NCBI RefSeq assembly: GCF_003387475.1
Contig: NZ_QUNO01000002.1
Location: 124,001 to 188,000, forward strand
From: Kutzneria buriramensis
GTDB lineage: Bacteria; Actinomycetota; Actinomycetes; Mycobacteriales; Pseudonocardiaceae
Length of the DNA: 64,000 nt
Direction: 5' to 3'
Part shown: piece by piece, positions 1 to 64,000 of the stretch
How the letters are laid out: every line of letters begins with the position of its first letter
Numbering within the stretch: the first letter of the stretch is position 1
Program-made: the position numbers and the translations under genes
The notes under the pieces: model-generated
What the model was told of the DNA's origin: nothing
Database searches by the model: none
What the model saw: only the letters and a program-made list of their open reading frames with translations

Positions 1-270
1 GGGCACGCCCGCACCTGCGACGTCGACCCAGCCACCCGGGACGTGCTGATGAAGGTGCTCAACGCGCTGGTGCCGAACCTGAGTCCGGCGCTGCTCAAGC
101 GGATTCTCGGCCGCGGCGGCTTCACCGACGGCCAGGAGGTGGAGGCCGAGGTGTTCGCCGGCGAGGCCGTGCGCGTGCTGGGCGAGCTCGACCGGCCGTC
201 CGGGCATCGCGACCTGACCGAGGCCGAGGCGCAGATCGTGGACGCGCTGGCCCGAGAACTGCGCGTCTGA
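1..270 (+). CDS. 3' end of an unidentified protein (partial)
   Basis: An open frame runs from the first base of the window to a TGA at 268-270 and gives the last 89 residues of a protein that begins upstream. The segment is helical-looking and charged, with repeated Glu/Ala/Leu stretches, and ends in LARELRV. I recognise no motif and do not assign a function. The next gene starts one base after this stop, so the two are probably co-transcribed and translationally coupled. A frame on the opposite strand is also open, but this one matches the operon direction and continues without gap into the DUF6545 gene. Confidence 0.55.
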   Translation, partial: GHARTCDVDPATRDVLMKVLNALVPNLSPALLKRILGRGGFTDGQEVEAEVFAGEAVRVLGELDRPSGHRDLTEAEAQIVDALARELRV

Positions 271-271
271 C

Positions 272-1363
272 GTGCTGACCACCGTGCTGATGGTCACCGT
301 CGTGGTGGCCGCCGCGGCGATGATGACCCGGCTGCGCATGCTCGTGCTGGTCACGGTGGACCGCCGGCCCGGGCACGTGCTGGCGCTGGGCTTCGCCTGC
401 TGGTGCATGGCGGTGCCGCTGGAGATCGACTCCATCGCGATGGCCGTGGACCGATGGGCCGGCTGGGCGCTGTCCTGGCCGCTGCTGCACGTGATCGCCT
501 GCGCCGGTGGCTTCTTCACGCAGACGTTCTTCTGGCAGACAACCTCTGACCGGACGGATCCTGTGCGGCGGACCCGGATCGCGTGGCTGGTGCGGCGATC
601 CGCGCTGCTGGGCGTGTCGACGCTGGCCACCGGGCTGATCCTGTTCTCGACCCGGCCCCGTGACGTGGACTTCGCCAGCGGTGCCGCCGGCCGGCTGGTC
701 ACGCCCGGCCCGGTGCATCCGGTGGCGGCGCTGACCTACGTGCTCATCGTGAGCTATTTCGCTTACACCATCGCGAGTTTCACCTCCGTGTCGTGGCGCA
801 TGGCGGCCAAGGCCGATCTGCCGTGGCTGCGGCGGGGCCTGCGCGTGCACACCGTCGGGTGCGTGTTCGGGCTCGTCTTCTGCGCGCACGTGATCGGGTA
901 CCAGATCGCCGAGGCCGTGGGGATCGTGCCGCCGTGGCCGGAGTTGGACGTCGACGGCGCCCTGGTCGCGTCGAGCCTGCTGCCCGCGTTCGCCGGCGTC
1001 ACCGCGCCGGCGTGGGGACCTCGCGTCGAGGGGCTGCTCCGCGCCGCTCGGCACTACCGGCACCGTCGCCGGCTCTATCCGTTGTGGCTTCGGCTGAGCA
1101 GCGGCGTCGCGACCATCGACCCGCCCCGAACCGTGTGGCACGACCGGCTGCGGCTGCGCCCGCGGCGGCAGCACGCGCTCGTCTACCGGCGGGTGATCGA
1201 GCTGTGGGACGGGCTGCTCGCCCTGCACCCCACCATGTCCGGCGCGACCGGGCTCGACGGTCCCGATCTCGCCGGCGACATCCACTGGTGGCTGGAGATC
1301 GCCCGGGCGGCGAGGTCCCGTCCACTCGATGAAGTGTTGATTGCATACCAAGGACAATCGTGA
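272..1363 (+). CDS. DUF6545 / MAB_1171c-type multi-pass membrane protein
   Basis: The product has 363 residues. The N-terminal two thirds contain about seven hydrophobic segments (roughly residues 2-30, 38-60, 66-88, 112-130, 153-172, 193-215 and 228-250). A cytosolic C-terminal domain contains an RLYPLWLRL motif and later YRRVIELWDGLLAL, which resemble the DUF6545 domain of proteins annotated as MAB_1171c family putative transporters. Biochemical function is unknown; transport is only the family label. The GTG start lies one base after the preceding stop. Its TGA overlaps the GTG of the next gene by 4 bases (GTGA), so it is coupled to the prenyl synthase gene. Family members are often found near EspR/XRE-like regulators, and one lies just downstream on the other strand. 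Confidence 0.75.
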   Translation: MLTTVLMVTVVVAAAAMMTRLRMLVLVTVDRRPGHVLALGFACWCMAVPLEIDSIAMAVDRWAGWALSWPLLHVIACAGGFFTQTFFWQTTSDRTDPVRRTRIAWLVRRSALLGVSTLATGLILFSTRPRDVDFASGAAGRLVTPGPVHPVAALTYVLIVSYFAYTIASFTSVSWRMAAKADLPWLRRGLRVHTVGCVFGLVFCAHVIGYQIAEAVGIVPPWPELDVDGALVASSLLPAFAGVTAPAWGPRVEGLLRAARHYRHRRRLYPLWLRLSSGVATIDPPRTVWHDRLRLRPRRQHALVYRRVIELWDGLLALHPTMSGATGLDGPDLAGDIHWWLEIARAARSRPLDEVLIAYQGQS

Positions 1364-2241
1364 CTGATGAGCTCGATGCCGCCGGCATCCGTGACCCGCG
1401 CCTCCGGCAGTGTTACCTGCGGTGCAAGCAGTTGCTGGCCGAGCACGACAAGTCGTTCTACCTGGCGGCGCTGCTGCTGCCGCCGGCTCGTCGGCCGTAC
1501 GCGCAGGCGATCTACGGCTTCTGCCGGTACGCCGACGAGATGGTCGACGGCGCCGACACCGCCGGCTTCTCCCCGTGGCGGGAGGGGATTCTCGCCGACC
1601 TGAAAGCCGGCGACACCGACGACGAGATCGGCCGGGCGCTGCTGCACACCATGCGGACCTGGGACATTCCCGTGCACCTGGTCGAGGAGTTCCTGGACGC
1701 GATGGCGTCCGACCTGACCGTCACCTCGTACGAGACCTACGCCGACCTCGAGGCCTACATGCACGGTTCCGCGGGCACGCTCGGCCTACAGCTGGCGCCC
1801 GTGCTCGGCGCGCGCACCGACGAGGCGGCCGAGGCGATGCGGCAGATGGGAATCGCCTTCCAGCTCACCAACATCCTGCGCGATGTCGGCGACGACCTCC
1901 GGCGCGGGCGGGTGTACCTGCCGGCCGAGGAGCTGCGCCGATTCGGCGTGACGGAGATACGGCAGGGGCCCGAGTTCCGCGAGCTGATCAAATCCGAGAT
2001 CACCCGGACCCGGGAGATCTACCGGCAGGCTCGCGCCGGCGTTCCGCTGCTGCACCGGGGCGGCCGGCCGACCGCGCTGGCCGGCATGGACCTCTACGGC
2101 GGGATCCTCGACGCCATCGAGCGTGCCGACTACGACGTGCTGACGCGGCGGGTCAGCGTGAGCACGCCTCGGCAACTCGCCGTCGCCGGGCCGGCGCTGG
2201 TCCGGTCATGGCTGGCCCGGCTCCCGATCGGTCCGTCGTAG
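1360..2241 (+). CDS. Squalene/phytoene synthase family enzyme
   Basis: This 293-residue protein belongs to the trans-isoprenyl diphosphate synthase family that condenses two prenyl diphosphates head-to-head (phytoene, squalene or related products). Both aspartate-rich Mg-diphosphate sites are visible: DEMVD at residues 59-63 and QLTNILRDVGDD at 168-179, followed by the RGRVYLP segment that is usual after the second site. Length is normal for the family. The GTG start overlaps the upstream TGA, so it is made with the DUF6545 membrane protein. No carotenoid desaturase, cyclase or hopanoid gene is in the window, so the product cannot be named. Its 3' end overlaps the convergent EspR-like gene by 36 bases. 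Confidence 0.85.
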   Translation: MTDELDAAGIRDPRLRQCYLRCKQLLAEHDKSFYLAALLLPPARRPYAQAIYGFCRYADEMVDGADTAGFSPWREGILADLKAGDTDDEIGRALLHTMRTWDIPVHLVEEFLDAMASDLTVTSYETYADLEAYMHGSAGTLGLQLAPVLGARTDEAAEAMRQMGIAFQLTNILRDVGDDLRRGRVYLPAEELRRFGVTEIRQGPEFRELIKSEITRTREIYRQARAGVPLLHRGGRPTALAGMDLYGGILDAIERADYDVLTRRVSVSTPRQLAVAGPALVRSWLARLPIGPS

Positions 2242-2649
2242 CTCCATCACCTGCTCGAGCAGGACCTTCGCCGCCTCCGCCAGCTGGCCGCTGTCCTGTT
2301 CGAGCAGCATCGCCCGCAGCGCGAAGGCCAGCACGCCCTTGTCGCGCCACTCCGCCAGCTGCATCAGGTCGCGGTGGATGCCGGCCACCTTCTCCGCCGC
2401 CTGCGGCGTCGTCGGGGTCAGGAAGTACACCGGGTCCAGGTCGAAGAACGTCGCCAGACCCTGCACGACGTTCACCGTCGGGTTGTCGCGCTCGCCGCCG
2501 CGCAGCATGCCGATGTAGGAGGCCGTCACCTTCACGCCGAGCTCGCCCAGCGCCGCCGCCACCTCGGTGTTCCGGTACTCCGGTCCCTCCGGGCCCTTCG
2601 GCCGCACGGCGTCGAACGCGGCGTTGAGCTTGTCCTGGAAGCTCAGCAT
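2206..2649 (-). CDS. EspR-like HTH transcriptional regulator
   Basis: The protein has 147 residues and resembles mycobacterial EspR and its actinomycete relatives in length and layout. The N-terminal segment FQDKLNAAFDAV is followed by a helix-turn-helix around residues 27-65 (YRNTEVAAALGELG, then YIGMLRGGERDNPT) and a long helical C-terminal half that in EspR mediates dimerisation. EspR proteins act as nucleoid-associated regulators binding paired distant sites. The ATG at 2649 was chosen because the HTH starts soon after it; upstream codons in frame do not look like the family. The gene is convergent with, and overlaps, the phytoene-synthase-like gene. A long inverted repeat lies upstream at 2706-2762 and may be its own operator. 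Confidence 0.7.
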   Translation of the reverse strand: MLSFQDKLNAAFDAVRPKGPEGPEYRNTEVAAALGELGVKVTASYIGMLRGGERDNPTVNVVQGLATFFDLDPVYFLTPTTPQAAEKVAGIHRDLMQLAEWRDKGVLAFALRAMLLEQDSGQLAEAAKVLLEQVMELRRTDREPGQP

Positions 2650-2705
2650 CCCCGTACCCCATCCCAGCTCAACTGATGTCCACGCGCAGGCGTCGACCGG
2701 CCCAA

Positions 2706-2762
2706 GACTAGTTGACAGGGCCTGCCGGTGCCATAGACTGAGCCGGCGGCGGTCAACTGGTC
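2706..2762. promoter_or_regulatory. Inverted repeat upstream of the EspR-like gene
   Basis: GACTAGTTGAC at 2706-2716 and GTCAACTGGTC at 2752-2762 form an inverted repeat matching at 10 of 11 positions, separated by 35 bases. A related CAACTGA lies at 2671-2677. The site is 57-113 bases upstream of the regulator's start. EspR-type proteins bind separated sites, so autoregulation is plausible (inference). The rest of 2650-2885 shows no convincing gene. Confidence 0.4.
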
Positions 2763-2885
2763 TTGCCGGTGGCCATCGCGTGAGGGGTGTCTTGGTTGAG
2801 TCGGATGGGACACGTACGCGCCTGACGAGGGGCGGGCGCGTGGGGGGAACCCAGGGGAGAGGTGCGACCCGACCTTGACACCCCT

Positions 2886-3602
2886 TTACTGCTGCCAGTG
2901 CGACAACATCAGGCGCAGGCAACGGGTCTGGGCGGCGGACATGCCGGCGCTGACGGCGGAGAGCAGCGTCTCGGGGTCGGTGTCGATGGACGGCACGTCC
3001 GGCGGCATCATCGCGAGGACCGCCGGCCCGAAGTCCCGGACGCGGGCGGCCAGCTCGTCGACGGCGGGATCGTTGGGGGAGATGTCGACCAGCGCCTCGA
3101 ACTCGGCGTAGACGGCGAGCATCCGTTGCGTCAGAACGGGATCGGCGAGCACGGAGCGGTACAGGTCGAGGTTGCCGATCAGCGACTCGAGGAGCTCGGC
3201 GGCCATGCCCTCCCGGTCCGCGGCGGGGTGGTCGGCCAGCGTGTCCAGCACGGCCACGAGGTCGGGTGAGCGGAGATCGCCGTCGGCGGCGAGCAGGGTG
3301 GCGATGGCCGAGCGCTGCTCGGCGATCCGCTGCTGCTGCGCCGCCAGGTCGGCGTCGATCTCCCGGATGATCTCCACGAGGTCCCGGCCCCGGTCGTCGG
3401 ACAGCGCGTCCGCGACCTCCTCCAGCGACAGCCCGAGCTCCACCAGCCGCCGGGCCCGCAGCAGCAGCACCAGATCCCGCAGTTCGTAGCTGCGGTAGCC
3501 GTTCTCCCGCCGCCGCGGCTCCGGCAGCAGCCCGATCCGGTGGTAGTGCCGCACGGTCCGCGTCGACACCCCCGCCAGCCCGGCGAGCTCCCCGATACGC
3601 AT
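2886..3602 (-). CDS. MerR family transcriptional regulator
   Basis: The 238-residue protein starts MRIGELAGLAGVSTRTVRHYH, the typical MerR winged-helix N-terminus that includes the conserved tyrosine and the LLPEPRR turn. A coiled-coil region near residues 78-100 (IREIDADLAAQQQRIAEQ) is the usual dimer helix. The C-terminal 130 residues form an all-helical domain without the metal-binding cysteines of MerR, CueR or SoxR, so an organic ligand is more likely than a metal or redox signal. A GGAGG lies just before the ATG. The dyad at 3617-3640 in its upstream region is a likely operator. It is divergent from the FG-GAP gene and may control it; the ligand is unknown. Confidence 0.85.
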   Translation of the reverse strand: MRIGELAGLAGVSTRTVRHYHRIGLLPEPRRRENGYRSYELRDLVLLLRARRLVELGLSLEEVADALSDDRGRDLVEIIREIDADLAAQQQRIAEQRSAIATLLAADGDLRSPDLVAVLDTLADHPAADREGMAAELLESLIGNLDLYRSVLADPVLTQRMLAVYAEFEALVDISPNDPAVDELAARVRDFGPAVLAMMPPDVPSIDTDPETLLSAVSAGMSAAQTRCLRLMLSHWQQ

Positions 3603-3616
3603 GCCTCCAGTTAAAA

Positions 3617-3640
3617 CCTTGACGCCGTGACAAGGTCAAG
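3617..3640. promoter_or_regulatory. Probable MerR operator/promoter dyad
   Basis: Two interlocking dyads are present: CCTTG(3617-3621)...CAAGG(3631-3635) and CTTGAC(3618-3623)...GTCAAG(3635-3640). Read toward the MerR gene, TTGACC is followed after about 18-19 bases by an AT-rich TTTAAC-like element. This long spacer with an internal dyad is characteristic of MerR-controlled promoters. Confidence 0.55.
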
Positions 3641-3749
3641 CCGTCGAGCCGGGAAATGCTCCCGGTCCGGCCGGGAGAACCGCCTCTGCCGCCCCGTGTC
3701 GACCCGCTGTCACGGTGGGTCGGCAACGAACCCTGGGGAGGCACAGCAC

Positions 3750-4649
3750 ATGCGCATGACCACCCGACTCGGCTCGGCCCTGATCGGCCTGACGGTGCTG
3801 ACCGCGCTGCCGCTGGTGGCGCACGCCGCGCCGGCGCAGACCGAGCCGTCGGCGCAGAAGGTCGCCGGCGACTTCGACGGCGACGGCAAGGCGGATTTCG
3901 CGATCTGGCGGCCCGGCGACGGCACCTGGGACATCGTCTCCAGCCGCACGGGGCAGACCAGCACCCGGCAGTGGGGTCAGTCGGGCGACGTTCCCGTACC
4001 CGCCGACTACGACGGCGACGGCCGGACCGACCTCGCCGTCTGGCGGCCGAGCGACGGCAACTGGTACATCGTCCTCAGCAGCACCGGCCAGCAGATCGTC
4101 CAGCAGTGGGGCATCCCCGGCGACATTCCGGACCCGGCCGACGTCGACGGCGACGGCAAGGCGGACCTGGTGCTGTTCCGGCCCACCGACGGCACGTGGT
4201 GGGTGATTCCCAGCCGGACGCACGTCCCCTACAACGCTCAGTGGGGCAAGTCCGGCGACGTCCCCGTGGTCGCGGACTACGACGGCGACGGCAAGGCCGA
4301 CCTGGCGGTGTGGCGGCCCGGCGACGGCACCTGGTGGGACATCGCGAGCACCACGGGGCAGAAGAGCCTGCTCGCGCAGTGGGGGACCGCCGGCGATGTG
4401 CCGGTGGTCGGCGACTTCGACGGCGACGGCAAGGCGGACTTCACGGTGTGGCGGCCGAGCGAGGGCAACTGGTACCGGCTCGGTGGTGGTGTGCGGCAGT
4501 GGGGCATCGCCGGGGACATCCCGGTTTCGGGCGATTTCACCGGTGACCGCCGCAACGACTTCGCCGTTTGGCGGCCGTCGGACGGCACCTGGTACGTGTT
4601 GAACGTCGCCACCCGGCAGTGGGGCACGCTGGGCGACATCCCGGTGTGA
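3750..4649 (+). CDS. Secreted FG-GAP/VCBS repeat protein
   Basis: The 299-residue protein has a signal peptide (MRMTTRLGSALIG... cleaved after AHA near residue 26) and then six repeats of about 40-45 residues. Each repeat opens with a calcium-binding loop of the DxDGDGxxD type followed by (V/I)WRPxDGxW, as in integrin-like FG-GAP beta-propeller proteins. The last loop is degenerate (DFTGDRRND). No catalytic domain is attached, so it is probably an extracellular binding or scaffold protein. The ATG at 3750 is preceded by GGGGAG at 3735-3740. Longer in-frame extensions upstream would destroy the signal peptide. Exact role unknown. Confidence 0.8.
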   Translation: MRMTTRLGSALIGLTVLTALPLVAHAAPAQTEPSAQKVAGDFDGDGKADFAIWRPGDGTWDIVSSRTGQTSTRQWGQSGDVPVPADYDGDGRTDLAVWRPSDGNWYIVLSSTGQQIVQQWGIPGDIPDPADVDGDGKADLVLFRPTDGTWWVIPSRTHVPYNAQWGKSGDVPVVADYDGDGKADLAVWRPGDGTWWDIASTTGQKSLLAQWGTAGDVPVVGDFDGDGKADFTVWRPSEGNWYRLGGGVRQWGIAGDIPVSGDFTGDRRNDFAVWRPSDGTWYVLNVATRQWGTLGDIPV

Positions 4650-4659
4650 CACCTGCGTT

Positions 4660-4700
4660 CCGAGCGGCGATCCGGGGAGGGACACCGGATCGCCGCTCGG
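4660..4700. terminator. Bidirectional hairpin terminator
   Basis: A perfect 16-bp inverted repeat, left arm 4660-4675 and right arm 4685-4700, with a 9-base loop, sits between the convergent FG-GAP gene and sucD. There is no U-tract, which is common for actinomycete hairpins. It would serve both strands. Confidence 0.75.
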
Positions 4701-4706
4701 CGTCGA

Positions 4707-5585
4707 TCATCCGGTGAGCAGTTCCCTGGCCAGCAGGGCGGTTTCGCCGGGAGTGCGGCCGACGGCGATGCCGGCGGCCTCGAGAGCCTTCTTCTTGGCC
4801 TCGGCGGTGCCGGACGAGCCGGACACGATCGCGCCGGCGTGCCCCATGGTCTTGCCCTCGGGCGCGGTGAAGCCGGCGACGTAGCCGACGACGGGCTTGG
4901 TGACGTGCCGCTGGACGTAGGCGGCGGCGCGTTCCTCGGCGTCGCCGCCGATCTCGCCGATCAGGACGACGAGCTCGGTCTCGGGATCGTCCTGGAACGC
5001 TTGCAGGGCATCGATGTGCGTGGTGCCGACGATGGGATCCCCGCCGATGCCGACGGCGGTGGAGCAGCCGAAGTCCCGCAGCTCGTGCATCAGCTGGTAC
5101 GTCAGCGTGCCGGACTTCGAGACCACGCCGACCCGGCCCGGCTTGGTGATGTCGGCGGGGATGATGCCGGCGTTGCACTTGCCGGGGCTGATCACGCCGG
5201 GGCAGTTCGGCCCGATGATCCGGGTCGCGGAACCGACGGAGTGCGCCCAGAACGCGGCGGTGTCGTGCACGGGGACGCCCTCGGTGATCACGACCGCGAG
5301 CCCGATCCCGGCATCCACCGCCTCGATCACGGCCGCCTTGCAGAAGGCCGGCGGCACGAACAGGACGGACACGGTCGCGCCGGTCTCGGCCATCGCCTCG
5401 GCGACGGTGCCGAACACCGGCAGCGACGTGCCGTCGAAGTCCACGCGCTGCCCGGCCTTGCGTGCGTTCACGCCGCCGACGATGGTCGTGCCGGCTCGCA
5501 GCATCCGGGCGGTGTGCTTGCTGCCCTCGGATCCGGTCATGCCCTGCACGACCACCCGGCTGCCCTCGTCGATGAAGATCGCCAT
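4707..5585 (-). CDS. sucD: Succinyl-CoA ligase alpha subunit
   Basis: The 292-residue protein is the CoA-binding, phosphohistidine-carrying subunit of ADP/GDP-forming succinyl-CoA synthetase. Visible features are the N-terminal CoA-binding Rossmann domain ([15 protein letters not shown] near residue 11), [12 protein letters not shown] at 124-135, and [10 protein letters not shown] at 244-253 with active-site H249. It lies one base downstream of sucC in the same direction, the usual beta-alpha order. Because this pair is divergent from the acyl-CoA/formate island, it could be a dedicated copy supplying or recovering succinyl-CoA as a CoA donor rather than the housekeeping TCA enzyme. The sequence alone cannot separate these possibilities. 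Confidence 0.9.
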
Positions 5586-5586
5586 G

Positions 5587-6717
5587 TCACGCTCCCCGCG
5601 CCGCGAGTCGGGCGGCGGTGCGCGCCGCGTCGTCCATCGTCTCCACCATGGTCACCAGCGGATGCCCGGCCTCGACCAGGATCTCCCGGCCCCGCTTGAC
5701 GTTGTTGCCGTCCAGCCGCACCACCAGCGGCTTGGTCGCCCGGTCGCCGAGCATGCCCAGAGCCTGGAGGATGCCGTCGGCCACCGCGTCGCAGGCGGTG
5801 ATGCCGCCGAACACGTTCACGAACACCGACTTCACGTCCGCGTCGCCGAGGATGATCTCCAGCCCGTCGGCCATCACCTGCGCCGAGGCGCCGCCGCCGA
5901 TGTCCAGGAAGTTCGCCGGCCCGACCCCGCCGGCCTGCGCCACGACGTCCAAAGTGGACATAACAAGCCCGGCGCCGTTGCCGATGACGCCGACATCGCC
6001 GGTCAGCTTCACGTAGTTCAGGCCCTTGGCGTGCGCCGCCCGCTCCAGCGGGTCGCCGGCGGCGGTGTCCACCGGCCGCTCCGCGTGCCGGAACGCCGCG
6101 CTGTCGTCCAGGGTGATCTTGCCGTCCAGCGCGACGATCTCGCCGGACTCGGTGCGCACCAACGGGTTCACCTCGACCAGCGTGCAGTCCTCCCGTACGA
6201 ACACCTCCCACAGCCGGACCAGCACGTCCGCCGCCGACTCCGGCAGCCCCGCCGCCACGGCGATGTCCTTCGCCGTGGCCAGGTCGAACGTCAGGACCGG
6301 TTGCCGCACCAGGGCTTCCGGTCGGGTGGCCGCCACCTCCTCGATGTCCGTGCCACCCTCGGCCGACGCCATCGCCAGCCACGTCCGGTTGGCCCGGTCC
6401 AGCAGGAAGGAGAAGTAGTACTCGTCGGCGATCGCGGAGGCGGCCGTCACCAGCACCTTGTGCACGGTGTGCCCCTTGATGTCCATGCCGAGGATCGCCT
6501 CCGCGGCGGCCCGCGCCTCGGCGGGCGTGCCGGCCAGCTTCACCCCGCCGGCCTTGCCCCGGCCGCCGGTCTTGACCTGCGCCTTCACCACGACCGGCCC
6601 GCCGATCGCCACCGCCGCCGCGTACGCGCCGGCCGGCGTCGTGGCCACCTCGCCGGGTGGGACGGGGATGCCGTGGCGGGCGAACAGGTCCCTCGCCTCG
6701 TGTTCGAACAGATCCAA
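5587..6717 (-). CDS. sucC: Succinyl-CoA ligase beta subunit
   Basis: The 376-residue protein is the nucleotide-binding partner of SucD. It begins [21 protein letters not shown], the typical SucC N-terminus, and carries an ATP-grasp domain ([20 protein letters not shown], later LVEVNPLV and LDGKITLDD) and the C-terminal ligase domain with [12 protein letters not shown] and [13 protein letters not shown] chose the TTG at 6717 because family similarity starts there and a GGAGGG lies 7 bases upstream; an in-frame extension to 6948 would add 77 arginine-rich residues unlike the family. The start is divergent from the ThDP-enzyme gene, and the shared 315-base region carries an operator-like motif found elsewhere in the island. 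Confidence 0.88.
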
Positions 6718-7032
6718 GGTGCGGCCCTCCTCTGAACTCTCCGCGGGCGGGGGCCGGCCGCGGGTGCGGGTCCGTCCGGTCGGGGATCCTTCCGCCATCC
6801 GGACTGCGACCGGACGGGTCCGTTGCCGGTTCGGACGTCTGCCGAATCCGACCTCCGCCGGCCCGGACTGCCTCCGGCTCGCTCGCCGGCGACCCTCTTT
6901 CCTTCTGGGCGCCACGGTCGCGAAATCTTCTCGCCTTGCTCTGGACACCGGGCCGGAACAGGCGTAAGCATATGCCTACTCCATATCGTATGCAATCTAC
7001 AGTGCAGCGGAGCCGGCGAGGAGTTGACCAGC
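6718..7032. promoter_or_regulatory. Divergent control region with GntR-type operator candidate
   Basis: This 315-base region separates sucC from the ThDP-lyase gene. Most of it is GC-rich without recognisable genes. The last 70 bases are strikingly AT-richer and contain TCGTATGCAA at 6986-6995, exactly the ten bases repeated at 14549-14558 upstream of the GntR gene, followed by TCTACAG. A CATATG lies at 6969-6974. It is the best candidate site for control of the catabolic operon by the GntR/FCD regulator. Confidence 0.5.
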
Positions 7033-8757
7033 ATGGTGGGAACAGAACCTGTGGTAGAGGCCCAGACGGCGAACGGATCCGCGCCCGCGCCGCAGCTGAT
7101 CTCCGGTGGCCACCTGGTCGCCAAGGCACTCAAGGCCGAGGGCGTCGACACCATCTTCACCCTGTGCGGCGGGCACATCATCGACATCTACGACGGCTGC
7201 GTCGACGAGGGCATCGAGGTCATCGACGTCCGCCACGAGCAGGTCGCCGCGCACGCGGCCGACGGCTACGCCCGCGTCACCGGCAAACCCGGCTGCGCGG
7301 TGGTCACCGCCGGCCCGGGCACCACCGACGCGGTCACCGGCGTGGCCAACGCCTTCCGCGCGGAGAGCCCGATGCTGCTGATCGGCGGCCAGGGAGCCCT
7401 GACCCAGCACAAGATGGGCTCGCTGCAGGACCTCCCGCACGTCGACATGATGGCCCCGATCACCAAGTTCGCGGCCACCGTGCCGGACACCGCCCGCACG
7501 GCCGACATGGTGTCGATGGCGTTCCGCGAGGCCTTCAACGGCGCGCCCGGGCCGTCGTTCCTGGAGATCCCGCGTGATGTGCTCGACAACAAGGTGCCGA
7601 TGGACAAGGCCCGCGTGCCCCAGGCCGGGCGCTACCGCGCCTCTACCCGGCAGGCCGGCGACCCGCAGGCCGTCGAGCGGCTCGCGGACCTGTTGGCGCA
7701 CGCCACAAAGCCGGCGATCCTGCTCGGCAGCCAGGTCTGGACGACCCGCGCCACCGACTCGGCGATCGAGCTGGTGCGCACCCTGAACATCCCGGCGTTC
7801 ATGAACGGCGCCGGCCGCGGCACGCTGCCCCCGGGCGACCCGCACCACCTCCAGCTCTCCCGCCGCTACGCCTTCGACAACGCGGACGTGATCGTCATCG
7901 TCGGCACGCCCTTCGACTTCCGGATGGGTTACGGGCGAAGGCTTTCCGCGAAGGCCACGGTCGTGCAGATCGATCTCGACTACCGCACGGTCGGCAAGAA
8001 CCGGGACATCGACCTGGGCATCGTCGGCGACGCCGGCCTGATCCTGTCCGCCGTCACGGCCGCCGCGTCCGGCCGGGTCGACAACGGGGCCACCGGCCGC
8101 AAGCCGTGGCTGGAGGAGCTGCACAAGGTCGAGGAGCAGGCGCGCCAGAAGCGGTTGCCGCAGCTGCATTCCGACGCCAGCCCGATCCACCCGTACCGGC
8201 TGGTGCACGAGATCAACCAGTTCCTCACCGAGGACTCCATCTACATCGGCGACGGCGGCGACATCGTCACCTTCTCCGGCCAGGTGGTGCAGCCCAAGTC
8301 GCCGGGCCACTGGATGGACCCGGGCCCGCTGGGCACGCTCGGCGTCGGGATTCCCTTCGTGCTGGCGGCCAAGCATGCCCGCCCGGACAAGGAAGTCGTG
8401 GCGCTGTTCGGCGACGGTGCGTTCTCGCTGACCGGCTGGGACTTCGAGACGCTGGTCCGCTACAACCTGCCGTTCGTGGGCATCGTCGGCAACAACTCGT
8501 CGATGAACCAGATCCGCTACGGCCAGGCCCAGAAGTACGGCCTGGCCAGGGAACGCGTCGGCAACACGCTCGGCGACGTGCACTACGACCAGTTCGCCAA
8601 GATGCTCGGCGGTCACGGCGAGGAGGTCCGCGACCCGGCCGACATCGGCCCGGCGCTGCTGCGGGCCCGTGAGTCCGGGCTGCCGTCGTTGATCAACGTC
8701 TGGGTCGACCCGGACGCGTACGCCCCCGGAACCATGAACCAGACCATGTACAAGTGA
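7033..8757 (+). CDS. ThDP-dependent lyase/decarboxylase, oxalyl-CoA decarboxylase or 2-hydroxyacyl-CoA lyase type
   Basis: The 574-residue protein has the three-domain fold of the acetolactate synthase/oxalyl-CoA decarboxylase superfamily: PYR domain about 25-190 with the cofactor-activating glutamate E69 in RHEQ, a central domain about 215-350, and a PP domain with the ThDP/Mg motif GDGAF at 460-464 through NN at 487-488. Context (formyl-CoA transferase, OFA transporter, formate dehydrogenase) says its product is formyl-CoA. However, the YEE(M/L)DQ active-site stretch of true oxalyl-CoA decarboxylases is replaced by [10 protein letters not shown] (129-138). Overall it reads closer to mycobacterial IlvG/IlvX-like proteins and 2-hydroxyacyl-CoA lyases. 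It may therefore cleave a 2-hydroxyacyl-CoA into formyl-CoA and a carbonyl compound rather than decarboxylate oxalyl-CoA. The ATG at 7033 has a GAGGAG-like site upstream. Confidence 0.7.
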
Positions 8758-8770
8758 GCTGGAGGCCGTG

Positions 8771-10000
8771 ATGGGCAAGGCGCTGGAGGGCGTGCGCGTC
8801 CTCGACATGACACACGTGCAGTCCGGTCCGTCCTCCACCCAGCTGCTGGCCTGGCTGGGCGCGGACGTGATCAAGTTGGAGACGCCGGGGCGCGGCGACA
8901 TCACCCGCGGCCAGCTGCGGGACATCCCGGACGTGGACAGCCTCTACTTCACCATGCTCAACGCCAACAAGCGCAGCATCACGCTCAACATGAAGAGCGA
9001 GGAGGGCGCGAAGATCTTCGGCCGGCTGGTGTCCGGTGTGGACGTTCTGGTGGAGAACTTCGGGCCGGGCGTGATCGACCGGTTCGGCTTCACCTGGGAG
9101 CGGCTCTCGGAGCTGAACCCGCGCCTGGTCTACGCCTCCATCAAGGGGTTCGGCCCCGGCCGGTACGCGGACTTCAAGGCGTACGAGGTGATCGCGCAGG
9201 CGATGGGCGGCTCGATGAGCACCACCGGCTTCGAGGAGGGCCCGCCCACCGCGACCGGCGCGCAGATCGGCGATTCCGGCACCGGCATCCACCTGGTGGC
9301 GGCGATCCTGGCGGCGCTCTACCAGCGCACCAACACCGGTCGCGGCCAGCGGGTGCAGGTGGCCATGCAGGACGCGGTGCTCAACCTGTGCCGGGTGAAG
9401 CTGCGCGACCAGCAGCGCCTCGCGCGCGGGCCGCTGGGGGAGTACCCGAACGAGAGCTTCGGCGACGAGGTTCCCCGCTCCGGCAACGCTTCCGGCGGCG
9501 GCCAGCCGGGCTGGGCGGTGCGCTGCGCGCCGGGTGGCCCCAACGACTACATCTACGTGATCATCCAACCGCCCGGCTGGCGGCCCATCGCCGAGCTGAT
9601 CGGCAAGCCGGAGCTGGCCGACGACCCGCAGTGGGCCACGCCGGAGGCGCGACTGTCCAAGCTAGACAAGGTGTTCGCGATGATCGAGGACTGGACCAGC
9701 GGGCTGTCCAAATGGGACGTCATGGAGCAGCTGAACGCGGCGAACGTGCCGTGCGGGCCGATCCTGTCGACCAAGGAGCTGATCGAGGACGAGACGCTGG
9801 CCGAACTGGGCTCCGTGGTGGAGGTCCAGCACCCGGACCGCGGCGCGTACAAGACGGTCGGCTGCCCGCTCAAGCTCTCCGACTCGCCGGTGGAGATCAC
9901 CCGCTCGCCGCTGCTGGGCGAGCACAACGCCGAGGTGCTCGGCGAGCTGGGTTACGACCCGACCGAGCTGCAGCGGCTGCGCGCCGCCGGCGTGATCTGA
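8771..10000 (+). CDS. frc: Formyl-CoA:oxalate CoA-transferase-like class III CoA-transferase
   Basis: The 409-residue protein is close to Oxalobacter Frc along its whole length. It shares HVQSGP near the N-terminus, the catalytic aspartate in IGDSGTG (D168, equivalent to D169), MQDAVLNL and KLRDQQRL, and the glycine-loop region [11 protein letters not shown]. It would move CoA between formyl-CoA and a carboxylic acid, releasing formate. The residue equivalent to Frc Trp48 is Gln48 here (TRGQLRD), a position linked to acyl-group selection in this family, so the acceptor may not be oxalate. ATG at 8771 is preferred over GTG at 8768 because GGAGG at 8761-8765 is better spaced. It follows the ThDP gene by 13 bases. 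Confidence 0.82.
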
Positions 10001-10009
10001 GGGGCGGGC

Positions 10010-10090
10010 ATGAGCGAGCTTGCGAGCGAATCATTCAACGCCGAGCGTCCGCGAACGCGGACACCGAGCGCTAGCGAGGTGCCGCAGTGA
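10010..10090 (+). CDS. Micro-ORF in an intergenic repeat, 26 aa
   Basis: The gap between the CoA-transferase and the acyl-CoA synthetase holds an ATG-initiated 26-codon frame, MSELASESFNAERPRTRTPS then ASEVPQ. Its TGA overlaps the GTG of the next gene (GTGA). The same architecture, with related N-terminus (M-S/T-ELA) and C-terminus (ASE-x-x-x), occurs three times in tandem at 24745-24975. The DNA (GAGCTTGCGAG ... GCTAGCGAG) therefore looks like a dispersed repeat that carries its own start and preserves translational coupling. Whether the peptide is made or functions is unknown. Confidence 0.45.
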   Translation: MSELASESFNAERPRTRTPSASEVPQ

Positions 10091-12240
10091 GCAACTATGA
10101 CCGCGAGGCGGTGCAGCGGGTGCTGGCGCAGGTCGCGGCGGACGGCCGCGACTCGCTGACCGCGCCCGAGGGCAAGACCGTCTGCGACGCGTACGGCATC
10201 ACCACGCCCGACGAGGGGGTGGCCGCCTCCTCGGAGGAGGCGGTGGAACTGGCCGAGCGCATGGGTTTCCCCGTCGTGCTGAAGATCGTCTCGCCGGACA
10301 TCCTGCACAAGACCGAGGCCGGCGGCGTGCTGGTGGGCATGAAGGACGCGGCCCAGGTCGCGCACGGCTACCGCACGATCATCGCCAACGCCAGGATCTA
10401 CAACCCGAGCGCCGCCATCGTCGGCGTGCAGGTGCAGCAGATGCTGCCGACTGACAAGAATTCTGGCGCGCAGGAGGTCATCGTCGGCGCCACCACCGAC
10501 GCCACCTTCGGCAAGATCGTGGCCTTCGGCCTTGGCGGCGTGCTCGTCGAGGTGCTCAAGGACGTCACGTTCCGGCTGGCGCCGACCGACCGCGAGCAGG
10601 CGCTGTCCATGATCGACGGCATCGCGGCGGCGGAGATCCTGCGCGGCGTGCGCGGCGCGGAACCCGCCGACCGCAACGCCATCGCCGACCTGATCACCCG
10701 TGTCTCCGACCTGGTCACGGACTTCCCGCAACTGTCCGAAGTGGACCTCAACCCGGTGCTGGCCACGCCGACCGGCGCGACCGCGGTGGACGTGCGGGTG
10801 CTGGTCGACACGGACGCGGCCGCCGAGCCGCACCGATTCTCCCAGCAGGAGATCCTGGCCGCGATGAACCGCATCATGCGGCCGGCCGCGGTGGCGGTGA
10901 TCGGGGCGTCCGCCGAGGACGGCAAGATCGGCAACTCGGTGATGAAGAACCTGGTCAACGGCGGCTACCGGGGTGAGATCCACCCGATCAACCCCAAGGC
11001 CGCGGAGATACTGGAGCGCAAGGCCTTCGCCAGCATCGCCGACGTGCCCGGCGACGTGGACGTGGCGGTCTTCGCCATCCCGGCCAAGTTCGTGCCACAG
11101 GCCCTGAAGGAGGCGGGAGAGAAGGGCGTCGCCGGCGCGATCCTGATCCCGTCCGGCTTCGGCGAGACCGGCAACCACGAACTCCAGGACGAGGTCGTGC
11201 GGATCGCCCGGGAGCACGACGTGCGCATCCTCGGGCCGAACATCTACGGCTACTACTACACGCCCGAGCACCTGTCCGCGACCTTCTGCACGCCCTACGA
11301 CGTGCAGGGCGGCGTCGCGCTCTCCTCGCAGAGCGGCGGCATCGGCATGGCCATCCTCGGCTTCAGCCGCTCCGCGCGGATGGGCGTGTCGGCGATCGTC
11401 GGCGTCGGCAACAAGGCCGACATCGACGAGGACGACCTGCTGACGTTCTTCGAGCACGACGAGCACACCAAGCTGATCGCCATGCACCTGGAGGACCTCA
11501 AGGACGGCCGGTCCTTCGCGGAGACGGCCAAGCGGGTCTCGAAGTCCAAGCCGGTGGTGGTGCTCAAGGCCGGCCGCACCGCGCAGGGTGCGAAGGCGGC
11601 CAGCTCGCACACCGGCGCGCTGGCCGGCAATGACAAGGTCTACGACGACATCCTGCGGCAGAGCGGCGTGATCCGCGCCCCCGGCCTGAACGACATGCTG
11701 GAGTACGCGCGGGGCGTGCCGCTGCTGCCCACGCCGCGGGGCGAGAACGTCGTGATCATCACCGGCGCCGGCGGCTCCGGGGTGCTGCTGTCGGACGCCT
11801 GCGTGGACAACGGCCTCACGCTGATGTCCATTCCGGACGACCTGGACAGGGCCTTCCGGGAATACATCCCGCCATTCGGCGCGGCCGGCAACCCGGTCGA
11901 CATCACGGGCGGCGAGCCGCCGTCCACGTACCGCAACACCATCGCGCTGGGCCTGGCCGACGAGCGGGTGCACGCGCTGATCCTGGGCTACTGGCACACC
12001 ATCGTCACGCCGCCCATGGTCTTCGCCGAACTCGTCGTGGACGTGGTCGAGCAGTACCGGGAACACGGCATCCACAAGCCGGTCGTGGCGTCGCTGTCGG
12101 GCGACGTCGAGGTCGAGCAGGCGGCCGAGTTCCTGTACCGGCACGGGATCGTCGCCTACCCGTACACCACGGAGAAGCCGGTGGCGGTGCTCGGCGCGAA
12201 ATACCGCTGGGCCCGCGCCGCCGGCCTCGTACAGGGCTGA
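10087..12240 (+). CDS. ADP-forming acyl-CoA synthetase (fused beta-alpha)
   Basis: The 717-residue protein joins an ATP-grasp domain (about 10-240) to CoA-binding and ligase domains of the succinyl-CoA synthetase alpha type (about 255-715). The ATP-grasp part shows VVLKIVSPDILHKTEAGGV and a closing EVDLNPV. In the CoA part VAVIGASAEDGKIGNSV opens the Rossmann fold, and SSHTGALAG contains the likely phosphohistidine H508. Such NDP-forming synthetases activate acetate, propionate, branched or aryl acids reversibly. Here it is the obvious activator of the transported acid, or it recovers ATP from the acyl-CoA product. The GTG start overlaps the micro-ORF stop. Substrate is not deducible. Confidence 0.85.
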   Translation: MSNYDREAVQRVLAQVAADGRDSLTAPEGKTVCDAYGITTPDEGVAASSEEAVELAERMGFPVVLKIVSPDILHKTEAGGVLVGMKDAAQVAHGYRTIIANARIYNPSAAIVGVQVQQMLPTDKNSGAQEVIVGATTDATFGKIVAFGLGGVLVEVLKDVTFRLAPTDREQALSMIDGIAAAEILRGVRGAEPADRNAIADLITRVSDLVTDFPQLSEVDLNPVLATPTGATAVDVRVLVDTDAAAEPHRFSQQEILAAMNRIMRPAAVAVIGASAEDGKIGNSVMKNLVNGGYRGEIHPINPKAAEILERKAFASIADVPGDVDVAVFAIPAKFVPQALKEAGEKGVAGAILIPSGFGETGNHELQDEVVRIAREHDVRILGPNIYGYYYTPEHLSATFCTPYDVQGGVALSSQSGGIGMAILGFSRSARMGVSAIVGVGNKADIDEDDLLTFFEHDEHTKLIAMHLEDLKDGRSFAETAKRVSKSKPVVVLKAGRTAQGAKAASSHTGALAGNDKVYDDILRQSGVIRAPGLNDMLEYARGVPLLPTPRGENVVIITGAGGSGVLLSDACVDNGLTLMSIPDDLDRAFREYIPPFGAAGNPVDITGGEPPSTYRNTIALGLADERVHALILGYWHTIVTPPMVFAELVVDVVEQYREHGIHKPVVASLSGDVEVEQAAEFLYRHGIVAYPYTTEKPVAVLGAKYRWARAAGLVQG

Positions 12241-12379
12241 TTGCTTCCGGGCATGACTTTCAGCCGGATTGGAGGCAAGATGCCGGTCCAGACCTAGCCG
12301 TGCCATTCGTGACCGATGAGACGCCTTCGGAGGGACACACAGGGGAACTGGGGCTCGCACGCACGCGAAAGAGGCTCTG

Positions 12380-13762
12380 ATGACCACAAGTTCCACCAGT
12401 TACAGGGAGTTGACTGACGACAACGGCAGGGTCTACCGGATCGGCGAGAGTCCCAGGGACGTCATGGGGCGCTCGCGAGCCTGGATGGTCTGGTTGCCTT
12501 GGGTCGCGATGATCGCGGTGAGCGTCTACGAATACGGCTGGGGCGCCGTCGTCAAGACGCTGGAGCAGAGGTACGGCTGGTCGCTGACCGACGTGTTCTG
12601 GTTGGCGACCGTATGGGCGGTCTTCCAGGCGGCGGTGGCATTCCCGGCCGGGCGGTTACGGGAACGGAACGTGGTTTCCGCACGGACGGCGATGTTGGCG
12701 GGCGCGGCGCTGTCGGGCATCGGCTACCTCACCATCGCCTACAGTGGCAGCCTCGGGCTGGCGTTCGCGGGGTACTCGGTGTGCGGTGGCATCGGCGCCG
12801 GCCTCGTCTACGCCACGTGCATCAACATGGTCGGCAAGTGGTATCCCGAGAAGCGGGGCGCCCGCACGGGATTCGTCAACGGCGGCTTCGCCTACGGCGC
12901 GGTGCCGTTCATCTACATCTTCAGCGCCGTGCTCACGCCCGGCAGCACGTCCACCATCCTGTCGGTGATCGGCCTGTACATGCTGATCGTGGTCGCCGGC
13001 TGCGGCCTGCTGTTCCGGGACCCGCCGAAGAACTGGTGGCCCGAGCACATCGACCCCAAGGAATGGGTCCGCAACACCAAGGCCAACAAGAGCCTGGCCA
13101 AGAATCCGCCCGCGGTCAGGCAGTTCACGCCGGGGGAGGCCGTTCGCACCGGCATGCTGCCGCTGATGTGGATCACGCTGGTGATCATCGGCGGCGTGTC
13201 GCTGTTCGGCATCAACTTCCAGGTGCAGTTCGCCACCGCCAGCCACTTCGGGCCGTTCGTGGCGGCGTCCTCGGCCGGCATCCTGTCCATCGTCAACGGC
13301 ACCGGGCGGGCGCTGGTCGGGTGGCTCTCCGACCACATCGGACGGCGGCAGACGCTCACCGTGGTGCTGCTGATCGCCGGCGTCGCGCAGTTCGGCCTGG
13401 TCTACTCGGGCAACACGGAGAACATCGTGCTGTTCATGGTGTTCGCCTTCCTGGTCGGCTTCGGCGGCGGCGCGTTCTACCCGCTGTTCGCCGCCCTGGT
13501 GCCGGACTACTTCGGCGAGAACCACAACGCCACCAACTACGGCCTGGTGTACAGCGCCAAGCTCGTCGGCGGTGTCGGCGGGGGCGGGCTCGGCGCCATG
13601 GTGGTCACCGCCTGGGGTTACACCGGCGCGTACGTGCTGGCGGGCTGCATCGCGCTGGTCGCCGCCGGCCTCACCTTGTTCCTGCACCAACCAGGACGTC
13701 CGAAGACCAAGACCACGGTGTCGGCCGCGGCCTCGGGCTTCGGCGCCCCGACCACCGCCTAG
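12380..13762 (+). CDS. OFA-family MFS transporter
   Basis: The 460-residue protein has about 12 transmembrane segments and the MFS loop motif GRLRERN near residue 94. The second-half equivalent is GWLSDHIGRRQ near residue 315. It belongs to the oxalate:formate antiporter family, which carries small mono- and dicarboxylates. In this island it would import the growth substrate, possibly in exchange for formate. The N-terminal 30 residues are cytosolic and polar. It is 139 bases downstream of the acyl-CoA synthetase gene, and its TAG overlaps the TAG of the convergent GntR gene by two bases. Confidence 0.82.
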   Translation: MTTSSTSYRELTDDNGRVYRIGESPRDVMGRSRAWMVWLPWVAMIAVSVYEYGWGAVVKTLEQRYGWSLTDVFWLATVWAVFQAAVAFPAGRLRERNVVSARTAMLAGAALSGIGYLTIAYSGSLGLAFAGYSVCGGIGAGLVYATCINMVGKWYPEKRGARTGFVNGGFAYGAVPFIYIFSAVLTPGSTSTILSVIGLYMLIVVAGCGLLFRDPPKNWWPEHIDPKEWVRNTKANKSLAKNPPAVRQFTPGEAVRTGMLPLMWITLVIIGGVSLFGINFQVQFATASHFGPFVAASSAGILSIVNGTGRALVGWLSDHIGRRQTLTVVLLIAGVAQFGLVYSGNTENIVLFMVFAFLVGFGGGAFYPLFAALVPDYFGENHNATNYGLVYSAKLVGGVGGGGLGAMVVTAWGYTGAYVLAGCIALVAAGLTLFLHQPGRPKTKTTVSAAASGFGAPTTA

Positions 13763-14499
13763 CTGCTCGCTCGAGCTTGACGCTGCTCGTGGTAGGCCAG
13801 TCGGGTTCGTTCCGTGTGGACGGTCATGATCCGGCTGGCCTCCGCGGCGTCGCCGGCGGCGATGGCATCGATCAACTGCTCGTGCTCGGCCCAGGCGTCC
13901 TCGCCCCGGGGGCCGGCGATCGGCGTGTAGTACCAGCGGACCCGGCGGTCCACCAGCCCGATCAGCTCGGCCAGCACGTCATTGCGGGACAGCGTGGTGA
14001 TGAAGGAGTGCAGGTCGGCGTTGGCGGAGACCAACCGGTCCACGTCGCGCGCCTTCAGGGCGGCCACCCCCAGGCCCTGGAGGTCCCGCAGCATCTCCAC
14101 CTCTTCGGGGGTGGCGTGTTCGGCGGCCAGCTTGGCGGAGTGCGTCTCCAGCACGCTGCGCACGCTGAGCAGCTGGTCCGCCTCCTCCTCGGTCGGCGTG
14201 TGCACGAACGCGCCCTGGGCCGGGCGTAGATCCACCCAGCCCTCGGTCTGAAGTCGTTGCAGGGCCTCGCGAACCGGCTGCCGGCTGACGCCGAGGTACT
14301 CGGCCAGCTCGATCTCCACCAGGTGCTGGCCGGGCTGCAGGGTGCGGTTGACGATCAGCTCGATGAGGGCCTCGTAGACGGCCTGCCGCAGCGGGGCGGG
14401 GCGCTCCACCTTGCGGTCGGCCGCGCCGCCGAGCGTGCCGCGGTTCGCCCGGCGCCGGTTGACCGCGCCGCCGGGGAAGGGTGTCGCGGGCTCGCTCAC
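13759..14499 (-). CDS. GntR family regulator, FadR/FCD subfamily
   Basis: The 246-residue protein has an N-terminal winged helix (about 33-105: LRQAVYEALIELIVNRTLQPGQ, GVSRQPVREALQRLQTEGWV) and an all-helical FCD ligand domain (about 110-235) whose acidic and histidine positions resemble the usual metal-assisted carboxylate pocket. Such proteins sense small organic acids. The GTG at 14499 is chosen because GGAGGAGG precedes it; an ATG at 14565 would start inside the operator region. It sits between the two catabolic operons, and the repeated motif in their control regions makes it the likely local regulator. The ligand is probably the imported acid or its CoA derivative (inference). Confidence 0.82.
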   Translation of the reverse strand: MSEPATPFPGGAVNRRRANRGTLGGAADRKVERPAPLRQAVYEALIELIVNRTLQPGQHLVEIELAEYLGVSRQPVREALQRLQTEGWVDLRPAQGAFVHTPTEEEADQLLSVRSVLETHSAKLAAEHATPEEVEMLRDLQGLGVAALKARDVDRLVSANADLHSFITTLSRNDVLAELIGLVDRRVRWYYTPIAGPRGEDAWAEHEQLIDAIAAGDAAEASRIMTVHTERTRLAYHEQRQARASS

Positions 14500-14536
14500 G
14501 AGGGGCCTCCTCCACACAGGACTGTCGGTGCTTAAA

Positions 14537-14556
14537 GGATACAGACTTTCGTATGC
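14537..14556. promoter_or_regulatory. Operator candidate upstream of the GntR gene
   Basis: GGATAC at 14537-14542 and GTATGC at 14551-14556 are opposed half-sites (reverse complement begins GCATAC). The sequence TCGTATGCAA at 14549-14558 is identical to 6986-6995. Position just upstream of the regulator's start suggests autoregulation. Confidence 0.5.
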
Positions 14557-14680
14557 AAAAGACACTGAGACGTGGGCCGTGTCACCTTCCGTGGTCAGGC
14601 TACCGCAAATCGTGCACTCAGGGCAATCGACAAGCTACCGGACGTAACACTCGCGCGGGTCTACCGCCGCCAGGCGGCAC

Positions 14681-14696
14681 ATCGCATACTGTATCC
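14681..14696. promoter_or_regulatory. Operator candidate upstream of the ketopantoate-reductase-like gene
   Basis: ATCGCATACTGTATCC contains the 9-base palindrome ATAC-T-GTAT and shares ATCGCATAC with the site at 15698-15706. It lies about 20 bases upstream of the start codon, where repressor binding would block initiation. Confidence 0.5.
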
Positions 14697-14713
14697 AATC
14701 TTTGGAGGTGGGT

Positions 14714-15697
14714 ATGAAGGTCGCTGTTCTCGGCGCCGGGGCCATCGGCGCCTACGTGGGAGCGGCCCTGCACAGGGCCGGGGTCGACGTCCATCTCATC
14801 GCCCGCGGCGCGCATCTGGCGGCGCTGCGCCGTGACGGCGTGCGGGTGCTCAGCCCGCGCGGCGACTTCACCGCGCGGCCGCCGGCCACCGACGATCCGG
14901 GCGAGGTCGGCGAGGCCGACTTCGTGTTCCTGGGGCTCAAGGCCAACTCGTACGCGTCCTGCGGCAAGCTGCTGGCCCCGCTGCTCGGCCCGGACACCGC
15001 GATCGTGGCCGCGCAGAACGGGATTCCGTGGTGGTACTTCCACGGCCTGGCCGGACATCCCTTGCAGGGTAGGCGGATCGAGGCGGTCGACCCGGGCGGC
15101 GCGGTCAGCGAGGTGCTGGAGGTGCGGCGCGCCATCGGATGCGTCGTCTACTGCTCGACCGAGATCGAGGAGCCGGGCGTGATCCGGCACCTGGAGGGCA
15201 CCCGGTTCTCCATCGGCGAGCCGGACGGCTCGATCTCCGCGCGCTGCCAGGACCTCGCGGCGGCGATGGTGGCCGGCGGTCTCAAGTGTCCGGTCGAACC
15301 GCGGCTGCGGGACGACATCTGGATCAAGCTCATGGGCAACGTGGCGTTCAACCCGCTGAGCGCGCTGACCGGCGCCACCATGGCCGAGATCTGCGAACAC
15401 GACGACACCCGGGCGGTCGTCGCGGCGATGATGGCCGAGACCGTCGCGATCGCGCGGGCGGCCGGCGCGCAGCCGTCGGTGTCCATCGAGAAGCGCATCG
15501 ACGGGGCCCGCCGGGTCGGGCACCACAAGACGTCGATGCTCCAGGACCTCGAGGCCGGCAAGGCCCTGGAGACGGACGCGATCATCGGCGCGGTGGTGGA
15601 ACTCGCGTCGCTGACCGGCGTCGCCGCGCCCACGCTGCGCAATGTCTACGCCGCGGTGGATCTGCTTGCCCTGAACCGCGCCCGTCGAATATCGTAG
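14714..15697 (+). CDS. Ketopantoate reductase family (PanE/ApbA) oxidoreductase
   Basis: The 327-residue protein has an N-terminal NADP-binding Rossmann motif GAGAIGAYVG (7-16), AAQNGIPWW near 99-107, and the conserved catalytic lysine region DIWIKLMGNVAFNPLSALTG with K205. Family members reduce 2-ketopantoate to pantoate, but many paralogues act on other 2-keto/2-hydroxy acids. Its place between the acyl-CoA/lyase operon and the formate dehydrogenase, with the same operator-like motif upstream, suggests a catabolic 2-hydroxy- or 2-oxo-acid role rather than pantothenate synthesis. A GGAGG at 14704-14708 precedes the ATG. Confidence 0.75.
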   Translation: MKVAVLGAGAIGAYVGAALHRAGVDVHLIARGAHLAALRRDGVRVLSPRGDFTARPPATDDPGEVGEADFVFLGLKANSYASCGKLLAPLLGPDTAIVAAQNGIPWWYFHGLAGHPLQGRRIEAVDPGGAVSEVLEVRRAIGCVVYCSTEIEEPGVIRHLEGTRFSIGEPDGSISARCQDLAAAMVAGGLKCPVEPRLRDDIWIKLMGNVAFNPLSALTGATMAEICEHDDTRAVVAAMMAETVAIARAAGAQPSVSIEKRIDGARRVGHHKTSMLQDLEAGKALETDAIIGAVVELASLTGVAAPTLRNVYAAVDLLALNRARRIS

Positions 15698-15713
15698 ATC
15701 GCATACAGTCTGC
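15698..15713. promoter_or_regulatory. Operator candidate upstream of the formate dehydrogenase operon
   Basis: ATCGCATACAGTCTGC lies immediately after the preceding stop codon and 27 bases before the dehydrogenase ATG. ATCGCATAC is identical to 14681-14689. The second half (GTCTGC) is a degenerate half-site. Confidence 0.45.
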
Positions 15714-15740
15714 ACGATGGTTCGAGCAGTGGGAGGCATG

Positions 15741-17659
15741 ATGGGCCGGCGCAAGCGTGAACCCTACGTGCGGCTCACCCAGCCGCTGGTCCGCGACTCG
15801 GGCGTGCTGCGCCCGGCGAGCTGGGACGAGGCGCTGGACCGGGCGGCCGAGGGCTTCCGGCGCAACGTCGAGGCCGGCGGGCCGAACGCGTTCGGCATGT
15901 TCTCCTGCGCGCGGGCCACCAACGAGATGAACTACGTGGCGCAGAAGTTCGCCCGCGCCGTGATCGGCACCAACAACGTCGACTCCTGCAACCGCACCTG
16001 CCATGCCCCCAGCGTCGCGGGCCTGGCCAAGGTGTTCGGCAGCGGCGGCGGCACGTCCTCGTACCAGGAGATCGAGGACGCCGACCTGATCGTGCTGTGG
16101 GGCTCCAACGCCCGTGAGGCGCATCCGATCTTCTTCCAGCACGTGCTCAAGGCCGTGCACCGGGGCGCCCGGCTGTACGTGGTGGATCCCCGGCAGACCA
16201 GCACGGCGAAGTGGGCGCACCGGTGGCTGCGGCTCACGGTCGGCACCGACATCCCGCTCGCCAACGCGATCGCGCGCGAGATCATCCACTCGGGCCTGGC
16301 CAACCGGTCGTTCATCGAGCGCGGCACCGAGGGCTTCGAGGAGTACGCCGCTTCGGTGGAGGAGTGGACGCTGCCGGTCGCCGAGCAGGTCACCGGCGTG
16401 CCGGCCGACCTGATCCGCGAACTGGCGCACGCCTACGCGCGGGCGGACCGGGCCCAGATGTCCTGGACGCTCGGAATCACCGAGCACCACAACGGCACCG
16501 ACAACGTGCTGTCGCTGATCAACCTCTCGCTGCTGACCGGCCAGGTCGGGCGGTACGGGGCCGGGCTGAACCCGTTGCGCGGGCAGAACAACGTGCAGGG
16601 CGGCGGCGACATGGGCGCGATCCCCGACCGGCTGCCCGGCTTCCAGGACGTGGAGGACCCCGAGGCGCGGGCGGCCTTCGACGCCGCCTGGGGTTCGCAG
16701 ATCCCGCCGTACAAGGGCTGGAACCTGACCCAGATGCTGGAGGCGATGGAACGCGGCGACATGACCACCGTGTACGTCATCGGCGAGAACCCCGCGCAGT
16801 CCGAGGCCGACTGCGAGCACACCATCAAGCGCATGTCCAATCTGGACCATGTTGTGGTGCAGGACATCTTCCTCACCAAGACCGCCCAGCTGGCGCACGT
16901 CGTGCTGCCGGCGACCGCGGCCTGGTGCGAGACCGACGGCACCTTCACCAACAGCGAGCGCCGCGTGCAGCGGGTGCGCAAGGCGGTCGCGCCGCCCGAT
17001 GGCGCCCGCGACGACATCGAACTGCTCTGCGAGCTGGCGCGGCGACTGGGTCACGACTGGCGCTACGACAGCGCGGAGCAGGTCTGGGACGAGATGCGGG
17101 CGCTGTCCCCCATGCACCGGGGGATGAGCTACGCGCGGCTGGCCGACCTCGGGGGCATCCAGTGGCCCTGTCCCAGTGAGGAAAGCCTGGAGCCGACGTA
17201 CCTGCACGCCCGGTTGTGGGAGGCCGATCCCGTTCGCCGGGGTCGGCCGGCGCCGTTCTCGGTGCTGCGGCACAGTCCGCCCGTGGACGAGCTCAGCGCG
17301 GAGTTCCCGCTGCGGCTGACCACCGGGCGGCGGCTGGACTCGTACAACACGGGCGTGCAGTCGGGCGGCTTCTCGTCCCCGCTGCGCCGCGGCGAGACGC
17401 TGGACCTGTGCCCGGAGGACGCCCTGGACCTCGGCGTCGTCGAGGACGAGCTGGTGCAGGTCTCGTCGCGGCGCGGGGCCGTCGTCGCGCCGGTGCGGAT
17501 CGACGAGGGGCTGCGGCCCGGGCTGGCGTTCATGACCTTCCACTTCCCGGACGAGGTCGACGTCAACCAGATCACCATCGAGGCAACGGATCCCGTCGCC
17601 GGCACCGCCGAGTACAAGGCGGCCGCGATTCGCGTCGACAAGCTCCCGGCGGTGCGCTG

Positions 17660-17660
<1 letters not shown>
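15741..17660 (+). CDS. Formate dehydrogenase, molybdopterin catalytic subunit lacking its N-terminal Fe-S region
   Basis: The 639-residue protein binds the bis-MGD molybdenum cofactor and would oxidise formate to CO2. The active-site element CNRTCHAPSV places the Mo-ligating cysteine at C87, followed by the catalytic histidine, so it is a Cys-type and not a selenocysteine enzyme. Other markers are VLWGSNAREAHP, GQNNVQGGGDMGA and the C-terminal dinucleotide-binding domain (LRLTTGRRLDSYNTG). Unlike FdsA/FdhF proteins it begins directly at the segment after the [4Fe-4S] domain. That missing piece is the C-terminal end of the protein encoded at 19306-20151. The start at 15741 has GGGAGG 4 bases upstream; ATGs at 15717 and 15738 are alternatives. 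Its stop overlaps the next start (TGATG). Confidence 0.85.
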
Positions 17661-19305
<1,645 letters not shown>

Positions 19306-19309
<4 letters not shown>

Positions 19310-20151
19310 CAATCGTCGACATCGGTCTTCCTCGCCGGCTCATCGAGTTCACTGTGGACGGTGAGCAGATCACTGTGCCCGAGGGTGCCACCATTCTCAG
19401 CGCCTGCAAGGACATTCCCACCTTGTGCTATGGCGACACCCTGGAACCCGCCAACGCCTGCCGAGTGTGCATGGTCGAGGTGGAAGGCTCCCGCACCTTG
19501 GTGCCGTCCTGCTCCCGCAAGGTCGAGCCCGGCATGGTCGTGCGAACCGACACCGAACGCACCCGCCACAGCCGGCGCATGGTGTTGGAACTCCTCGGCT
19601 CCGCCACCGATCTCTCCACCACACCCCGGGTGTCCGAGTGGATGGCCGAGGTCGGCGCCGACCCCTCCCGCTTCGGCCCCGACGCCGCCACCGTTTCCCA
19701 ACCCGCTCTCGTCGACAACCCGCTCTACGTCCGCGACTACTCGAAGTGCATCCTCTGCTACAAGTGCGTCGACGCCTGCGGCGACCAGTGGCAGAACTCC
19801 TTCGCCATCGCCGTAGCCGGTCGCGGGTTCGACGCCCACATCTCCACCGAGTTCTCCGCCCCGTTGCCCGACAGCGCCTGCGTCTACTGCGGCAACTGCA
19901 TCGAGGTCTGCCCGACCGGCGCCCTCAGCTTCCGTCGCGAGTTCGACAAACGCGCCGACGGCACCTGGGACGAGTCCGCCCAGACCGCCACCACCACCGT
20001 CTGCACGTTCTGCGGCGTCGGCTGCAACCTCACGCTTCACGTGCAGGACAACGAGATCGTCAAGGTCACCTCTCCCCACGACAGCACCGTGACCCACGGC
20101 AACCTCTGCATCAAGGGCCGCTTCGGCTGGCAACACGTCCAGAACACCTGA
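19306..20151 (+). CDS. Formate dehydrogenase Fe-S subunit carrying the detached N-terminus of the catalytic subunit
   Basis: The 281-residue protein has, in order, a [2Fe-2S] NuoG-type domain (C41-x10-C52-x2-C55-x13-C69), a His-Cys region, two ferredoxin-type [4Fe-4S] motifs (CILCYKCVDAC at 148-158 and CVYCGNCIEVCP at 192-203) and finally the [4Fe-4S] motif C233-x2-C236-x3-C240...C268 with CIKGRFGW. This last motif normally belongs to the MGD-binding polypeptide, where it touches the pterin. The protein therefore equals the N-terminal third of a standard FdsA. It ends at GWQHVQNT, just where the 639-residue protein takes up. The GTG start overlaps the preceding TGA. Confidence 0.85.
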
Positions 20152-20153
20152 GC

Positions 20154-20193
20154 GGCTGGCGGTAGCCGCCGACAACCGCGACTACCGCCAGCC
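20154..20193. terminator. Hairpin terminator after the formate dehydrogenase operon
   Basis: A perfect 12-bp inverted repeat (20154-20165 with 20182-20193) with a 16-base loop follows three bases after the stop and precedes a convergent gene. It is probably bidirectional. Confidence 0.7.
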
Positions 20194-20211
20194 CACCCCC
20201 TGGAACAACCC

Positions 20212-20742
20212 CTACGCGACCGCCACCGCGCTCACTTTCCGACCGCGCCGCCAAGCGATCACCAGAAACGCCACCAGCGCGAAGAACGGGATGGCGCACA
20301 CGACCCAGCTCAACGCGAGCGGCGGACCGGGCTGGCTCAGGACGCTGACCGGCGCGGTCCCCTCGCCGTGCCCCTGCGGCCCGTCGATGGCGAAGGTGAA
20401 CTTCCAGTCGCCCTCGGTCTGCAGGGCGAACACGTCCAGGCCCCACACGTCCCGCTTGCGCGGGTGCCGCGCCAGCGGCGCGGGGTGGTAATGGGCCCCG
20501 GACGGGAGGGTCCGAACCAAGGTGCCGGATTTGTCCTCGATACCCCCGTCCGGTATGAAGGTGAAGTCCAACGACTGCATCGCCCGCACCGGCCACGTGG
20601 AGAACCCGACGGTGACGCCGTAAGGTCCGACCTGCACCCGCTCGGTGTGCACGATGTCGACGGGCTCGTACGCCATCGCGGGCGCCGCGGTGCCGATGGA
20701 CAATCCCAGCACCGCCAACACAACCAGCAAACGCCGGATCAT
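20212..20742 (-). CDS. Secreted, membrane-anchored protein of unknown function
   Basis: The 176-residue protein has a signal peptide (MIRRLLVVLAVLGLSIGTAAPAMA), an extracellular beta-rich domain of about 115 residues with HYHPAPLARHP and a DWKFTFAIDGPQG segment, one C-terminal transmembrane helix (about 142-164) and a basic tail. The domain looks like the small FixH/YtkA-type immunoglobulin-like folds found near copper or membrane-protein assembly genes, but the resemblance is weak. Its ATG overlaps the stop of the upstream gene by four bases, and three co-directional genes form one operon. Function unknown; an accessory role for the polytopic neighbour is an inference. Confidence 0.65.
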   Translation of the reverse strand: MIRRLLVVLAVLGLSIGTAAPAMAYEPVDIVHTERVQVGPYGVTVGFSTWPVRAMQSLDFTFIPDGGIEDKSGTLVRTLPSGAHYHPAPLARHPRKRDVWGLDVFALQTEGDWKFTFAIDGPQGHGEGTAPVSVLSQPGPPLALSWVVCAIPFFALVAFLVIAWRRGRKVSAVAVA

Positions 20743-21776
20743 GCCGCCACCTTCTCCCGAACGCGCAGGATGACACCGAACCGTGCGCCGAGATAGCCGC
20801 CCAGCATGCCGAACAGCCCGCCGGCTATGGCCGTCGCGACCAGCACCGAAAGCGTGGACGGCCCGGCGAAATGCAGCCACGACTGTTGCAGCTGGAAGGT
20901 GACACCGAGGATGAGGCCGGCGATGCCGACGGCGATCACCGGCCCGCGCTTGATCAGCAGCTCGATCACCGCCGCCGCCAGCAGTCCGGCCAGCGGGATG
21001 CCGGCGGGAATGTACGGCGACTCGTCGCCGAGCCCGTCCCGCAGCGGCAACCCCACCGCCCCGGCGTACGTCTCCGCCGCCCACGGCGTGAACAGCCACA
21101 GGATCCCTTGCATGACAAGCAACACCGCCGCGGTCAGCGCCGCCGCGCCGGGCCGGTCGATCGCCACCCGGGTGACCACCAGCAGCAGCACGATGATCCA
21201 CGCCGTGGCCACCACCACCGGGTTGAACGGCAGCGGCAGGCCCTGGAAAGCGTTGGCGGTGATGGGGAAGAACGTCATCAGCACCGGGACGCTGATGGCC
21301 ATCGCGATGCGGCCCCACCGCTGCTCCCGCGAGGCCGCGGCGATGATCACGGCGCCGATCATGGTGATCGAGACGGTGGTGAACAGCGCGACGTGCGGCG
21401 GCGAGTTCAGCACGGCGTCGAAGCCGTAGACCGTGTGCCACCACAGGTCGATCAGACCGTACAGCAGGAACATCGCGGCGCCGACGCCGGTGACGAGATA
21501 GCCCAGCGGCGCGGTGAAGCGGCCGCCGAACACCCGGATCGGCACACCGCCGTCGGTGGGGTCGGGCGTCTCGCCGCGGCGCTGCGCGGCCGTCACGGCG
21601 AGCACGGCGACCAGGCTGGCGATGCCCGCGATGGCACTGCCGGCGTAGATGAACAGGTGTGGCAGCGTGAAGAACGTGTCGGGTCCCACGTCGATGTGCC
21701 ACTGCACGTCCCACGAGGTGCCGATCAGCGATATCCCAGTGCCCACCAACACGAATCCCGCCGCAACGGGTCTCAT
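20739..21776 (-). CDS. Polytopic membrane protein of unknown function
   Basis: The 345-residue protein has about nine to ten hydrophobic helices and short loops. Potential metal-binding histidines occur at predicted helix edges (QWHIDVGPDTFFTLPHL near residues 25-42, LWWHTVYG near 112, PPHVAL near 127). The pattern recalls integral membrane proteins linked to copper handling or oxidase assembly, but I recognise no defined family. It is the middle gene of a three-gene operon whose outer genes encode secreted domains, and it overlaps the downstream gene by ATGA. The operon is divergent from a two-component system that may regulate it. Confidence 0.65.
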   Translation of the reverse strand: MRPVAAGFVLVGTGISLIGTSWDVQWHIDVGPDTFFTLPHLFIYAGSAIAGIASLVAVLAVTAAQRRGETPDPTDGGVPIRVFGGRFTAPLGYLVTGVGAAMFLLYGLIDLWWHTVYGFDAVLNSPPHVALFTTVSITMIGAVIIAAASREQRWGRIAMAISVPVLMTFFPITANAFQGLPLPFNPVVVATAWIIVLLLVVTRVAIDRPGAAALTAAVLLVMQGILWLFTPWAAETYAGAVGLPLRDGLGDESPYIPAGIPLAGLLAAAVIELLIKRGPVIAVGIAGLILGVTFQLQQSWLHFAGPSTLSVLVATAIAGGLFGMLGGYLGARFGVILRVREKVAA

Positions 21777-21786
21777 TGCCGCCCCC

Positions 21787-23475
21787 TCATCCGGTCACCG
21801 TCACCGGTGACACATGGTCGTCCACTCCGGACGAATCCTTGACAGTCGTGACGATCTCCCACTGGCCCGGCATCATCAGCGGCAGGCCGGTGACCCGGAA
21901 CTTGCCGGGATCCGTTGCCACAGCGGGAACCTCCCCGGACGCGTAACCGGTCGTCGGCATCACCGCCTGCACGGTCACCGTCGCCCCGGCCGACGGCGTC
22001 ACGTCCAGCTCCACGGTCCCGGTGTCCACCAGCCGCGCGGTCACCACATGCTTGCCGGACCCGACCACAGGCGCCGCAGCGACGTGCACGGTCAGTGGGA
22101 TCGTCTCAACACGATAGCTTCGCTCCACCTGGATCCACGCCTGATAGTCCCCGGGCAGCGGGAAGGTGTATGTGAAGGCCACATCGGGTCCGTACGCGGC
22201 AACGGTTTCGTCCGGCGCGCTGTCCCCGTTCACGGGCATCAGCCCCGACATCGACCCGGCGGCCATCGCCATGCCCGTCATGTCGCCGCCCATCGAATGC
22301 GCATGCACCCACACCGGCGCGGCCTGCGCCCCACCCGCCCCGAGGGGCCCGACGGCGATCAGGTGACCGAGCATTCCCAGCCACGGTTGGAGATCCGCTG
22401 CACTACCGACGTGCGCCACGATCGTCCCCGGCTGCCCGGCGGTGAAATCCGGCACGGTCACGTGCACATCCGACGGCGGAACCTCAGTACCACCAACAGA
22501 ATCCCCGACAGCGTCGATCCCTGTCGACGACCGGACCAACTGCACGCCACCGCCGATCCGTGCCAGCTCGGCCGAAACGGCATAGTGCCCGGCGGCCGGC
22601 AACGTCAGCGGGAACGAGAAAACCCCTGGCGCGACACGGATCGGGTGCAGGTGCCACATCTGCCCCGACGGCCCGATGACGATCAGATGGATCAACGCGC
22701 TGTCGTGCGCTATCAGGTCGTCCACCGGCCGCCCGGTCGCGCCGTCGGTCAATGCCAAGGCGACATCCACGGTGCGTTGCGTGGCAACGGAAGTCGGCGC
22801 CAGCGACATGTTCGCCGGCTGCCGGGAGTAGTCCCCGACCAAGGGCTGCGACAGCTTGTACTGATCGCTGGTGTTGGCCGAGTCCGCGTCCACCTGCGTC
22901 CCCGGCTGCGGCGGCAACGGCAGGGTCGTCGACAGCACGGCCCCGGTGATCGCCACCGCGATCCCGGCGACCGCCCCGCTGACCGGGATCATCGCCCACC
23001 AGCTCCGCCGCGACCGCGTGGCGACGACGATCGCCGCCAACACGCACACACCGGCGACCAGAAAGCCCAGGTAGACGGCCTGCTCCGGGGGGCTGATCGG
23101 CTGCGCCGACACCACGAACGGGATGCGCGCGACCCGCTGCCCGTCGTCGACGGCCAGCTCCCACCGGCCCGTGGCGTCCACCCGCAGGTCCCCGCCGTAC
23201 GACCCCGGGCGTGCACCGAGCGTCACCGATGAGGTAGCCGAAGTGCCGGGACCGGAGACCGACAGCCGTAGTGTTCCCGCAGGTGAACCGGCATGGGTGA
23301 GCACGTCCACGTGCAGCGGCCCGGGTACCCCGGTGACCCGGCGCAACGTCACGGTCAGTTCGCGGGAACCGAGCGTCTGGGCCACGTGTACGTCACCGCC
23401 CGCTGACGCGGTGTCCGCGTACGCCGGCGCGACCAGCAGCAGCCCGAGCAGCAGGGCGAGGACGGTGGCTTTCAT
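21787..23475 (-). CDS. Large secreted YtkA/FixH-like multidomain protein
   Basis: The 562-residue protein has a signal peptide (MKATVLALLLGLLLVAPAYA), a beta-rich domain, two transmembrane segments (about 120-142 and 152-178), then a long extracellular part. That part contains immunoglobulin-like YtkA-type domains with His/Met-rich stretches (MWHLHPIRV near 271; VHAHSMGGDMTGMAMAAGSM near 385-405), which suggest metal (copper-like) binding. The C-terminal domain ends in VTVTG. The ATG at 23475 fits the signal peptide; the much longer frame upstream runs into the opposite-strand kinase gene and is not used. It is the first gene of the operon and divergent from the sensor kinase. Confidence 0.7.
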   Translation of the reverse strand: MKATVLALLLGLLLVAPAYADTASAGGDVHVAQTLGSRELTVTLRRVTGVPGPLHVDVLTHAGSPAGTLRLSVSGPGTSATSSVTLGARPGSYGGDLRVDATGRWELAVDDGQRVARIPFVVSAQPISPPEQAVYLGFLVAGVCVLAAIVVATRSRRSWWAMIPVSGAVAGIAVAITGAVLSTTLPLPPQPGTQVDADSANTSDQYKLSQPLVGDYSRQPANMSLAPTSVATQRTVDVALALTDGATGRPVDDLIAHDSALIHLIVIGPSGQMWHLHPIRVAPGVFSFPLTLPAAGHYAVSAELARIGGGVQLVRSSTGIDAVGDSVGGTEVPPSDVHVTVPDFTAGQPGTIVAHVGSAADLQPWLGMLGHLIAVGPLGAGGAQAAPVWVHAHSMGGDMTGMAMAAGSMSGLMPVNGDSAPDETVAAYGPDVAFTYTFPLPGDYQAWIQVERSYRVETIPLTVHVAAAPVVGSGKHVVTARLVDTGTVELDVTPSAGATVTVQAVMPTTGYASGEVPAVATDPGKFRVTGLPLMMPGQWEIVTTVKDSSGVDDHVSPVTVTG

Positions 23476-23604
23476 CGTGGCCAACCGTAGGAACTCCGAA
23501 TGCCCCCGGTAACCACGGTCGCGGGGGATGATTGTCCCCCTGGGGAGGGATTCGACGTCAGGGGTGACTGCCGCATGATCGGTGCCGGAGTCAGGGGAGG
23601 GCAG

Positions 23605-24747
23605 GTGCGAGTGACCGTGCGCGGCGTGCTGGTGCGGCAGTCGCTGCTGGTCAGCATCCTGTGCGTGATCGTCGACGTGTGCCTGGCGCTGTACGAGGGC
23701 TGCACCCTGAGCACCGCGTCGCAGATCGTGGCCCTGGTCGCGATCATCGGCGTGGACCTGTGGCTGGCCGGCCCCGCGCGGCTGTCCGGGCTGGTCTCCG
23801 TGGCGCACGGCCTGGTCCGGATCCTGAGCGTGGTGACGATCTCGCCGTACGCGGCGGGCAACACCGCCGGCCTGATGATCGCCGGCTACCGGGCGGGCGC
23901 GTGGCTGCGCGGCTGGTCGGCCTGGCTCACGATGATCGCCACCACGATCTGCCTCGGGCTGGCCCGCGTGCTGGTCTTCGGGGTCGTCAACTGGCAGCTG
24001 CTGGCGATCCAGATGGTCGAGTTCGGGCTGCTGCCGTGGCTGGTCGGCCGCTACACGACGACCCGGCGCGCCTACCTCACCGAGCTGGAGCAGCGCGCCG
24101 AGCAGGAGCGCCGCGACGCCCACGAGGCGGTGGCCAAGGCCGTGGCCGAGGAGCGCGGCGCCATCGCCCGCGACCTGCACGACGTCATCGCGCACCACGT
24201 CAGCGCGATCAACGTGCACGCGGGCGCGGCGCGGCTGATCATCGGCGGGGAGAACGCCAAGGTCGGCGCCTCGGTGACGGCGGTGGAGAGCGCCGCCCGC
24301 TCGGCCATGGTCGAGCTCCGGCACCTGCTGGACCTCCTGCACGGCAACAGGGCTGACGGCGTGCGGCAGCCGGGCCTGGACAACATCGACGAGCTGTTCG
24401 ACGGCGTCCGCGCGGCCGGCCTCCAGGCGGAGCTCACCACCACGGGCCGCGCCCGCGAACTGCCGGAATCCCTGGACATCGCGCTGTACCGGATCGCGCA
24501 GGAGATGCTCACCAACGCCTTGCGGCACGGCGACGGCACGGACGTCACCGTGACCCTCGACTACGGCGACACCTCGCTGGTGCTGTCGGCCAGTAACCCG
24601 ATGCGTCCGGACGCCCGGCTGGCCGACGGCCCGCACCGCGGCCTGACGGGCATCGCCAACCGCGCCACGCTGTTCCGGGGCCTGGCCAGCAGCGGACCCG
24701 AGCCGGACGGCCGCACTTGGCGCACGTCGGTGGTGTTCCCGCTGTGA
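23605..24747 (+). CDS. Two-component sensor histidine kinase (NarL/DesK type)
   Basis: The 380-residue protein has four to five N-terminal transmembrane segments (about 11-31, 39-56, 63-97, 105-128 and 132-147), a short coiled coil (157-182), a HisKA_3 dimerisation box ERGAIARDLHDVIAHHVSAI with phospho-acceptor H192, and a HATPase domain with NALRHGDG and GLTGIANRA. It has no large extracellular loop, so it probably senses a membrane signal. GTG 23605 follows GGGGAGG; GTG 23611 is an alternative. It lies divergent from the metal-type operon. Its stop would originally have overlapped the response regulator start, but three tandem 77-bp repeats now separate them. Confidence 0.82.
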   Translation: MRVTVRGVLVRQSLLVSILCVIVDVCLALYEGCTLSTASQIVALVAIIGVDLWLAGPARLSGLVSVAHGLVRILSVVTISPYAAGNTAGLMIAGYRAGAWLRGWSAWLTMIATTICLGLARVLVFGVVNWQLLAIQMVEFGLLPWLVGRYTTTRRAYLTELEQRAEQERRDAHEAVAKAVAEERGAIARDLHDVIAHHVSAINVHAGAARLIIGGENAKVGASVTAVESAARSAMVELRHLLDLLHGNRADGVRQPGLDNIDELFDGVRAAGLQAELTTTGRARELPESLDIALYRIAQEMLTNALRHGDGTDVTVTLDYGDTSLVLSASNPMRPDARLADGPHRGLTGIANRATLFRGLASSGPEPDGRTWRTSVVFPL

Positions 24748-24975
24748 CCGAGCTTGCGAGGGCGCCATTGGGCACAGAGGCCTGGGTCGCAGACGCGCCG
24801 GGCGCCAGCGAGGGGGGACTGTGACCGAGCTTGCGAGGGCGCCATTGGGCACAGAGGCCTGGGTCGCAGACCCGCCGGGCGCCAGCGAGGGGGGACTGTG
24901 ACCGAGCTTGCGAGGGCGCCATTGGGCACAGAGGCCTGGGTCGCAGACCCGCCGAGCGCCAGCGAGGGGGGACTG
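24745..24975 (+). repeat. Three tandem 77-bp repeats, each a 26-aa micro-ORF
   Basis: Three near-identical 77-bp units (24745-24821, 24822-24898, 24899-24975) differ at only two positions. Read from the GTG one base before each unit, each encodes MTELARAPLGTEAWVADAPG then ASEGGL (A/P variation) and stops at a TGA that overlaps the next GTG. The end of each unit (GAGGGGGGA) acts as a ribosome binding site for the next frame. The array thus forms a chain of coupled micro-ORFs from the kinase stop to the regulator start. It is related to the single unit at 10010-10090. Confidence 0.8.
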
Positions 24976-25631
24976 TGACCGTTGAGGTGCTGCTGGCCGA
25001 CGACCACGCCATGTTCCGCTCCGGCATGCGCGCGATTCTGGACACCCAGGACGAGTTCTGTTGCGTGGCCGAGGTCGGCGACGGCAGCGCGGCCGTCGCC
25101 GAGACGCAGCGGCTGCGCCCGGACGTGGCCGTGCTGGACGTGCGGATGCCGAAGATGGACGGGCTCGCTGCCACCGAGGCGATCCTCGCCTCGCCCGGCA
25201 ACCGCACCAAGGTGATCGTGCTGACCACCTACGACCACGACGAATACGTCTATCGCGCGCTGCACGCGGGGGCCAGCGGCTTCCTGCTGAAGAGCCTGCC
25301 GCCGGAGGAGTTGATCACCGCGGTGCGGGTCGCGGCGCGTGGCGACGCGCTGATCGACCCGTCGGTGACGCAGCGGCTGATCTCCCGCTTCGCCACGGCC
25401 GTCGCGCCGCCGGTGGAGCCGCCGGGCATCGCCCAGCTGACGCCGCGCGAGCGCGAGGTGTTGCAACTGGTCGCGGAGGCGTTCAGCAACGCGGAGATCG
25501 CGGCGACGCTGCACGTGGGGGAGGAGACCGTGAAGACGCACGTGTCGCGGATCCTGTCCAAGCTGGGACTTCGGGACCGCGTGCACGCGGTGGTGTACGC
25601 GCACCTGAATGGGCTTGTGCGGGCTCAATAG
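24975..25631 (+). CDS. NarL/FixJ-type response regulator
   Basis: The 218-residue protein has a receiver domain (acidic pair D9-D10, phospho-acceptor D55 in VLDVRMP, switch Thr in LTTY, Lys in LLKSLPPE) and a C-terminal LuxR HTH (LTPREREVLQLVAEAFSNAEIAATLHVGEETVKTHVSRILSKLGL). It is the partner of the upstream kinase. The GTG start overlaps the last micro-ORF TGA, and GAGGGGGGA is the ribosome site, so its translation may depend on reading through the repeat array. Likely targets are the divergent secreted/membrane operon (inference). Confidence 0.87.
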   Translation: MTVEVLLADDHAMFRSGMRAILDTQDEFCCVAEVGDGSAAVAETQRLRPDVAVLDVRMPKMDGLAATEAILASPGNRTKVIVLTTYDHDEYVYRALHAGASGFLLKSLPPEELITAVRVAARGDALIDPSVTQRLISRFATAVAPPVEPPGIAQLTPREREVLQLVAEAFSNAEIAATLHVGEETVKTHVSRILSKLGLRDRVHAVVYAHLNGLVRAQ

Positions 25632-25640
25632 CCTGAACGG

Positions 25641-26210
25641 ATGCGTGCTGAAGCCGGCCAGGTGCTGCACTTCTCCGAAGACCCGACGATCACCGTCTTC
25701 GAGCCCCACATCGCGCGAACCGCCAAGCAGCGCGAGGCGTACGTCTGGGCGGTGGACGCTCAACGCTCGCCCGACTACTGGTTCCCGCGGCAGTGTCCGC
25801 GGGCGATGGCCTGGGTGCAGGAGTCCACGACGGAGGACGACCGCGAGCGGATCATCGGCGACGGTGACCGTGTGCACGCGGTCGAATACGGTTGGCTGGA
25901 GGCCATGCGCACGGTCGAGCTGTACGCGTACCGGCTGCCGGCAGCGGATTTCCACGACTTCGAGGGCCAGTGCCACGTCGCCACGACCATCGTCCGGCCG
26001 CTCGGGCCGGCGGAGCGGGTCGGCGACCTGTTCGCGTTGCACGAAGAGGCGAACATCCAGCTCAGGGTGCTGCCGAACCTCTGGCCGTTCTGGGACCGGG
26101 TGATCACCAGCTCGCTGGCGTTCAGCGGCATCAGGCTGCGCAACGCGTGCCCGCCCGTGCAAGGCCGCCCGGTTATCCAGTCAGAAACCGGATCCATCCG
26201 GTCGACATGA
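25641..26210 (+). CDS. DUF6886 family protein
   Basis: The 189-residue protein begins with LHFSEDPTITVFEPHIARTA and continues AYVWAVDAQRSPDYWFPRQCPRAMAW, the signature opening of the DUF6886 family, in which a conserved His, acidic residues and a WFPR-C-PR motif recur. Biochemical function is unknown. The family is soluble and cytosolic with no signal peptide. The C-terminal 30 residues after FSGIRLRN look unlike the family and may be a poorly conserved tail. It starts 9 bases after the response regulator but has no clear ribosome site, so its start is less certain. Confidence 0.7.
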   Translation: MRAEAGQVLHFSEDPTITVFEPHIARTAKQREAYVWAVDAQRSPDYWFPRQCPRAMAWVQESTTEDDRERIIGDGDRVHAVEYGWLEAMRTVELYAYRLPAADFHDFEGQCHVATTIVRPLGPAERVGDLFALHEEANIQLRVLPNLWPFWDRVITSSLAFSGIRLRNACPPVQGRPVIQSETGSIRST

Positions 26211-26278
26211 CAGGCCGTTGAGCACACCATCGCTAGCATCCCGGACAGACCGGGTCCGGCGAGACAAGGAGGCGTTCG

Positions 26279-27205
26279 ATGCGCCGCGTGGTGTTCCTGG
26301 TGCAACCGCAGGTGTACCTGCTCGACCTGGCGGGGCCCGCCGAGGTGTTCCACACCGCGCGCGACTTCGGACTCCCGTACGAACTGTCCTATGTGGCCGA
26401 CGAGCCCGAGATCATCACCGCCGAGCTGCTGCCGGTGCGGTGCGCGACGACGTGGCCGGCGTTGGGGGCCAACGACATCATCATCGTGCCGGGCAAGCAG
26501 TGCGCCACCCTCGAGGACGTCAACCCGAGCGAGCGGGCGCTGTCGATGCTGCGCGCGCACCACCGGCAGGGCGGCATGGTCGTCAGCGTCTGCGCCGCGA
26601 CCGAGGCGCTCGGGCGGGCCGGGCTGCTCGACGGCCGGCGCTGCGCGACCCACCACCAGCTCCAGGACGAGCTCGCCGCGCGCTACCCGGCGGCCGAGGT
26701 CGTGCGGGACGTCCTGTACACAGTGGACGGAAATCTGGCCACGTCTGCCGGGATCGCCAGCGGCATCGACCTGACCCTGCACCTGATCGCCACCTGGCAT
26801 GGTCCGACGACGGCCGGCCGGATCGCGCGGGCGCTGGTCGTCTACGCGCGGCGCAACGGCAGCGACGAGCAGGTCAGCGCCCTGCTGCGGCACCGCAGCC
26901 ACCTGTCCGACCTGGTGCACCGGCTCCAGGACGTGATCGACGAGCGGTACACCGAGCCGCTGCGGCTGGCCGAGCTGAGCCGGAAGTTCGGATGCAGCGA
27001 GCGCACCATCACCCGACGTTTCCGCGACGCCACCGGCCTCACGCCGCTGCGCTACCAGCAGGCGCTGCGGCTGGAGCGCGCCGAGCACCTCATCGCCAGC
27101 GGGACGACCGTGGAGGCGGCGGCGCGGGCCGTCGGCTTCTCGGACTCCCGGACGCTGCGGGCCCTGCGCGCCGCCGGCCGCACCGCCGCCGCGGTGGCGT
27201 CCTAG
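26279..27205 (+). CDS. GlxA-type AraC regulator with DJ-1/PfpI domain
   Basis: The 308-residue protein has an N-terminal DJ-1/PfpI-like domain (about 1-175) with LLDLAGPAEVFHTA and the nucleophile-elbow region VVSVCAATEALGRAGLLDGRR. Its C-terminal AraC double HTH (about 208-300) contains RTITRRFRDATGLTPLRYQQALRLERA. Such proteins are transcriptional activators whose DJ-1 domain senses an unknown ligand; the cysteine is kept. The ATG has AAGGAGG nine bases upstream. Its TAG overlaps the TAG of the convergent SDR gene by two bases. Confidence 0.85.
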   Translation: MRRVVFLVQPQVYLLDLAGPAEVFHTARDFGLPYELSYVADEPEIITAELLPVRCATTWPALGANDIIIVPGKQCATLEDVNPSERALSMLRAHHRQGGMVVSVCAATEALGRAGLLDGRRCATHHQLQDELAARYPAAEVVRDVLYTVDGNLATSAGIASGIDLTLHLIATWHGPTTAGRIARALVVYARRNGSDEQVSALLRHRSHLSDLVHRLQDVIDERYTEPLRLAELSRKFGCSERTITRRFRDATGLTPLRYQQALRLERAEHLIASGTTVEAAARAVGFSDSRTLRALRAAGRTAAAVAS

Positions 27206-27972
27206 CGGCGCAGGGTCGTGAACACCGGGGCTCCGGACGGCGCCCCGGTCGCGCCGCCGTCGACGACGATCTCCGTGCCCTGGATGGCGGAGGCGTCGTT
27301 CGACGCGAGGAACAGCACGGCGGCGGCGACCTCCGCCGCGTCGGCGAAGCGTTGCAGCGGCACGGTGGACTCGGCCCAGGTGTTCATGCGCTTGAGGGCC
27401 TCGTCGTCGCCCCAGATCGGGGTGTTGGTGCCGCCCGGGGTCACCTGGTTCACGCGGATCCGGCGTGGTGACAGCTCGGCGGCCAGCACGCGGGTCATCG
27501 CCCGTACGGCGGCCTTGGTGGCGGCGTAGGCGGACATCCCGGGTGCGCCCATCACGGCGTGCACCGAGCCGTTGAGGATGATCGAGGCATTCTCGCGCAG
27601 GTGCGGGAGGGCGGCCTGGACCGTGAGGAAGACGCCGGTCAGGTTGATGTCGACGATGCGGCGGAAGTCGTTGGGGTCGGTCCTGCCCAGTGGCGTCCGG
27701 CCGGAGATGCCGGCGTTGGCGAAGACGATGTCGATGCCGTCGAGACGGTCGGCCGCCTCGGCGAACGCGGCGGCGAGTTGGTTCTCGTCGGCGGCGTCGG
27801 CGGTCAGGGCGATCGCCGCGTCGCCGAGTTCCTTGGCGGCCAGGTCGAGCGTGTCGCGGTTGCGGCCGGTGATCGCCACGCGCGCGCCCTCGTTGACGAA
27901 GGCCCGGGCGGTGGCCAGGCCGATGCCGCTGTTGCCGCCCGTGATCACCGCGGTCCTGCCGGCGAGCTTCAT
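27202..27972 (-). CDS. Short-chain dehydrogenase/reductase
   Basis: The 256-residue classical SDR has the cofactor motif TGGNSGIG (11-18), NAG at 86-88, and the catalytic Ser136, Tyr149 and Lys153 (YAATK). ITGRNRD after the second strand suggests NADP preference. No substrate can be deduced. It is divergent from the HxlR regulator with only 50 bases between the starts, the usual arrangement for an HxlR-controlled oxidoreductase. Confidence 0.85.
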   Translation of the reverse strand: MKLAGRTAVITGGNSGIGLATARAFVNEGARVAITGRNRDTLDLAAKELGDAAIALTADAADENQLAAAFAEAADRLDGIDIVFANAGISGRTPLGRTDPNDFRRIVDINLTGVFLTVQAALPHLRENASIILNGSVHAVMGAPGMSAYAATKAAVRAMTRVLAAELSPRRIRVNQVTPGGTNTPIWGDDEALKRMNTWAESTVPLQRFADAAEVAAAVLFLASNDASAIQGTEIVVDGGATGAPSGAPVFTTLRR

Positions 27973-28022
27973 CTGCGTCCTCCAGCTAAGTCCTGTAATG
28001 AAACTCAGCGTACACTGGTGGC

Positions 28023-28493
28023 GTGGACGACAGGACCATGTTCAGCGCGGAGAACTGCTCCATCGCGCGCACGCTGCAAGTCGTGGGCGAGCGGTGGTCG
28101 CTGTTGATCCTGCGTGAGGCGTTCTACGGCAACCGGCGGTTCGAGCAGTTCCAGCGGCGCATCGGAGTGGCCCGCAACCTGCTCGCGTCCCGGCTCACCA
28201 CCCTGGTGGAGCACGGGATCCTCGACCGGGAGACGTATCAGGAGCCGGGGCAGCGGGCCCGTCAGGAGTACCGGCTCACCGACAAGGGGCGGGACCTGTA
28301 CCCGATCCTGGTGGCGCTGCTGGACTGGGGCGACCGGCACGTCGCCGACCCCGAGGGGCCGGCCATCCTGTTGAGCCACCGGGAGTGCGGTGCCCCCGTG
28401 CACGCCGAACTCCGCTGCGACGCCGGCCACGGCCACCTCACCGCCCGTGACGTCACCGGCACCCCCGGCCCCGGCGCCCGCCTCCTCGCCTGA
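28023..28493 (+). CDS. HxlR family transcriptional regulator
   Basis: The 156-residue protein is a winged-helix HxlR regulator: NCSIARTLQVVGERWSLLILREAF is the characteristic N-terminal segment with the conserved Cys, and RFEQFQRRIGVARNLLASRL gives the recognition region. HxlR proteins often sense electrophiles or oxidants through this cysteine. The C-terminal extension after residue 115 has two further cysteines (HRECGAP, LRCDAGHGH) that could form a small metal or redox site. The GTG at 28023 may be replaced by ATG 28038. The 50-base divergent region with the SDR gene contains the AT-richer likely operator. Confidence 0.82.
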   Translation: MDDRTMFSAENCSIARTLQVVGERWSLLILREAFYGNRRFEQFQRRIGVARNLLASRLTTLVEHGILDRETYQEPGQRARQEYRLTDKGRDLYPILVALLDWGDRHVADPEGPAILLSHRECGAPVHAELRCDAGHGHLTARDVTGTPGPGARLLA

Positions 28494-28495
28494 AC

Positions 28496-28677
28496 CCCCG
28501 CGAGTTCGCCCAGAAATCAAGCACAGCGGGGCAGGGCGAATGTAGGTCTCGGGCAGAAGTGAGGCTGAGGGCTCGGTTCTGCTCGAAACCGACATTCGGT
28601 GTGACTGTGGGCGCGACTCGCGGGGGTGGTGTGCCTCAGGCCTGCATTCGGGGTGCCTGGGAGCGCGACTCGCGGGT
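28496..28677. repeat. Palindromic intergenic repeat, copy A
   Basis: The element begins two bases after the HxlR stop with CCCCCGCGAGT and shows inner arms related to CGAATGTAGGT..., ending GCGCGACTCGCGGGGGTG. A third arm (CTGCATTCGGGG ... GCGCGACTCGCGGG) extends it to 28677. It matches elements at 37693-37859 and 52855-52986. It can fold into long nested hairpins and probably works as a terminator or a mobile non-coding repeat. Confidence 0.75.
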
Positions 28678-28717
28678 TTGTTTGGGTCTCGCGGAAATTG
28701 GGGGGCCTGTCTATATT

Positions 28718-28737
28718 CATCGGACGTCTGTCCGATG
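28718..28737. promoter_or_regulatory. Perfect palindrome overlapping the ribosome-site region
   Basis: CATCGGAC (28718-28725), four-base spacer, GTCCGATG (28730-28737) directly abuts the GGAGG (28737-28741) of the beta-helix gene. It may be a repressor operator or an RNA hairpin hiding the ribosome site. The half-site CATCGGAC recurs at 32651-32658 upstream of the SGNH gene. Confidence 0.5.
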
Positions 28738-28745
28738 GAGGTCTG

Positions 28746-31334
28746 ATGCGGTTCGCCATCGTTGTCGCCGCGCACCTGGTAGCAGCCGCTACCGCCGTGA
28801 GCACGGCCGGTTACACCTCGGATGTTCTGCACGTTTCGCCCGACGGCCGGGGCAGCTCGTGCTCGGCCCAGGCACCCTGCGCGCTGACCACGGCGCGGGA
28901 TCGGGCCCGGAACCAGAGCGGTGATGTCGTCGTCGAGCTGGGTGGCGGCACATACCGGCTCACCAGCCCGTTCACCTTAGGTCCGCAGGATTCTGGCAGA
29001 GCCGGGCACGCCATCGTCTACCGGGCGGCCGCAGGCCAGCGCCCGGTGCTCAGCGGCGGCACGAAGGTCACCGGGTTCACCCAGGTCGACGCCGCGAAGA
29101 ACATCTACCGCGCCACGGTGCCCAAGGGCGCCGACAGCCGGGACCTGTTCGTCGACGGCACGCGGGCGCAGCGGGCCCGCAGCGCCGTCAACCCCGGCGG
29201 CTTCTCCACCACCGCGACGGGATTCACCACCAGCGACGGCTCCTACGCCGACTGGACCAACCAGAGCCAGGTCGAGGTCGTCAACGACAACGCCTGGAAG
29301 CAGATGCGCTGCCCGCTGGCGTCCATCACGCGCAACGCCGCCGGCGGCTCCGACCTCACCGTCGACCCGGGCTGCTGGAACAACAACCACAACAGCGTCC
29401 CCAACCCCGGCTTCCCCTTCAACGGCGCGGGTCTGCCCACGCTGAACGGGATCAGCTGGCTGGAGAACGCCTACCAGCTGCTCGGCACGCCCGGCCAGTT
29501 CTACCTCGACGGCGCCGCCGGCTACGTCTACTACGTGCCGCGTCCCGGCGAGAACCTGGCCAAGGCCGACGTCGAACTCCCCACCGCGCAGGAACTCCTG
29601 GACGTCAGCGGCACGCCCGGCCACCTCGCGCCGCTCAACGACACCGACTGGCGCGCCACCTACACCGGCAGCTGGGGCTACCAGAACGGCCGCCCCACCG
29701 GCGATCTCGCCGGCGACGTGCACTACACCAGCACGAACGGCGACTCCTTCAGCTACACCTTCACCGGCACCGGCATCCAGGTGCTGTCGGAGACCAACTC
29801 CGACGAGGGCACCGCCGACGTCTACGTGGACGGCGTCAAGACGCAGACGGTCAACGCCAGCACGTCGGAACGCCTGGCGCAGCAGGCACTGGCCAGCGTC
29901 ACCGGCCTGGCCAGGGGCCAGCACACGATCAAGCTGGTCAAGACCGGCGGCGACTACATGCTCGTCGACGGCGTCACGGTGATCCCCGACGTGGTGACCC
30001 CCGTGCACGACATCACCTTCTCCGGCATCACGTTCGCCGACACGACCTGGAACGCACCCACCGCCGAGGGGTACGTCGACAACCAGGCGGGCGTGTTGTG
30101 GGACCCGACCACGCGCTCGCCGATCCGCATTCCCGCCGCCGTGCAGGTGCACCGCGGCCAGCGGATCACCTTCTCCGACGACACCGTGCGCAACGTCGGC
30201 ACCAGCGGCATCGAGCTGGCCGACCAGACGCAGGACTCCACCGTCTACCGCAGCAGCGTCACCGACACCTCCGGCATCGGCGTCGCCGTCGGAGAGGTCG
30301 ACGACTACTACCAGACCCAGGCACCGCTGCAGACCAGCGGAAACACCGTGTCCGACAACACGATCCAGCGCGTCGGCCAGGAGTTCGCCGACGCCGTGGG
30401 CGTCCTCGTCGGGCACAGCCGCAACACCACGTTGTCGCACAACGACATCGGCTACACCCCGTACTCCGGCGTCTCTATCGGCTGGGGCTGGGGCTGGGCG
30501 TCCAGCTGCGATCTCCAGGCCAAGCAGGGACTTTCGCAGCCCTGCGCGCACGGCACCACCTACACCGGCGGCAACCACGTCGTCGGCAACCACGTGCACA
30601 GCGTGATGGGCGAGCTCAACGACGGCGGCCCGATCTACACGCTGGGCGGCCAGGCCTCGCAGTCCGAGTTCACCGGCAACGTGCTCGGCGAATGCGTCAA
30701 CGGCTGCAACGCCATCTACCACGACGAGGGCAGTTCCCTCTGGTACACGCACGACAACGTGGTGAAGTCCATCGGCGGCTCGCTGTGGCTGAACCTGTGG
30801 ACGCCGACCATCCACGACGACACCATCGTCAACAACTTCACGGACACCGGCAACTACAACAACAACGGCACGAACATCACGCTCCAACCGTCCACTGTGG
30901 TCCCCGACCAGAACTGGCCGGCGGCCGCGCAGGCGATCATCGACGCGGCCGGTCCCGACACGCCCAGGTCCAACCTGGTCGACGATGACGATCTCCGCAT
31001 CGCCTATCGCGGCAGCTGGTCGTTCCAGGGCGGCCGCAGCTACGGCGACCTGAACGGCAACGTGCACTACAGCCAGCAGGACGGCGCGTCGGCGTCGATC
31101 ACCTTCACCGGCACCGGCATCAGCTTCCTCACCGAGACCAACTCGGACGAGGGGCACGTCGGCGTCACGCTGGACGGCGTCGCCCAGCCGGCGGTCAACG
31201 CCAACACCGCCCAGCGCGGCGTGCAGCAGAAGGTGTTCTCGGTCAAGGGATTGCATCCCGGCTCGCACACCCTCACGGTGAGCAAGCTCGACGGGACGTA
31301 CTTCCTGGTCGACGGCTTCCAGCTCCTCGGCTGA
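28746..31334 (+). CDS. Secreted right-handed beta-helix protein with two repeated binding modules
   Basis: The 862-residue protein has a signal peptide (about 1-25) and DVLHVSPDGRGSSCSAQAPCALTTARDRA, the typical opening of pectate-lyase-like beta-helix proteins. The helix is interrupted at about residues 298-415 by a beta-sandwich module, then continues (about 420-740) with NTVSDNTIQRVG and SHNDIGYTPYSGVSIGWGWGW. A second copy of the module follows at 745-862. The two modules share SW(G/S)xQ(N/G)GR, DLxGxVHY, FTGTGIxxL(S/T)ETNSDEG and YxLVDG. Role: probably extracellular glycoside hydrolase or lyase on a plant or microbial polysaccharide, with the modules as glycan binders (inference). GGAGG precedes the ATG. 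Confidence 0.8.
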   Translation: MRFAIVVAAHLVAAATAVSTAGYTSDVLHVSPDGRGSSCSAQAPCALTTARDRARNQSGDVVVELGGGTYRLTSPFTLGPQDSGRAGHAIVYRAAAGQRPVLSGGTKVTGFTQVDAAKNIYRATVPKGADSRDLFVDGTRAQRARSAVNPGGFSTTATGFTTSDGSYADWTNQSQVEVVNDNAWKQMRCPLASITRNAAGGSDLTVDPGCWNNNHNSVPNPGFPFNGAGLPTLNGISWLENAYQLLGTPGQFYLDGAAGYVYYVPRPGENLAKADVELPTAQELLDVSGTPGHLAPLNDTDWRATYTGSWGYQNGRPTGDLAGDVHYTSTNGDSFSYTFTGTGIQVLSETNSDEGTADVYVDGVKTQTVNASTSERLAQQALASVTGLARGQHTIKLVKTGGDYMLVDGVTVIPDVVTPVHDITFSGITFADTTWNAPTAEGYVDNQAGVLWDPTTRSPIRIPAAVQVHRGQRITFSDDTVRNVGTSGIELADQTQDSTVYRSSVTDTSGIGVAVGEVDDYYQTQAPLQTSGNTVSDNTIQRVGQEFADAVGVLVGHSRNTTLSHNDIGYTPYSGVSIGWGWGWASSCDLQAKQGLSQPCAHGTTYTGGNHVVGNHVHSVMGELNDGGPIYTLGGQASQSEFTGNVLGECVNGCNAIYHDEGSSLWYTHDNVVKSIGGSLWLNLWTPTIHDDTIVNNFTDTGNYNNNGTNITLQPSTVVPDQNWPAAAQAIIDAAGPDTPRSNLVDDDDLRIAYRGSWSFQGGRSYGDLNGNVHYSQQDGASASITFTGTGISFLTETNSDEGHVGVTLDGVAQPAVNANTAQRGVQQKVFSVKGLHPGSHTLTVSKLDGTYFLVDGFQLLG

Positions 31335-31345
31335 GCAACCCCAAT

Positions 31346-31398
31346 GCAGGGAAGGACGCCTTACCCTCGTTCAATGAGGGTAAGGCGTCCTTCCCTGC
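31346..31398. terminator. Very strong bidirectional hairpin
   Basis: A perfect 23-bp inverted repeat (31346-31368 with 31376-31398) with a 7-base loop GTTCAAT lies between two convergent genes. The flanking gene ends extend the symmetry because both proteins end in QLLG (CAGCTCCTCGGCTGA on each strand), giving a nested palindrome from about 31319 to 31420. Confidence 0.85.
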
Positions 31399-31405
31399 GT
31401 CTTTC

Positions 31406-32602
31406 TCAGCCGAGGAGCTGGAGGTTCACCGCGTCGGCCATGGCCTGCATGCCGGTGGCGTTCGGGTGCAAATGGTCGCCGGAGTCGTACGCGGGGTTGA
31501 TGCCGGCGGCGTTGTTCGGGTCGGCCATCGCCTGGGCGAAGTCGACGACGCCGTCGAACGCGCCGCCGGTCCGGATCCAGGTGTTGACCGCCTGCCGGAT
31601 CGCCTCGCGGTCGCCGGGCTCGTTGTCGGGCATGATCGTGCCGCCGATGATCCGCACGCCGGCCTTGTGCGCCTGGGCGATCAGCTGCTGGTAGCCGCCG
31701 ATCAGGTCCTGCGCGGTCAGCGGGCCGCCGGCGGTGTTCACGCCGGCGTGCAGGTCGTTGACGCCCTCCAAGAGGATCACCGTCCGCACGCCGGCCTCGC
31801 CGAGGGCGTCGTGGCCGAACCGCTTGAGGGCGCTGACGCCCTGCCAGATGTTCGGCACGTCGGTGAGCACCCGGTTGCCGCCGATGCCGGCGTCCACGAC
31901 GCCCTTGGGCGTGCCGGCGGCCGCCAGCCGCCGGGCCAGGTCGTCCGGGTAGCGCTGGTAGGCGCCGATGGGCGTGTTGTAGCCGTCGGTGATGGAGTCG
32001 CCGAAGCACACCACGGTGCCCCGGGCCGAGGTCGGCACGACGTCCAGGCCGGACAGGTAGTACCACGAAGTCCTTGCGGCGATGTAGTTTCCGTCGCCGT
32101 CGTCACGGCTGTGGTCGCCGGGCGCGGACAGGTACGAGGTGTCGAAGGCGTCCGAGTGCCACGTCGCCGAGCTGGTCGCCTTCGGCAGGTACAGGCTCAC
32201 CAACAGGTTCTGGCCGGCGCCGACGGACATCGGGATCGGGTCGCTGACCGCCTCCTTGCCGGCGGCGATGGTCGTGGTCCGCGACCGGCCGAAGGTGACG
32301 GTGTGGTGGCTGCCGGCGACGGCCGTGGCCATGCCGCTCTGCACGGCGACGTCCACCGCGCCGACGGCCAGCGGCGTGGTGCCGCGCAGGTTGGACACGG
32401 TGATCCGGGGCGAGCTGCCGGCGATGCTGCTGTGCACCACCATCCGGATCGTCTGGTTGCTGAAGTTGGGACCGCCGATGGTCATGCTCGGCCCCCAGGC
32501 CGCCAGCCGGGCGGTGGAGTCCGCCGCGGCGGCGGCCGAGGTCGTGGCGGTCGCCAGCGTCACCGCGGCCGCGAGGGCCGCCAGGAGGGGTCTTGTCGTC
32601 AC
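31406..32602 (-). CDS. Secreted SGNH/GDSL hydrolase
   Basis: The 398-residue protein has a signal peptide (cleaved near residue 27), a beta-rich N-terminal domain of about 165 residues and an SGNH hydrolase domain. Block I is CFGDSITDGYN with nucleophile Ser203; GIGGNR is block II, EGVNDL block III and DHLHPN block V with the Asp-His pair. Such two-domain secreted esterases remove acetyl groups from sugars or act as lipases. Pairing with the beta-helix protein suggests polysaccharide deacetylation (inference). GTG 32602 was chosen because it begins the signal peptide; an upstream in-frame ATG at 32683 would add a charged 27-residue leader. Confidence 0.82.
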   Translation of the reverse strand: MTTRPLLAALAAAVTLATATTSAAAAADSTARLAAWGPSMTIGGPNFSNQTIRMVVHSSIAGSSPRITVSNLRGTTPLAVGAVDVAVQSGMATAVAGSHHTVTFGRSRTTTIAAGKEAVSDPIPMSVGAGQNLLVSLYLPKATSSATWHSDAFDTSYLSAPGDHSRDDGDGNYIAARTSWYYLSGLDVVPTSARGTVVCFGDSITDGYNTPIGAYQRYPDDLARRLAAAGTPKGVVDAGIGGNRVLTDVPNIWQGVSALKRFGHDALGEAGVRTVILLEGVNDLHAGVNTAGGPLTAQDLIGGYQQLIAQAHKAGVRIIGGTIMPDNEPGDREAIRQAVNTWIRTGGAFDGVVDFAQAMADPNNAAGINPAYDSGDHLHPNATGMQAMADAVNLQLLG

Positions 32603-32650
32603 AGGGCTGCTCCACTCGACACGTCGATGTGTGGCGGGGCGCTGACGATA

Positions 32651-32658
32651 CATCGGAC
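32651..32658. promoter_or_regulatory. CATCGGAC half-site upstream of the SGNH hydrolase gene
   Basis: The eight bases match one arm of the palindrome at 28718-28737. The second arm is not preserved. It is about 50 bases upstream of the start, which is compatible with co-regulation of the two secreted enzymes. Confidence 0.3.
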
Positions 32659-32759
32659 CTAAGCGCGGTTCATAGGGCTCCAACTGGACGATGTTGGCTG
32701 ATTCATCCGAGCACTGGCGGCGTGTGATCGGAGGAACGCGGGGGGTGACGAAACCAGGG

Positions 32760-34013
32760 TCAACCAGGGGCGTTCAGCAGCTCGTCGATCTTGGTGTCGG
32801 CGGCGCCCGCCGCCTCGGCGACGGTGGCCTTGCCGGCGGCGATGGACTGGAGCATGTCCTGGATCACGTTCGCGTTGTCCACCGCCGACCAGCGCGTGGA
32901 CAGCGGCGTGAACCAGCTCCTGCCGGCGGCGGCCAGCTCGACGGCCGTCACACCGCTGACAAAAGTGGACAGGCCCGTGCTGTTCGGCACGAGACCGCTC
33001 TGGCCGAGCAGACCCTCGTACTGGGTGCCGGTCAGCAGCCGGATCCACTGCGCGGCCAGGTCGGCCTGCCGGCTCGCCTTGGGCACGACCAGGTTGGAGC
33101 CGCCCAGGAACACCGGCATCGGGCCGTTCGCGCCCGGCATCGGGAACACGCCGAGCTGCTGGCCCAGCGCCGGGTACTTCTTGGCCGCCGCGCTGGCGTT
33201 CACGCCCTGGTCGATGATCATCGCCGCCCGGCCGCTGCCGAGGGCGTCCACGTCGCTGGTCTCGTCCTTGTCGGCGGGCGCGCGCGAGACCTTCGCCACG
33301 AAGTCGGCCCACTTGTGCAACCCGGTCAGCGACTTCGACGACTCCAGGTCGGCGGTCCACTTCCCGTTCTGCCGGGTGGCGATGGAACCGCCGGCGTCGA
33401 GCACGAAGGGCAGGGCGGCGTACTGGTAGCGACCGGGGAAGTACAGCGCGGAGAAGTCCGTCGCCGGGTTGGCGGCGGTCAGCCGCGCGGCGTCGGCCTC
33501 CAGCTCCGCCAGCGTGGCCGGCGGATCGCCGAGCCCGGCCTGCTGCCAGAGATCCTTGCGGTAGATCACCACGCGGTCGCCGCCGTAGTACGGCACCCCG
33601 TACAGCCTGCCGTCGAAGCTGCCGGCGTCGCGCAGGCCTTGCAGCCATGTGTCGGAGTTCTCGAAGTCCTGCGCCGACAGGTCGGTCAGCTTGCCGCCGC
33701 TGGCGTAGGCCAGCACGTCGCTGTTGCCCATCTCCAGCACGTCCGGCGGCGACGCCGAGCCCATGCCGGCCTGCCAGCGCGCGTCGCGCCCCGGCCATTC
33801 CAGCGTGGTCAGCTTCACCTGCACGTTGGGGTGCAGCGTGTGGAACTGCTGGTTCAGCTCGGCGATGACGTTGTCCGGCGCGCTCTCCTTCATCAGCCAG
33901 ACCGTCAGCGTCGTCTCGGGACCGGGTTGCTGTGTCGGTGGCGCGGCCGCGCAGGCCGAGCCGATCAGGGCGAGCGACAGGGTGGCCAGGGCGCACGCCG
34001 GCACACGTCTCAT
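32760..34013 (-). CDS. ABC sugar-binding lipoprotein (extracellular solute-binding protein, family 1)
   Basis: The 417-residue protein has a lipoprotein signal with GSAC at residues 18-21 (an imperfect lipobox) and then the family 1 solute-binding fold: TLTVWLMKESAPDNVIAELNQQFHTLHPNVQVKLTTLEW, ADKDETSDVDALGSGRAAMIID and FLGGSNLVVPKAS. It would deliver a sugar or oligosaccharide to an ABC importer. No permease or ATPase gene is adjacent, so it is an orphan that must use a remote importer. Its place beside the beta-helix and SGNH genes suggests uptake of their products. GGGGGAT precedes the ATG. Confidence 0.83.
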   Translation of the reverse strand: MRRVPACALATLSLALIGSACAAAPPTQQPGPETTLTVWLMKESAPDNVIAELNQQFHTLHPNVQVKLTTLEWPGRDARWQAGMGSASPPDVLEMGNSDVLAYASGGKLTDLSAQDFENSDTWLQGLRDAGSFDGRLYGVPYYGGDRVVIYRKDLWQQAGLGDPPATLAELEADAARLTAANPATDFSALYFPGRYQYAALPFVLDAGGSIATRQNGKWTADLESSKSLTGLHKWADFVAKVSRAPADKDETSDVDALGSGRAAMIIDQGVNASAAAKKYPALGQQLGVFPMPGANGPMPVFLGGSNLVVPKASRQADLAAQWIRLLTGTQYEGLLGQSGLVPNSTGLSTFVSGVTAVELAAAGRSWFTPLSTRWSAVDNANVIQDMLQSIAAGKATVAEAAGAADTKIDELLNAPG

Positions 34014-34226
34014 ATGATCATCCCCCCGCAGGGACCGCAGATGCGTAGACGACGACGGTGAATGTGCTTCGGCACCGTGTCAATGCCTCCATTCGCGTGG
34101 GGCTGGGTATTGTCTACGGCGGTCCGCCGTGTTGGCCCAACCGCGTGGCGCGCGTGGCTGGTTTCATAGTGGCGGGCCGCAGTCGCGGCGCTTGCAAGCG
34201 CGCGAAACCGTGAACGAGGAGATGGC

Positions 34227-35753
34227 GTGACCGTCGATGGCCGGGTAGTCGCGGGCCGTTACCGCTTGGGCCGACGGATCGGCAGCGGCGCGATGGGCGT
34301 CGTGTGGCAGGCGCACGACGAGCTGCTGTACCGCACTGTGGCGGTGAAGCAGCTGTTGCTTCAGCCCGGCCAGTCCGAGGCGGACGCCGAGGAGGCGCGC
34401 CGCCGCGCCATGCGCGAGGGCCGGATCGCCGCGCGCCTCCAGCATCCCAACGCGGTCGCGGTCTTCGACGTCGTCGACGAGGGCGACGGCATGCCGTGGC
34501 TGGTGATGGAGTACGTGCCCTCCCGCAGCCTGTCCGCGGTGCTCGAGGAGCAGGGCACCCTGCCGCCGCAGGAGGCCGCCCGCATCGGCATGCACGTGGC
34601 CTCCGCGCTGGCCGCCGCGCACGCCGCCGGCATCGTGCACCGGGATGTCAAGCCCGGCAACGTTTTGCTCGGCGACGACGGCACCGTGAAGATCACCGAC
34701 TTCGGCATCTCGCGGGCCCAGGGCGACTCCACGGTGACCGCCACCGGCATGCTCGCCGGCACGCCGGCCTATCTCGCGCCGGAGATCGCCAAGGGCCACG
34801 ACCCGACCCCGTCCTCCGACGTTTTCTCCCTCGGGGCAACGCTTTACGCCACGGTTGAGGGCATTCCGCCGTTCGGCCTCAGCGACAACCCGTTGGCACT
34901 GCTGCACAAGGTGGCATCCGGGCAGATCGAGCCGCCGCGCCAGGCGGGACCGCTCACGCAGCCGCTGCTGTCGCTGCTGGCGGCCGAGCCGACCGAGCGC
35001 GTGACGATGGTGCGCTGCCGCGAGGCGCTGGGCGCGGTCGCCTCGGGCCGGCCCGCGCCGGCGATGCCGATACCGACCGCGGCGCCGACGATGGCCGTCC
35101 ACGCGCACCACCCGTCGCCGATGGCGACCCGGGTGGAGCAGCGTCCGCTCGGCGGCCCCCCGCGGGCCACCTCGACCACCGCCATGCCGCCCGTTCGGCC
35201 GAAGGGCCAGACCAGTTCCGGCGGCCCGAACCGCGGGGCGGTGATCGGCATCGCGGCGGCCGTCGTCATCGCGGTGATAGTCGGCGTGATCCTCGTGACG
35301 AACCGGATGAACCACACCACGGCGGACGGTTCGGGCGGTGGCGGCGGCGGCTCGCAGGGCGGCGGCAACACGTCGACCACCACGAGCGCGCCGCCCGCGA
35401 CGGCCATCAACCGGCCGCCGGTCACGTCGCAGCCGGACCTGACCGCGCAGCAGCAGGCGATCACCGACTTCTACGCGCAGCTGCCGGGCAACGCCCAGAA
35501 CGCGGCCCAGGCCTTCCTCACCCCGGACTTCCAGGGCGGCGCCGAGGCGTTCGTCAGCCAGATGAGCGGGCTCAAGGCGGTGACGCTGGACAACGTCCAG
35601 CCCGGCGACTTCTTCTTCCGAGCCGACGAGCACCTCGTCGCCAAGGATGGCAGCAAGACGGTGCAGCCCGTCGGCATCGGGTTGAAGTGGGCCAACAGCC
35701 AGCTCTACATCCAGAAGGTGCAGAACCTGGGCGCGGCGAAGCCGGAGAGCTGA
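34227..35753 (+). CDS. Transmembrane Ser/Thr protein kinase
   Basis: The 508-residue protein has an N-terminal Hanks-type kinase domain: glycine loop RIGSGAMGVVW (17-27), lysine K41, HRDVKPGN with catalytic D140, DFG 158-160, activation-loop threonines near 169-173 and APE 184-186. A proline-rich linker (about 275-335), one transmembrane helix (338-358) and a Ser/Thr/Gly-rich stalk follow. The end is a small extracellular domain (about 408-500) that resembles neither PASTA nor lectin modules and may be the sensor. GTG 34227 has GAGGAG upstream. No phosphatase gene is linked. Confidence 0.87.
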   Translation: MTVDGRVVAGRYRLGRRIGSGAMGVVWQAHDELLYRTVAVKQLLLQPGQSEADAEEARRRAMREGRIAARLQHPNAVAVFDVVDEGDGMPWLVMEYVPSRSLSAVLEEQGTLPPQEAARIGMHVASALAAAHAAGIVHRDVKPGNVLLGDDGTVKITDFGISRAQGDSTVTATGMLAGTPAYLAPEIAKGHDPTPSSDVFSLGATLYATVEGIPPFGLSDNPLALLHKVASGQIEPPRQAGPLTQPLLSLLAAEPTERVTMVRCREALGAVASGRPAPAMPIPTAAPTMAVHAHHPSPMATRVEQRPLGGPPRATSTTAMPPVRPKGQTSSGGPNRGAVIGIAAAVVIAVIVGVILVTNRMNHTTADGSGGGGGGSQGGGNTSTTTSAPPATAINRPPVTSQPDLTAQQQAITDFYAQLPGNAQNAAQAFLTPDFQGGAEAFVSQMSGLKAVTLDNVQPGDFFFRADEHLVAKDGSKTVQPVGIGLKWANSQLYIQKVQNLGAAKPES

Positions 35754-35771
35754 CGCCGCGCCCGTCCGGCC

Positions 35772-36260
35772 TCAGGCCGGCAGCACCGCTTCCACGGCCG
35801 CGACCAGCCCGGCGTCCTCGGGCTCGGTCCGCGGCCGGAACCGGCCGACCACCTTGCCGCCCGGCGCCAGCAGGAACTTCTCGAAGTTCCACTGCACGTC
35901 GCCGGCGGCGCCGTCGGCGTCCGCGGTCTGGGTCAGCTCGGCGTAGAGCGGGTGCCGGCCGTCGCCGTTGACGTCGAGCTTGGCCAGCATCGGGAACGTC
36001 ACGCCGTACGTGGCGGAGCAGAAGTTCTGGATCTCCTCGGCGGTGCCGGGCTCCTGGCCCATGAACTGGTTGCAGGGCGCCCCGACCACGCTGAAGCCGC
36101 GGTCGGCGTAGCGCTCGTGCAGGCGCTCCAGGCCGCCGTACTGCGGGGTCAGGCCGCAGCGGGAGGCCACGTTCACCACGAGGAGCGCCTTGTCGCCGAG
36201 CGCGCCCAGAGTGGTCGGCTCGCCGGCGAGTGTGGTCAGCTGGAGATCGAGAATGCTCAT
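35772..36260 (-). CDS. Glutathione peroxidase family thiol peroxidase
   Basis: The 162-residue protein is a GPx-fold peroxidase: NVASRCGLTPQYGGLE with peroxidatic C35, APCNQFMGQEPG with the conserved Gln and a possible resolving cysteine, and WNFEKFLL with the conserved Trp-Asn. Cysteine replaces selenocysteine. In actinomycetes, which make mycothiol rather than glutathione, such enzymes generally use thioredoxin (established for the family in several bacteria; not testable here). It is convergent with the kinase gene and divergent from the amidase gene. Confidence 0.88.
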   Translation of the reverse strand: MSILDLQLTTLAGEPTTLGALGDKALLVVNVASRCGLTPQYGGLERLHERYADRGFSVVGAPCNQFMGQEPGTAEEIQNFCSATYGVTFPMLAKLDVNGDGRHPLYAELTQTADADGAAGDVQWNFEKFLLAPGGKVVGRFRPRTEPEDAGLVAAVEAVLPA

Positions 36261-36288
36261 GACCGGAAAGCCTAGACGGGAGAGCGGC

Positions 36289-37692
36289 GTGACCGAGTTG
36301 CACGAGCTGTCGGCACTGGAGCAGGCCGCGGCGGTCCGGGCCCGCGAGGTCAGCCCGGTCGAGCTGGTGGACCACCACCTGGCCCGGATCGAGGCGCTGG
36401 ACGGCGAGGTGCACGCCTTCGTGACGGTGACCGCCGAGCCGGCCCGGGAACAGGCGCGGGCGGCCGAGCAGGCGGTCGTCGCCGGCGAGGAGCTGCCGCC
36501 GCTGCACGGCGTGCCGACGGCGATCAAGGACCTGGCCATCACGCAGGACGCCCCGACCGCGTTCGGCTCCGCCGCACTGGTCGGCTTCCGGTCGCCGCTC
36601 GACGCCGACGTCGTGACGGCGCTGCGGCGGGCCGGGATGATCAGCCTCGGCAAGACGACGACGCCGGAGTTCGGGCTGACCGCCCATGCGGAGACGGACT
36701 TCGGCCTGGAGACGCGGACGCCGTGGAACCTGGCGTACTCGGCCGGCGGCTCCAGCGCCGGCGCGGCGGCGGCCGTGTCGGCCGGCATGGTCGCGCTGGC
36801 GCAGGGGAGCGACGGCGGCGGCTCGATCCGTATTCCGGCGAGCGTGTGCGGGTTGGTGGGGCTGAAGCCGTCCTGGGGGCGGGTGCCGGACGGCCCGACG
36901 CCGCCGGACGCGACCCGGCTGTCGGTGCGGGGCGTGCTGACGCGGACGGTGCGGGACTCGGCGGCGGGGCTGGACGCCCTGGTGGCCCTGCGGCCGGGCG
37001 GGCTGGTGCCGATCGCCGGGCCGGACGGGACGTTCCTGGCGCAGGCCGACCGCGACCCCGGGCGGCTGCGGATCGGGCGGTTCACCGCCGCGCCCACCGG
37101 CGTCGACGTCGATCCGGAGTGCGTGCGGGCGGTGGACGTGGCGACCGAGCTGCTGGTGGCCGCGGGTCATGACGTGGAGGAGATCGAGCCGCCGGCCGGG
37201 CCGCAGATGACGGAGGTGTTCCTCCAGGTGTGGGCCCTGATCGCCGCCGCGACGCCGGTGCCGGCCGGGAAGGAGGAGCTGCTGCGGCCGGTGACGCGGA
37301 TGCTGCGGGAGCGCGGGGCCTCGATCACCGGTGCACAGGCGCTCGGGCTGCTGGGGGCGTTGCAGGGGGCGTCGCGGCCCGTGATCGACCGGACCGCCGC
37401 GTACGACGTGGTGCTGTGTCCCACGCTGGCGATGCCGCCGCGGCCGGTGGGGTGGTTCACGGAGACGGGGGATCCGGCGGAGGAGTTCGAGCGGACCATG
37501 CGGTTCGTCGCCTTCACGCCGTTGCAGAACGCCACCGGCCAGCCCGCGATCTCCCTCCCCGTGCACCAGACCCCCGACGGCCTCCCCGTAGGCGCCATGC
37601 TGGTCGGCCGCCCCGCCGACGAGGCCACCCTGATCTCCGTCGCCGCCCAGCTGGAGTCCGCCACCCCCTGGCCCACCCGCCCCCGCCGCTAA
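36289..37692 (+). CDS. Amidase signature family enzyme
   Basis: The 467-residue protein has the Ser-cisSer-Lys triad of the family: K80 in GVPTAIKD, S155 in SAGGSSAG and nucleophile S179 in GSDGGGSIRIPAS. It hydrolyses an amide, but the substrate cannot be named. It is not GatA: no gatB or gatC is adjacent, and it lacks the GatA-type context. GTG 36289 follows GGGAGAG. The gene starts 28 bases from the divergent glutathione peroxidase, and its TAA is directly followed by the palindromic repeat. Confidence 0.87.
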   Translation: MTELHELSALEQAAAVRAREVSPVELVDHHLARIEALDGEVHAFVTVTAEPAREQARAAEQAVVAGEELPPLHGVPTAIKDLAITQDAPTAFGSAALVGFRSPLDADVVTALRRAGMISLGKTTTPEFGLTAHAETDFGLETRTPWNLAYSAGGSSAGAAAAVSAGMVALAQGSDGGGSIRIPASVCGLVGLKPSWGRVPDGPTPPDATRLSVRGVLTRTVRDSAAGLDALVALRPGGLVPIAGPDGTFLAQADRDPGRLRIGRFTAAPTGVDVDPECVRAVDVATELLVAAGHDVEEIEPPAGPQMTEVFLQVWALIAAATPVPAGKEELLRPVTRMLRERGASITGAQALGLLGALQGASRPVIDRTAAYDVVLCPTLAMPPRPVGWFTETGDPAEEFERTMRFVAFTPLQNATGQPAISLPVHQTPDGLPVGAMLVGRPADEATLISVAAQLESATPWPTRPRR

Positions 37693-37859
37693 CCCCCGCG
37701 AGTCGCGCTCTCAGACACACCGAATGTCGGTTTCGGGCAGAACCGAGCCTCAGGTCTCACGTCTGCCCGAGACCTACATTCGCCCTGCTCCTGGGCGCGA
37801 CTCGCGGGGGTGTGCCTGGGACGTGCATTCGGTGGGTCCCAGAGCGCGACTCGCCGGGG
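37693..37859. repeat. Palindromic intergenic repeat, copy B
   Basis: It starts at the base after the amidase TAA with CCCCCGCGAGTCGCGCTC. The inner arms are CCGAATGTCGGTTTCGGGCA and its imperfect complement TGCCCGAGACCTACATTCG, and the core closes with GCGCGACTCGCGGGGGTG. A third arm ends in GCGCGACTCGCCGGGG at about 37859. Same family as copies A and C. Confidence 0.78.
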
Positions 37860-37863
37860 TTGG

Positions 37864-37962
37864 TCACCAGCGGGTGGTGATGGTGCGGGCCGCGGGGCGG
37901 CGGGGCCAGGGGCGGCCGGCGGGTGGGCGCTGGGGGCCGGGGCGGTTCGTGGTGCGGGTCAT
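37864..37962 (-). CDS. Small Arg/Pro-rich ORF, 32 aa
   Basis: An ATG whose first bases overlap the stop of the FrnE-like gene (ATGA) opens a 32-codon frame, MTRTTNRPGPQRPPAGRPW continuing RRPAARTITTRW. It is strongly basic and proline-rich with no recognisable domain. The overlap makes coupled translation possible, but at this GC content such a frame could be chance. No function assigned. Confidence 0.25.
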   Translation of the reverse strand: MTRTTNRPGPQRPPAGRPWPRRPAARTITTRW

Positions 37963-38684
37963 CGTCTGCTCGGTTCGGGGTCGGTGCCGGGTTGGGGCTC
38001 GTGCGCCGATGCGGTGGTGGAGGTCGGCGTGGCGTCGGCAGCGTGGTCGGCGGTGGTCCAGGCTTCGGTGAGGGCCTGGGTGAACAGCTCGGTGGGCTGG
38101 GCGCCGGAGACGCCGTAGCGCATGTCGATCACGAAGAACGGCACGCCGTTGGCGCCGAGGCGAGCGGCGACGGCGGCGTCCTCGTCGACCTCGGCGGCGA
38201 AACGGTCGGAGGCCAGCACCGAGCGGACCTCGTCGGGGTCGAGGCCGACCTCGGCGGCCAGGGCGACCAGCGAGTCGTGGGAGAAGACGGAGCGCTGCTC
38301 GGTGAAGTGGGCCTTGAACAGGCGCTCCACCATCGCGTCCTGGAGGCCGTGGGACGCGGCCAGGTGCACGACGCGGTGCGCGTCGGCGGTGTTGCCGATG
38401 TGCAGGCCGACCATGTTGTACGCGAGGCCCTCGCCGGCGGCGGTCTCCGTCACGCGGGCCTCCATCTGGGCGGCCTCGTCCACGGTCATCCCGTACTTCT
38501 GCGACAGCATGTCGACGGTCAGCTCGGTGCCGCCGACGGGGTAGTTCGGGTCGAGCTGGAAGGAGTGGTGCACGACCTCGATCCGGTCGCGGTGCTCGAA
38601 GCCGGCCAGCGCCCGCTCGAACCGCCGCTTGCCGATGTAGCACCACGGGCAGATGACGTCCGCCCAGATGTCGACGCGCACCAC
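37959..38684 (-). CDS. DsbA-family FrnE-like oxidoreductase
   Basis: The 241-residue protein has a thioredoxin fold with CPWC at residues 12-15, a helical insertion, and GVPFFVIDMRYGVSGAQP near 180-197 that includes the cis-proline loop. It lacks a signal peptide, so it is a cytosolic FrnE-type protein disulfide isomerase or 2-hydroxychromene-isomerase-like enzyme. FrnE members are linked to oxidative stress. The C-terminal 35 residues (Thr/Ala/Pro-rich) are an extra tail. The start at 38684 is the first ATG before the strand-forming VDIWADVICPWC. Confidence 0.85.
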   Translation of the reverse strand: MVRVDIWADVICPWCYIGKRRFERALAGFEHRDRIEVVHHSFQLDPNYPVGGTELTVDMLSQKYGMTVDEAAQMEARVTETAAGEGLAYNMVGLHIGNTADAHRVVHLAASHGLQDAMVERLFKAHFTEQRSVFSHDSLVALAAEVGLDPDEVRSVLASDRFAAEVDEDAAVAARLGANGVPFFVIDMRYGVSGAQPTELFTQALTEAWTTADHAADATPTSTTASAHEPQPGTDPEPSRR

Positions 38685-38707
38685 AACTCCTCTAGCTCGA
38701 AAAACTC

Positions 38708-39313
38708 CTAACCAGTGCGACGCAATCCGAGCGAGTTTTGTTCCAGGGCGGCGAGCTCGCCGATCACCTTGCGCCGGCCCTTGCGCCAGTCCACGGCGGG
38801 ATCGTCGCTGACGGTGGCCAGCGACCGCAGCGGCAGCCGGGTCAGGGCGCGCAGCGCCAGCAGGTCCTCCCCGCCGTCGAGCCGCCCGATCCGACGCGCG
38901 GCCCCGGCGGACCGGGCGTAGCGCAGCCGCAGCGGCAGCCAGATGGCCAACGCGAACAGCACGGGGCCCAGCACGAGCGCCACGGGTAGCCAGAACGCGA
39001 GGCTCTCGGCGATGTCGATCTCCCCGTGGCCGGCGTTGACGAGGGTCGAGCCGGCGTTCACACCGGTGCCGAGCGTGTCGGCGAGCTGCCCGCCGACCAG
39101 CGGCACCTTGCCGGCGCTGGCGGCGGCGTCGTGGAACGTGTCCCGCAGCCCGCTGCCGGCGTCGACGAGCTTGTCACCGGGCGCCCGTAATCGTTGGACC
39201 GTGTCGTGGACCTGCGCCCCGAGCCAGATCCACGCGCCCATCCACGCCAGCACCACGACGTCGGCGAGCACCTGACGCAGAAACCGGCTTGGCCGGTCCG
39301 CGTACCACTTCAC
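38708..39313 (-). CDS. Two-TM membrane protein of unknown function
   Basis: The 201-residue protein has a short basic N-terminus, one transmembrane helix (about 16-34), an extracellular segment rich in Gly, Ala, Asp with (A/G)G(S/T)LVNAG-type repeats, a second transmembrane helix (about 106-128) and a basic cytosolic tail with LRLRYARSAGAARRIGRL. It resembles a conserved actinomycete protein of unknown role. It lies 18 bases downstream of the second Ser/Thr kinase gene in the same direction, so it may be a partner or substrate (inference). Confidence 0.65.
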   Translation of the reverse strand: MKWYADRPSRFLRQVLADVVVLAWMGAWIWLGAQVHDTVQRLRAPGDKLVDAGSGLRDTFHDAAASAGKVPLVGGQLADTLGTGVNAGSTLVNAGHGEIDIAESLAFWLPVALVLGPVLFALAIWLPLRLRYARSAGAARRIGRLDGGEDLLALRALTRLPLRSLATVSDDPAVDWRKGRRKVIGELAALEQNSLGLRRTG

Positions 39314-39331
39314 CCTGCCCTCCCGGCAACA

Positions 39332-40546
39332 TCAACTTGTTGGCGACACCGAAGTCTGGCCGGCGGCCGCGGTGGTGGTGCTCTCGGGTGCGGTTGTGGT
39401 TGTCGTGACGGGAGTGGTCGTCGTGGTCGTCGGCGCGACCGTGGTCGTCGTGGGCGGCGGCGTGGTCGTCGTGGACGACGTGGCGGTGGTGGCGGCCGTC
39501 GTCGTTGCCGTCGACGAGTGTGTCGTCCGGACCGGCGCGATCTGAACCGGCGACTGGCTCGACGAGGTCGACGCCGGCGGCACGACGGCCGGCGTCTGCG
39601 AGTGGGCCGGCGGATCGGTGGGCCGAAGCAGGAACAGCAGCCCGGCGACGGCCGCGGCGGCCACGGTGGCGACCGCGCCGACGGCCATCGGGGCGCGGCG
39701 ACGGTGGCGCGCCTGGACCGGCGCAGCCGGCGGCAACGGCGTCGTCGGCTGCACGAGGAACGACCCGGACAGCGCCGCGACGATCTCGTCGGCCGACGGC
39801 CGCGCGGCGGGATCCTTGTCCATCAGGCGCGTCAGCAGCGGCGCGAGCCAGCCGGCCCTCGTCGGCGCGGGCGGCGCGTCGGTCAGCACGGACGTCATGG
39901 TGGCCAAGGGATCGCCGCGATCGAACGGGACGATTCCTTCTACAGCCGCGTAGATCGTCACACCGAGGGACCAGAAGTCCGACTCCGGACCGCTTTCCAG
40001 CCCCCGGACCCGCTCGGGCGCCATGTACGACGGCGCGCCCACCAGCACCCCGGCGGCGGTGATCGAGCTGTCACCCTCGGCGCTGGCGATGCCGAAGTCG
40101 GCCAGGTGCGCTCGCCCGGTGGCGTCCAGCAACACGTTGCCGGGCTTGACGTCCCGGTGCAGCACCCCGCTCTCGTGCGCGGCCCGCAGCGCGGCCACGA
40201 GGTCCAGGCCAATTTCCGCGGCCCGCTCCGGTGGCAGCGGACCATCGACGGAGATGACGTCCGCCAGCGTCCGCGACTCCACGTGCTGCATCACGATCCA
40301 CTGCCGGTCGTCGTGCTCGACGACGTCGTAGACGGTGACGACATTCGGGTGCACCACGCGGGCGGCGGCGCGGGCCTCCCGCAGCACGCGCTCACCCTGC
40401 CCGGTGACGTCCTTCATGGCGACGTCCCGGCCCAGCAGCGTGTCCCGCGCCAGCCACACGGTGCCCATGCCACCCGCGCCGACCTTCCTGACCAGCGCGT
40501 ATCGGCCGGCAACGGCCGGCGGCCCCGACGCTTCGTGAGCAGTCAC
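39332..40546 (-). CDS. Transmembrane Ser/Thr protein kinase with Thr-rich extracellular stalk
   Basis: The 404-residue protein has a kinase domain with KVGAGGMGTVWLARD, the lysine in VAMKDV, HRDVKPGN, DFG and APE, then a basic juxtamembrane segment (ARHRRRAPM), one transmembrane helix and a C-terminal extracellular tail of about 100 residues made mostly of threonine, with Pro, Ser, Ala and Val. This low-complexity stalk is probably O-glycosylated or wall-spanning. There are no PASTA repeats. I chose GTG 40546 because the codon before the kinase segment fits related proteins; a TTG at 40579 is possible. Downstream is the two-TM protein. Confidence 0.83.
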   Translation of the reverse strand: MTAHEASGPPAVAGRYALVRKVGAGGMGTVWLARDTLLGRDVAMKDVTGQGERVLREARAAARVVHPNVVTVYDVVEHDDRQWIVMQHVESRTLADVISVDGPLPPERAAEIGLDLVAALRAAHESGVLHRDVKPGNVLLDATGRAHLADFGIASAEGDSSITAAGVLVGAPSYMAPERVRGLESGPESDFWSLGVTIYAAVEGIVPFDRGDPLATMTSVLTDAPPAPTRAGWLAPLLTRLMDKDPAARPSADEIVAALSGSFLVQPTTPLPPAAPVQARHRRRAPMAVGAVATVAAAAVAGLLFLLRPTDPPAHSQTPAVVPPASTSSSQSPVQIAPVRTTHSSTATTTAATTATSSTTTTPPPTTTTVAPTTTTTTPVTTTTTAPESTTTAAAGQTSVSPTS

Positions 40547-40617
40547 CGGGGCCGGGTACCCCCGTTCATCGCAGGGCAATCAGGACGTCATTGACTGCCC
40601 GACTTGCCGAGCTTTAA

Positions 40618-40628
40618 GTTCGGCGAAC
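40618..40628. promoter_or_regulatory. Operator candidate upstream of xylose isomerase
   Basis: GTTCGGCGAAC is a perfect palindrome around a central G, embedded in an AT-richer TTTAAGTT...AACTAACTAA context 25 bases before the xylA GTG. ROK-type xylose repressors bind TTAGTT/AACTAA-like sites, so a XylR site is plausible. Confidence 0.4.
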
Positions 40629-40652
40629 TAACTAAGCTGGTTGGAGGTAGCT

Positions 40653-41813
40653 GTGGCCGCCGATCCCACTCCCGCGGACAGATTCAGCTTCGGCCTGTGG
40701 ACGGTCGGCTGGCGCGCCAACGACCCGTTCGGCGAGCCGACCCGACCGGCCCTGGACCCCGTCGAGAGCGTGCACCGGCTCGCGGAGCTCGGCGCGTGGG
40801 GCGTCTCCTTCCACGACGACGACGTGATCCCGTTCGGCTCGGACGACACGGTGCGCGAGGAGCGGGTGAAGCGCTTCCGCAAGGCGGTCGACGAGGCCGG
40901 CCTCGTCGTGCCGATGGCGACCACGAACCTGTTCACCCACCCCGTGTTCAAGGACGGCGGCTTCACGAGCAACGACCGCTCGGTACGGCGTTTCGCGCTG
41001 CGCAAGGTGTTGCGCAATGTGGATCTCGCCGCGGAGCTCGGCGCGACCACGTATGTCCTGTGGGGCGGGCGCGAGGGCTCGGAGACCGACGCGGCCAAGG
41101 ACGTGCGCGCGGCGCTGGACCGCTACCGCGAGGCGATGAATGTACTGACGCAGTACGTCATCGATCAGGCCTATAACGTCAAGTTCGCCATCGAGCCGAA
41201 GCCGAACGAGCCCCGCGGTGACATCCTGCTGCCGACGATCGGCCACGCGCTGGGCTTCATCTCCACACTGGAGCACGAGCACCTGGTCGGCCTCAATCCC
41301 GAGGTGGGCCACGAGCAGATGGCCGGCCTGAACTTCGTGCACGGGATCTCGCAGGCGCTGTGGCAGGACAAGCTGTTCCATATCGATCTGAACGGTCAGA
41401 AGGGTCCGCGCTACGACCAGGACCTGATCTTCGGCCACGGCGACCTGCTCTCCGCGTTCTTCCTCGTGGATCTGCTGGAGCAGGCCGGATACCGCGGACC
41501 GCGACACTTCGACTACAAGCCGCTGCGCACTGAGGACGTCGACGGCGTGTGGGCCAGCGCGGCCGCGAACATGCGGACCTACTTGCTGCTCAAGGAACGC
41601 GCGGCCGCCTTCCGGGCCGATCCGGACGTGCAGGAGGCGTTGCGCGCGGCCAAGGTCGACGAGATCCTGCTGCCGACGTTGTCGCGCCGGGAGAGTGTGG
41701 AGCAGTTCCGTACGGCCGACGCCGACTTCGATCCGGACTCGGCAGGGGCCAGGGGATACGGGTTCGTGCGGTTGTCGCAACTGGCGTTGGAGCATCTGGT
41801 CGGAGCGCGGTGA
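40653..41813 (+). CDS. xylA: Xylose isomerase
   Basis: The 386-residue protein matches actinomycete xylose isomerases in length and active site: SFHDDD with catalytic H54 and D57, and [13 protein letters not shown] with the metal-binding Glu and Lys (about 180-183). Also present are [14 protein letters not shown], the metal-site run [16 protein letters not shown], and HFDYKP. It interconverts D-xylose and D-xylulose (and glucose/fructose) in the cytosol. GGAGG at 40643-40647 fixes the GTG start; an in-frame TTG at 40641 lies inside the ribosome-site region. No xylulokinase or transporter gene is adjacent. Confidence 0.94.
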
Positions 41814-42268
41814 TCGTGATCAGCGACGCCCCGGGCAACCCCTGTTTTCTCACGCCGATTCCACAGCGGTCCACCCCGTCTGCAATTTGCATCCACGACT
41901 ATTGGGGCAGCCGCGGTGAGCCCCGTTTACTTGCACTCAACGAAGAATTGGCCCGGTAGAGCGCGACACCGTCGTCGCGACCCGCTCCGGGCCCGGGCAC
42001 TGGGCCGTCCGGTGGGCCGGCGCGCGGCCCGACCGCCCTGATCGATGGGCCGATGGGGGTCGATCGCTCGACAAAACTTCACCCGCCGGCAATCAACCTG
42101 TTTCATCGACGACAGTGGTGTAGGAGCCCGTCCGCCACTCGTCCTAGGTGTCAACGGGGGTCGACTCGTGGTCACGCTTCGGCTTGGTCAGAACGACGGC
42201 ATTTTCGGGACCGTTAGGGCACGGCTTCGGTATCCTTCACCGCCTGATGGCAGTCGCCCTGATAAGCA
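41814..42268. other. 455-base intergenic region, no gene recognised
   Basis: This stretch between xylA and the first LAL regulator is less GC-rich than its surroundings and contains stop codons in all likely frames apart from a short unconvincing frame at 42045-42311. No clear hairpin terminator or operator stands out. It probably holds the xylA terminator and a long leader or promoter region for the regulator cluster. Confidence 0.5.
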
Positions 42269-45184
42269 GTGGGTCGCAGCCAGACGCGAGAGGGAAGGCG
42301 GTCTGCCCTGAACCCGGATCGGAGGCTCGTCTCCGCCGGCGCGGCGCCGGATGTGTCCACTCGGGACAAAACCGGCGCACCCGCGATCGGCCGCGTCCTG
42401 CTGGGCAGGACCGACGAGCTGGCACAGCTGGAGGACAAGGCCGGCCTGGCGGTCGAGGGCCGCGGCCAGGCGGTGCTGCTGCGCGGGCCGTCGGGCATCG
42501 GCAAGAGCCAGCTGTTGCGGGCCGCGGAACAGCGCTTCGCCGCGCGGGGCATGCGGGTGCTGCGCGCCGACTGCACCGAGGTCGGCAGCGCCTCCGGTTA
42601 CGCCGCCGTGCGCGCGCTGTTCGACGGCATCGATCAGGATCTTGTGCAGGGCGCGGCCCGCTGGGCCCGCGCCGCGCTCACGCCCGGCGACGACGGCGAC
42701 CTGCCCAGCGGCGGATATGCCGTGCTGCACGGGCTTTACTGGCTCGTGGTCGGCCTGACCGGCGAGCAGCCGCTCGCGCTGATCGTCGACGACGCGCACT
42801 GGGCCGACAATTCGTCCTTGCGCTGGCTTGACTTCCTGCTGCGCCGCGCGGACAACCTGCGCCTGCTCGTGGTTGTCGCGCAACGAACCGGCGTCGCGGA
42901 TGGTGAGTTGCTCACGCAGCTGACCACCCACGAATCCTGCACGACGCTCGACGTTCGCCCGCTCGGCGCGGACGACGTCGTCGATCTGATCGCCGCCGGC
43001 CTCGACGAGGTGCCGGCGCCGGCGTTCGCCGCGCGCTGCACCGACGTCAGCGGCGGCAACCCGCTGCTGCTCGACCGGCTGCTGAGCGAGTTGCGGCGCA
43101 ACGGTGTGCAGCCGGACGCCGCGAGCGTGGAGTTGGTGCAGGAGATGGGCCGGGACGTGCTCGCCGCGTCCGTGCTCTCGGCCCTGGCCAAGCAGCCCGA
43201 CTACGTCACCGCGGTGGCGCGCGCCGCCGCGGTGGTCGGCACCCGGCCGCCACACCTGGTCGCCGCGCTGGCGCAGGTGCCGGCGCGTTCCGTGGAGACC
43301 GCCATCGGCCTGCTGTCCCGCTGCGACGTGCTGGACGAGCAGGGCCGGGACTTCGTGCACGACCAGGTGCGAACCACCATCCTGGCCGGCATTTCCGAGC
43401 AGGAGCTGCACGCCGTGCGGGCGCGGGCGGCGCGGCTGCTCAACGATGAGGGCCGGCCGGCCGAGGCCGTCGCCGGCCACCTGCTGCTGACCCCCGTGGA
43501 CGAGCCGTGGATGCAGCCGATCCTGCGCGACGCCGCCGCGAGCGCGAACCGGCGGGGCTCCGCCGAGGCCGCGATGGGTTACTTGCAGCGAGCGTTAGGA
43601 TCCAAATGGTTGGACGCCGACACCCGCACCAGGTTGCAGATCGACCTGGCCGGACTGCTCGCGCAGGTCGACCCGGCGAGTGCGCTGCCGACGCTGCGTG
43701 AGGTGTTGGGGCGGCTCACCGACGTCCGCGAGCGCACGCCCGTGGCCGCCCTGTTCGCCCGCGCCGCCCAGCCGGTGTATTCCTCGCAGGAGGCGGTGGA
43801 ACTGCTCGTCGAGGTGATCGACCAGCTGGACGCCGTCATCGGGCCCGAGCCCGGCCCGGCCGACCGGGAGCTGCGCGCGCTGGCCGAGTCGGCGCTGCTG
43901 ATGTCCGCCACCGACGAGTGCTCCACGCTGCCGCTGGCCACCGCCCGCGCGCACGCGATCGCCGACCCGCCCGGCCACACCGCCACGGAGATGCTGACGC
44001 TGTCGCTGATGGCGATGCTGTCGGCGTTCGAAGGCGGATCGGTGGAGACGGTGCTGCGCCGCGCCCGCCGGGTGATGGAAACACCGGATGTCCCGGTGGA
44101 CGGCATGACGCTGCTCGGCGGCTCGCTGGCGTTCGAGATGGCCGGGGACATCGACTCGGCGCTGGCCGGACTGGATCGCACGCTGGCCGAGACCCGGCGG
44201 CGCGCCGAACCCGTGATGCACGTGATGGCCCTGGGCTTCCGGGCGGTGATCCAGCGCCGTCGCGGCGAGCTCGCCGAGGCCGTCGCCGACGCGCAGACCG
44301 CTGCCGACGTGGCCGGCCAGGAGCTGCCGGGCCTGGTGCTCACGCTGCCGCAGATCGCCCAGGCCGGCGTCTTCGCCGACCTCGGGCAGCCCGACCGCGC
44401 GCTGGAGCTGCTCGGCCAGGTGGTCCGGCCGCGGTACGAGGAATTCGGCTGGGAGTGGTACAACTACGCGCTCGTGCGGGCGAAGGTGTCGCGCCAGCTC
44501 GGTGATCTGACCGGCGCGCTGGAGATGTTGCGGCGCTGCGAGCGGAGCCTGGACGAGGCCGGCATCACCAACCCGATGTACGTGATGTGGTGGCCGGAGG
44601 CGGTGGACATCCTGGTGGAGCTCGACCGCCGTGAGGAGGCCGCCGAACTCGTCGGCCGGATGAGCGACAACATCCATCGGTGGCCGATTCCCAAGGCGGC
44701 CGGGCTGATCGCGCTCGTCACCGGGCTCGTCGCCGAGGACCCGCGGGACGCCGTCGCGCCGCTGACCGTGGCGATCGACCGGCTGGAGGCCTGCGGCGCG
44801 GTGCCGGACCGGATCCGCGCCGGGCACCGGCTCGGGCAGGCGCTGCTGCGCGCCGGCGACGTCAAGCAGGCGCGGCAGGTGTTGCGCGCCACCATGGACG
44901 TCGCCACCCGCAGCGGCGAACGGGCCGAGCTGGCGGAGATCGGCAAGCTCGTGGTGGAGGCGGGCGGTCGGGTGCGCAAGCAGACCGACTCGCCGATGGA
45001 CGCGCTCACCGGCAGCGAGCGCCGGGTGATCGCGATGGCCGCGGAGGGCCTGAGCAACCGCGCCATCGCCGAGTCGCTGTTCGTCGCGCTGCGCACCGTC
45101 GAGGTGCACCTCACCAGTTCGTACCGCAAGCTCGGCGTGTCCGGGCGCGCGGAGCTGACCGCGATGTTCCGAGCCGAGCGGTAA
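42269..45184 (+). CDS. LAL-type LuxR regulator 1
   Basis: The 971-residue protein is a large ATP-binding LuxR-family (LAL) regulator. An AAA-type ATPase region has Walker A GPSGIGKS (73-80) and Walker B LIVDDAHWAD (about 170-180). A long helical TPR-like middle is followed by a C-terminal LuxR HTH of about 60 residues (LTGSERRVIAMAAEGLSNRAIAESLFVALRTVEVHLTSSYRKLGV). All parts look intact. Such proteins activate antibiotic or carbohydrate genes; NysRI-III and AmphRI-III of polyene clusters are examples of similar size. The start is uncertain: GTG 42269 has no good ribosome site and GTG 42353 is an alternative. Confidence 0.82.
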   Translation: MGRSQTREGRRSALNPDRRLVSAGAAPDVSTRDKTGAPAIGRVLLGRTDELAQLEDKAGLAVEGRGQAVLLRGPSGIGKSQLLRAAEQRFAARGMRVLRADCTEVGSASGYAAVRALFDGIDQDLVQGAARWARAALTPGDDGDLPSGGYAVLHGLYWLVVGLTGEQPLALIVDDAHWADNSSLRWLDFLLRRADNLRLLVVVAQRTGVADGELLTQLTTHESCTTLDVRPLGADDVVDLIAAGLDEVPAPAFAARCTDVSGGNPLLLDRLLSELRRNGVQPDAASVELVQEMGRDVLAASVLSALAKQPDYVTAVARAAAVVGTRPPHLVAALAQVPARSVETAIGLLSRCDVLDEQGRDFVHDQVRTTILAGISEQELHAVRARAARLLNDEGRPAEAVAGHLLLTPVDEPWMQPILRDAAASANRRGSAEAAMGYLQRALGSKWLDADTRTRLQIDLAGLLAQVDPASALPTLREVLGRLTDVRERTPVAALFARAAQPVYSSQEAVELLVEVIDQLDAVIGPEPGPADRELRALAESALLMSATDECSTLPLATARAHAIADPPGHTATEMLTLSLMAMLSAFEGGSVETVLRRARRVMETPDVPVDGMTLLGGSLAFEMAGDIDSALAGLDRTLAETRRRAEPVMHVMALGFRAVIQRRRGELAEAVADAQTAADVAGQELPGLVLTLPQIAQAGVFADLGQPDRALELLGQVVRPRYEEFGWEWYNYALVRAKVSRQLGDLTGALEMLRRCERSLDEAGITNPMYVMWWPEAVDILVELDRREEAAELVGRMSDNIHRWPIPKAAGLIALVTGLVAEDPRDAVAPLTVAIDRLEACGAVPDRIRAGHRLGQALLRAGDVKQARQVLRATMDVATRSGERAELAEIGKLVVEAGGRVRKQTDSPMDALTGSERRVIAMAAEGLSNRAIAESLFVALRTVEVHLTSSYRKLGVSGRAELTAMFRAER

Positions 45185-45194
45185 GCCGGCGACC

Positions 45195-47453
45195 ATGGCG
45201 CCGCGTGCCCCTGCTTTCGCGGACACCCTCGCCGACCGTCAGGTCGAGGTGGCCCTGTTGCGGGCGGTGCTGGCCGGGGCCGCCGAAGGCCGGTCCGCGG
45301 TGGTGGCCGTGGAGGGCCCGCCCGGCATCGGCCGCACGGCGTTGACCGCCTGCGCGGACGCTGTGGCGTCAGAGGCGGGCATTCGCGTCGTGCACGCCAC
45401 CGGGGCGTCCAGCGAGGTGGAGACGCCGCTCGGTGTGGTGGCGCAGCTGATGGCCCCCTTGCTGCCGGCCGACAGTCCACAGTGGACGGCATTGCGCAGC
45501 GGGGCCGGGCCGTCCGCGCTGGGCCAGCTGATCCGGGAGTTCCTGTCGGCCGCCCGGCAGCGGCCGCTGCTCGCGATCGTGGACGACGCGCAGTGGGTGG
45601 ACGCGGAGTCGTTGCGCTGGCTGCAAGGCGTGGCGCGCCGGATGACCGGCACGCGCCTGATCCTCTTGCTGACCTCACGTACCGGCAGCGATGTCGACGT
45701 CACCGCGACCCATCAGCTGCGCCTGGCGCCGCTGGAACCGGCTGCGGTGCGGGCGGTGCTGGACCGCGAATTCCCCGACGGCGTGGGGGAGGAGTTCGCC
45801 AGCATCGCCGCGGAGGGCACGCGGGGCAACCCGGCCGTGCTGCGGGCCGTGCTGGGAAGGCTGTCCGCGCAACGGGTTCTACCGGCCGACCGCTCGATTC
45901 CCCAGCTGCGGGAGGCGATCGCCGAGGCCGCCAGCGACATGGTGTCCCGCACCATCGACGGCCTGCCGGCCGAGCTCGTGCTGCTGCTGCGGGCCATCGC
46001 GATCTGCGCCGGCGTGCTGGACTTCGACCTGGTCTGCACGGTCGCCGGCCTCCAGTCCTGGTCCGCGCCACGGGCCCGGTCGGTGCTGCACAACGCCGGC
46101 CTGATCACCACCGGTGTCCGGCCGCGGCTGGCCGCCTGGGTGTCGCCGGACCGCCTGCTGGCCGGAATGCCGGTGGCGCAACGGGAATCGATGCACGCAC
46201 ACGCCGCCCGGCTCGGCCACCTCAGTGCCGCCGAGGACACCGGCGTGGCGACGATCCTGTTGGGCACCAAGGCGATCGGCGAGCCGTGGGTGGTGGACGT
46301 GCTGCGCCGCGCCGCCGCCTGGCACAACCTGGCCGGCGATGCCACTTCCGCCACGAGGCTGCTGTCCCGGGCCACCCGGGAGACCGCGGACCCGCTGGCC
46401 CACGCCAAGGTGCTGGTGGAGCTGGGCGAGATCGAGCTGCTGGAGAGCCCGGAGGCGGCCGACCGCCACCTCGGCCAGGTTGTTGTCGCCGACAGCGGTC
46501 CGGAGATCGGACCGCTGCGGGTGCGCGCCGCCGACCTGCTGTTCTGCCGCGGCGCCGGCATGCTGGTGCGGCGGCTGACCTCCGAGGCGTACCGCAGCCG
46601 CCGGGCCGACGGCGAGTCGGCGGACCGGCTGGTGGCGGTGCACTGGCTGGCCGAGGACGACGCCGCCATGCCGATCAGCCTCGACGGCCCGCCGGAACTG
46701 GCCGAGTGGCCGGAGGATCCGGTGCAGGCCGGCGTCGCCGCCTGGCACCTGGCCATGGCCGGGCGGGACATCGAGCGGTGCAAGACGCTGGCGCGCAAGG
46801 CGATCGCCATCGACGGGCCGGCCGGGGCGCGGACCTGCGCGGCCTGGGCGCTGGCCGTCGCCGACGAGCTCGACGAGGCCGCCGCCGCGCTGCGAGCACT
46901 GCTCGGCGACCTGCGGTTGCCCGCCGACCGGGTGCTCGCCGCGTATGCCTGGAGCTGCGCCTCGGATCTGGCCGCGCGCCGCTTCGACCTGGACGCCGCC
47001 GAACGCGCCCTGGCCACGTCGCTGGAGCTGCTGCCGCTGGAGCGCTGGCACCCGCGGGTGTCGCCGAGCCTGGTCGCCGCCCAGGTGCTGATGGCCCTCG
47101 GGCGTGGCGAATTCGATACGGCGCAACGGATCGCGCGCAGCCACCCGGCCCCGACGGGCCTTCCCGACGGCATGACCTGGCCGCACCTGCTGTACGCGCA
47201 CGGGCAGCTCCGGCTCGCCGCCGGCGATCACGAGCAGGCCGCCGGCATGATGCTCGAGTGCGGCCGTCAGCTCCAGGCCAAGCAGGCCGACAACCCGGCG
47301 CTGATCTCTTGGCGGGCGCCAGCGGTGATCGCGTTACGCGCGCTCGGGCGGTCCGAGCAGGCGGAGAATCTGTTGGCGGCCGAGCACCGGCTGGCCAAGA
47401 CGTGGGGCGCGCCCAGCGTGATCGCCCGCGTCGAGCAGCTGAGGAGGGACTGA
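45195..47453 (+). CDS. LAL-like ATPase without HTH and with altered Walker A
   Basis: The 752-residue protein is clearly related to its neighbours: an ATPase-like region at the N-terminus and a long TPR-like helical body. Two key parts are changed. Walker A reads GPPGIGRT (41-48), so the nucleotide-binding lysine is Arg47. The protein also ends after RVEQLRRD with no LuxR HTH. Walker B (LLAIVDDAQWVDAESLRWL) is preserved. It therefore probably cannot bind DNA by itself and may hydrolyse ATP poorly. A role as a partner or antagonist of the flanking LAL proteins is an inference. It starts 10 bases after regulator 1 and stops 5 bases before regulator 3. Confidence 0.75.
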   Translation: MAPRAPAFADTLADRQVEVALLRAVLAGAAEGRSAVVAVEGPPGIGRTALTACADAVASEAGIRVVHATGASSEVETPLGVVAQLMAPLLPADSPQWTALRSGAGPSALGQLIREFLSAARQRPLLAIVDDAQWVDAESLRWLQGVARRMTGTRLILLLTSRTGSDVDVTATHQLRLAPLEPAAVRAVLDREFPDGVGEEFASIAAEGTRGNPAVLRAVLGRLSAQRVLPADRSIPQLREAIAEAASDMVSRTIDGLPAELVLLLRAIAICAGVLDFDLVCTVAGLQSWSAPRARSVLHNAGLITTGVRPRLAAWVSPDRLLAGMPVAQRESMHAHAARLGHLSAAEDTGVATILLGTKAIGEPWVVDVLRRAAAWHNLAGDATSATRLLSRATRETADPLAHAKVLVELGEIELLESPEAADRHLGQVVVADSGPEIGPLRVRAADLLFCRGAGMLVRRLTSEAYRSRRADGESADRLVAVHWLAEDDAAMPISLDGPPELAEWPEDPVQAGVAAWHLAMAGRDIERCKTLARKAIAIDGPAGARTCAAWALAVADELDEAAAALRALLGDLRLPADRVLAAYAWSCASDLAARRFDLDAAERALATSLELLPLERWHPRVSPSLVAAQVLMALGRGEFDTAQRIARSHPAPTGLPDGMTWPHLLYAHGQLRLAAGDHEQAAGMMLECGRQLQAKQADNPALISWRAPAVIALRALGRSEQAENLLAAEHRLAKTWGAPSVIARVEQLRRD

Positions 47454-47458
47454 CCACC

Positions 47459-50278
47459 GTGCTGTGCGAACGGGAGACCGAGTTCGGGCTCGTCGCCGAG
47501 GCGTTGCAGGCGGCCGCCGACGGCCACGGCTCGCTGATGGTGATCACCGGTCCGCTCGGCATCGGAAAGACCGCGCTGCTCGGTGGCCTGCCCAGTCTCG
47601 CCGGCTTACAGGGCGCGCGGGTGCTGCGCGCCAACGGGGCCTTGCTGGAACAGGACTTCGCGTTCGGCCTGGTGCGCCAGCTGCTGGAGCCGGTGCTCGC
47701 CGCGGTGCCCGCGCGGCAGCGTGACGGGTGGCTGTCCGGCCCGGCCGAGCCGTCGCGGCTGGTGTTCGACGACTTCGCCGGCCCGGACGAGACCCAGGAG
47801 TGGGAGCACCTGCGCTGGGACGACGGCCGCCCCGACGGCGGCGTCCGGCACACCGTGCTGCACGGCCTGCTCATGCTGCTGACCGCGATGAGCATGGAAC
47901 GTCCGGTGCTGGTCGTGGTGGACGACCTCCAGTGGGCCGACCAGCCGTCGCTGCGCTGGCTGGGGTATCTGGCCAAGCGGCTGGGCGGAGTGCGCGCCAC
48001 CGTCGTCGTCACGGTTCGGGAGGGCGACCCGCTGTCCGAGCGGCCGCTGGTGCGGGCCGTCACCGACGGCGCCCGCCGCACCCTGCGGCCCGGGCCGCTG
48101 TCGCTGGCCAGCACCCGGCTGATGGTCGCCGAGGAGTTCGGCGAGCCCGGCGAGGAGGAGTTCGTCCAGGCCTGCCACGAGGTCTCCGACGGCAACCCGA
48201 TGTTCCTGATGTCGGTGCTGCTGGGCATGGCCGTCTCCGGCTACCGTCCGATCGCCGCCGACGCCCCGATCGCCCGCTCGCTGCTGCCCTCGCAGCTGCG
48301 CGAGCGGCTCACCTCGTGCCTGTCCAGCCAGCCGCAGGGCATCCAGTCGTTCGTGAAGTCCATGGCGGTGCTCGGCGAGCAGGCCGACGCGGAACTGCTG
48401 GGGCAGCTGTGCGAGCTGGATCCCATCGGCTGCACCGAGGCGGCCCGGGTGCTGGACCGGATGGGGCTGCTGGCCTGGACCCTGCCCGTGCCGAAGTTCC
48501 TGCACCTGGCCGTGCAGGACGCCGTGGAGCAGCTGATGCGCGCCGACGACGCGGAGCGGCTGCACCGGCGGGCGGCCGAGTTGCTGCACGCCGGCGGCTA
48601 TCCCGCCGAGCAGGTGGCGGCGCACCTGCTGGTGATCAGCGCCGACCAGGACGACTGGACTATTTCGGTACTCCGAGCGGCCGCCGACACCGCGTTGTCA
48701 CGCGGCGCTCCCGAGGTGGCCACTCGCTATTTGCGGCGCGCTTTGCTGGATTGTTCATCCGACGGACCCGACCGCGCCATGTTGCTCGTGGATCTGGCGA
48801 CCGCGGAATGCTGGTTCGATCCGGCGGCCGCCGTCAGACATATTTCGCAAGCCGTTCCCCTGCTCAGTTCCATGCGTGAACGGGCGATGGCCGTCGCGCG
48901 TATCGCGCCGCCTTTGCTGGGGGTCGCCTCCTCGCCCGTGCTGGACGTGATCGCGCAGGTCGCGGCCGAGCTCGGCGACCCCGACCAGCTCACCGGCACC
49001 GACCGCGAGCTGGCGCTGTCGCTGGAGGCGCGGCTGCGGTGCACCCAGTGGGACAACCCGGCGCGGCTGGCCATGGCCGTCGACAGGCTGCGTGAGCTGG
49101 GCGAACACCCGCCGCTGGAGACCCGCGGCGAGCGCGAGCTGGCCGCCGTCCTGCTGCACGCGGCGACCCTGAACACCGGCCTGTCGGCGGCCGAGGCGGC
49201 TCCGCTGGCCCGGCGCATCGTCGAGCACGAGCCGGCGGTGGCCAGCCACGCGCACGCCGCCGTGCCGCTGGTCGTCACCACGCTGCTGGCCGCCGACTGC
49301 GACGACGTCGCCGGACCGTGGCTGGAGCTGGCCCTGAGCCGGGCCAAGCGGCAGAACGCGATCGTGCCGCAGGCGATCATCACCACCCACCAGTCGGTGA
49401 TCCTCATGCGCGCCCGCCTGCGGTCGCAGGCCCGCGCCGCGGCCACCGAGGGCCTGGAGCTGGCCGACGCGGACTGGCTGCGCACGGTCGCGTCGCCGAC
49501 CAAGGCGCTGGCCATGGTGGCCATCGAGACCGACTCCGCGGAGCTGGCCGAGCGGCTGCTGGCCAAGTGCACCGAGCAGGGCGAGCTGCTGCCCAGCCTG
49601 TGGCCGTTGCACATGCTCCGGGCCTGGCTGGCCGCCCGTGAGGGGCGGCTCGGACCGGCCCTGAACCACCTGTACGACCTGGGCCGGCGCGCCGACCGCA
49701 ACGGCTGGCGCAACCCGGCGCTGGTGCCGTGGCGGAGCTGGGCCGCGGGCCTGCACCACCAGCTCGGTGAGCAGGCCGAGGCGGTCGAGCTCGTCCGCGC
49801 CGAGCACGAGCTGGCGCGGGAATGGGGCTCGGCCACGGCCGTGGGGCGGTCGCTGCGGGTGTGGGGCAGCATCACCGAGGGCCCCAAGGGCGTGCAGCTG
49901 CTCCGCGACGCCGTGGCGACCCTGGAGAACAGCTCGCACCTGCTCGAGTTGGCCCGGGCGCAGGCCGCCCTGGGCGACGTGGTGGGTGGCGCGGAGGGCG
50001 ACGTGTACGTGAGACACGCAGGGGCCGTCGCGTCCACCCCCTGGCTACCCGTACGGACCACTACACCCAGCCGTACGGGGGTCGCGCGGACCGATCTGAC
50101 CAAGACCGAGCGCAAGGTGGCGACGCTCGCCGCGGCCGGCCGCACCAACGGCGAAATAGCCGATGAGCTGGGAGTTTCCTCCCGTGCGGTGGAGAAGCAC
50201 CTGACCAACTCCTACCGCAAGCTGGCCGTCGCCGGCCGCGCCGGGCTGGTGGCGGCGATGCGCGCGGAGGCGGGCTGA
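47459..50278 (+). CDS. LAL-type LuxR regulator 3
   Basis: The 939-residue protein has Walker A GPLGIGKT (31-38), Walker B VLVVVDDLQWADQPS (about 152-166), a TPR-like helical body, and an intact C-terminal LuxR HTH (LTKTERKVATLAAAGRTNGEIADELGVSSRAVEKHLTNSYRKLAV). GTG 47459 has GAGGAGGGA about nine bases upstream, formed by the end of the previous gene. A much longer frame extends upstream but overlaps that gene and is not used. With regulator 1 and the HTH-less protein it forms one operon closed by a hairpin at 50294-50336. Confidence 0.85.
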   Translation: MLCERETEFGLVAEALQAAADGHGSLMVITGPLGIGKTALLGGLPSLAGLQGARVLRANGALLEQDFAFGLVRQLLEPVLAAVPARQRDGWLSGPAEPSRLVFDDFAGPDETQEWEHLRWDDGRPDGGVRHTVLHGLLMLLTAMSMERPVLVVVDDLQWADQPSLRWLGYLAKRLGGVRATVVVTVREGDPLSERPLVRAVTDGARRTLRPGPLSLASTRLMVAEEFGEPGEEEFVQACHEVSDGNPMFLMSVLLGMAVSGYRPIAADAPIARSLLPSQLRERLTSCLSSQPQGIQSFVKSMAVLGEQADAELLGQLCELDPIGCTEAARVLDRMGLLAWTLPVPKFLHLAVQDAVEQLMRADDAERLHRRAAELLHAGGYPAEQVAAHLLVISADQDDWTISVLRAAADTALSRGAPEVATRYLRRALLDCSSDGPDRAMLLVDLATAECWFDPAAAVRHISQAVPLLSSMRERAMAVARIAPPLLGVASSPVLDVIAQVAAELGDPDQLTGTDRELALSLEARLRCTQWDNPARLAMAVDRLRELGEHPPLETRGERELAAVLLHAATLNTGLSAAEAAPLARRIVEHEPAVASHAHAAVPLVVTTLLAADCDDVAGPWLELALSRAKRQNAIVPQAIITTHQSVILMRARLRSQARAAATEGLELADADWLRTVASPTKALAMVAIETDSAELAERLLAKCTEQGELLPSLWPLHMLRAWLAAREGRLGPALNHLYDLGRRADRNGWRNPALVPWRSWAAGLHHQLGEQAEAVELVRAEHELAREWGSATAVGRSLRVWGSITEGPKGVQLLRDAVATLENSSHLLELARAQAALGDVVGGAEGDVYVRHAGAVASTPWLPVRTTTPSRTGVARTDLTKTERKVATLAAAGRTNGEIADELGVSSRAVEKHLTNSYRKLAVAGRAGLVAAMRAEAG

Positions 50279-50293
50279 CATCGTTGTCAGACC

Positions 50294-50336
50294 GGGTGGC
50301 AGGGACCGAACCGCACCTACCGCACCCCTGCCACCC
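50294..50336. terminator. Hairpin after the LAL operon
   Basis: A perfect 11-bp inverted repeat (GGGTGGCAGGG at 50294-50304, complement at 50326-50336) with a 21-base loop lies 16 bases after the stop of the third LAL gene. Confidence 0.65.
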
Positions 50337-50486
50337 CACCGAACCAACAGAGTTCTCCGACCACAGTGTTAGTGCCCACTAGTCCCCACAACGTAGACGG
50401 GCACGACAAGGCCTTCATACGATCGTCTGGCAACTTCGAAACGAGTTATCCGCCTTGTCAACAACGCCAACGCACCGGGGGTCCTC

Positions 50487-51179
50487 GTGTCCGAGTCCTA
50501 CAGTCGGCCACTGAGCGTGGTCACCGAACTCGCCGACCGGCGAATGGTTGCCGACCAGTCCGACGACCTTTTCCGATCGCTTTTCGAGCGGTCCGGAGTT
50601 TGCATCGCCGCCCTCGATCCCGCGTATCGGGTGCTGGAGGCGAACGCCGATCTGTTCCACCTGCTCGACCGGTCCGCGCCGGAGGTGACCGGCCGCGAGT
50701 TCACCGATCTGCTGCACCCCGGCGTGCGCGCCGGCCTGCGCCGCCAGTTCGCCAAGCTGACCGAGGGCAAGCGCGGTCGCTTCACCGAGCACGTGGTGGC
50801 CATGCGTCCCGACGGCACCGTCGTCGCCGGCAACCTGACCGCGGTCGCGGTGCGCGCCAACAACCGGGTCGCCGCCACCATCCTGATCCTGATCACCCCG
50901 AGCAACCCGGCCAAGTCCGGCCGCGTCGTGGTCGACCAGAGCAAGGTCCTGACCGACGTGGACGCCCGCATCCTCGAGGGGGTCGCCGCCGGCGTCTCCA
51001 CCGTGCAGATGGCCTCGCAGCTCTACCTGAGCCGGCAGGGCGTCGAGTACCACGTGAGCGCGATGCTGCGGAAGCTCAAGGCCCCGAACCGGCCGGCCCT
51101 GGTGTCCAAGGCCTACGCGCTCGGCATCCTCAGCGTCGCCACCTGGCCGCCGCGCGTGCTGCCGGACTATGTGAAGTGA
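50487..51179 (+). CDS. PAS-LuxR regulator, PimM/NysRIV-like
   Basis: The 230-residue protein has an N-terminal PAS domain (about 28-140: FERSGVCIAALDPAYRVLEANADLFHLL and later GTVVAGNLTAVAV) and a C-terminal LuxR HTH. The HTH block VDARILEGVAAGVSTVQMAS followed by QLYLSRQGVEYHVSAMLRKL and NRPALVSKAYALGIL is very close to PimM, NysRIV and AmphRIV, the PAS-LuxR activators of polyene macrolide clusters. It would activate genes after sensing an unknown signal through PAS. The GTG start gives a slightly long N-terminus compared with that family. Its TGA overlaps the GTG of the next gene (GTGA). Confidence 0.85.
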   Translation: MSESYSRPLSVVTELADRRMVADQSDDLFRSLFERSGVCIAALDPAYRVLEANADLFHLLDRSAPEVTGREFTDLLHPGVRAGLRRQFAKLTEGKRGRFTEHVVAMRPDGTVVAGNLTAVAVRANNRVAATILILITPSNPAKSGRVVVDQSKVLTDVDARILEGVAAGVSTVQMASQLYLSRQGVEYHVSAMLRKLKAPNRPALVSKAYALGILSVATWPPRVLPDYVK

Positions 51180-51811
51180 TCATCCCTCGCGACCACGACC
51201 TGTTCGCGGCCGCGACGCGGGCGTTCGACCGGCTCGACCCGGTGATCGGCAGGTATCGCTCCGCCGGGCGGGCGCTGGACGTCCGGATCGCCAACAGCCT
51301 TCCCCGACGGCAGCAGGTGATCCGGATGCGTGACGAGCACTACCGTGACACGCTCACGGGGCTGGGCGTCCCGGTCTGGGACGGCCACGACGAGGACGCG
51401 GTGCAGCTGCTGTGCACCTCTGGGGACCGGGCGGTCGGCACGCTGAGGCTGTCCGGGGAAGACGACCTGCACGACGATTTCGGCGGCGTGCGGTCGGTTC
51501 TGGGGTCCGGGAGTTTCGCGGTCGTGGGACGGGCGCTGGTGGTGCCCGAGCTGCGGTCGTGCGGGGTGTTGCAGGCGGTGGTCCATGCGGCGTGCCGGTG
51601 GTGGCTGGCGCATGGACGGGGCGCTCGGCTGGTGGTGACCTGTCTGGCGGCGACGGTGCCGTCGGCGGTCGCCTTCGGCGGGCGGGTGCTCACCGAACCG
51701 CTCCTGTTGGGACCCAACCGCGTGCCGGTAGTCTTGGTGGAAGTGGACGCGCGGACAGCGGTGGACGACGGGTGCCGGTGGCTCGGCCGGCACGGATGGT
51801 CGGTGGCGTGA
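51176..51811 (+). CDS. GNAT-fold acyltransferase resembling FeeM/autoinducer synthases
   Basis: The 211-residue protein shows VIRMRDEHYRDTLTGLGVPVWD, then VQLLCTSGDRAVGTLRLS, then VVGRALVVPELRSCGVLQAVVH followed by a long helix and LVVTCL. This order (R-x-R-x3-Y/F helix, acidic loop, GTxRL strand, conserved V-P-x-x-R beta-turn) resembles N-acyl amino acid synthases (FeeM) and acyl-homoserine-lactone synthases of the GNAT superfamily. The usual glutamate before the R-x-x-V strand is glycine here, so activity or substrate may differ. It could make an N-acyl small molecule. It is overlap-coupled on both sides (GTGA), which ties it to the PAS-LuxR regulator and the P450. The family call is tentative. 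Confidence 0.45.
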   Translation: MIIPRDHDLFAAATRAFDRLDPVIGRYRSAGRALDVRIANSLPRRQQVIRMRDEHYRDTLTGLGVPVWDGHDEDAVQLLCTSGDRAVGTLRLSGEDDLHDDFGGVRSVLGSGSFAVVGRALVVPELRSCGVLQAVVHAACRWWLAHGRGARLVVTCLAATVPSAVAFGGRVLTEPLLLGPNRVPVVLVEVDARTAVDDGCRWLGRHGWSVA

Positions 51812-52854
51812 AACGGGTTCTGACGCCGACGGGTCACCCGGCCTGGCTGGCGACCAGCTACGCGGACGTGCGGCTGGTGCTGTCGGATCCCCGCTTCGGC
51901 AAGGCCCCGCTCGGCGGCGAGGTCACCCGGTCCGGGCGGTTGCTGCCGGGGCTGCTGTTCACGTCCGATCCACCGGAGCACACGGCGCTGCGGCGGGAGC
52001 TGCAAGCCGCGATGCGGCGGTGCCCGAGCCGGCTGCTGCGGGATCGCCTCGTGGTCGAGGCGGATTCGTTGCTGTCGGCTGTCGGGTCATCGGGTGACCT
52101 GGTGGGCGCGTACGCCGCGCCGCTGGCGATGTGGACGATGGCGACCTGGCTCGGGGTGCCGGCCGAGGATCGCGCGCGGTGCGCCGAGTGGTCGTCGATC
52201 GTGCTGTCGCTGAACCGGTTTCCGGCCGCGGTCGTGGAGGAGGCCCAGTTCTCGCTGATCGACTACTTCGCGCGGCTGGTGTCGCCGGGGCCGAATTTGT
52301 TGACAGCGTTGACCGATACCGCGGCGGCGCCGGCGCCACTGGCGGCGACGGTGATGGCCACCGGGTACGAGACGCTGGTCGCCGGCATCGCCAACGCGTC
52401 GCTGACACTGCTGACGGCCGGCCCCGGGTTCGGGTCCTGGCCGTCCACACAGACGGCGGAACGTCGGATGATCCACGAGCTGCTGCGGTTCGCGCCGCTG
52501 GGCGGGACGATGCGCTCCCGGTGCGCGCTGGAGGACGTGCCGGTGGGGAAAGTGGTGGTGGGCAAGGGAGAAGTCGTGCTGGCGGCGACCGGTCCGGCCA
52601 ACCGGGACCCCGCACGGTTCGCCGACGCCGACAGCTTCTGTCCCATGCGCGGCGACAACCGTCATGTCTCCTTCGGTGTCGGCGACCGCTTCTGCATCGG
52701 CTCCCAGTTGGCGATCATGCAGCTGACGGTCGCCTTGTCCCGCATAGCCTTCCGCTTCCCGGGCGTCCGCCTGGCCATCGACCCCGCGTCGGTGACGGTC
52801 GTCCCCGGCTCCGCCGAACCCCGCCCGGTGGAACTCCCCGTCCACTGGCGTTGA
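51808..52854 (+). CDS. Cytochrome P450, N-terminally short
   Basis: The 348-residue protein keeps the P450 core: HPAWLATSYADVRLVLSDPRF near the start, the I-helix oxygen-activation motif ATGYETLV, the K-helix ELLR, and the heme loop FGVGDRFCIG with the thiolate cysteine. It lacks about 35-45 residues found at the N-terminus of typical actinomycete P450s (usual length near 400), which normally cover the substrate channel. The GTG start overlaps the preceding TGA. It would hydroxylate or otherwise oxidise a small molecule, perhaps the product of the acyltransferase (inference). No ferredoxin gene is adjacent. Confidence 0.8.
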   Translation: MKRVLTPTGHPAWLATSYADVRLVLSDPRFGKAPLGGEVTRSGRLLPGLLFTSDPPEHTALRRELQAAMRRCPSRLLRDRLVVEADSLLSAVGSSGDLVGAYAAPLAMWTMATWLGVPAEDRARCAEWSSIVLSLNRFPAAVVEEAQFSLIDYFARLVSPGPNLLTALTDTAAAPAPLAATVMATGYETLVAGIANASLTLLTAGPGFGSWPSTQTAERRMIHELLRFAPLGGTMRSRCALEDVPVGKVVVGKGEVVLAATGPANRDPARFADADSFCPMRGDNRHVSFGVGDRFCIGSQLAIMQLTVALSRIAFRFPGVRLAIDPASVTVVPGSAEPRPVELPVHWR

Positions 52855-52986
52855 ACCCCCGCGAGTCGCGCTGAGCACCAGGCCGAATGTAGGTTTCAGG
52901 CAGAACTGCGACCCGCGGCGAGTTTCTGCCTGAAACCTACATTCGGTGTGTCTGGCTGTGCTTGATTTCCGGGCGAACTCGCGGGG
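52855..52986. repeat. Palindromic intergenic repeat, copy C
   Basis: It fills the space between the stop codons of the convergent P450 and methyltransferase genes exactly. The inner stem is a perfect 23-bp inverted repeat (52883-52905 with 52924-52946) with an 18-base loop, and the outer arms are CCCCCGCGAGTCGC and GCGAACTCGCGGGG. This is the simplest, most symmetric of the three copies and should act as a bidirectional terminator. Confidence 0.82.
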
Positions 52987-54129
52987 TTAGGGGCGTACGG
53001 CGAGGATCTGGTGGACGCTCATGTTGTCGTCGGCGAAGGCGAGGGCGTTGTCCGCGAGCTGGAGGCGCCAGATGCGGGCGCGGGGGGCGCCGACGCGGGT
53101 GACGACGTCCTCCCAGCTGGAGTCGAGGGCGTGCCGCCAGGCGTCGATGGTGCGGACGTAGTGCTCCCGCATGGACATGACGTCCTTGATCTCCAGCCCC
53201 GCGTCCTTCAGCTGCGTCAGGGTGCGTTCCACCGGCCGGGTCGCCATCGCGGGCGTCAGGTACGAGCCGGTGAACATCCCGCCGCCGGACGTCTGCTGCA
53301 TCAGCAACTGCCCACCGGGCCGCAGCAGCCGGCGCAGGGTCTCGCAGTACGCCGGATAGTCGTGGTCGCTGACGTGTTCGCCGGTCTCGATCGACGCCAC
53401 CGCGTCGAACGGCCCGTCGGTGACGTCACGGGGTGCCAGCCGCCGCACCGTGACGGCGTGGGACAGCCCGCGCTCGGCGGCCTGCGCGCGCACGAAGTCG
53501 CACTGCGCCGGGGACACCGTCACACCGGTCGCGGCCACACCGTAGTTCTCGGCGGCGTGCAGCACGAGGGATCCCCACCCGCAGCCGACGTCGAGCAGCC
53601 GCATTCCCTTGGCCAGCCGCAGCTTCCGACACACCAGGTCCAGCTTGTCGTGCTGGGCGTCGGAGAGCCGGTACTCGGGGCCCTCGGACGTCCAGTACCC
53701 GCACGACCGGGCCAGCGTGTCGTCCAGTATGGACGGCGGGAAGTCGATCGTCGGCCGCGTCTCGTCCACCGGCATCCGCCGGCCGCCCACCCCGGTGCGG
53801 GCCAGCAGTCCCAGAAGCAACGGCCAGTGGTTCGCCGACGGCCTACCCTTGCTCCGAACGTGTGCAACGAGCTCCCGGCAGTGCCGCAGTCCGACGGCGA
53901 AGTCGCCGTCGATGTCCAGGTGGCCGGTGACATAGGCCTTCACCAGCCCCGAACGCCCTGGTCGCAGCAGCAATTGCCGCACGGCGCGCGGCGAGCGCAG
54001 CACGGCCACCGGCCCCTCGGACCGGCCGGCGCGGCTGCCGTCCCAGGCCCGCAGTCCGATCGGGAAACGCAGGCCGTACACGGTCTCGATCGCCGTGACG
54101 ACCTGCCCGGCGACTCCCGGATTCGGCAT
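52987..54129 (-). CDS. Cyclopropane-fatty-acid synthase-like methyltransferase
   Basis: The 380-residue protein is a SAM-dependent methyltransferase of the CFA synthase/mycolic acid methyltransferase family. The SAM motif RLLDVGCGWGS is at 177-187, followed by ATGVTVSPAQCDFVRAQAAERG, VASIETGEHV and the C-terminal SMREHYVRTIDAWRHAL typical of CFA synthases. The N-terminal 130 residues form the usual lipid-binding lead domain. It would cyclopropanate or methylate unsaturated phospholipid acyl chains at the membrane. ATG 54129 follows AGGAG. It is convergent with the P450 operon and shares the repeat as terminator. Confidence 0.87.
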   Translation of the reverse strand: MPNPGVAGQVVTAIETVYGLRFPIGLRAWDGSRAGRSEGPVAVLRSPRAVRQLLLRPGRSGLVKAYVTGHLDIDGDFAVGLRHCRELVAHVRSKGRPSANHWPLLLGLLARTGVGGRRMPVDETRPTIDFPPSILDDTLARSCGYWTSEGPEYRLSDAQHDKLDLVCRKLRLAKGMRLLDVGCGWGSLVLHAAENYGVAATGVTVSPAQCDFVRAQAAERGLSHAVTVRRLAPRDVTDGPFDAVASIETGEHVSDHDYPAYCETLRRLLRPGGQLLMQQTSGGGMFTGSYLTPAMATRPVERTLTQLKDAGLEIKDVMSMREHYVRTIDAWRHALDSSWEDVVTRVGAPRARIWRLQLADNALAFADDNMSVHQILAVRP

Positions 54130-54329
54130 CGGCGGCTCCTGGCTCGGGGGTGCGGCAGTAGAGGTCCTATCGCGCGACGGCCGGCGAACGTGACGGGGTG
54201 GGGGAGGGCCGCATCGCCCGAACGGCCGTGACCTTCGGGCACTCGGGTGTAACCCTTTCAGGCTCAACCGCGCTAATCCCGGTGTGCCGGCGGGCTCCCG
54301 TCGGCCGTCGACGGCGACGGGAGTGCGCT

Positions 54330-55703
54330 ATGAGCGGTGCGGGCAAGGGGATCCGAAGACTCGTCGTGGCGGGGACCGCTGTGGTCCTCGCGGGCCTCGG
54401 CCTCGCCGCACCGGCGTCGGCCGCCACAGCCAGTGGCTACAACGCCTACGTCACGGACAGCCGGCAGAACCAGGTGTACGTGATCGACACCGCCACCAAC
54501 GCGATCACCGCGACCATCCCGGTCGGCATGAGCCCGCGCGGCGTCGCGGTCACGCCGGACGGCAGCCGCGTCTACGTCACCGACCACGGCAGCCAGCAGG
54601 TGTCGGTGATCGACCCGGCCGCGAGCGCGGTGATCGCGACGATCTCGGTGCCGGGCGCGCCGAACTTCGTCGCCGTCTCGCCGGACGGCCGCAAGGCGTA
54701 CGTCAGCAACGACGGCACCAACCAGCTCGACGTGATCGACACGGCCAGCAACACCGTGACGAACACGATCCAGCTCGGTTCCGTCGCGGCCGGCGTCACC
54801 GTGCTCACGCCGGACGGCAAGTTCGTCTTCGTGGCGGCCACCGGCGCCAACACCGTGTACAAGATCGACACCGGCACCGGTTCGGTGGTGTCGGCCATCA
54901 CCACCCCGCGGCCGAGCGCCCTGGCGATCTCGCCGGACAGCGCCGAGCTGGCGGCGGTGGACATCTTCGACAACACCGTCACGAGGTTCGCCACGGCGAC
55001 CGGCGCGCAGACCGGCGTCACATCGCTGCCCGGCAGCCCGCAGGAACTCGCCTACACCAACGGAGCCCTGTACGTCACCAACGCCGACGGCACCGTCTCG
55101 GTGCTGAACAACGGCGCCGTGACGGCCACGATTCCGGTGCAGCCCAGCCGGGTTCTCGGCGGCATCGCCGCGACCCCGGACGGCCAGAGCCTGTACGTGG
55201 GCAACTACTTCGGCAACGGCGTCACCGTGCTGAGCACGGCGAGCAACACCGTCAGCACGACGGTCCCGACCCCGACCGACAGCCAGCCGTACGAGGTCGC
55301 GATCGGCAACCGCAGCGCCGACCTGGCGCTGAAGCTGACCGCCAACCCGTCCGGGTTGCTGGTGCACGAGGTGACGTTCAACGCGACCGTCACCGACAAG
55401 GGCCCCGGTCCGGCGACCTCGGCGACCGTGAAGTTCAGCTACGCCAACGGCTTCGTCTCGCCGTCGGCGCCCGGCTGCACGGTCGACGCGAACGCCCGCA
55501 CCGCCACCTGCGCGGTCGGGCCGATCGCCAACGGCGCCTCGGTGACCAGGTCGCTGAAGCTCACCGTGGGCCTGCTGACGATCTCCAGCTCGCTGCCGGT
55601 GACCGTCACCCGCACCGCCAGCGCGCCGACGGATCCCAACGCCGCCAACGACAGCAGCACCGTCACGTGCTCGGCGCTCACCTCGATCCTGGTCAGCTGC
55701 TAG
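54330..55703 (+). CDS. Secreted YVTN beta-propeller protein with DUF11-like domain
   Basis: The 457-residue protein has a signal peptide (cleaved near ASA at residue 31) and about seven YVTN-type propeller repeats (AYVTDSRQNQVYVIDTATNAITATIPVG, AVTPDGSRVYVTDHGSQQVSVIDP and so on) to about residue 325. A DUF11/CARDB-like immunoglobulin domain follows (about 330-457: SADLALKLTANPSGLLVHEVTFNATVTDKGPGPATSATV) and ends with a cysteine pair. It is probably a surface or secreted binding protein. No catalytic motif. A GGGAG precedes the ATG. The 3' end overlaps the convergent LysR gene by 11 bases. Confidence 0.82.
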   Translation: MSGAGKGIRRLVVAGTAVVLAGLGLAAPASAATASGYNAYVTDSRQNQVYVIDTATNAITATIPVGMSPRGVAVTPDGSRVYVTDHGSQQVSVIDPAASAVIATISVPGAPNFVAVSPDGRKAYVSNDGTNQLDVIDTASNTVTNTIQLGSVAAGVTVLTPDGKFVFVAATGANTVYKIDTGTGSVVSAITTPRPSALAISPDSAELAAVDIFDNTVTRFATATGAQTGVTSLPGSPQELAYTNGALYVTNADGTVSVLNNGAVTATIPVQPSRVLGGIAATPDGQSLYVGNYFGNGVTVLSTASNTVSTTVPTPTDSQPYEVAIGNRSADLALKLTANPSGLLVHEVTFNATVTDKGPGPATSATVKFSYANGFVSPSAPGCTVDANARTATCAVGPIANGASVTRSLKLTVGLLTISSSLPVTVTRTASAPTDPNAANDSSTVTCSALTSILVSC

Positions 55704-56583
55704 GAGAGGCGAGCGCGGCGATGCCGTGATCGATCAACGCGGTGGCCGCCGGGCTGATCGGACCGTCCGCACGCCACGCCAGCGCCAATTGGCCCCGCAG
55801 GGCCGGGCTGGCGACGGCGATGGGGTGCAGTCCGGGCCTGGCGGCCATCGACGTCGGTAGGAAGGCGACGCCGAGGCCGCGCCTGGCCAGCTGCATGAGC
55901 ATGGTGGGATCGTTGGCCTCGAAGGCGATCCGCGGTGCGAAGCCGGCCAGCGCGCACGCTTCGTCCAGACAGGACCGGACGCCGGTGCCCGGCGGCATGC
56001 TGATCAGGTCGCGGTCCCGGAACGCCCCGATCGGCAGGGTCTTCTTGCCCTGGAAAGGATCCCCGTCGCCGACGGCGGCGACGATCGGCTCGTCCACGAA
56101 CGTCTTCAGCGCCACGCCGGGGTAGTTGGTCGACGCGCTCAACGCGATCACCGCGAGGTCCAGGCCGCCGGCCCGGACGGCGTCGACCAGACGGTCGGAG
56201 TTGTCCTGCGACAACGTGATCTCGATGGCCGGGTGCTCGTGGTGGAAGCCGGCGATCATGTCCGCGATGGCCACCGCCGGGCACGACGTGATCGTGCCGA
56301 TCGCGACCCGGCCGCGTACCAGCCCGCTCAGCTCGTCCACCACCTGCCTGCTGCCGGCGACCGCGCCGAGCGCGGCGCGGGCGAACGGCAGCACAGCCGC
56401 GCCGGCCTCGGTCAGCGTCACCGTGCGGCCGGAGCGGTCCAGCAGCGGCAGGCCCAGTTCGCGCTCGAGCTGCTTGATCTGCGCGCTGACGCCGGGCTGG
56501 GCGACGTGCAGGCGTTCCGCGGCGCGGGTGAAGTTGGCGTCCTCGGCGACCGCGACGAAGTACTCCAGCTGGCGAAGTTCCAT
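55693..56583 (-). CDS. LysR family transcriptional regulator
   Basis: The 296-residue protein has the LysR winged HTH (MELRQLEYFVAVAEDANFTRAAERLHVAQPGVSAQIKQLERELG) and a periplasmic-binding-like effector domain (about 90-290). It is divergent from the SnoaL-like gene with 70 bases between starts; that region contains the GGAG-(N7)-CTCC dyad at 56589-56603 with T-N11-A spacing features, the likely binding site. The effector is unknown. Confidence 0.88.
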   Translation of the reverse strand: MELRQLEYFVAVAEDANFTRAAERLHVAQPGVSAQIKQLERELGLPLLDRSGRTVTLTEAGAAVLPFARAALGAVAGSRQVVDELSGLVRGRVAIGTITSCPAVAIADMIAGFHHEHPAIEITLSQDNSDRLVDAVRAGGLDLAVIALSASTNYPGVALKTFVDEPIVAAVGDGDPFQGKKTLPIGAFRDRDLISMPPGTGVRSCLDEACALAGFAPRIAFEANDPTMLMQLARRGLGVAFLPTSMAARPGLHPIAVASPALRGQLALAWRADGPISPAATALIDHGIAALASPSS

Positions 56584-56653
56584 AACTGGAGATTCTAGCT
56601 CCGAGCGCAACTAGTTCTTGGACTTATCGCTGCGCGCTCGGCAGGATTGAGCC

Positions 56654-57007
56654 ATGACACCTTTCGCGAAGACCCCCGAAGACCTGTCCCGCCTGTTCGT
56701 CGAGCGGGCCAACGCCCGCGACGTGGACGGCCTCGCCGCGCTGTACGCCGAGGACGCCGTGCTGGCGTTCCCGCCCGGCCAGCAGACCGTCGGCCGCGCC
56801 GGCATCCGCGAGCTCATGGCGCAGTTGGTGTCCCGCGGCGGCGAGTTCACCGTCGAGGAGGCGCTGCCGACCGTGTACTACGGCGACGACCTGGCGTTGA
56901 CCTCGACCAAGCCGTCCGACGACACCGGCGGCCGGGTGCAGATCGTGCGCCGCGAGGCCGACGGCTCGTGGGTGCGGATCATCGACCGCCCCGAGATTCA
57001 CTCCTGA
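56654..57007 (+). CDS. SnoaL/NTF2-like protein
   Basis: The 117-residue protein has the cone-shaped NTF2/SnoaL-like fold: an N-terminal helix (PEDLSRLFVERANARDVDGLAALYAEDAVL), FPPGQQTVGRAGIRELMAQL and beta strands with GGRVQIVRREADGSWVRIIDRPE. Related proteins are small cyclases, isomerases or binding proteins, and some are stress-induced. The catalytic residues cannot be assigned. It is the likely target of the divergent LysR regulator. Confidence 0.8.
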   Translation: MTPFAKTPEDLSRLFVERANARDVDGLAALYAEDAVLAFPPGQQTVGRAGIRELMAQLVSRGGEFTVEEALPTVYYGDDLALTSTKPSDDTGGRVQIVRREADGSWVRIIDRPEIHS

Positions 57008-57049
57008 CGGCCGACGCCAATCCGCGCCACGCCATGGACCGCCGCCTGG

Positions 57050-57742
57050 TCAGATGATGGGCAGGTCGCCTGCCACCACCGCGCGCGCAACGTCGTCGAG
57101 CTTGAGGTTGTTGCTTCGCGCGTGACGGCGCAGCGTGGAGAAGGCGTCGTCCACGGACACCTGTAGGCGCTCGGCCAGGATGCCTTTGGCCTGCTCGATC
57201 GTGACGCGGCTGCCGAGCGCGTGTTGCAGCTGGTCGATGACAACCGCGCTGTCGCGGGCCCGTTCGCTGAGCACACCGATGGTGGCCAGGTTGGCCAACG
57301 CCTGGGCGAGTGCGGCGTCAAGGTTGCCGGGATGTTCGGACAACAGGCACATCACGCCGACGGTCTGTTCCCACACCCTCATCGAGAATGCCTGCACGGT
57401 GCCGAATCGGGCTGTCAGCACGGCGGAGGTGAACAGCGCCCAGTGGTCATCCTCGGTCAGGTCGGGCGAATACATCCTGGGTCCGCTGGGGAAGGCGTTC
57501 ATGCCGGGTCTGTCATCGGTCCAGGGTTCTGACATCTCGATCGGACCGGGCCAGTTGGCGGAGGTGGCCACCAGGCCCAATGCATTTCTCCGACCGGTCA
57601 ACAGGACCGCGCAGGCCGACTCCAGCAGGTCGGCGGCAGTTTGGGCGAGAGTGCCCAGATAGTCGATGGGGGCGCAGTCGGTGACAAGATTGTCTGCGAG
57701 GACAACGAATGCCCGTCGCGCCCGCCGGTCCATGGAATCCAT
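57050..57742 (-). CDS. GAF-ANTAR regulator
   Basis: The 230-residue protein has an N-terminal GAF-like sensor domain (about 10-160) and a C-terminal ANTAR RNA-binding domain (about 168-225: LQHALGSRVTIEQAKGILAERLQVSVDDAFSTLRRHARSNNLKLDDVARAVVAG). ANTAR proteins act as antiterminators that bind paired hairpins in leaders. No membrane segment. It is transcribed in the same direction as the response regulator upstream, with 69 bases between them, and sits next to the kai operon, so it may be an output of that system (inference). ATG 57742 has GAGGA upstream. Confidence 0.83.
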   Translation of the reverse strand: MDSMDRRARRAFVVLADNLVTDCAPIDYLGTLAQTAADLLESACAVLLTGRRNALGLVATSANWPGPIEMSEPWTDDRPGMNAFPSGPRMYSPDLTEDDHWALFTSAVLTARFGTVQAFSMRVWEQTVGVMCLLSEHPGNLDAALAQALANLATIGVLSERARDSAVVIDQLQHALGSRVTIEQAKGILAERLQVSVDDAFSTLRRHARSNNLKLDDVARAVVAGDLPII

Positions 57743-57811
57743 CGTGTCCTCTGTCGTCGCCCCCGCACGTCCGTCGGACGGGGACTCTACGGAGCATTCC
57801 CGGGTGAGGCA

Positions 57812-58510
57812 TCACTCAGTTGGTCTGGCCTCCCCCCCCAGATGGGCTGAAGCGGCGCCGCCGCCGACAAGATCAACCGACAGTGGGGGCGTTGACAGGA
57901 GTCCGTTTCTGGTGGCGATGACAACCGCCTCGAGTTGGGTGTGCGCACCCAACTTGCGCATCACGTTCTTGACGTGGCCCCGTGCGGTGTGCGCGCTCAC
58001 GACGAGCCGCTGCGCGATGGCGCCTGTGTTCATCCCCTCGCCCATCAAGCCGAGAACCTCTCGTTCCCGACGGGTGAGCCCGGTCTGGTTGGGAACGAGG
58101 ACGGCCGATGCGAGCGCCGCGCCGGACGTCTTCTCGATCAGGAGCTTGCCGTCGAGCGGGGTGCGGATGGCCGTCAGGATAACGGGCAGCGCGCTGTCCT
58201 TGGCCAGAAAACCGGTGGCGCCGGCGGCGAGAGCCTCGACGAGCAGGACGGCATCCGGATTGGCGGTCAGGACGAGCACGCGTACATGAGGATATTCCGC
58301 TTTTATTCGCCGTGTGCCTTCGATGCCGTTCACGCCGGGCAGTCCGATGTCCATCAGCACGACGTCCGGCCGCCGGTGTCCGATCAACGCCAACGCGTCC
58401 TCGACCGTGCCCACCGCCCCGACGCAGTCCAGGTCGGGTTGGGCGTCGATCGCGATCTCCAGGGCGCCAGCGAGGGTCCGCTGGTCCTCGACCACCAGCA
58501 CGTGGGTCAC
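57812..58510 (-). CDS. NarL/FixJ-type response regulator beside kaiBC
   Basis: The 232-residue protein has a receiver domain (acidic E8-D9, phospho-acceptor D54 in VLMDIGLPG, switch Thr in VLTAN, Lys in FLAKDSA) and a C-terminal LuxR HTH (LTRREREVLGLMGEGMNTGAIAQRLVVSAHTARGHVKNVMRKLGAHTQ). It is divergent from kaiB, with the kinase as last gene of that operon, so the two probably form the signalling pair. In cyanobacteria SasA-RpaA plays this part, but RpaA is OmpR-type, so the output here is a different family. GTG 58510 has AAAGGA upstream. Confidence 0.85.
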   Translation of the reverse strand: MTHVLVVEDQRTLAGALEIAIDAQPDLDCVGAVGTVEDALALIGHRRPDVVLMDIGLPGVNGIEGTRRIKAEYPHVRVLVLTANPDAVLLVEALAAGATGFLAKDSALPVILTAIRTPLDGKLLIEKTSGAALASAVLVPNQTGLTRREREVLGLMGEGMNTGAIAQRLVVSAHTARGHVKNVMRKLGAHTQLEAVVIATRNGLLSTPPLSVDLVGGGAASAHLGGEARPTE

Positions 58511-58678
58511 GTCAGTCGTCCTTTCCGTTCGCGGCGTTCAACCGTACCCGCTGGCCCCTGTTCGGGCGGCGTACCGTGGAATGCGGGCAAACCTCGCTTC
58601 GGCGCGACGGGTGGTTCGGCGTGAGACGGATCGTGTGACGCGTTGCGGAACAGGGTGTGCCCGAATGGGGTGCCTGTG

Positions 58679-58984
58679 ATGACTACCTACTTCTTCCGGC
58701 TCTTCGTGTTCGGCCAGACGGAGCGGTCTGTGGCGGCGCAGGCGAACCTGCGCATGTTGTGCGAGTCCCTGCTGCCCGGCCGTTACCGAGTCGAGGTGGT
58801 CGACGTCGCCGAACATCCGGATGTGGCCGATCAGGAGCGCGTCCTGGCCACCCCGATGGTCGTCAGGATGGCTCCATTGCCGAGGTATCGGGTGATCGGG
58901 GACCTGTCCGACCACCGTCGGATGGCGACAGCTCTCGGCCTGCCCGAGGAGGCACCGCCTACTCCACTAGGGGATGAAGCATGA
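58679..58984 (+). CDS. kaiB: KaiB-like clock protein
   Basis: The 101-residue protein has the KaiB length and sequence pattern: YFFRLFVFGQTERSVAAQANLRMLCESLLPGRYRVEVVDVAEHPDVADQERVLATPMVVRMAPLPRYRVIGDLSD, ending LGLPEE. In cyanobacteria KaiB binds phosphorylated KaiC and promotes dephosphorylation; it switches between a tetramer and a thioredoxin-like monomer. ATG 58679 gives the normal KaiB N-terminus, though GTG 58676 is also possible. Its TGA overlaps the kaiC ATG (ATGA), so the pair is coupled. No kaiA is present. Confidence 0.88.
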   Translation: MTTYFFRLFVFGQTERSVAAQANLRMLCESLLPGRYRVEVVDVAEHPDVADQERVLATPMVVRMAPLPRYRVIGDLSDHRRMATALGLPEEAPPTPLGDEA

Positions 58985-60513
58985 CATACAACGATGCGAT
59001 CAGGCGGCTTCCCACCAGGATCAACGGCCTCGACCAGGTCGCGTTGGGCGGGCTTCCCGAAGGCCGGTCGACGCTGGTCACCGGCACCACCGGCACCGGC
59101 AAGACGTTGTTCGCCATCGAATTCCTCGCCAGGGGCATCCAGCATCTCGACCAACCAGGCGTGTTCGTCAACTTCGAGGAGAGGCCCGAAGACGTGCGCC
59201 GCAACGCGGCGTCGCTCAGCTTCCCGATCGAGCAGTGGGAACGCGACCGGCACTGGGCCTTCGTCGACGCGACGGCGGACGCCGAGGACGGCGGTGAGGT
59301 GATCGTCGGCAACTACGACTTCGGTGGGTTGGCGTCCCGTATCGAGCATGCCGTCCGTGGGATCGGCGCCGTTCGCGTGTCGCTCGACTCGCTCGGCGCG
59401 GTCTTCAGCCGGTTTCCGAACTCCGCCGTCGTCCGCCAGGAACTGCATCGGATCGCGCACGTCCTGAACCGGATCGGGGTGACCTCGGTGATCACCGCGG
59501 AGCGCACCAGCGAGTACAACGGCGTGTCCCGGTACGACGTCGAGGAGTTCGTGCTCGACAATGTGATCATCCTTCGCAACGTCCTCGCGGACGAGCGGCG
59601 GCGGCGGACCGTGGAGATCGTCAAGTTCCGCGGCACCACGCACCGCACCGGGGAGTGGCTGTTCACGATCGATCCGAAGCACGGCATCGTCGTGATGCCG
59701 CTGGCGTTCCTCACGCCGCTCGCGGTGGCGTCCCGGACGCGTGTCTCCACGGGCAACCCCGGACTGGACGAGATGTGCGGGGGCGGCGTCTACCAGGATT
59801 CGATCGTCCTGCTGACCGGGCCGAGCGGCGTCGGGAAGACGCTGACCGGCCTCGGATTCACCGCGGCCGGGATCGCGGCCGGCGAGCGCTGCCTGATCTT
59901 CGCCCTGGACGAGAGCCGCGCCCAGTTGGGCCGAAACGCCGCCGGCTGGGGGCTCGATCTCGACTCGATGGAGGCGTCCGGCCTGCTCCGGATCGTGTGC
60001 GACTACCCGGAGGTCGCCTCGTTGGAGGACCACTTCCTGCGGCTCAGGCAGCTGATCGAGGAGTTTCAGCCGACCCGCCTGGTGATGGACACACTGTCGG
60101 CCCTGGAACGGGTCGTCACGCCCCGAGCACTGCTCGACTTCGTGCTGTCGCTCGGCGCCGTGGTGCGTCAACACCGGGTGACCACGCTGCTCACCTCGGC
60201 GCCCTCCGGGCGGTTCACTCCCCAGCTCACGCCGGCGATCGCGGCCGAGATCGCCAGCCTCACCGATGTCTCCATCAACCTCCGCTACGTCGAGTCCGCC
60301 GGTGAGATCCATCGCGTCGTCGCCGTCCTTCAGACGCGAGGTTCCATGCATGACCCCAGCATCCGGCACGTGACCGTCGACAGCGAGGGCCTGCACGTCG
60401 GCGAGCGCGTGACCAGAGTGGTGGGCATCCTGTCCGGCAACTCGACGATTCCCGGGGTTCCGTGGTTGCTGGCCGAGTCGCCGGAGCCGGAAGAACAGCA
60501 GTCAGGTGAGTGA
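58981..60513 (+). CDS. kaiC: KaiC-like double RecA-type ATPase
   Basis: The 510-residue protein has two RecA/KaiC domains. CI (about 8-245) has Walker A GTTGTGKT (35-42) and catalytic pair E67-E68. CII (about 250-480) has Walker A GPSGVGKT (280-287) and FALDESRAQL, where the first of the paired glutamates is D310. The autophosphorylation segment of cyanobacterial KaiC (HISTITDT) corresponds to EIASLTDV at 423-430, so the Ser431/Thr432 pair is A425/S426: one hydroxyl site remains. The tail after residue 480 is short and unlike the KaiA-binding tail. It is expected to be a KaiA-independent ATPase or timer. It overlaps kaiB by four bases and the kinase gene by eight. Confidence 0.9.
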   Translation: MTYNDAIRRLPTRINGLDQVALGGLPEGRSTLVTGTTGTGKTLFAIEFLARGIQHLDQPGVFVNFEERPEDVRRNAASLSFPIEQWERDRHWAFVDATADAEDGGEVIVGNYDFGGLASRIEHAVRGIGAVRVSLDSLGAVFSRFPNSAVVRQELHRIAHVLNRIGVTSVITAERTSEYNGVSRYDVEEFVLDNVIILRNVLADERRRRTVEIVKFRGTTHRTGEWLFTIDPKHGIVVMPLAFLTPLAVASRTRVSTGNPGLDEMCGGGVYQDSIVLLTGPSGVGKTLTGLGFTAAGIAAGERCLIFALDESRAQLGRNAAGWGLDLDSMEASGLLRIVCDYPEVASLEDHFLRLRQLIEEFQPTRLVMDTLSALERVVTPRALLDFVLSLGAVVRQHRVTTLLTSAPSGRFTPQLTPAIAAEIASLTDVSINLRYVESAGEIHRVVAVLQTRGSMHDPSIRHVTVDSEGLHVGERVTRVVGILSGNSTIPGVPWLLAESPEPEEQQSGE

Positions 60514-61504
60514 GTTCGCCGATATCAGCCGTCTCGTCATCACGGGACCGGCCGACGGGATCCTGGCCGTGAACAGGAAAGGGGTCATCCAGCTGTGCAA
60601 CAAGGCCGCGGAAGACCTGTTCGCCCGACCGGCGGACGCCCTGATCGGCGCCGAATTCGGGCACCCCATCGCCCCGAACGGCGTCTTCGAGATCGACCTG
60701 ATCCTGCCCGGCGGCCAGGTGCGGGTGGTCGAGATGCGGATCATCATCACCACCACCACCGGCGAGCAGCTGCGACAGGCCGTGCTGCGAGATGTCACCC
60801 ATCCAGACGTCGAATACGCACTGGAGCGGCAGAACATCGTGCTCGCGGTGGCGGCGCACGAGCTGCGCAGCCCGCTCGCCGCGATCAGCCTGCTGGCACA
60901 CGTGCTGCGCGACAACGAGACCACGCTGGCCCGACAGCGTCGAGTCGAGATCATCGAGCGCATCATCTCGCGCACCGTCTACGCTCAGGCCCTGGTGCGC
61001 AAGCTTCTCACCGCATCGCGGATCGACGCCGGCGGCAGCCCGGTCATCGAGAGCGTTTCCGTCTTCGAAGTCGTGGTCGAGCAGCTCGCAGAGATCGCGC
61101 AGCGGCGCGACCACCTCCGCGTGTCGGTGCCCGACGGGCTCGTGGCCGTCGTCGACCGCGCCGAGTTCCGTCAGATGCTCACGAACTACCTGGAGAACGC
61201 CCTCAGCTACGGCGAGCCGCCGGTCGAGATAGCGGCCAGGGCGACAGCGGGGTGGATCGAGATCCGGGTGACCGACCACGGCCCCGGCGTGCCCGCCTCC
61301 TTCGTGGCGCGGCTGTTCGAGCGGTTCAGCCGCGGGCCTGGCAGTGAGCGCAGGGGCGAAGGGACCGGTCTGGGACTGTGGATCGTCCGCAACCTCGCGC
61401 GGGCCAATGGGGGAGAAGCCTGGTACGAACCCGGCCATCCGCACGGCTCTCGCTTCTGTCTGCGCCTGCGGCAGGCCGGCGTCGGGCGGGCGATATCCGG
61501 TTGA
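60506..61504 (+). CDS. PAS-type histidine kinase in the kai operon
   Basis: The 332-residue soluble kinase has a PAS-like N-terminal domain (about 1-100), HisKA dimerisation box AVAAHELRSPLAAISLLAHVL with H118, and HATPase with NYLENALSYGEPP, DHGPGVP and GTGLGLWIVRNLA. It has no membrane segment. Position as third gene of kaiBC suggests it reads KaiC state, as SasA does, but it lacks the KaiB-like sensory domain of SasA. Output is probably the divergent LuxR response regulator. The GTG start lies inside the end of kaiC. Its TGA directly abuts the stop of the convergent gene (TGATCA). Confidence 0.86.
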   Translation: MSEFADISRLVITGPADGILAVNRKGVIQLCNKAAEDLFARPADALIGAEFGHPIAPNGVFEIDLILPGGQVRVVEMRIIITTTTGEQLRQAVLRDVTHPDVEYALERQNIVLAVAAHELRSPLAAISLLAHVLRDNETTLARQRRVEIIERIISRTVYAQALVRKLLTASRIDAGGSPVIESVSVFEVVVEQLAEIAQRRDHLRVSVPDGLVAVVDRAEFRQMLTNYLENALSYGEPPVEIAARATAGWIEIRVTDHGPGVPASFVARLFERFSRGPGSERRGEGTGLGLWIVRNLARANGGEAWYEPGHPHGSRFCLRLRQAGVGRAISG

Positions 61505-61993
61505 TCAGCCGCCGAACGGGTACCGACCGGTGACCCGCCAGGTGCCGGCGTAGGTGAGGACCCAGAGCTGGTCCAGCCGCGCGGGCACCGGCGCCGCCAA
61601 GGCGGCGATGGTCGCGCCGGCCGCATCGTCCACGCCCATTGCCAGCGTCAGATGTGCCTCGGGGGAGGGGCCGAAGCGCCCGCCGTACGGTGCGACCTCC
61701 GGCCAGTGCCGCCGAACCGCCACCGTGAGCGGCGTCAGGGCGTCGGAGGTGAGTGCTACGAAACCCGGTTCTCGTACCACCCGGTCCAACACGACATCGA
61801 CCGGTGCCAGCTCGGCGGCGACTGCTGCGAGCTTCTCGGCGGCGGCCGGCACGAACGGGTAGAGCATGGTCACGTGCCCGGTGTCGCCGTCCCGGACCGC
61901 CCCGGGGAAGGCGGCGGCGATCCGCGCCAGCAGCGGAGCGGCTGCGGGTACGGGGATGATCAGGGCGGACTGACCGGGCTCGGGCACCGGCAC
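61505..61993 (-). CDS. 2'-5' RNA ligase (LigT/2H phosphoesterase) superfamily protein
   Basis: The 162-residue protein carries both HxT signature motifs of the 2H phosphoesterases: GHVTMLYPF (H40, T42) and AHLTLAMG (H114, T116). The YPF after the first motif is common in the bacterial 2'-5' RNA ligase family. It may act on cyclic phosphates or RNA ends. The GTG start is one base after the IclR stop on the same strand, so it is translated with the regulator, though the functional link is unclear. Confidence 0.78.
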
Positions 61994-61994
61994 A

Positions 61995-62750
61995 TTATCC
62001 GTGCGGGCTGTCCATCTCCCGGGCCAACACCTTGGCCGCCTTGATCAGCAGCGGCACGACCTCGTCCACCGCGATCATGCTCATCCGGGTCTCCGGGCCG
62101 CTGATGGAGATCGCCGCGTTGGACGGCGACCCCGGCACCGCCACGGCCAGGCAGCGCACCCCGATCTCCTGCTCGCCGTCGTCCACCGCGTACCCCTGTT
62201 CGCGGATCGACGTCAGCTCGGTCCGCATGGCGTCGACCGTGGTGATCGACCGTTCGGTCTGCGGCTTCATCTGGGCCCGGGCCAGCACCTGCGCCACCGT
62301 GTCGTCGGGCAGCTGGGCCAGGATCGCCTTGCCGACGGCCGTGCAGTGCGCGTCCACCCGGCGCCCGACCTCGGTGAACATGCGCATCGAGTGCCGCGAC
62401 GGGGCCTGTGCCACGTACACGACCTGGTCGCCGTCCAGCACCGCCATGTTCGACGTCTCGCCGGTGACCTCGGTGAGTTCGGCCAGATAGGGGCGGGCCC
62501 ACGCGCCGAGCGTGCGGCTCGCCGTCTCGCCCAGCCGGATCAGGCGCGGCCCCAGCGCGTAGCGGCGCGACGGCTGCTGCCGCACGTAGCCGCCGCCGAC
62601 CAGGGTGCGCATGATCCGGTGGATCGTCGGCAGCGGCAGGCCCGAGCTGGCCGCCAGCTGGCTGAGCGCGACTTCGCCGCCGGCCTCGGCCATCAGCTCC
62701 AACAGCTCGAAGGTGCGTTCGACCGACTGCACCCCACCGGTGTTCGTCAT
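61995..62750 (-). CDS. IclR family transcriptional regulator
   Basis: The 251-residue protein has the IclR winged HTH ([51 protein letters not shown]) and effector domain (about 75-245) with [26 protein letters not shown] and [12 protein letters not shown]. It is divergent from malate synthase with about 90 bases between the starts, the standard arrangement for an IclR regulator of glyoxylate or allantoin/glyoxylate metabolism (AllR/IclR type). The effector is probably glyoxylate or a related acid (inference). Confidence 0.88.
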
Positions 62751-62840
62751 GCGATCAGGGTCTCCCTGTACTTGGCTCGTGCCCAAGGGTACCGTGGCTT
62801 CGCCCGGTTCTGGAAGAAAAACTCCACGATGAGGAAAACA

Positions 62841-64000
62841 GTGCCTGAGATCCTGACCCCGGAGGCGGTGGATTTCGTCACCGACCTCAACCGGACCTTC
62901 GCCCCGCGTCGCGACGAGCTGATCGCGGCCCGCGCCGCTCGCCGAGTTGAGTTGGCCGGCGGCCGCAAGCTGGACTTTCTCCCCGAGACCGCGTCCATCC
63001 GCGACGCGCAGTGGCAGGTCGCGCCGGCCCCGCCCGCGCTGACCGACCGGCGCGTGGAGATCACCGGGCCCACCGAGCGCAAGATGGCGATCAACGCGCT
63101 GAACTCGGGGGCCAAGGTGTGGCTGGCCGACCTGGAGGACGCCAACACGCCGCACTGGCACAACGTGGTGTCCGGGCAGGAGAACCTGTACGACGCGGTG
63201 CGCGGCACCATCGTGCACACCTCGCCCGAGGGCAAGCACTACGCGCTGCGCTCGGACGTGCGGCCGGCGACCATCGTCATGCGGCCCCGCGGCTGGCACC
63301 TCGACGAACGGCACCTTCCCGTGGACGGCCGGCCCGCGGTCGGGGCCCTGGTCGACTTCGGACTGTATTTCTTCCACAACGTCCGCGAGTTGCTGGCGCG
63401 CGGCAGCGGGCCGTATTTCTATCTGCCGAAGATGGAAAGCCACCTCGAGGCGCGGCTGTGGAATGACGTTTTCACCTACGCGCAGGAGCGGCTGGGCATT
63501 CCCCACGGCACCATTCGCGCCACCGTGCTGATCGAGACCGTGCCGGCCGCGTTCGAGATGGAGGAGATCCTCTACGAGCTGCGCGACCACGCGTCCGGTC
63601 TGAACGCCGGGCGGTGGGACTACCTGTTCAGCCTGATCAAGACGTTCCGCGACGCCGGCGAGGAGTTCGTGCTGCCGGACCGCAACAGCGTCACCATGAC
63701 CGCGCCGTTCATGCGGGCGTACACGGAACTGCTGGTCCGGACCTGCCACAAGCGCGGCGCCTTTGCCATGGGCGGCATGGCCGCGTTCATTCCGAACCGG
63801 CGCGATCCCGAGGTCACCGCGGCCGCGCTGGAGAAGGTCCGCGCCGACAAGAGCCGCGAGGCCGGGGACGGCTTCGACGGTTCCTGGGTGGCGCATCCGG
63901 ATCTGGTTCCCGTGTGCCAGGCCGTCTTCGACGAGGTGCTCGGCAAGCGGCCGAATCAGTTGGACAAGCTGCGCCCGGAGGTTCGGGTGACCGCCGATCA
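62841..64000 (+). CDS. aceB: Malate synthase A, partial (runs off the window)
   Basis: The first 386 residues of malate synthase are present. It condenses glyoxylate with acetyl-CoA to malate in the glyoxylate shunt. Visible parts include [96 protein letters not shown], and [17 protein letters not shown], with the magnesium and glyoxylate residues (Arg in MRPRGWH, Glu in [12 protein letters not shown]). GTG 62841 has GAGGA five bases upstream; ATG 62829 in the same frame is an alternative. The divergent IclR gene probably controls it. The C-terminal third, with the catalytic aspartate, is beyond the window. Confidence 0.93.

Follow-up and report, generated by a model that had tools for sequence, protein, structure and literature searches.

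Does a KaiB-KaiC pair in a soil actinomycete keep time or relay a signal? The question is raised by a locus of Kutzneria buriramensis found in a 64-kb window (the whole stretch of DNA that was analysed), where the original prediction placed a possible timing circuit. After comparison with related loci, a signalling switch is more likely than a clock, and the constant part of the module is KaiB-KaiC-PAS, not the set of five genes.

Organization and distribution of the locus

All five genes were confirmed at the predicted positions. On the plus strand, kaiB (58679–58984; 101 aa) overlaps kaiC (58981–60513; 510 aa) by the sequence ATGA (58981–58984), and kaiC overlaps by 8 bases (60506–60513) the gene of a histidine kinase with the Pfam architecture PAS-HisKA-HATPase_c (60506–61504; 332 aa). 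Both overlaps noted earlier are thus real, and kaiB, kaiC and the PAS kinase gene are judged to be translationally coupled. A NarL/LuxR-type response regulator (57812–58510, minus strand) is transcribed divergently from kaiB across an intergenic region of 168 bases (58511–58678). The regulator gene is followed on its own strand, after a gap of 69 bases, by the gene of a GAF-ANTAR protein (57050–57742, minus strand).

The first two products are a true KaiB and KaiC pair, as had been predicted. KaiB matched Pfam PF07689 (69.1 bits, cut-off 27), and KaiC, with its two ATPase domains, matched NF006799 (561 bits, cut-off 408) and the Pfam KaiC family in two stretches (335 bits). A RadA- or GvpD-like identity of KaiC, which had been named among the findings that would refute the prediction, was rejected by these matches. 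The stricter model circ_KaiC (TIGR02655) was not reached by the window KaiC (473.8 against 546.25), nor was circ_KaiB (TIGR02654) by the window KaiB (60.8 against 145.3). In agreement with the prediction, KaiA was absent by Pfam profile from the one genome searched, that of the strain itself, with a control that was positive in S. elongatus only.

The window KaiC falls in an actinobacterial clade of 39 sequences, spanning several families and lying on one side of a branch with support 100/100. Duplicate rows of one locus were counted once (L014 and L075, and others), and the cyanobacterial locus L026 was left out. KaiB is directly upstream of KaiC in all 39 loci, and a divergent regulator is adjacent in 23 of them (the upstream side of L016 and L007, near a contig end, being only partly visible); because of these two counts, the arrangement exceeds chance. 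After kaiC, 36 of the 39 loci encode a PAS domain. The conserved neighbourhood that had been expected therefore held for these parts and not for the whole, since the five-gene set with an ANTAR-domain gene was found in only 8 of the 39 loci. These eight are three Kutzneria-type loci and five from one six-member Streptomyces group, the sixth member of which (L007) runs off its contig. In 14 of the 22 spacers between regulator and kaiB, an operator search outscored 8 mononucleotide shuffles whatever the width chosen; the sites agreed in neither position nor sequence beyond close relatives, and so no convincing shared operator is claimed for these spacers.

Residues of KaiC and KaiB

KaiC residues are numbered as in S. 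elongatus, through alignment to PDB KaiC. The window KaiC has both Walker A lysines. In place of the canonical phosphosites S431 and T432 it has A425 and S426, in place of T426 it has I420, and the CII catalytic glutamates E318 and E319 correspond to D310 and E311. Similar changes run through the clade. A hydroxyl occupies the S431 position in 4 of the 39 proteins, both the S431 and T432 positions in three (as SS in two), and neither in 14, while the T432 position holds a serine in 24, the window included. E318 is replaced by aspartate, a conservative change, in 38 of the 39, and E319 is kept in 34. By comparison, in an unbalanced set of 21 other KaiC and 19 KaiB proteins (drawn from 14 loci, without L169 and L175), S431 was serine in 17 of the 21 KaiC and E318 was glutamate in 18 of the 21. 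No search pattern spans E318, the phosphosites or KaiB.

The CI catalytic residues are largely kept across the clade. K52 and E78, like K294, were found in 39/39 and E77 in 35/39, the conservation of the CI glutamates being partly favoured by the search, as one of its six patterns spans them. In the KaiB-binding loop, the position of which we take to be that of S. elongatus, the core is also retained (G110 and Y/F112 in all 39, D113 in 37). Loop core and CI residues together would be compatible with a KaiC ATPase accelerated by KaiB and cued by ATP/ADP. KaiC-like proteins without phosphosites have been reported in myxobacteria, where, in the accessible part of that report, the KaiB-binding loop is also missing and kaiB occurs in few genomes (PMC11832031). 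The present clade differs from them, with both KaiB and the loop core in all 39 loci, except for D113 in two.

In KaiB, aligned likewise to PDB KaiB, the S. elongatus residues K57, G88 and D90 correspond to R54, A85 and G87 of the window protein. Across the clade, G88 is replaced in 39/39 (by alanine in 31) and D90 is glycine in 39/39. As far as sequence allows, KaiB is probably shifted towards the KaiC-binding fold. These changes extend beyond the clade, since the KaiB proteins of Sphingobium (L169), Aquisphaera (L170) and Rhizobium (L175) likewise show glycine at 90 and another residue at 88, next to KaiC proteins that, unlike that of the window, keep ST at the phosphosites and both E318 and E319. 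The prolines P59, P66 and P68 are kept in the window KaiB and in all 39 members of the clade, and for this reason switching on a scale of hours may remain. In R. sphaeroides, these three prolines retard the fold switch.

With altered KaiC phosphosites and a KaiB that differs at its fold-switch positions throughout the clade, the idea of a timing circuit is weakened and finds no support here; the features that slow the cyanobacterial clock look changed or lost. The KaiBC-plus-kinase arrangement itself is already known, and the window locus is a variant of it, although no description of an actinobacterial KaiBC was found in the accessible parts of the open-licence literature searched. Rhodopseudomonas palustris and Rhodobacter sphaeroides are close in composition, a PAS histidine kinase accompanying KaiB and KaiC in the absence of KaiA. 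Their operons are given, in the part of the source at hand, as kaiC-B-PAS/HK (PMC4794148), a layout also seen at locus L172.

An hourglass or proto-clock as in these bacteria, in which the remaining serine would be autophosphorylated, KaiB would switch slowly and the kinase would read the phase, is favoured by this layout, by the serine at the T432 position, which makes one-site phosphorylation possible, and by the three prolines, even if these are reportedly kept in 474/487 KaiB proteins generally (PMC11551320, in part). Against it, S431, reported in the accessible text to be sufficient alone for a circadian period (PMC11832031), has a hydroxyl in so few members, and E318 is almost always changed. 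R. sphaeroides KaiC has two adjacent serines and a long C-terminal tail (568 aa, 8fwi), whereas the window KaiC has an AS dyad and 510 aa. The PAS domain of the window kinase is not specially related to that of R. sphaeroides either: a profile gave 10.4 bits for the latter against 91.6 for Sphingobium, and an R. sphaeroides-like PAS was rejected. Gene order (kaiC-kaiB-kinase against kaiB-kaiC-kinase) and kinase type (HWE against HisKA) differ as well. We therefore consider an hourglass unlikely.

The Kai-associated PAS domain and its putative outputs

The cyanobacterial KaiABC system shares with the window a KaiB, a two-domain KaiC, and a kinase with a DNA-binding regulator as candidate output. 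It differs in having KaiA and in the KaiC positions S431, T432, T426 and E318, all altered in the window. The outputs differ too: SasA with its KaiB-like domain and the OmpR-type RpaA on one side, a PAS kinase and a NarL-type regulator at this locus on the other, much as the original prediction had held. Its claim that a SasA-like KaiB domain is missing was also correct, as the SasA-type model PRK09303 matched only the kinase part (residues 105–319), and a KaiB profile search of the genome pointed to a single place, kaiB itself.

The N-terminus of the kinase is instead a PAS domain (60539–60802, plus strand; residues ~12–99). Among the 28 kinases aligned from the 30 kinase loci (all but L011 and L107), the H, N, D and G boxes are intact, with H118, N231, D257, G259, G286 and G288 invariant and one of the two N-box asparagines replaced by isoleucine in 2/28. 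The AlphaFold2 model of the kinase (pLDDT 80) matched WalK, LOV-kinases and HK853 in Foldseek. The usual partners of HisKA kinases are regulators of the OmpR type. The regulator here is of the NarL type (Pfam Response_reg, 84 bits; GerE, 52.8 bits) and has the receiver Asp, Thr and Lys, with D9, D54, T82 and K104 invariant in the 22 of 23 regulators aligned (L007, cut by the contig end, left out). It is adjacent in 23 of the 30 kinase loci and absent from the other seven, against 0 of the 9 remaining loci (by Fisher tests that ignore shared ancestry). The ANTAR domain of the fifth product was clear (70 bits, cut-off 27.3). Pfam found no GAF in the window protein; the predicted model (pLDDT 76) matched GAF structures, and Pfam placed GAF and ANTAR together at the same position in L002, L003, L009, L013, L015, L017 and L163. 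Model and homologues together settle the assignment in favour of a GAF.

The PAS domain is the sole match of its kind in the genome at E<=0.1. It is carried by a kinase in 30 clade loci, by a SpoIIE-type phosphatase in five, and by a GAF protein with a weak HisKA_3 match in one; KaiBC occurs without it at L008, L018 and L021, which belong to a single species. The PAS-phosphatase gene of L006 is split across frames and was counted as a PAS and phosphatase locus; it contributes to the pairwise identity figures but not to the PAS profile. Among 200 sampled relatives, the PAS exceeded 100 bits in 15, always at kai loci (14 of the clade type and one truncated), and two genomes without a KaiB match scored lower, at 54.7 and 44.3 bits with 38% identity.

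Such a pattern bears on whether KaiC and the kinase are mere operon neighbours, the kinase and regulator forming an ordinary two-component system. Over the 30 kinase loci, the distances of the kinase correlate with those of KaiC at 0.91, which could arise by co-inheritance, and those of the PAS less closely, at 0.78; mean pairwise identity is 0.65 for the PAS, 0.62 for KaiC and 0.58 for the kinase domain. However, the PAS stays with kaiC where a phosphatase replaces the kinase, its strong matches are confined to kai loci, and the same PAS subtype occurs at the kaiBC loci of Sphingobium, Rhizobium and Aquisphaera (91.5, 48.7 and 47.1 bits by profile). The first two are plasmid-borne kaiB-kaiC-PAS hybrid kinase loci in which, as in the window, KaiB is directly upstream of KaiC and the PAS downstream; Aquisphaera has the order kinase-kaiB-kaiC. 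The kinases at L169 and L170, unlike that of the window, include receiver domains. At L175, ~1.5 kb and an intervening frame separate kaiC from the PAS downstream, which is encoded in a fragmentary frame. Mere neighbourhood is in our judgement improbable, slightly more so than the hourglass. That the module is a disappearing remnant whose CII drifts after loss of selection is very improbable: patchy occurrence (7/249 sampled genomes of the family), one locus with truncated kaiB and kaiC (L181) and a CII dN/dS of 0.41–0.86 in 3 of 7 close pairs would fit, but CII gave 0.12–0.25 in the other four pairs and CI 0.14–0.32 in all seven, the reading frames in the window are open, the catalytic residues of kinase and regulator are invariant, and the clade is well supported across families.

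A proposed gate set by ATPase state

Our preferred explanation, held with moderate confidence, is that KaiBC gates a PAS effector by its ATPase or KaiB-binding state rather than through the canonical phosphorylation cycle of KaiC. KaiC would act as a two-ring ATPase with the CI ring and the KaiB-binding loop core kept, and KaiB would probably be biased to the fold that binds it. KaiC would be either free or KaiB-bound, a state that the CI ATPase cycle and the ATP/ADP balance of the cell would likely determine, while the two-site phosphorylation cycle would not be run. A precedent is R. sphaeroides, where, according to the available portion of the report, KaiB binding speeds the KaiC ATPase whatever the phosphorylation, with ATP/ADP as the cue (PMC10076222). 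By docking on KaiC or KaiB, the PAS of the coupled kinase would read this state, and the kinase would phosphorylate the divergent NarL-type regulator, which would control transcription; a further branch, acting by antitermination, would probably come from the GAF-ANTAR protein. This KaiB-KaiC-PAS front end would, in some Streptomyces, drive a SpoIIE-type phosphatase instead.

KaiC autokinase activity has been called well conserved (Schmelling 2017, in part). More tentatively, at somewhat under even chances, the whole clade may represent a clockless Kai system, in which the phosphorylation cycle of KaiBC is lost, KaiB favours its binding fold, and KaiBC has become a general ATP-driven switch. 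Its PAS adaptor would connect to exchangeable outputs, either a histidine kinase with a NarL regulator or a SpoIIE phosphatase. If so, KaiC ATPase and KaiB binding would be naturally separated from the phospho-clock, in a KaiB-associated KaiC clade with S431, T426 and E318 changed and in a lineage whose KaiB was already different at the switch positions. The clade would then permit a direct test of the role of KaiBC without a clock, and the module would provide a PAS tied to Kai whose output domains can be swapped. It is carried by Kutzneria, Streptomyces and other actinomycetes, and some of these hosts are genetically tractable.

Gene content of the locus and distribution of its KaiC

Re-reading of the sequence and profile matches confirmed the five genes and gene overlaps of the original prediction at their proposed positions: kaiB, kaiC and a PAS-HisKA kinase in one overlapping operon, and a divergent NarL-type regulator with a GAF-ANTAR gene. 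The predicted absence of KaiA also held for the 12 Mb K. buriramensis genome by Pfam profile, and the kinase has a PAS domain at its N terminus and, as had been claimed, no SasA-like KaiB domain. The kinase model (pLDDT 80) resembles PAS/LOV histidine kinases and HK853, and the ANTAR protein is modeled with a GAF fold. Also in the window are a cyclopropane-synthase-like methyltransferase (52987-54267; Pfam CMAS, 182 bits) and a protein with YVTN-like beta-propeller repeats, recognized by eye only (54198-55703). The same genome encodes a second KaiC-fold double ATPase, L038 (G000:C19:188560-189933), on which Pfam was also run; it scored 206 bits, below the KaiC cut-off, its matched stretch contains one TGA, and a KaiB search of the genome detected no KaiB nearby.

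We scanned 84,980 genomes, one per species, with six patterns, none covering the phosphosite, E318 or KaiB and one covering the CI glutamates; this yielded 29 loci, 28 actinobacterial and one cyanobacterial. Full-length KaiC passed the cut-off in 3/7 genomes from the genus, 7/249 from the family, and 11/394 from the class, three of these 11 being clade members. KaiB exceeded its cut-off in 16 of the 200 Microbispora-family genomes sampled (14 clade-type loci and two with another KaiC type) and in 6 of 392 Streptomyces genomes. In a tree of 39 clade sequences and 21 comparison KaiC (13 actinobacterial, one cyanobacterial, and seven from plasmids of six Alphaproteobacteria and a planctomycete), the clade formed one side of a branch (support 100/100; stem length, 0.54 changes per site). 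The closest relatives of the window KaiC are from Kutzneria. Streptomyces members occupy two far-apart positions, which suggests transfer or differential loss. In another actinobacterial KaiC group (L102, L071, L149, and L151), two tandem kaiB-like genes come after kaiC, an arrangement also present on the rhizobial plasmid L171.

In searches of open-licence papers, no title or abstract opening that came up described this clade. Actinobacteria are not mentioned in the available text of Pitsawong 2023 (PMC10076222), nor are actinobacteria or Streptomyces in the main text of Schmelling 2017 (PMC5520375); one report describes Kai proteins as missing from two freshwater actinobacteria.

Residues of KaiC and KaiB

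In S. elongatus numbering, taken from PDB alignments, the S431 position of the 39 clade KaiC is A in 32, S, T, and D in two each, and N in one; the T432 position is S in 24, G in 10, R in three, and A and N in one each. A hydroxyl occurs at both positions in 3/39 and at neither in 14/39, and T426 is never T. In CII, E318 is replaced by D in 38/39 and E319 is kept in 34/39, while in CI, K52 and E78 are invariant and E77 is kept in 35/39. Among the 21 comparison KaiC, S431 is S in 17 and E318 is E in 18. Mean identity within the clade is 0.678 for CI versus 0.602 for CII, a greater CI excess than outside it (0.473 versus 0.418). Seven close pairs gave dN/dS values of 0.14-0.32 in CI; in CII the range was 0.12-0.86, its high end being confined to three pairs with few changes. 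KaiC homologs devoid of phosphosites, said to be without the KaiB loop, are described for myxobacteria (PMC11832031).

The KaiB residues K57, G88, and D90, suggested as controllers of fold switching (PMC5520375), are also altered: K57 is R in 35/39, G88 is never G (A 31, V 4, F 2, L 2), and D90 is G in all 39. Of 19 other KaiB, 12 have G at position 88 and five have D at position 90, so position 90 is variable outside the clade too. G88A and D90R are reported to stabilize the binding fold of S. elongatus KaiB (PMC12618002); the clade has G, not R, at 90. The KaiB changes track the PAS-linked type rather than phosphosite loss, because loci L169 (Sphingobium), L170 (Aquisphaera), and L175 (Rhizobium) have F, Q, and Y at 88, respectively, and G at 90, yet their KaiC retain ST at the phosphosite and EE. 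In R. sphaeroides KaiB, slow switching is attributed to isomerization of P58, P65, and P67, which are retained in most KaiB (PMC11551320); since their equivalents (P59, P66, and P68 in the window) are retained in 39/39, the kinetic barrier to switching may persist.

The Kai-linked PAS domain and its outputs

A PAS domain is encoded after kaiC in 36/39 clade loci, joined to a HisKA kinase in 30, to a SpoIIE-type phosphatase in five (5/5 by Pfam), and in L016 to a GAF domain with a weak HisKA_3 match. The phosphatase loci form a Streptomyces subclade (support 100/100) beside the Kutzneria group in the KaiC tree; in the draft genome of L006 (11280-12582), the PAS-phosphatase gene lies in two reading frames. 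Actinopolymorpha rutila has three clade-type kaiBC copies (L008, L018, and L021), none with the Kai-linked PAS; after kaiC, L018 has a GAF-GAF gene and L021 a GAF-ANTAR frame interrupted by in-frame stops.

With the PAS of L030 as query, 17 of the 200 Microbispora-family genomes had matches at E up to 1e-10. Fifteen exceeded 100 bits: 14 with clade-type KaiB, and G746, where the PAS adjoins truncated kaiB/kaiC with kinase and regulator present. The other two (54.7 and 44.3 bits, 38% identity) had no KaiB match. A PAS match above 100 bits occurred in 14/14 genomes with a clade-type kai locus versus 1/186 others (Fisher p 1e-20, uncorrected for shared ancestry), and the only match of the window PAS in its own genome at E up to 0.1 is itself. 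At L181:4556-7099, the start of kaiB and only the second half of kaiC stand beside open kinase and regulator frames, reflecting either a deletion or an assembly error.

PAS relatives are also encoded at the kaiBC loci of Sphingobium (91.5 bits), Rhizobium (48.7 bits, fragmentary), and Aquisphaera (47.1 bits), and the order kaiB-kaiC-PAS is common to L169 and L175; the PAS link therefore seems older than phosphosite loss. A weaker relative (36.8 bits) is on the opposite strand near the L104 kaiC. The Sphingobium and Rhizobium kaiB-kaiC pairs (L169:3726-5449 and L175:3699-5287), with the PAS relative downstream, are plasmid-borne, and the annotation gives the Sphingobium kaiB a shorter frame and labels it only a hypothetical protein. 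KaiBC with a PAS kinase is already known from R. palustris and R. sphaeroides (PMC4794148 and PMC10076222), so the layout is of a known kind.

The module is best interpreted as a switch dependent on ATPase and KaiB and read out by the PAS, both the PAS contact with KaiC or KaiB and the ATP/ADP input being inferred. Contact via the PAS is counted against by its distances, which track those of KaiC at the same loci less closely than the kinase domain does (correlation 0.78 versus 0.91).

Regulators beside the kai genes

The divergent NarL-type regulator adjoins 23 of the 30 kinase loci versus none of the nine others (Fisher 5e-5, uncorrected for shared ancestry), which supports a putative cognate pair, although seven kinase loci have no adjacent regulator. 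In 8/39 loci (the window, L002, L003, L009, L013, L015, L017, and L163), the regulator gene is followed by one for a GAF-ANTAR protein; all eight proteins were checked by Pfam, which detected GAF in seven. In that place, L099 has a GAF gene in which ANTAR was not detected, and nine Streptosporangiaceae loci have a second histidine kinase, recognized by similarity and, for L010 and L030, by Pfam.
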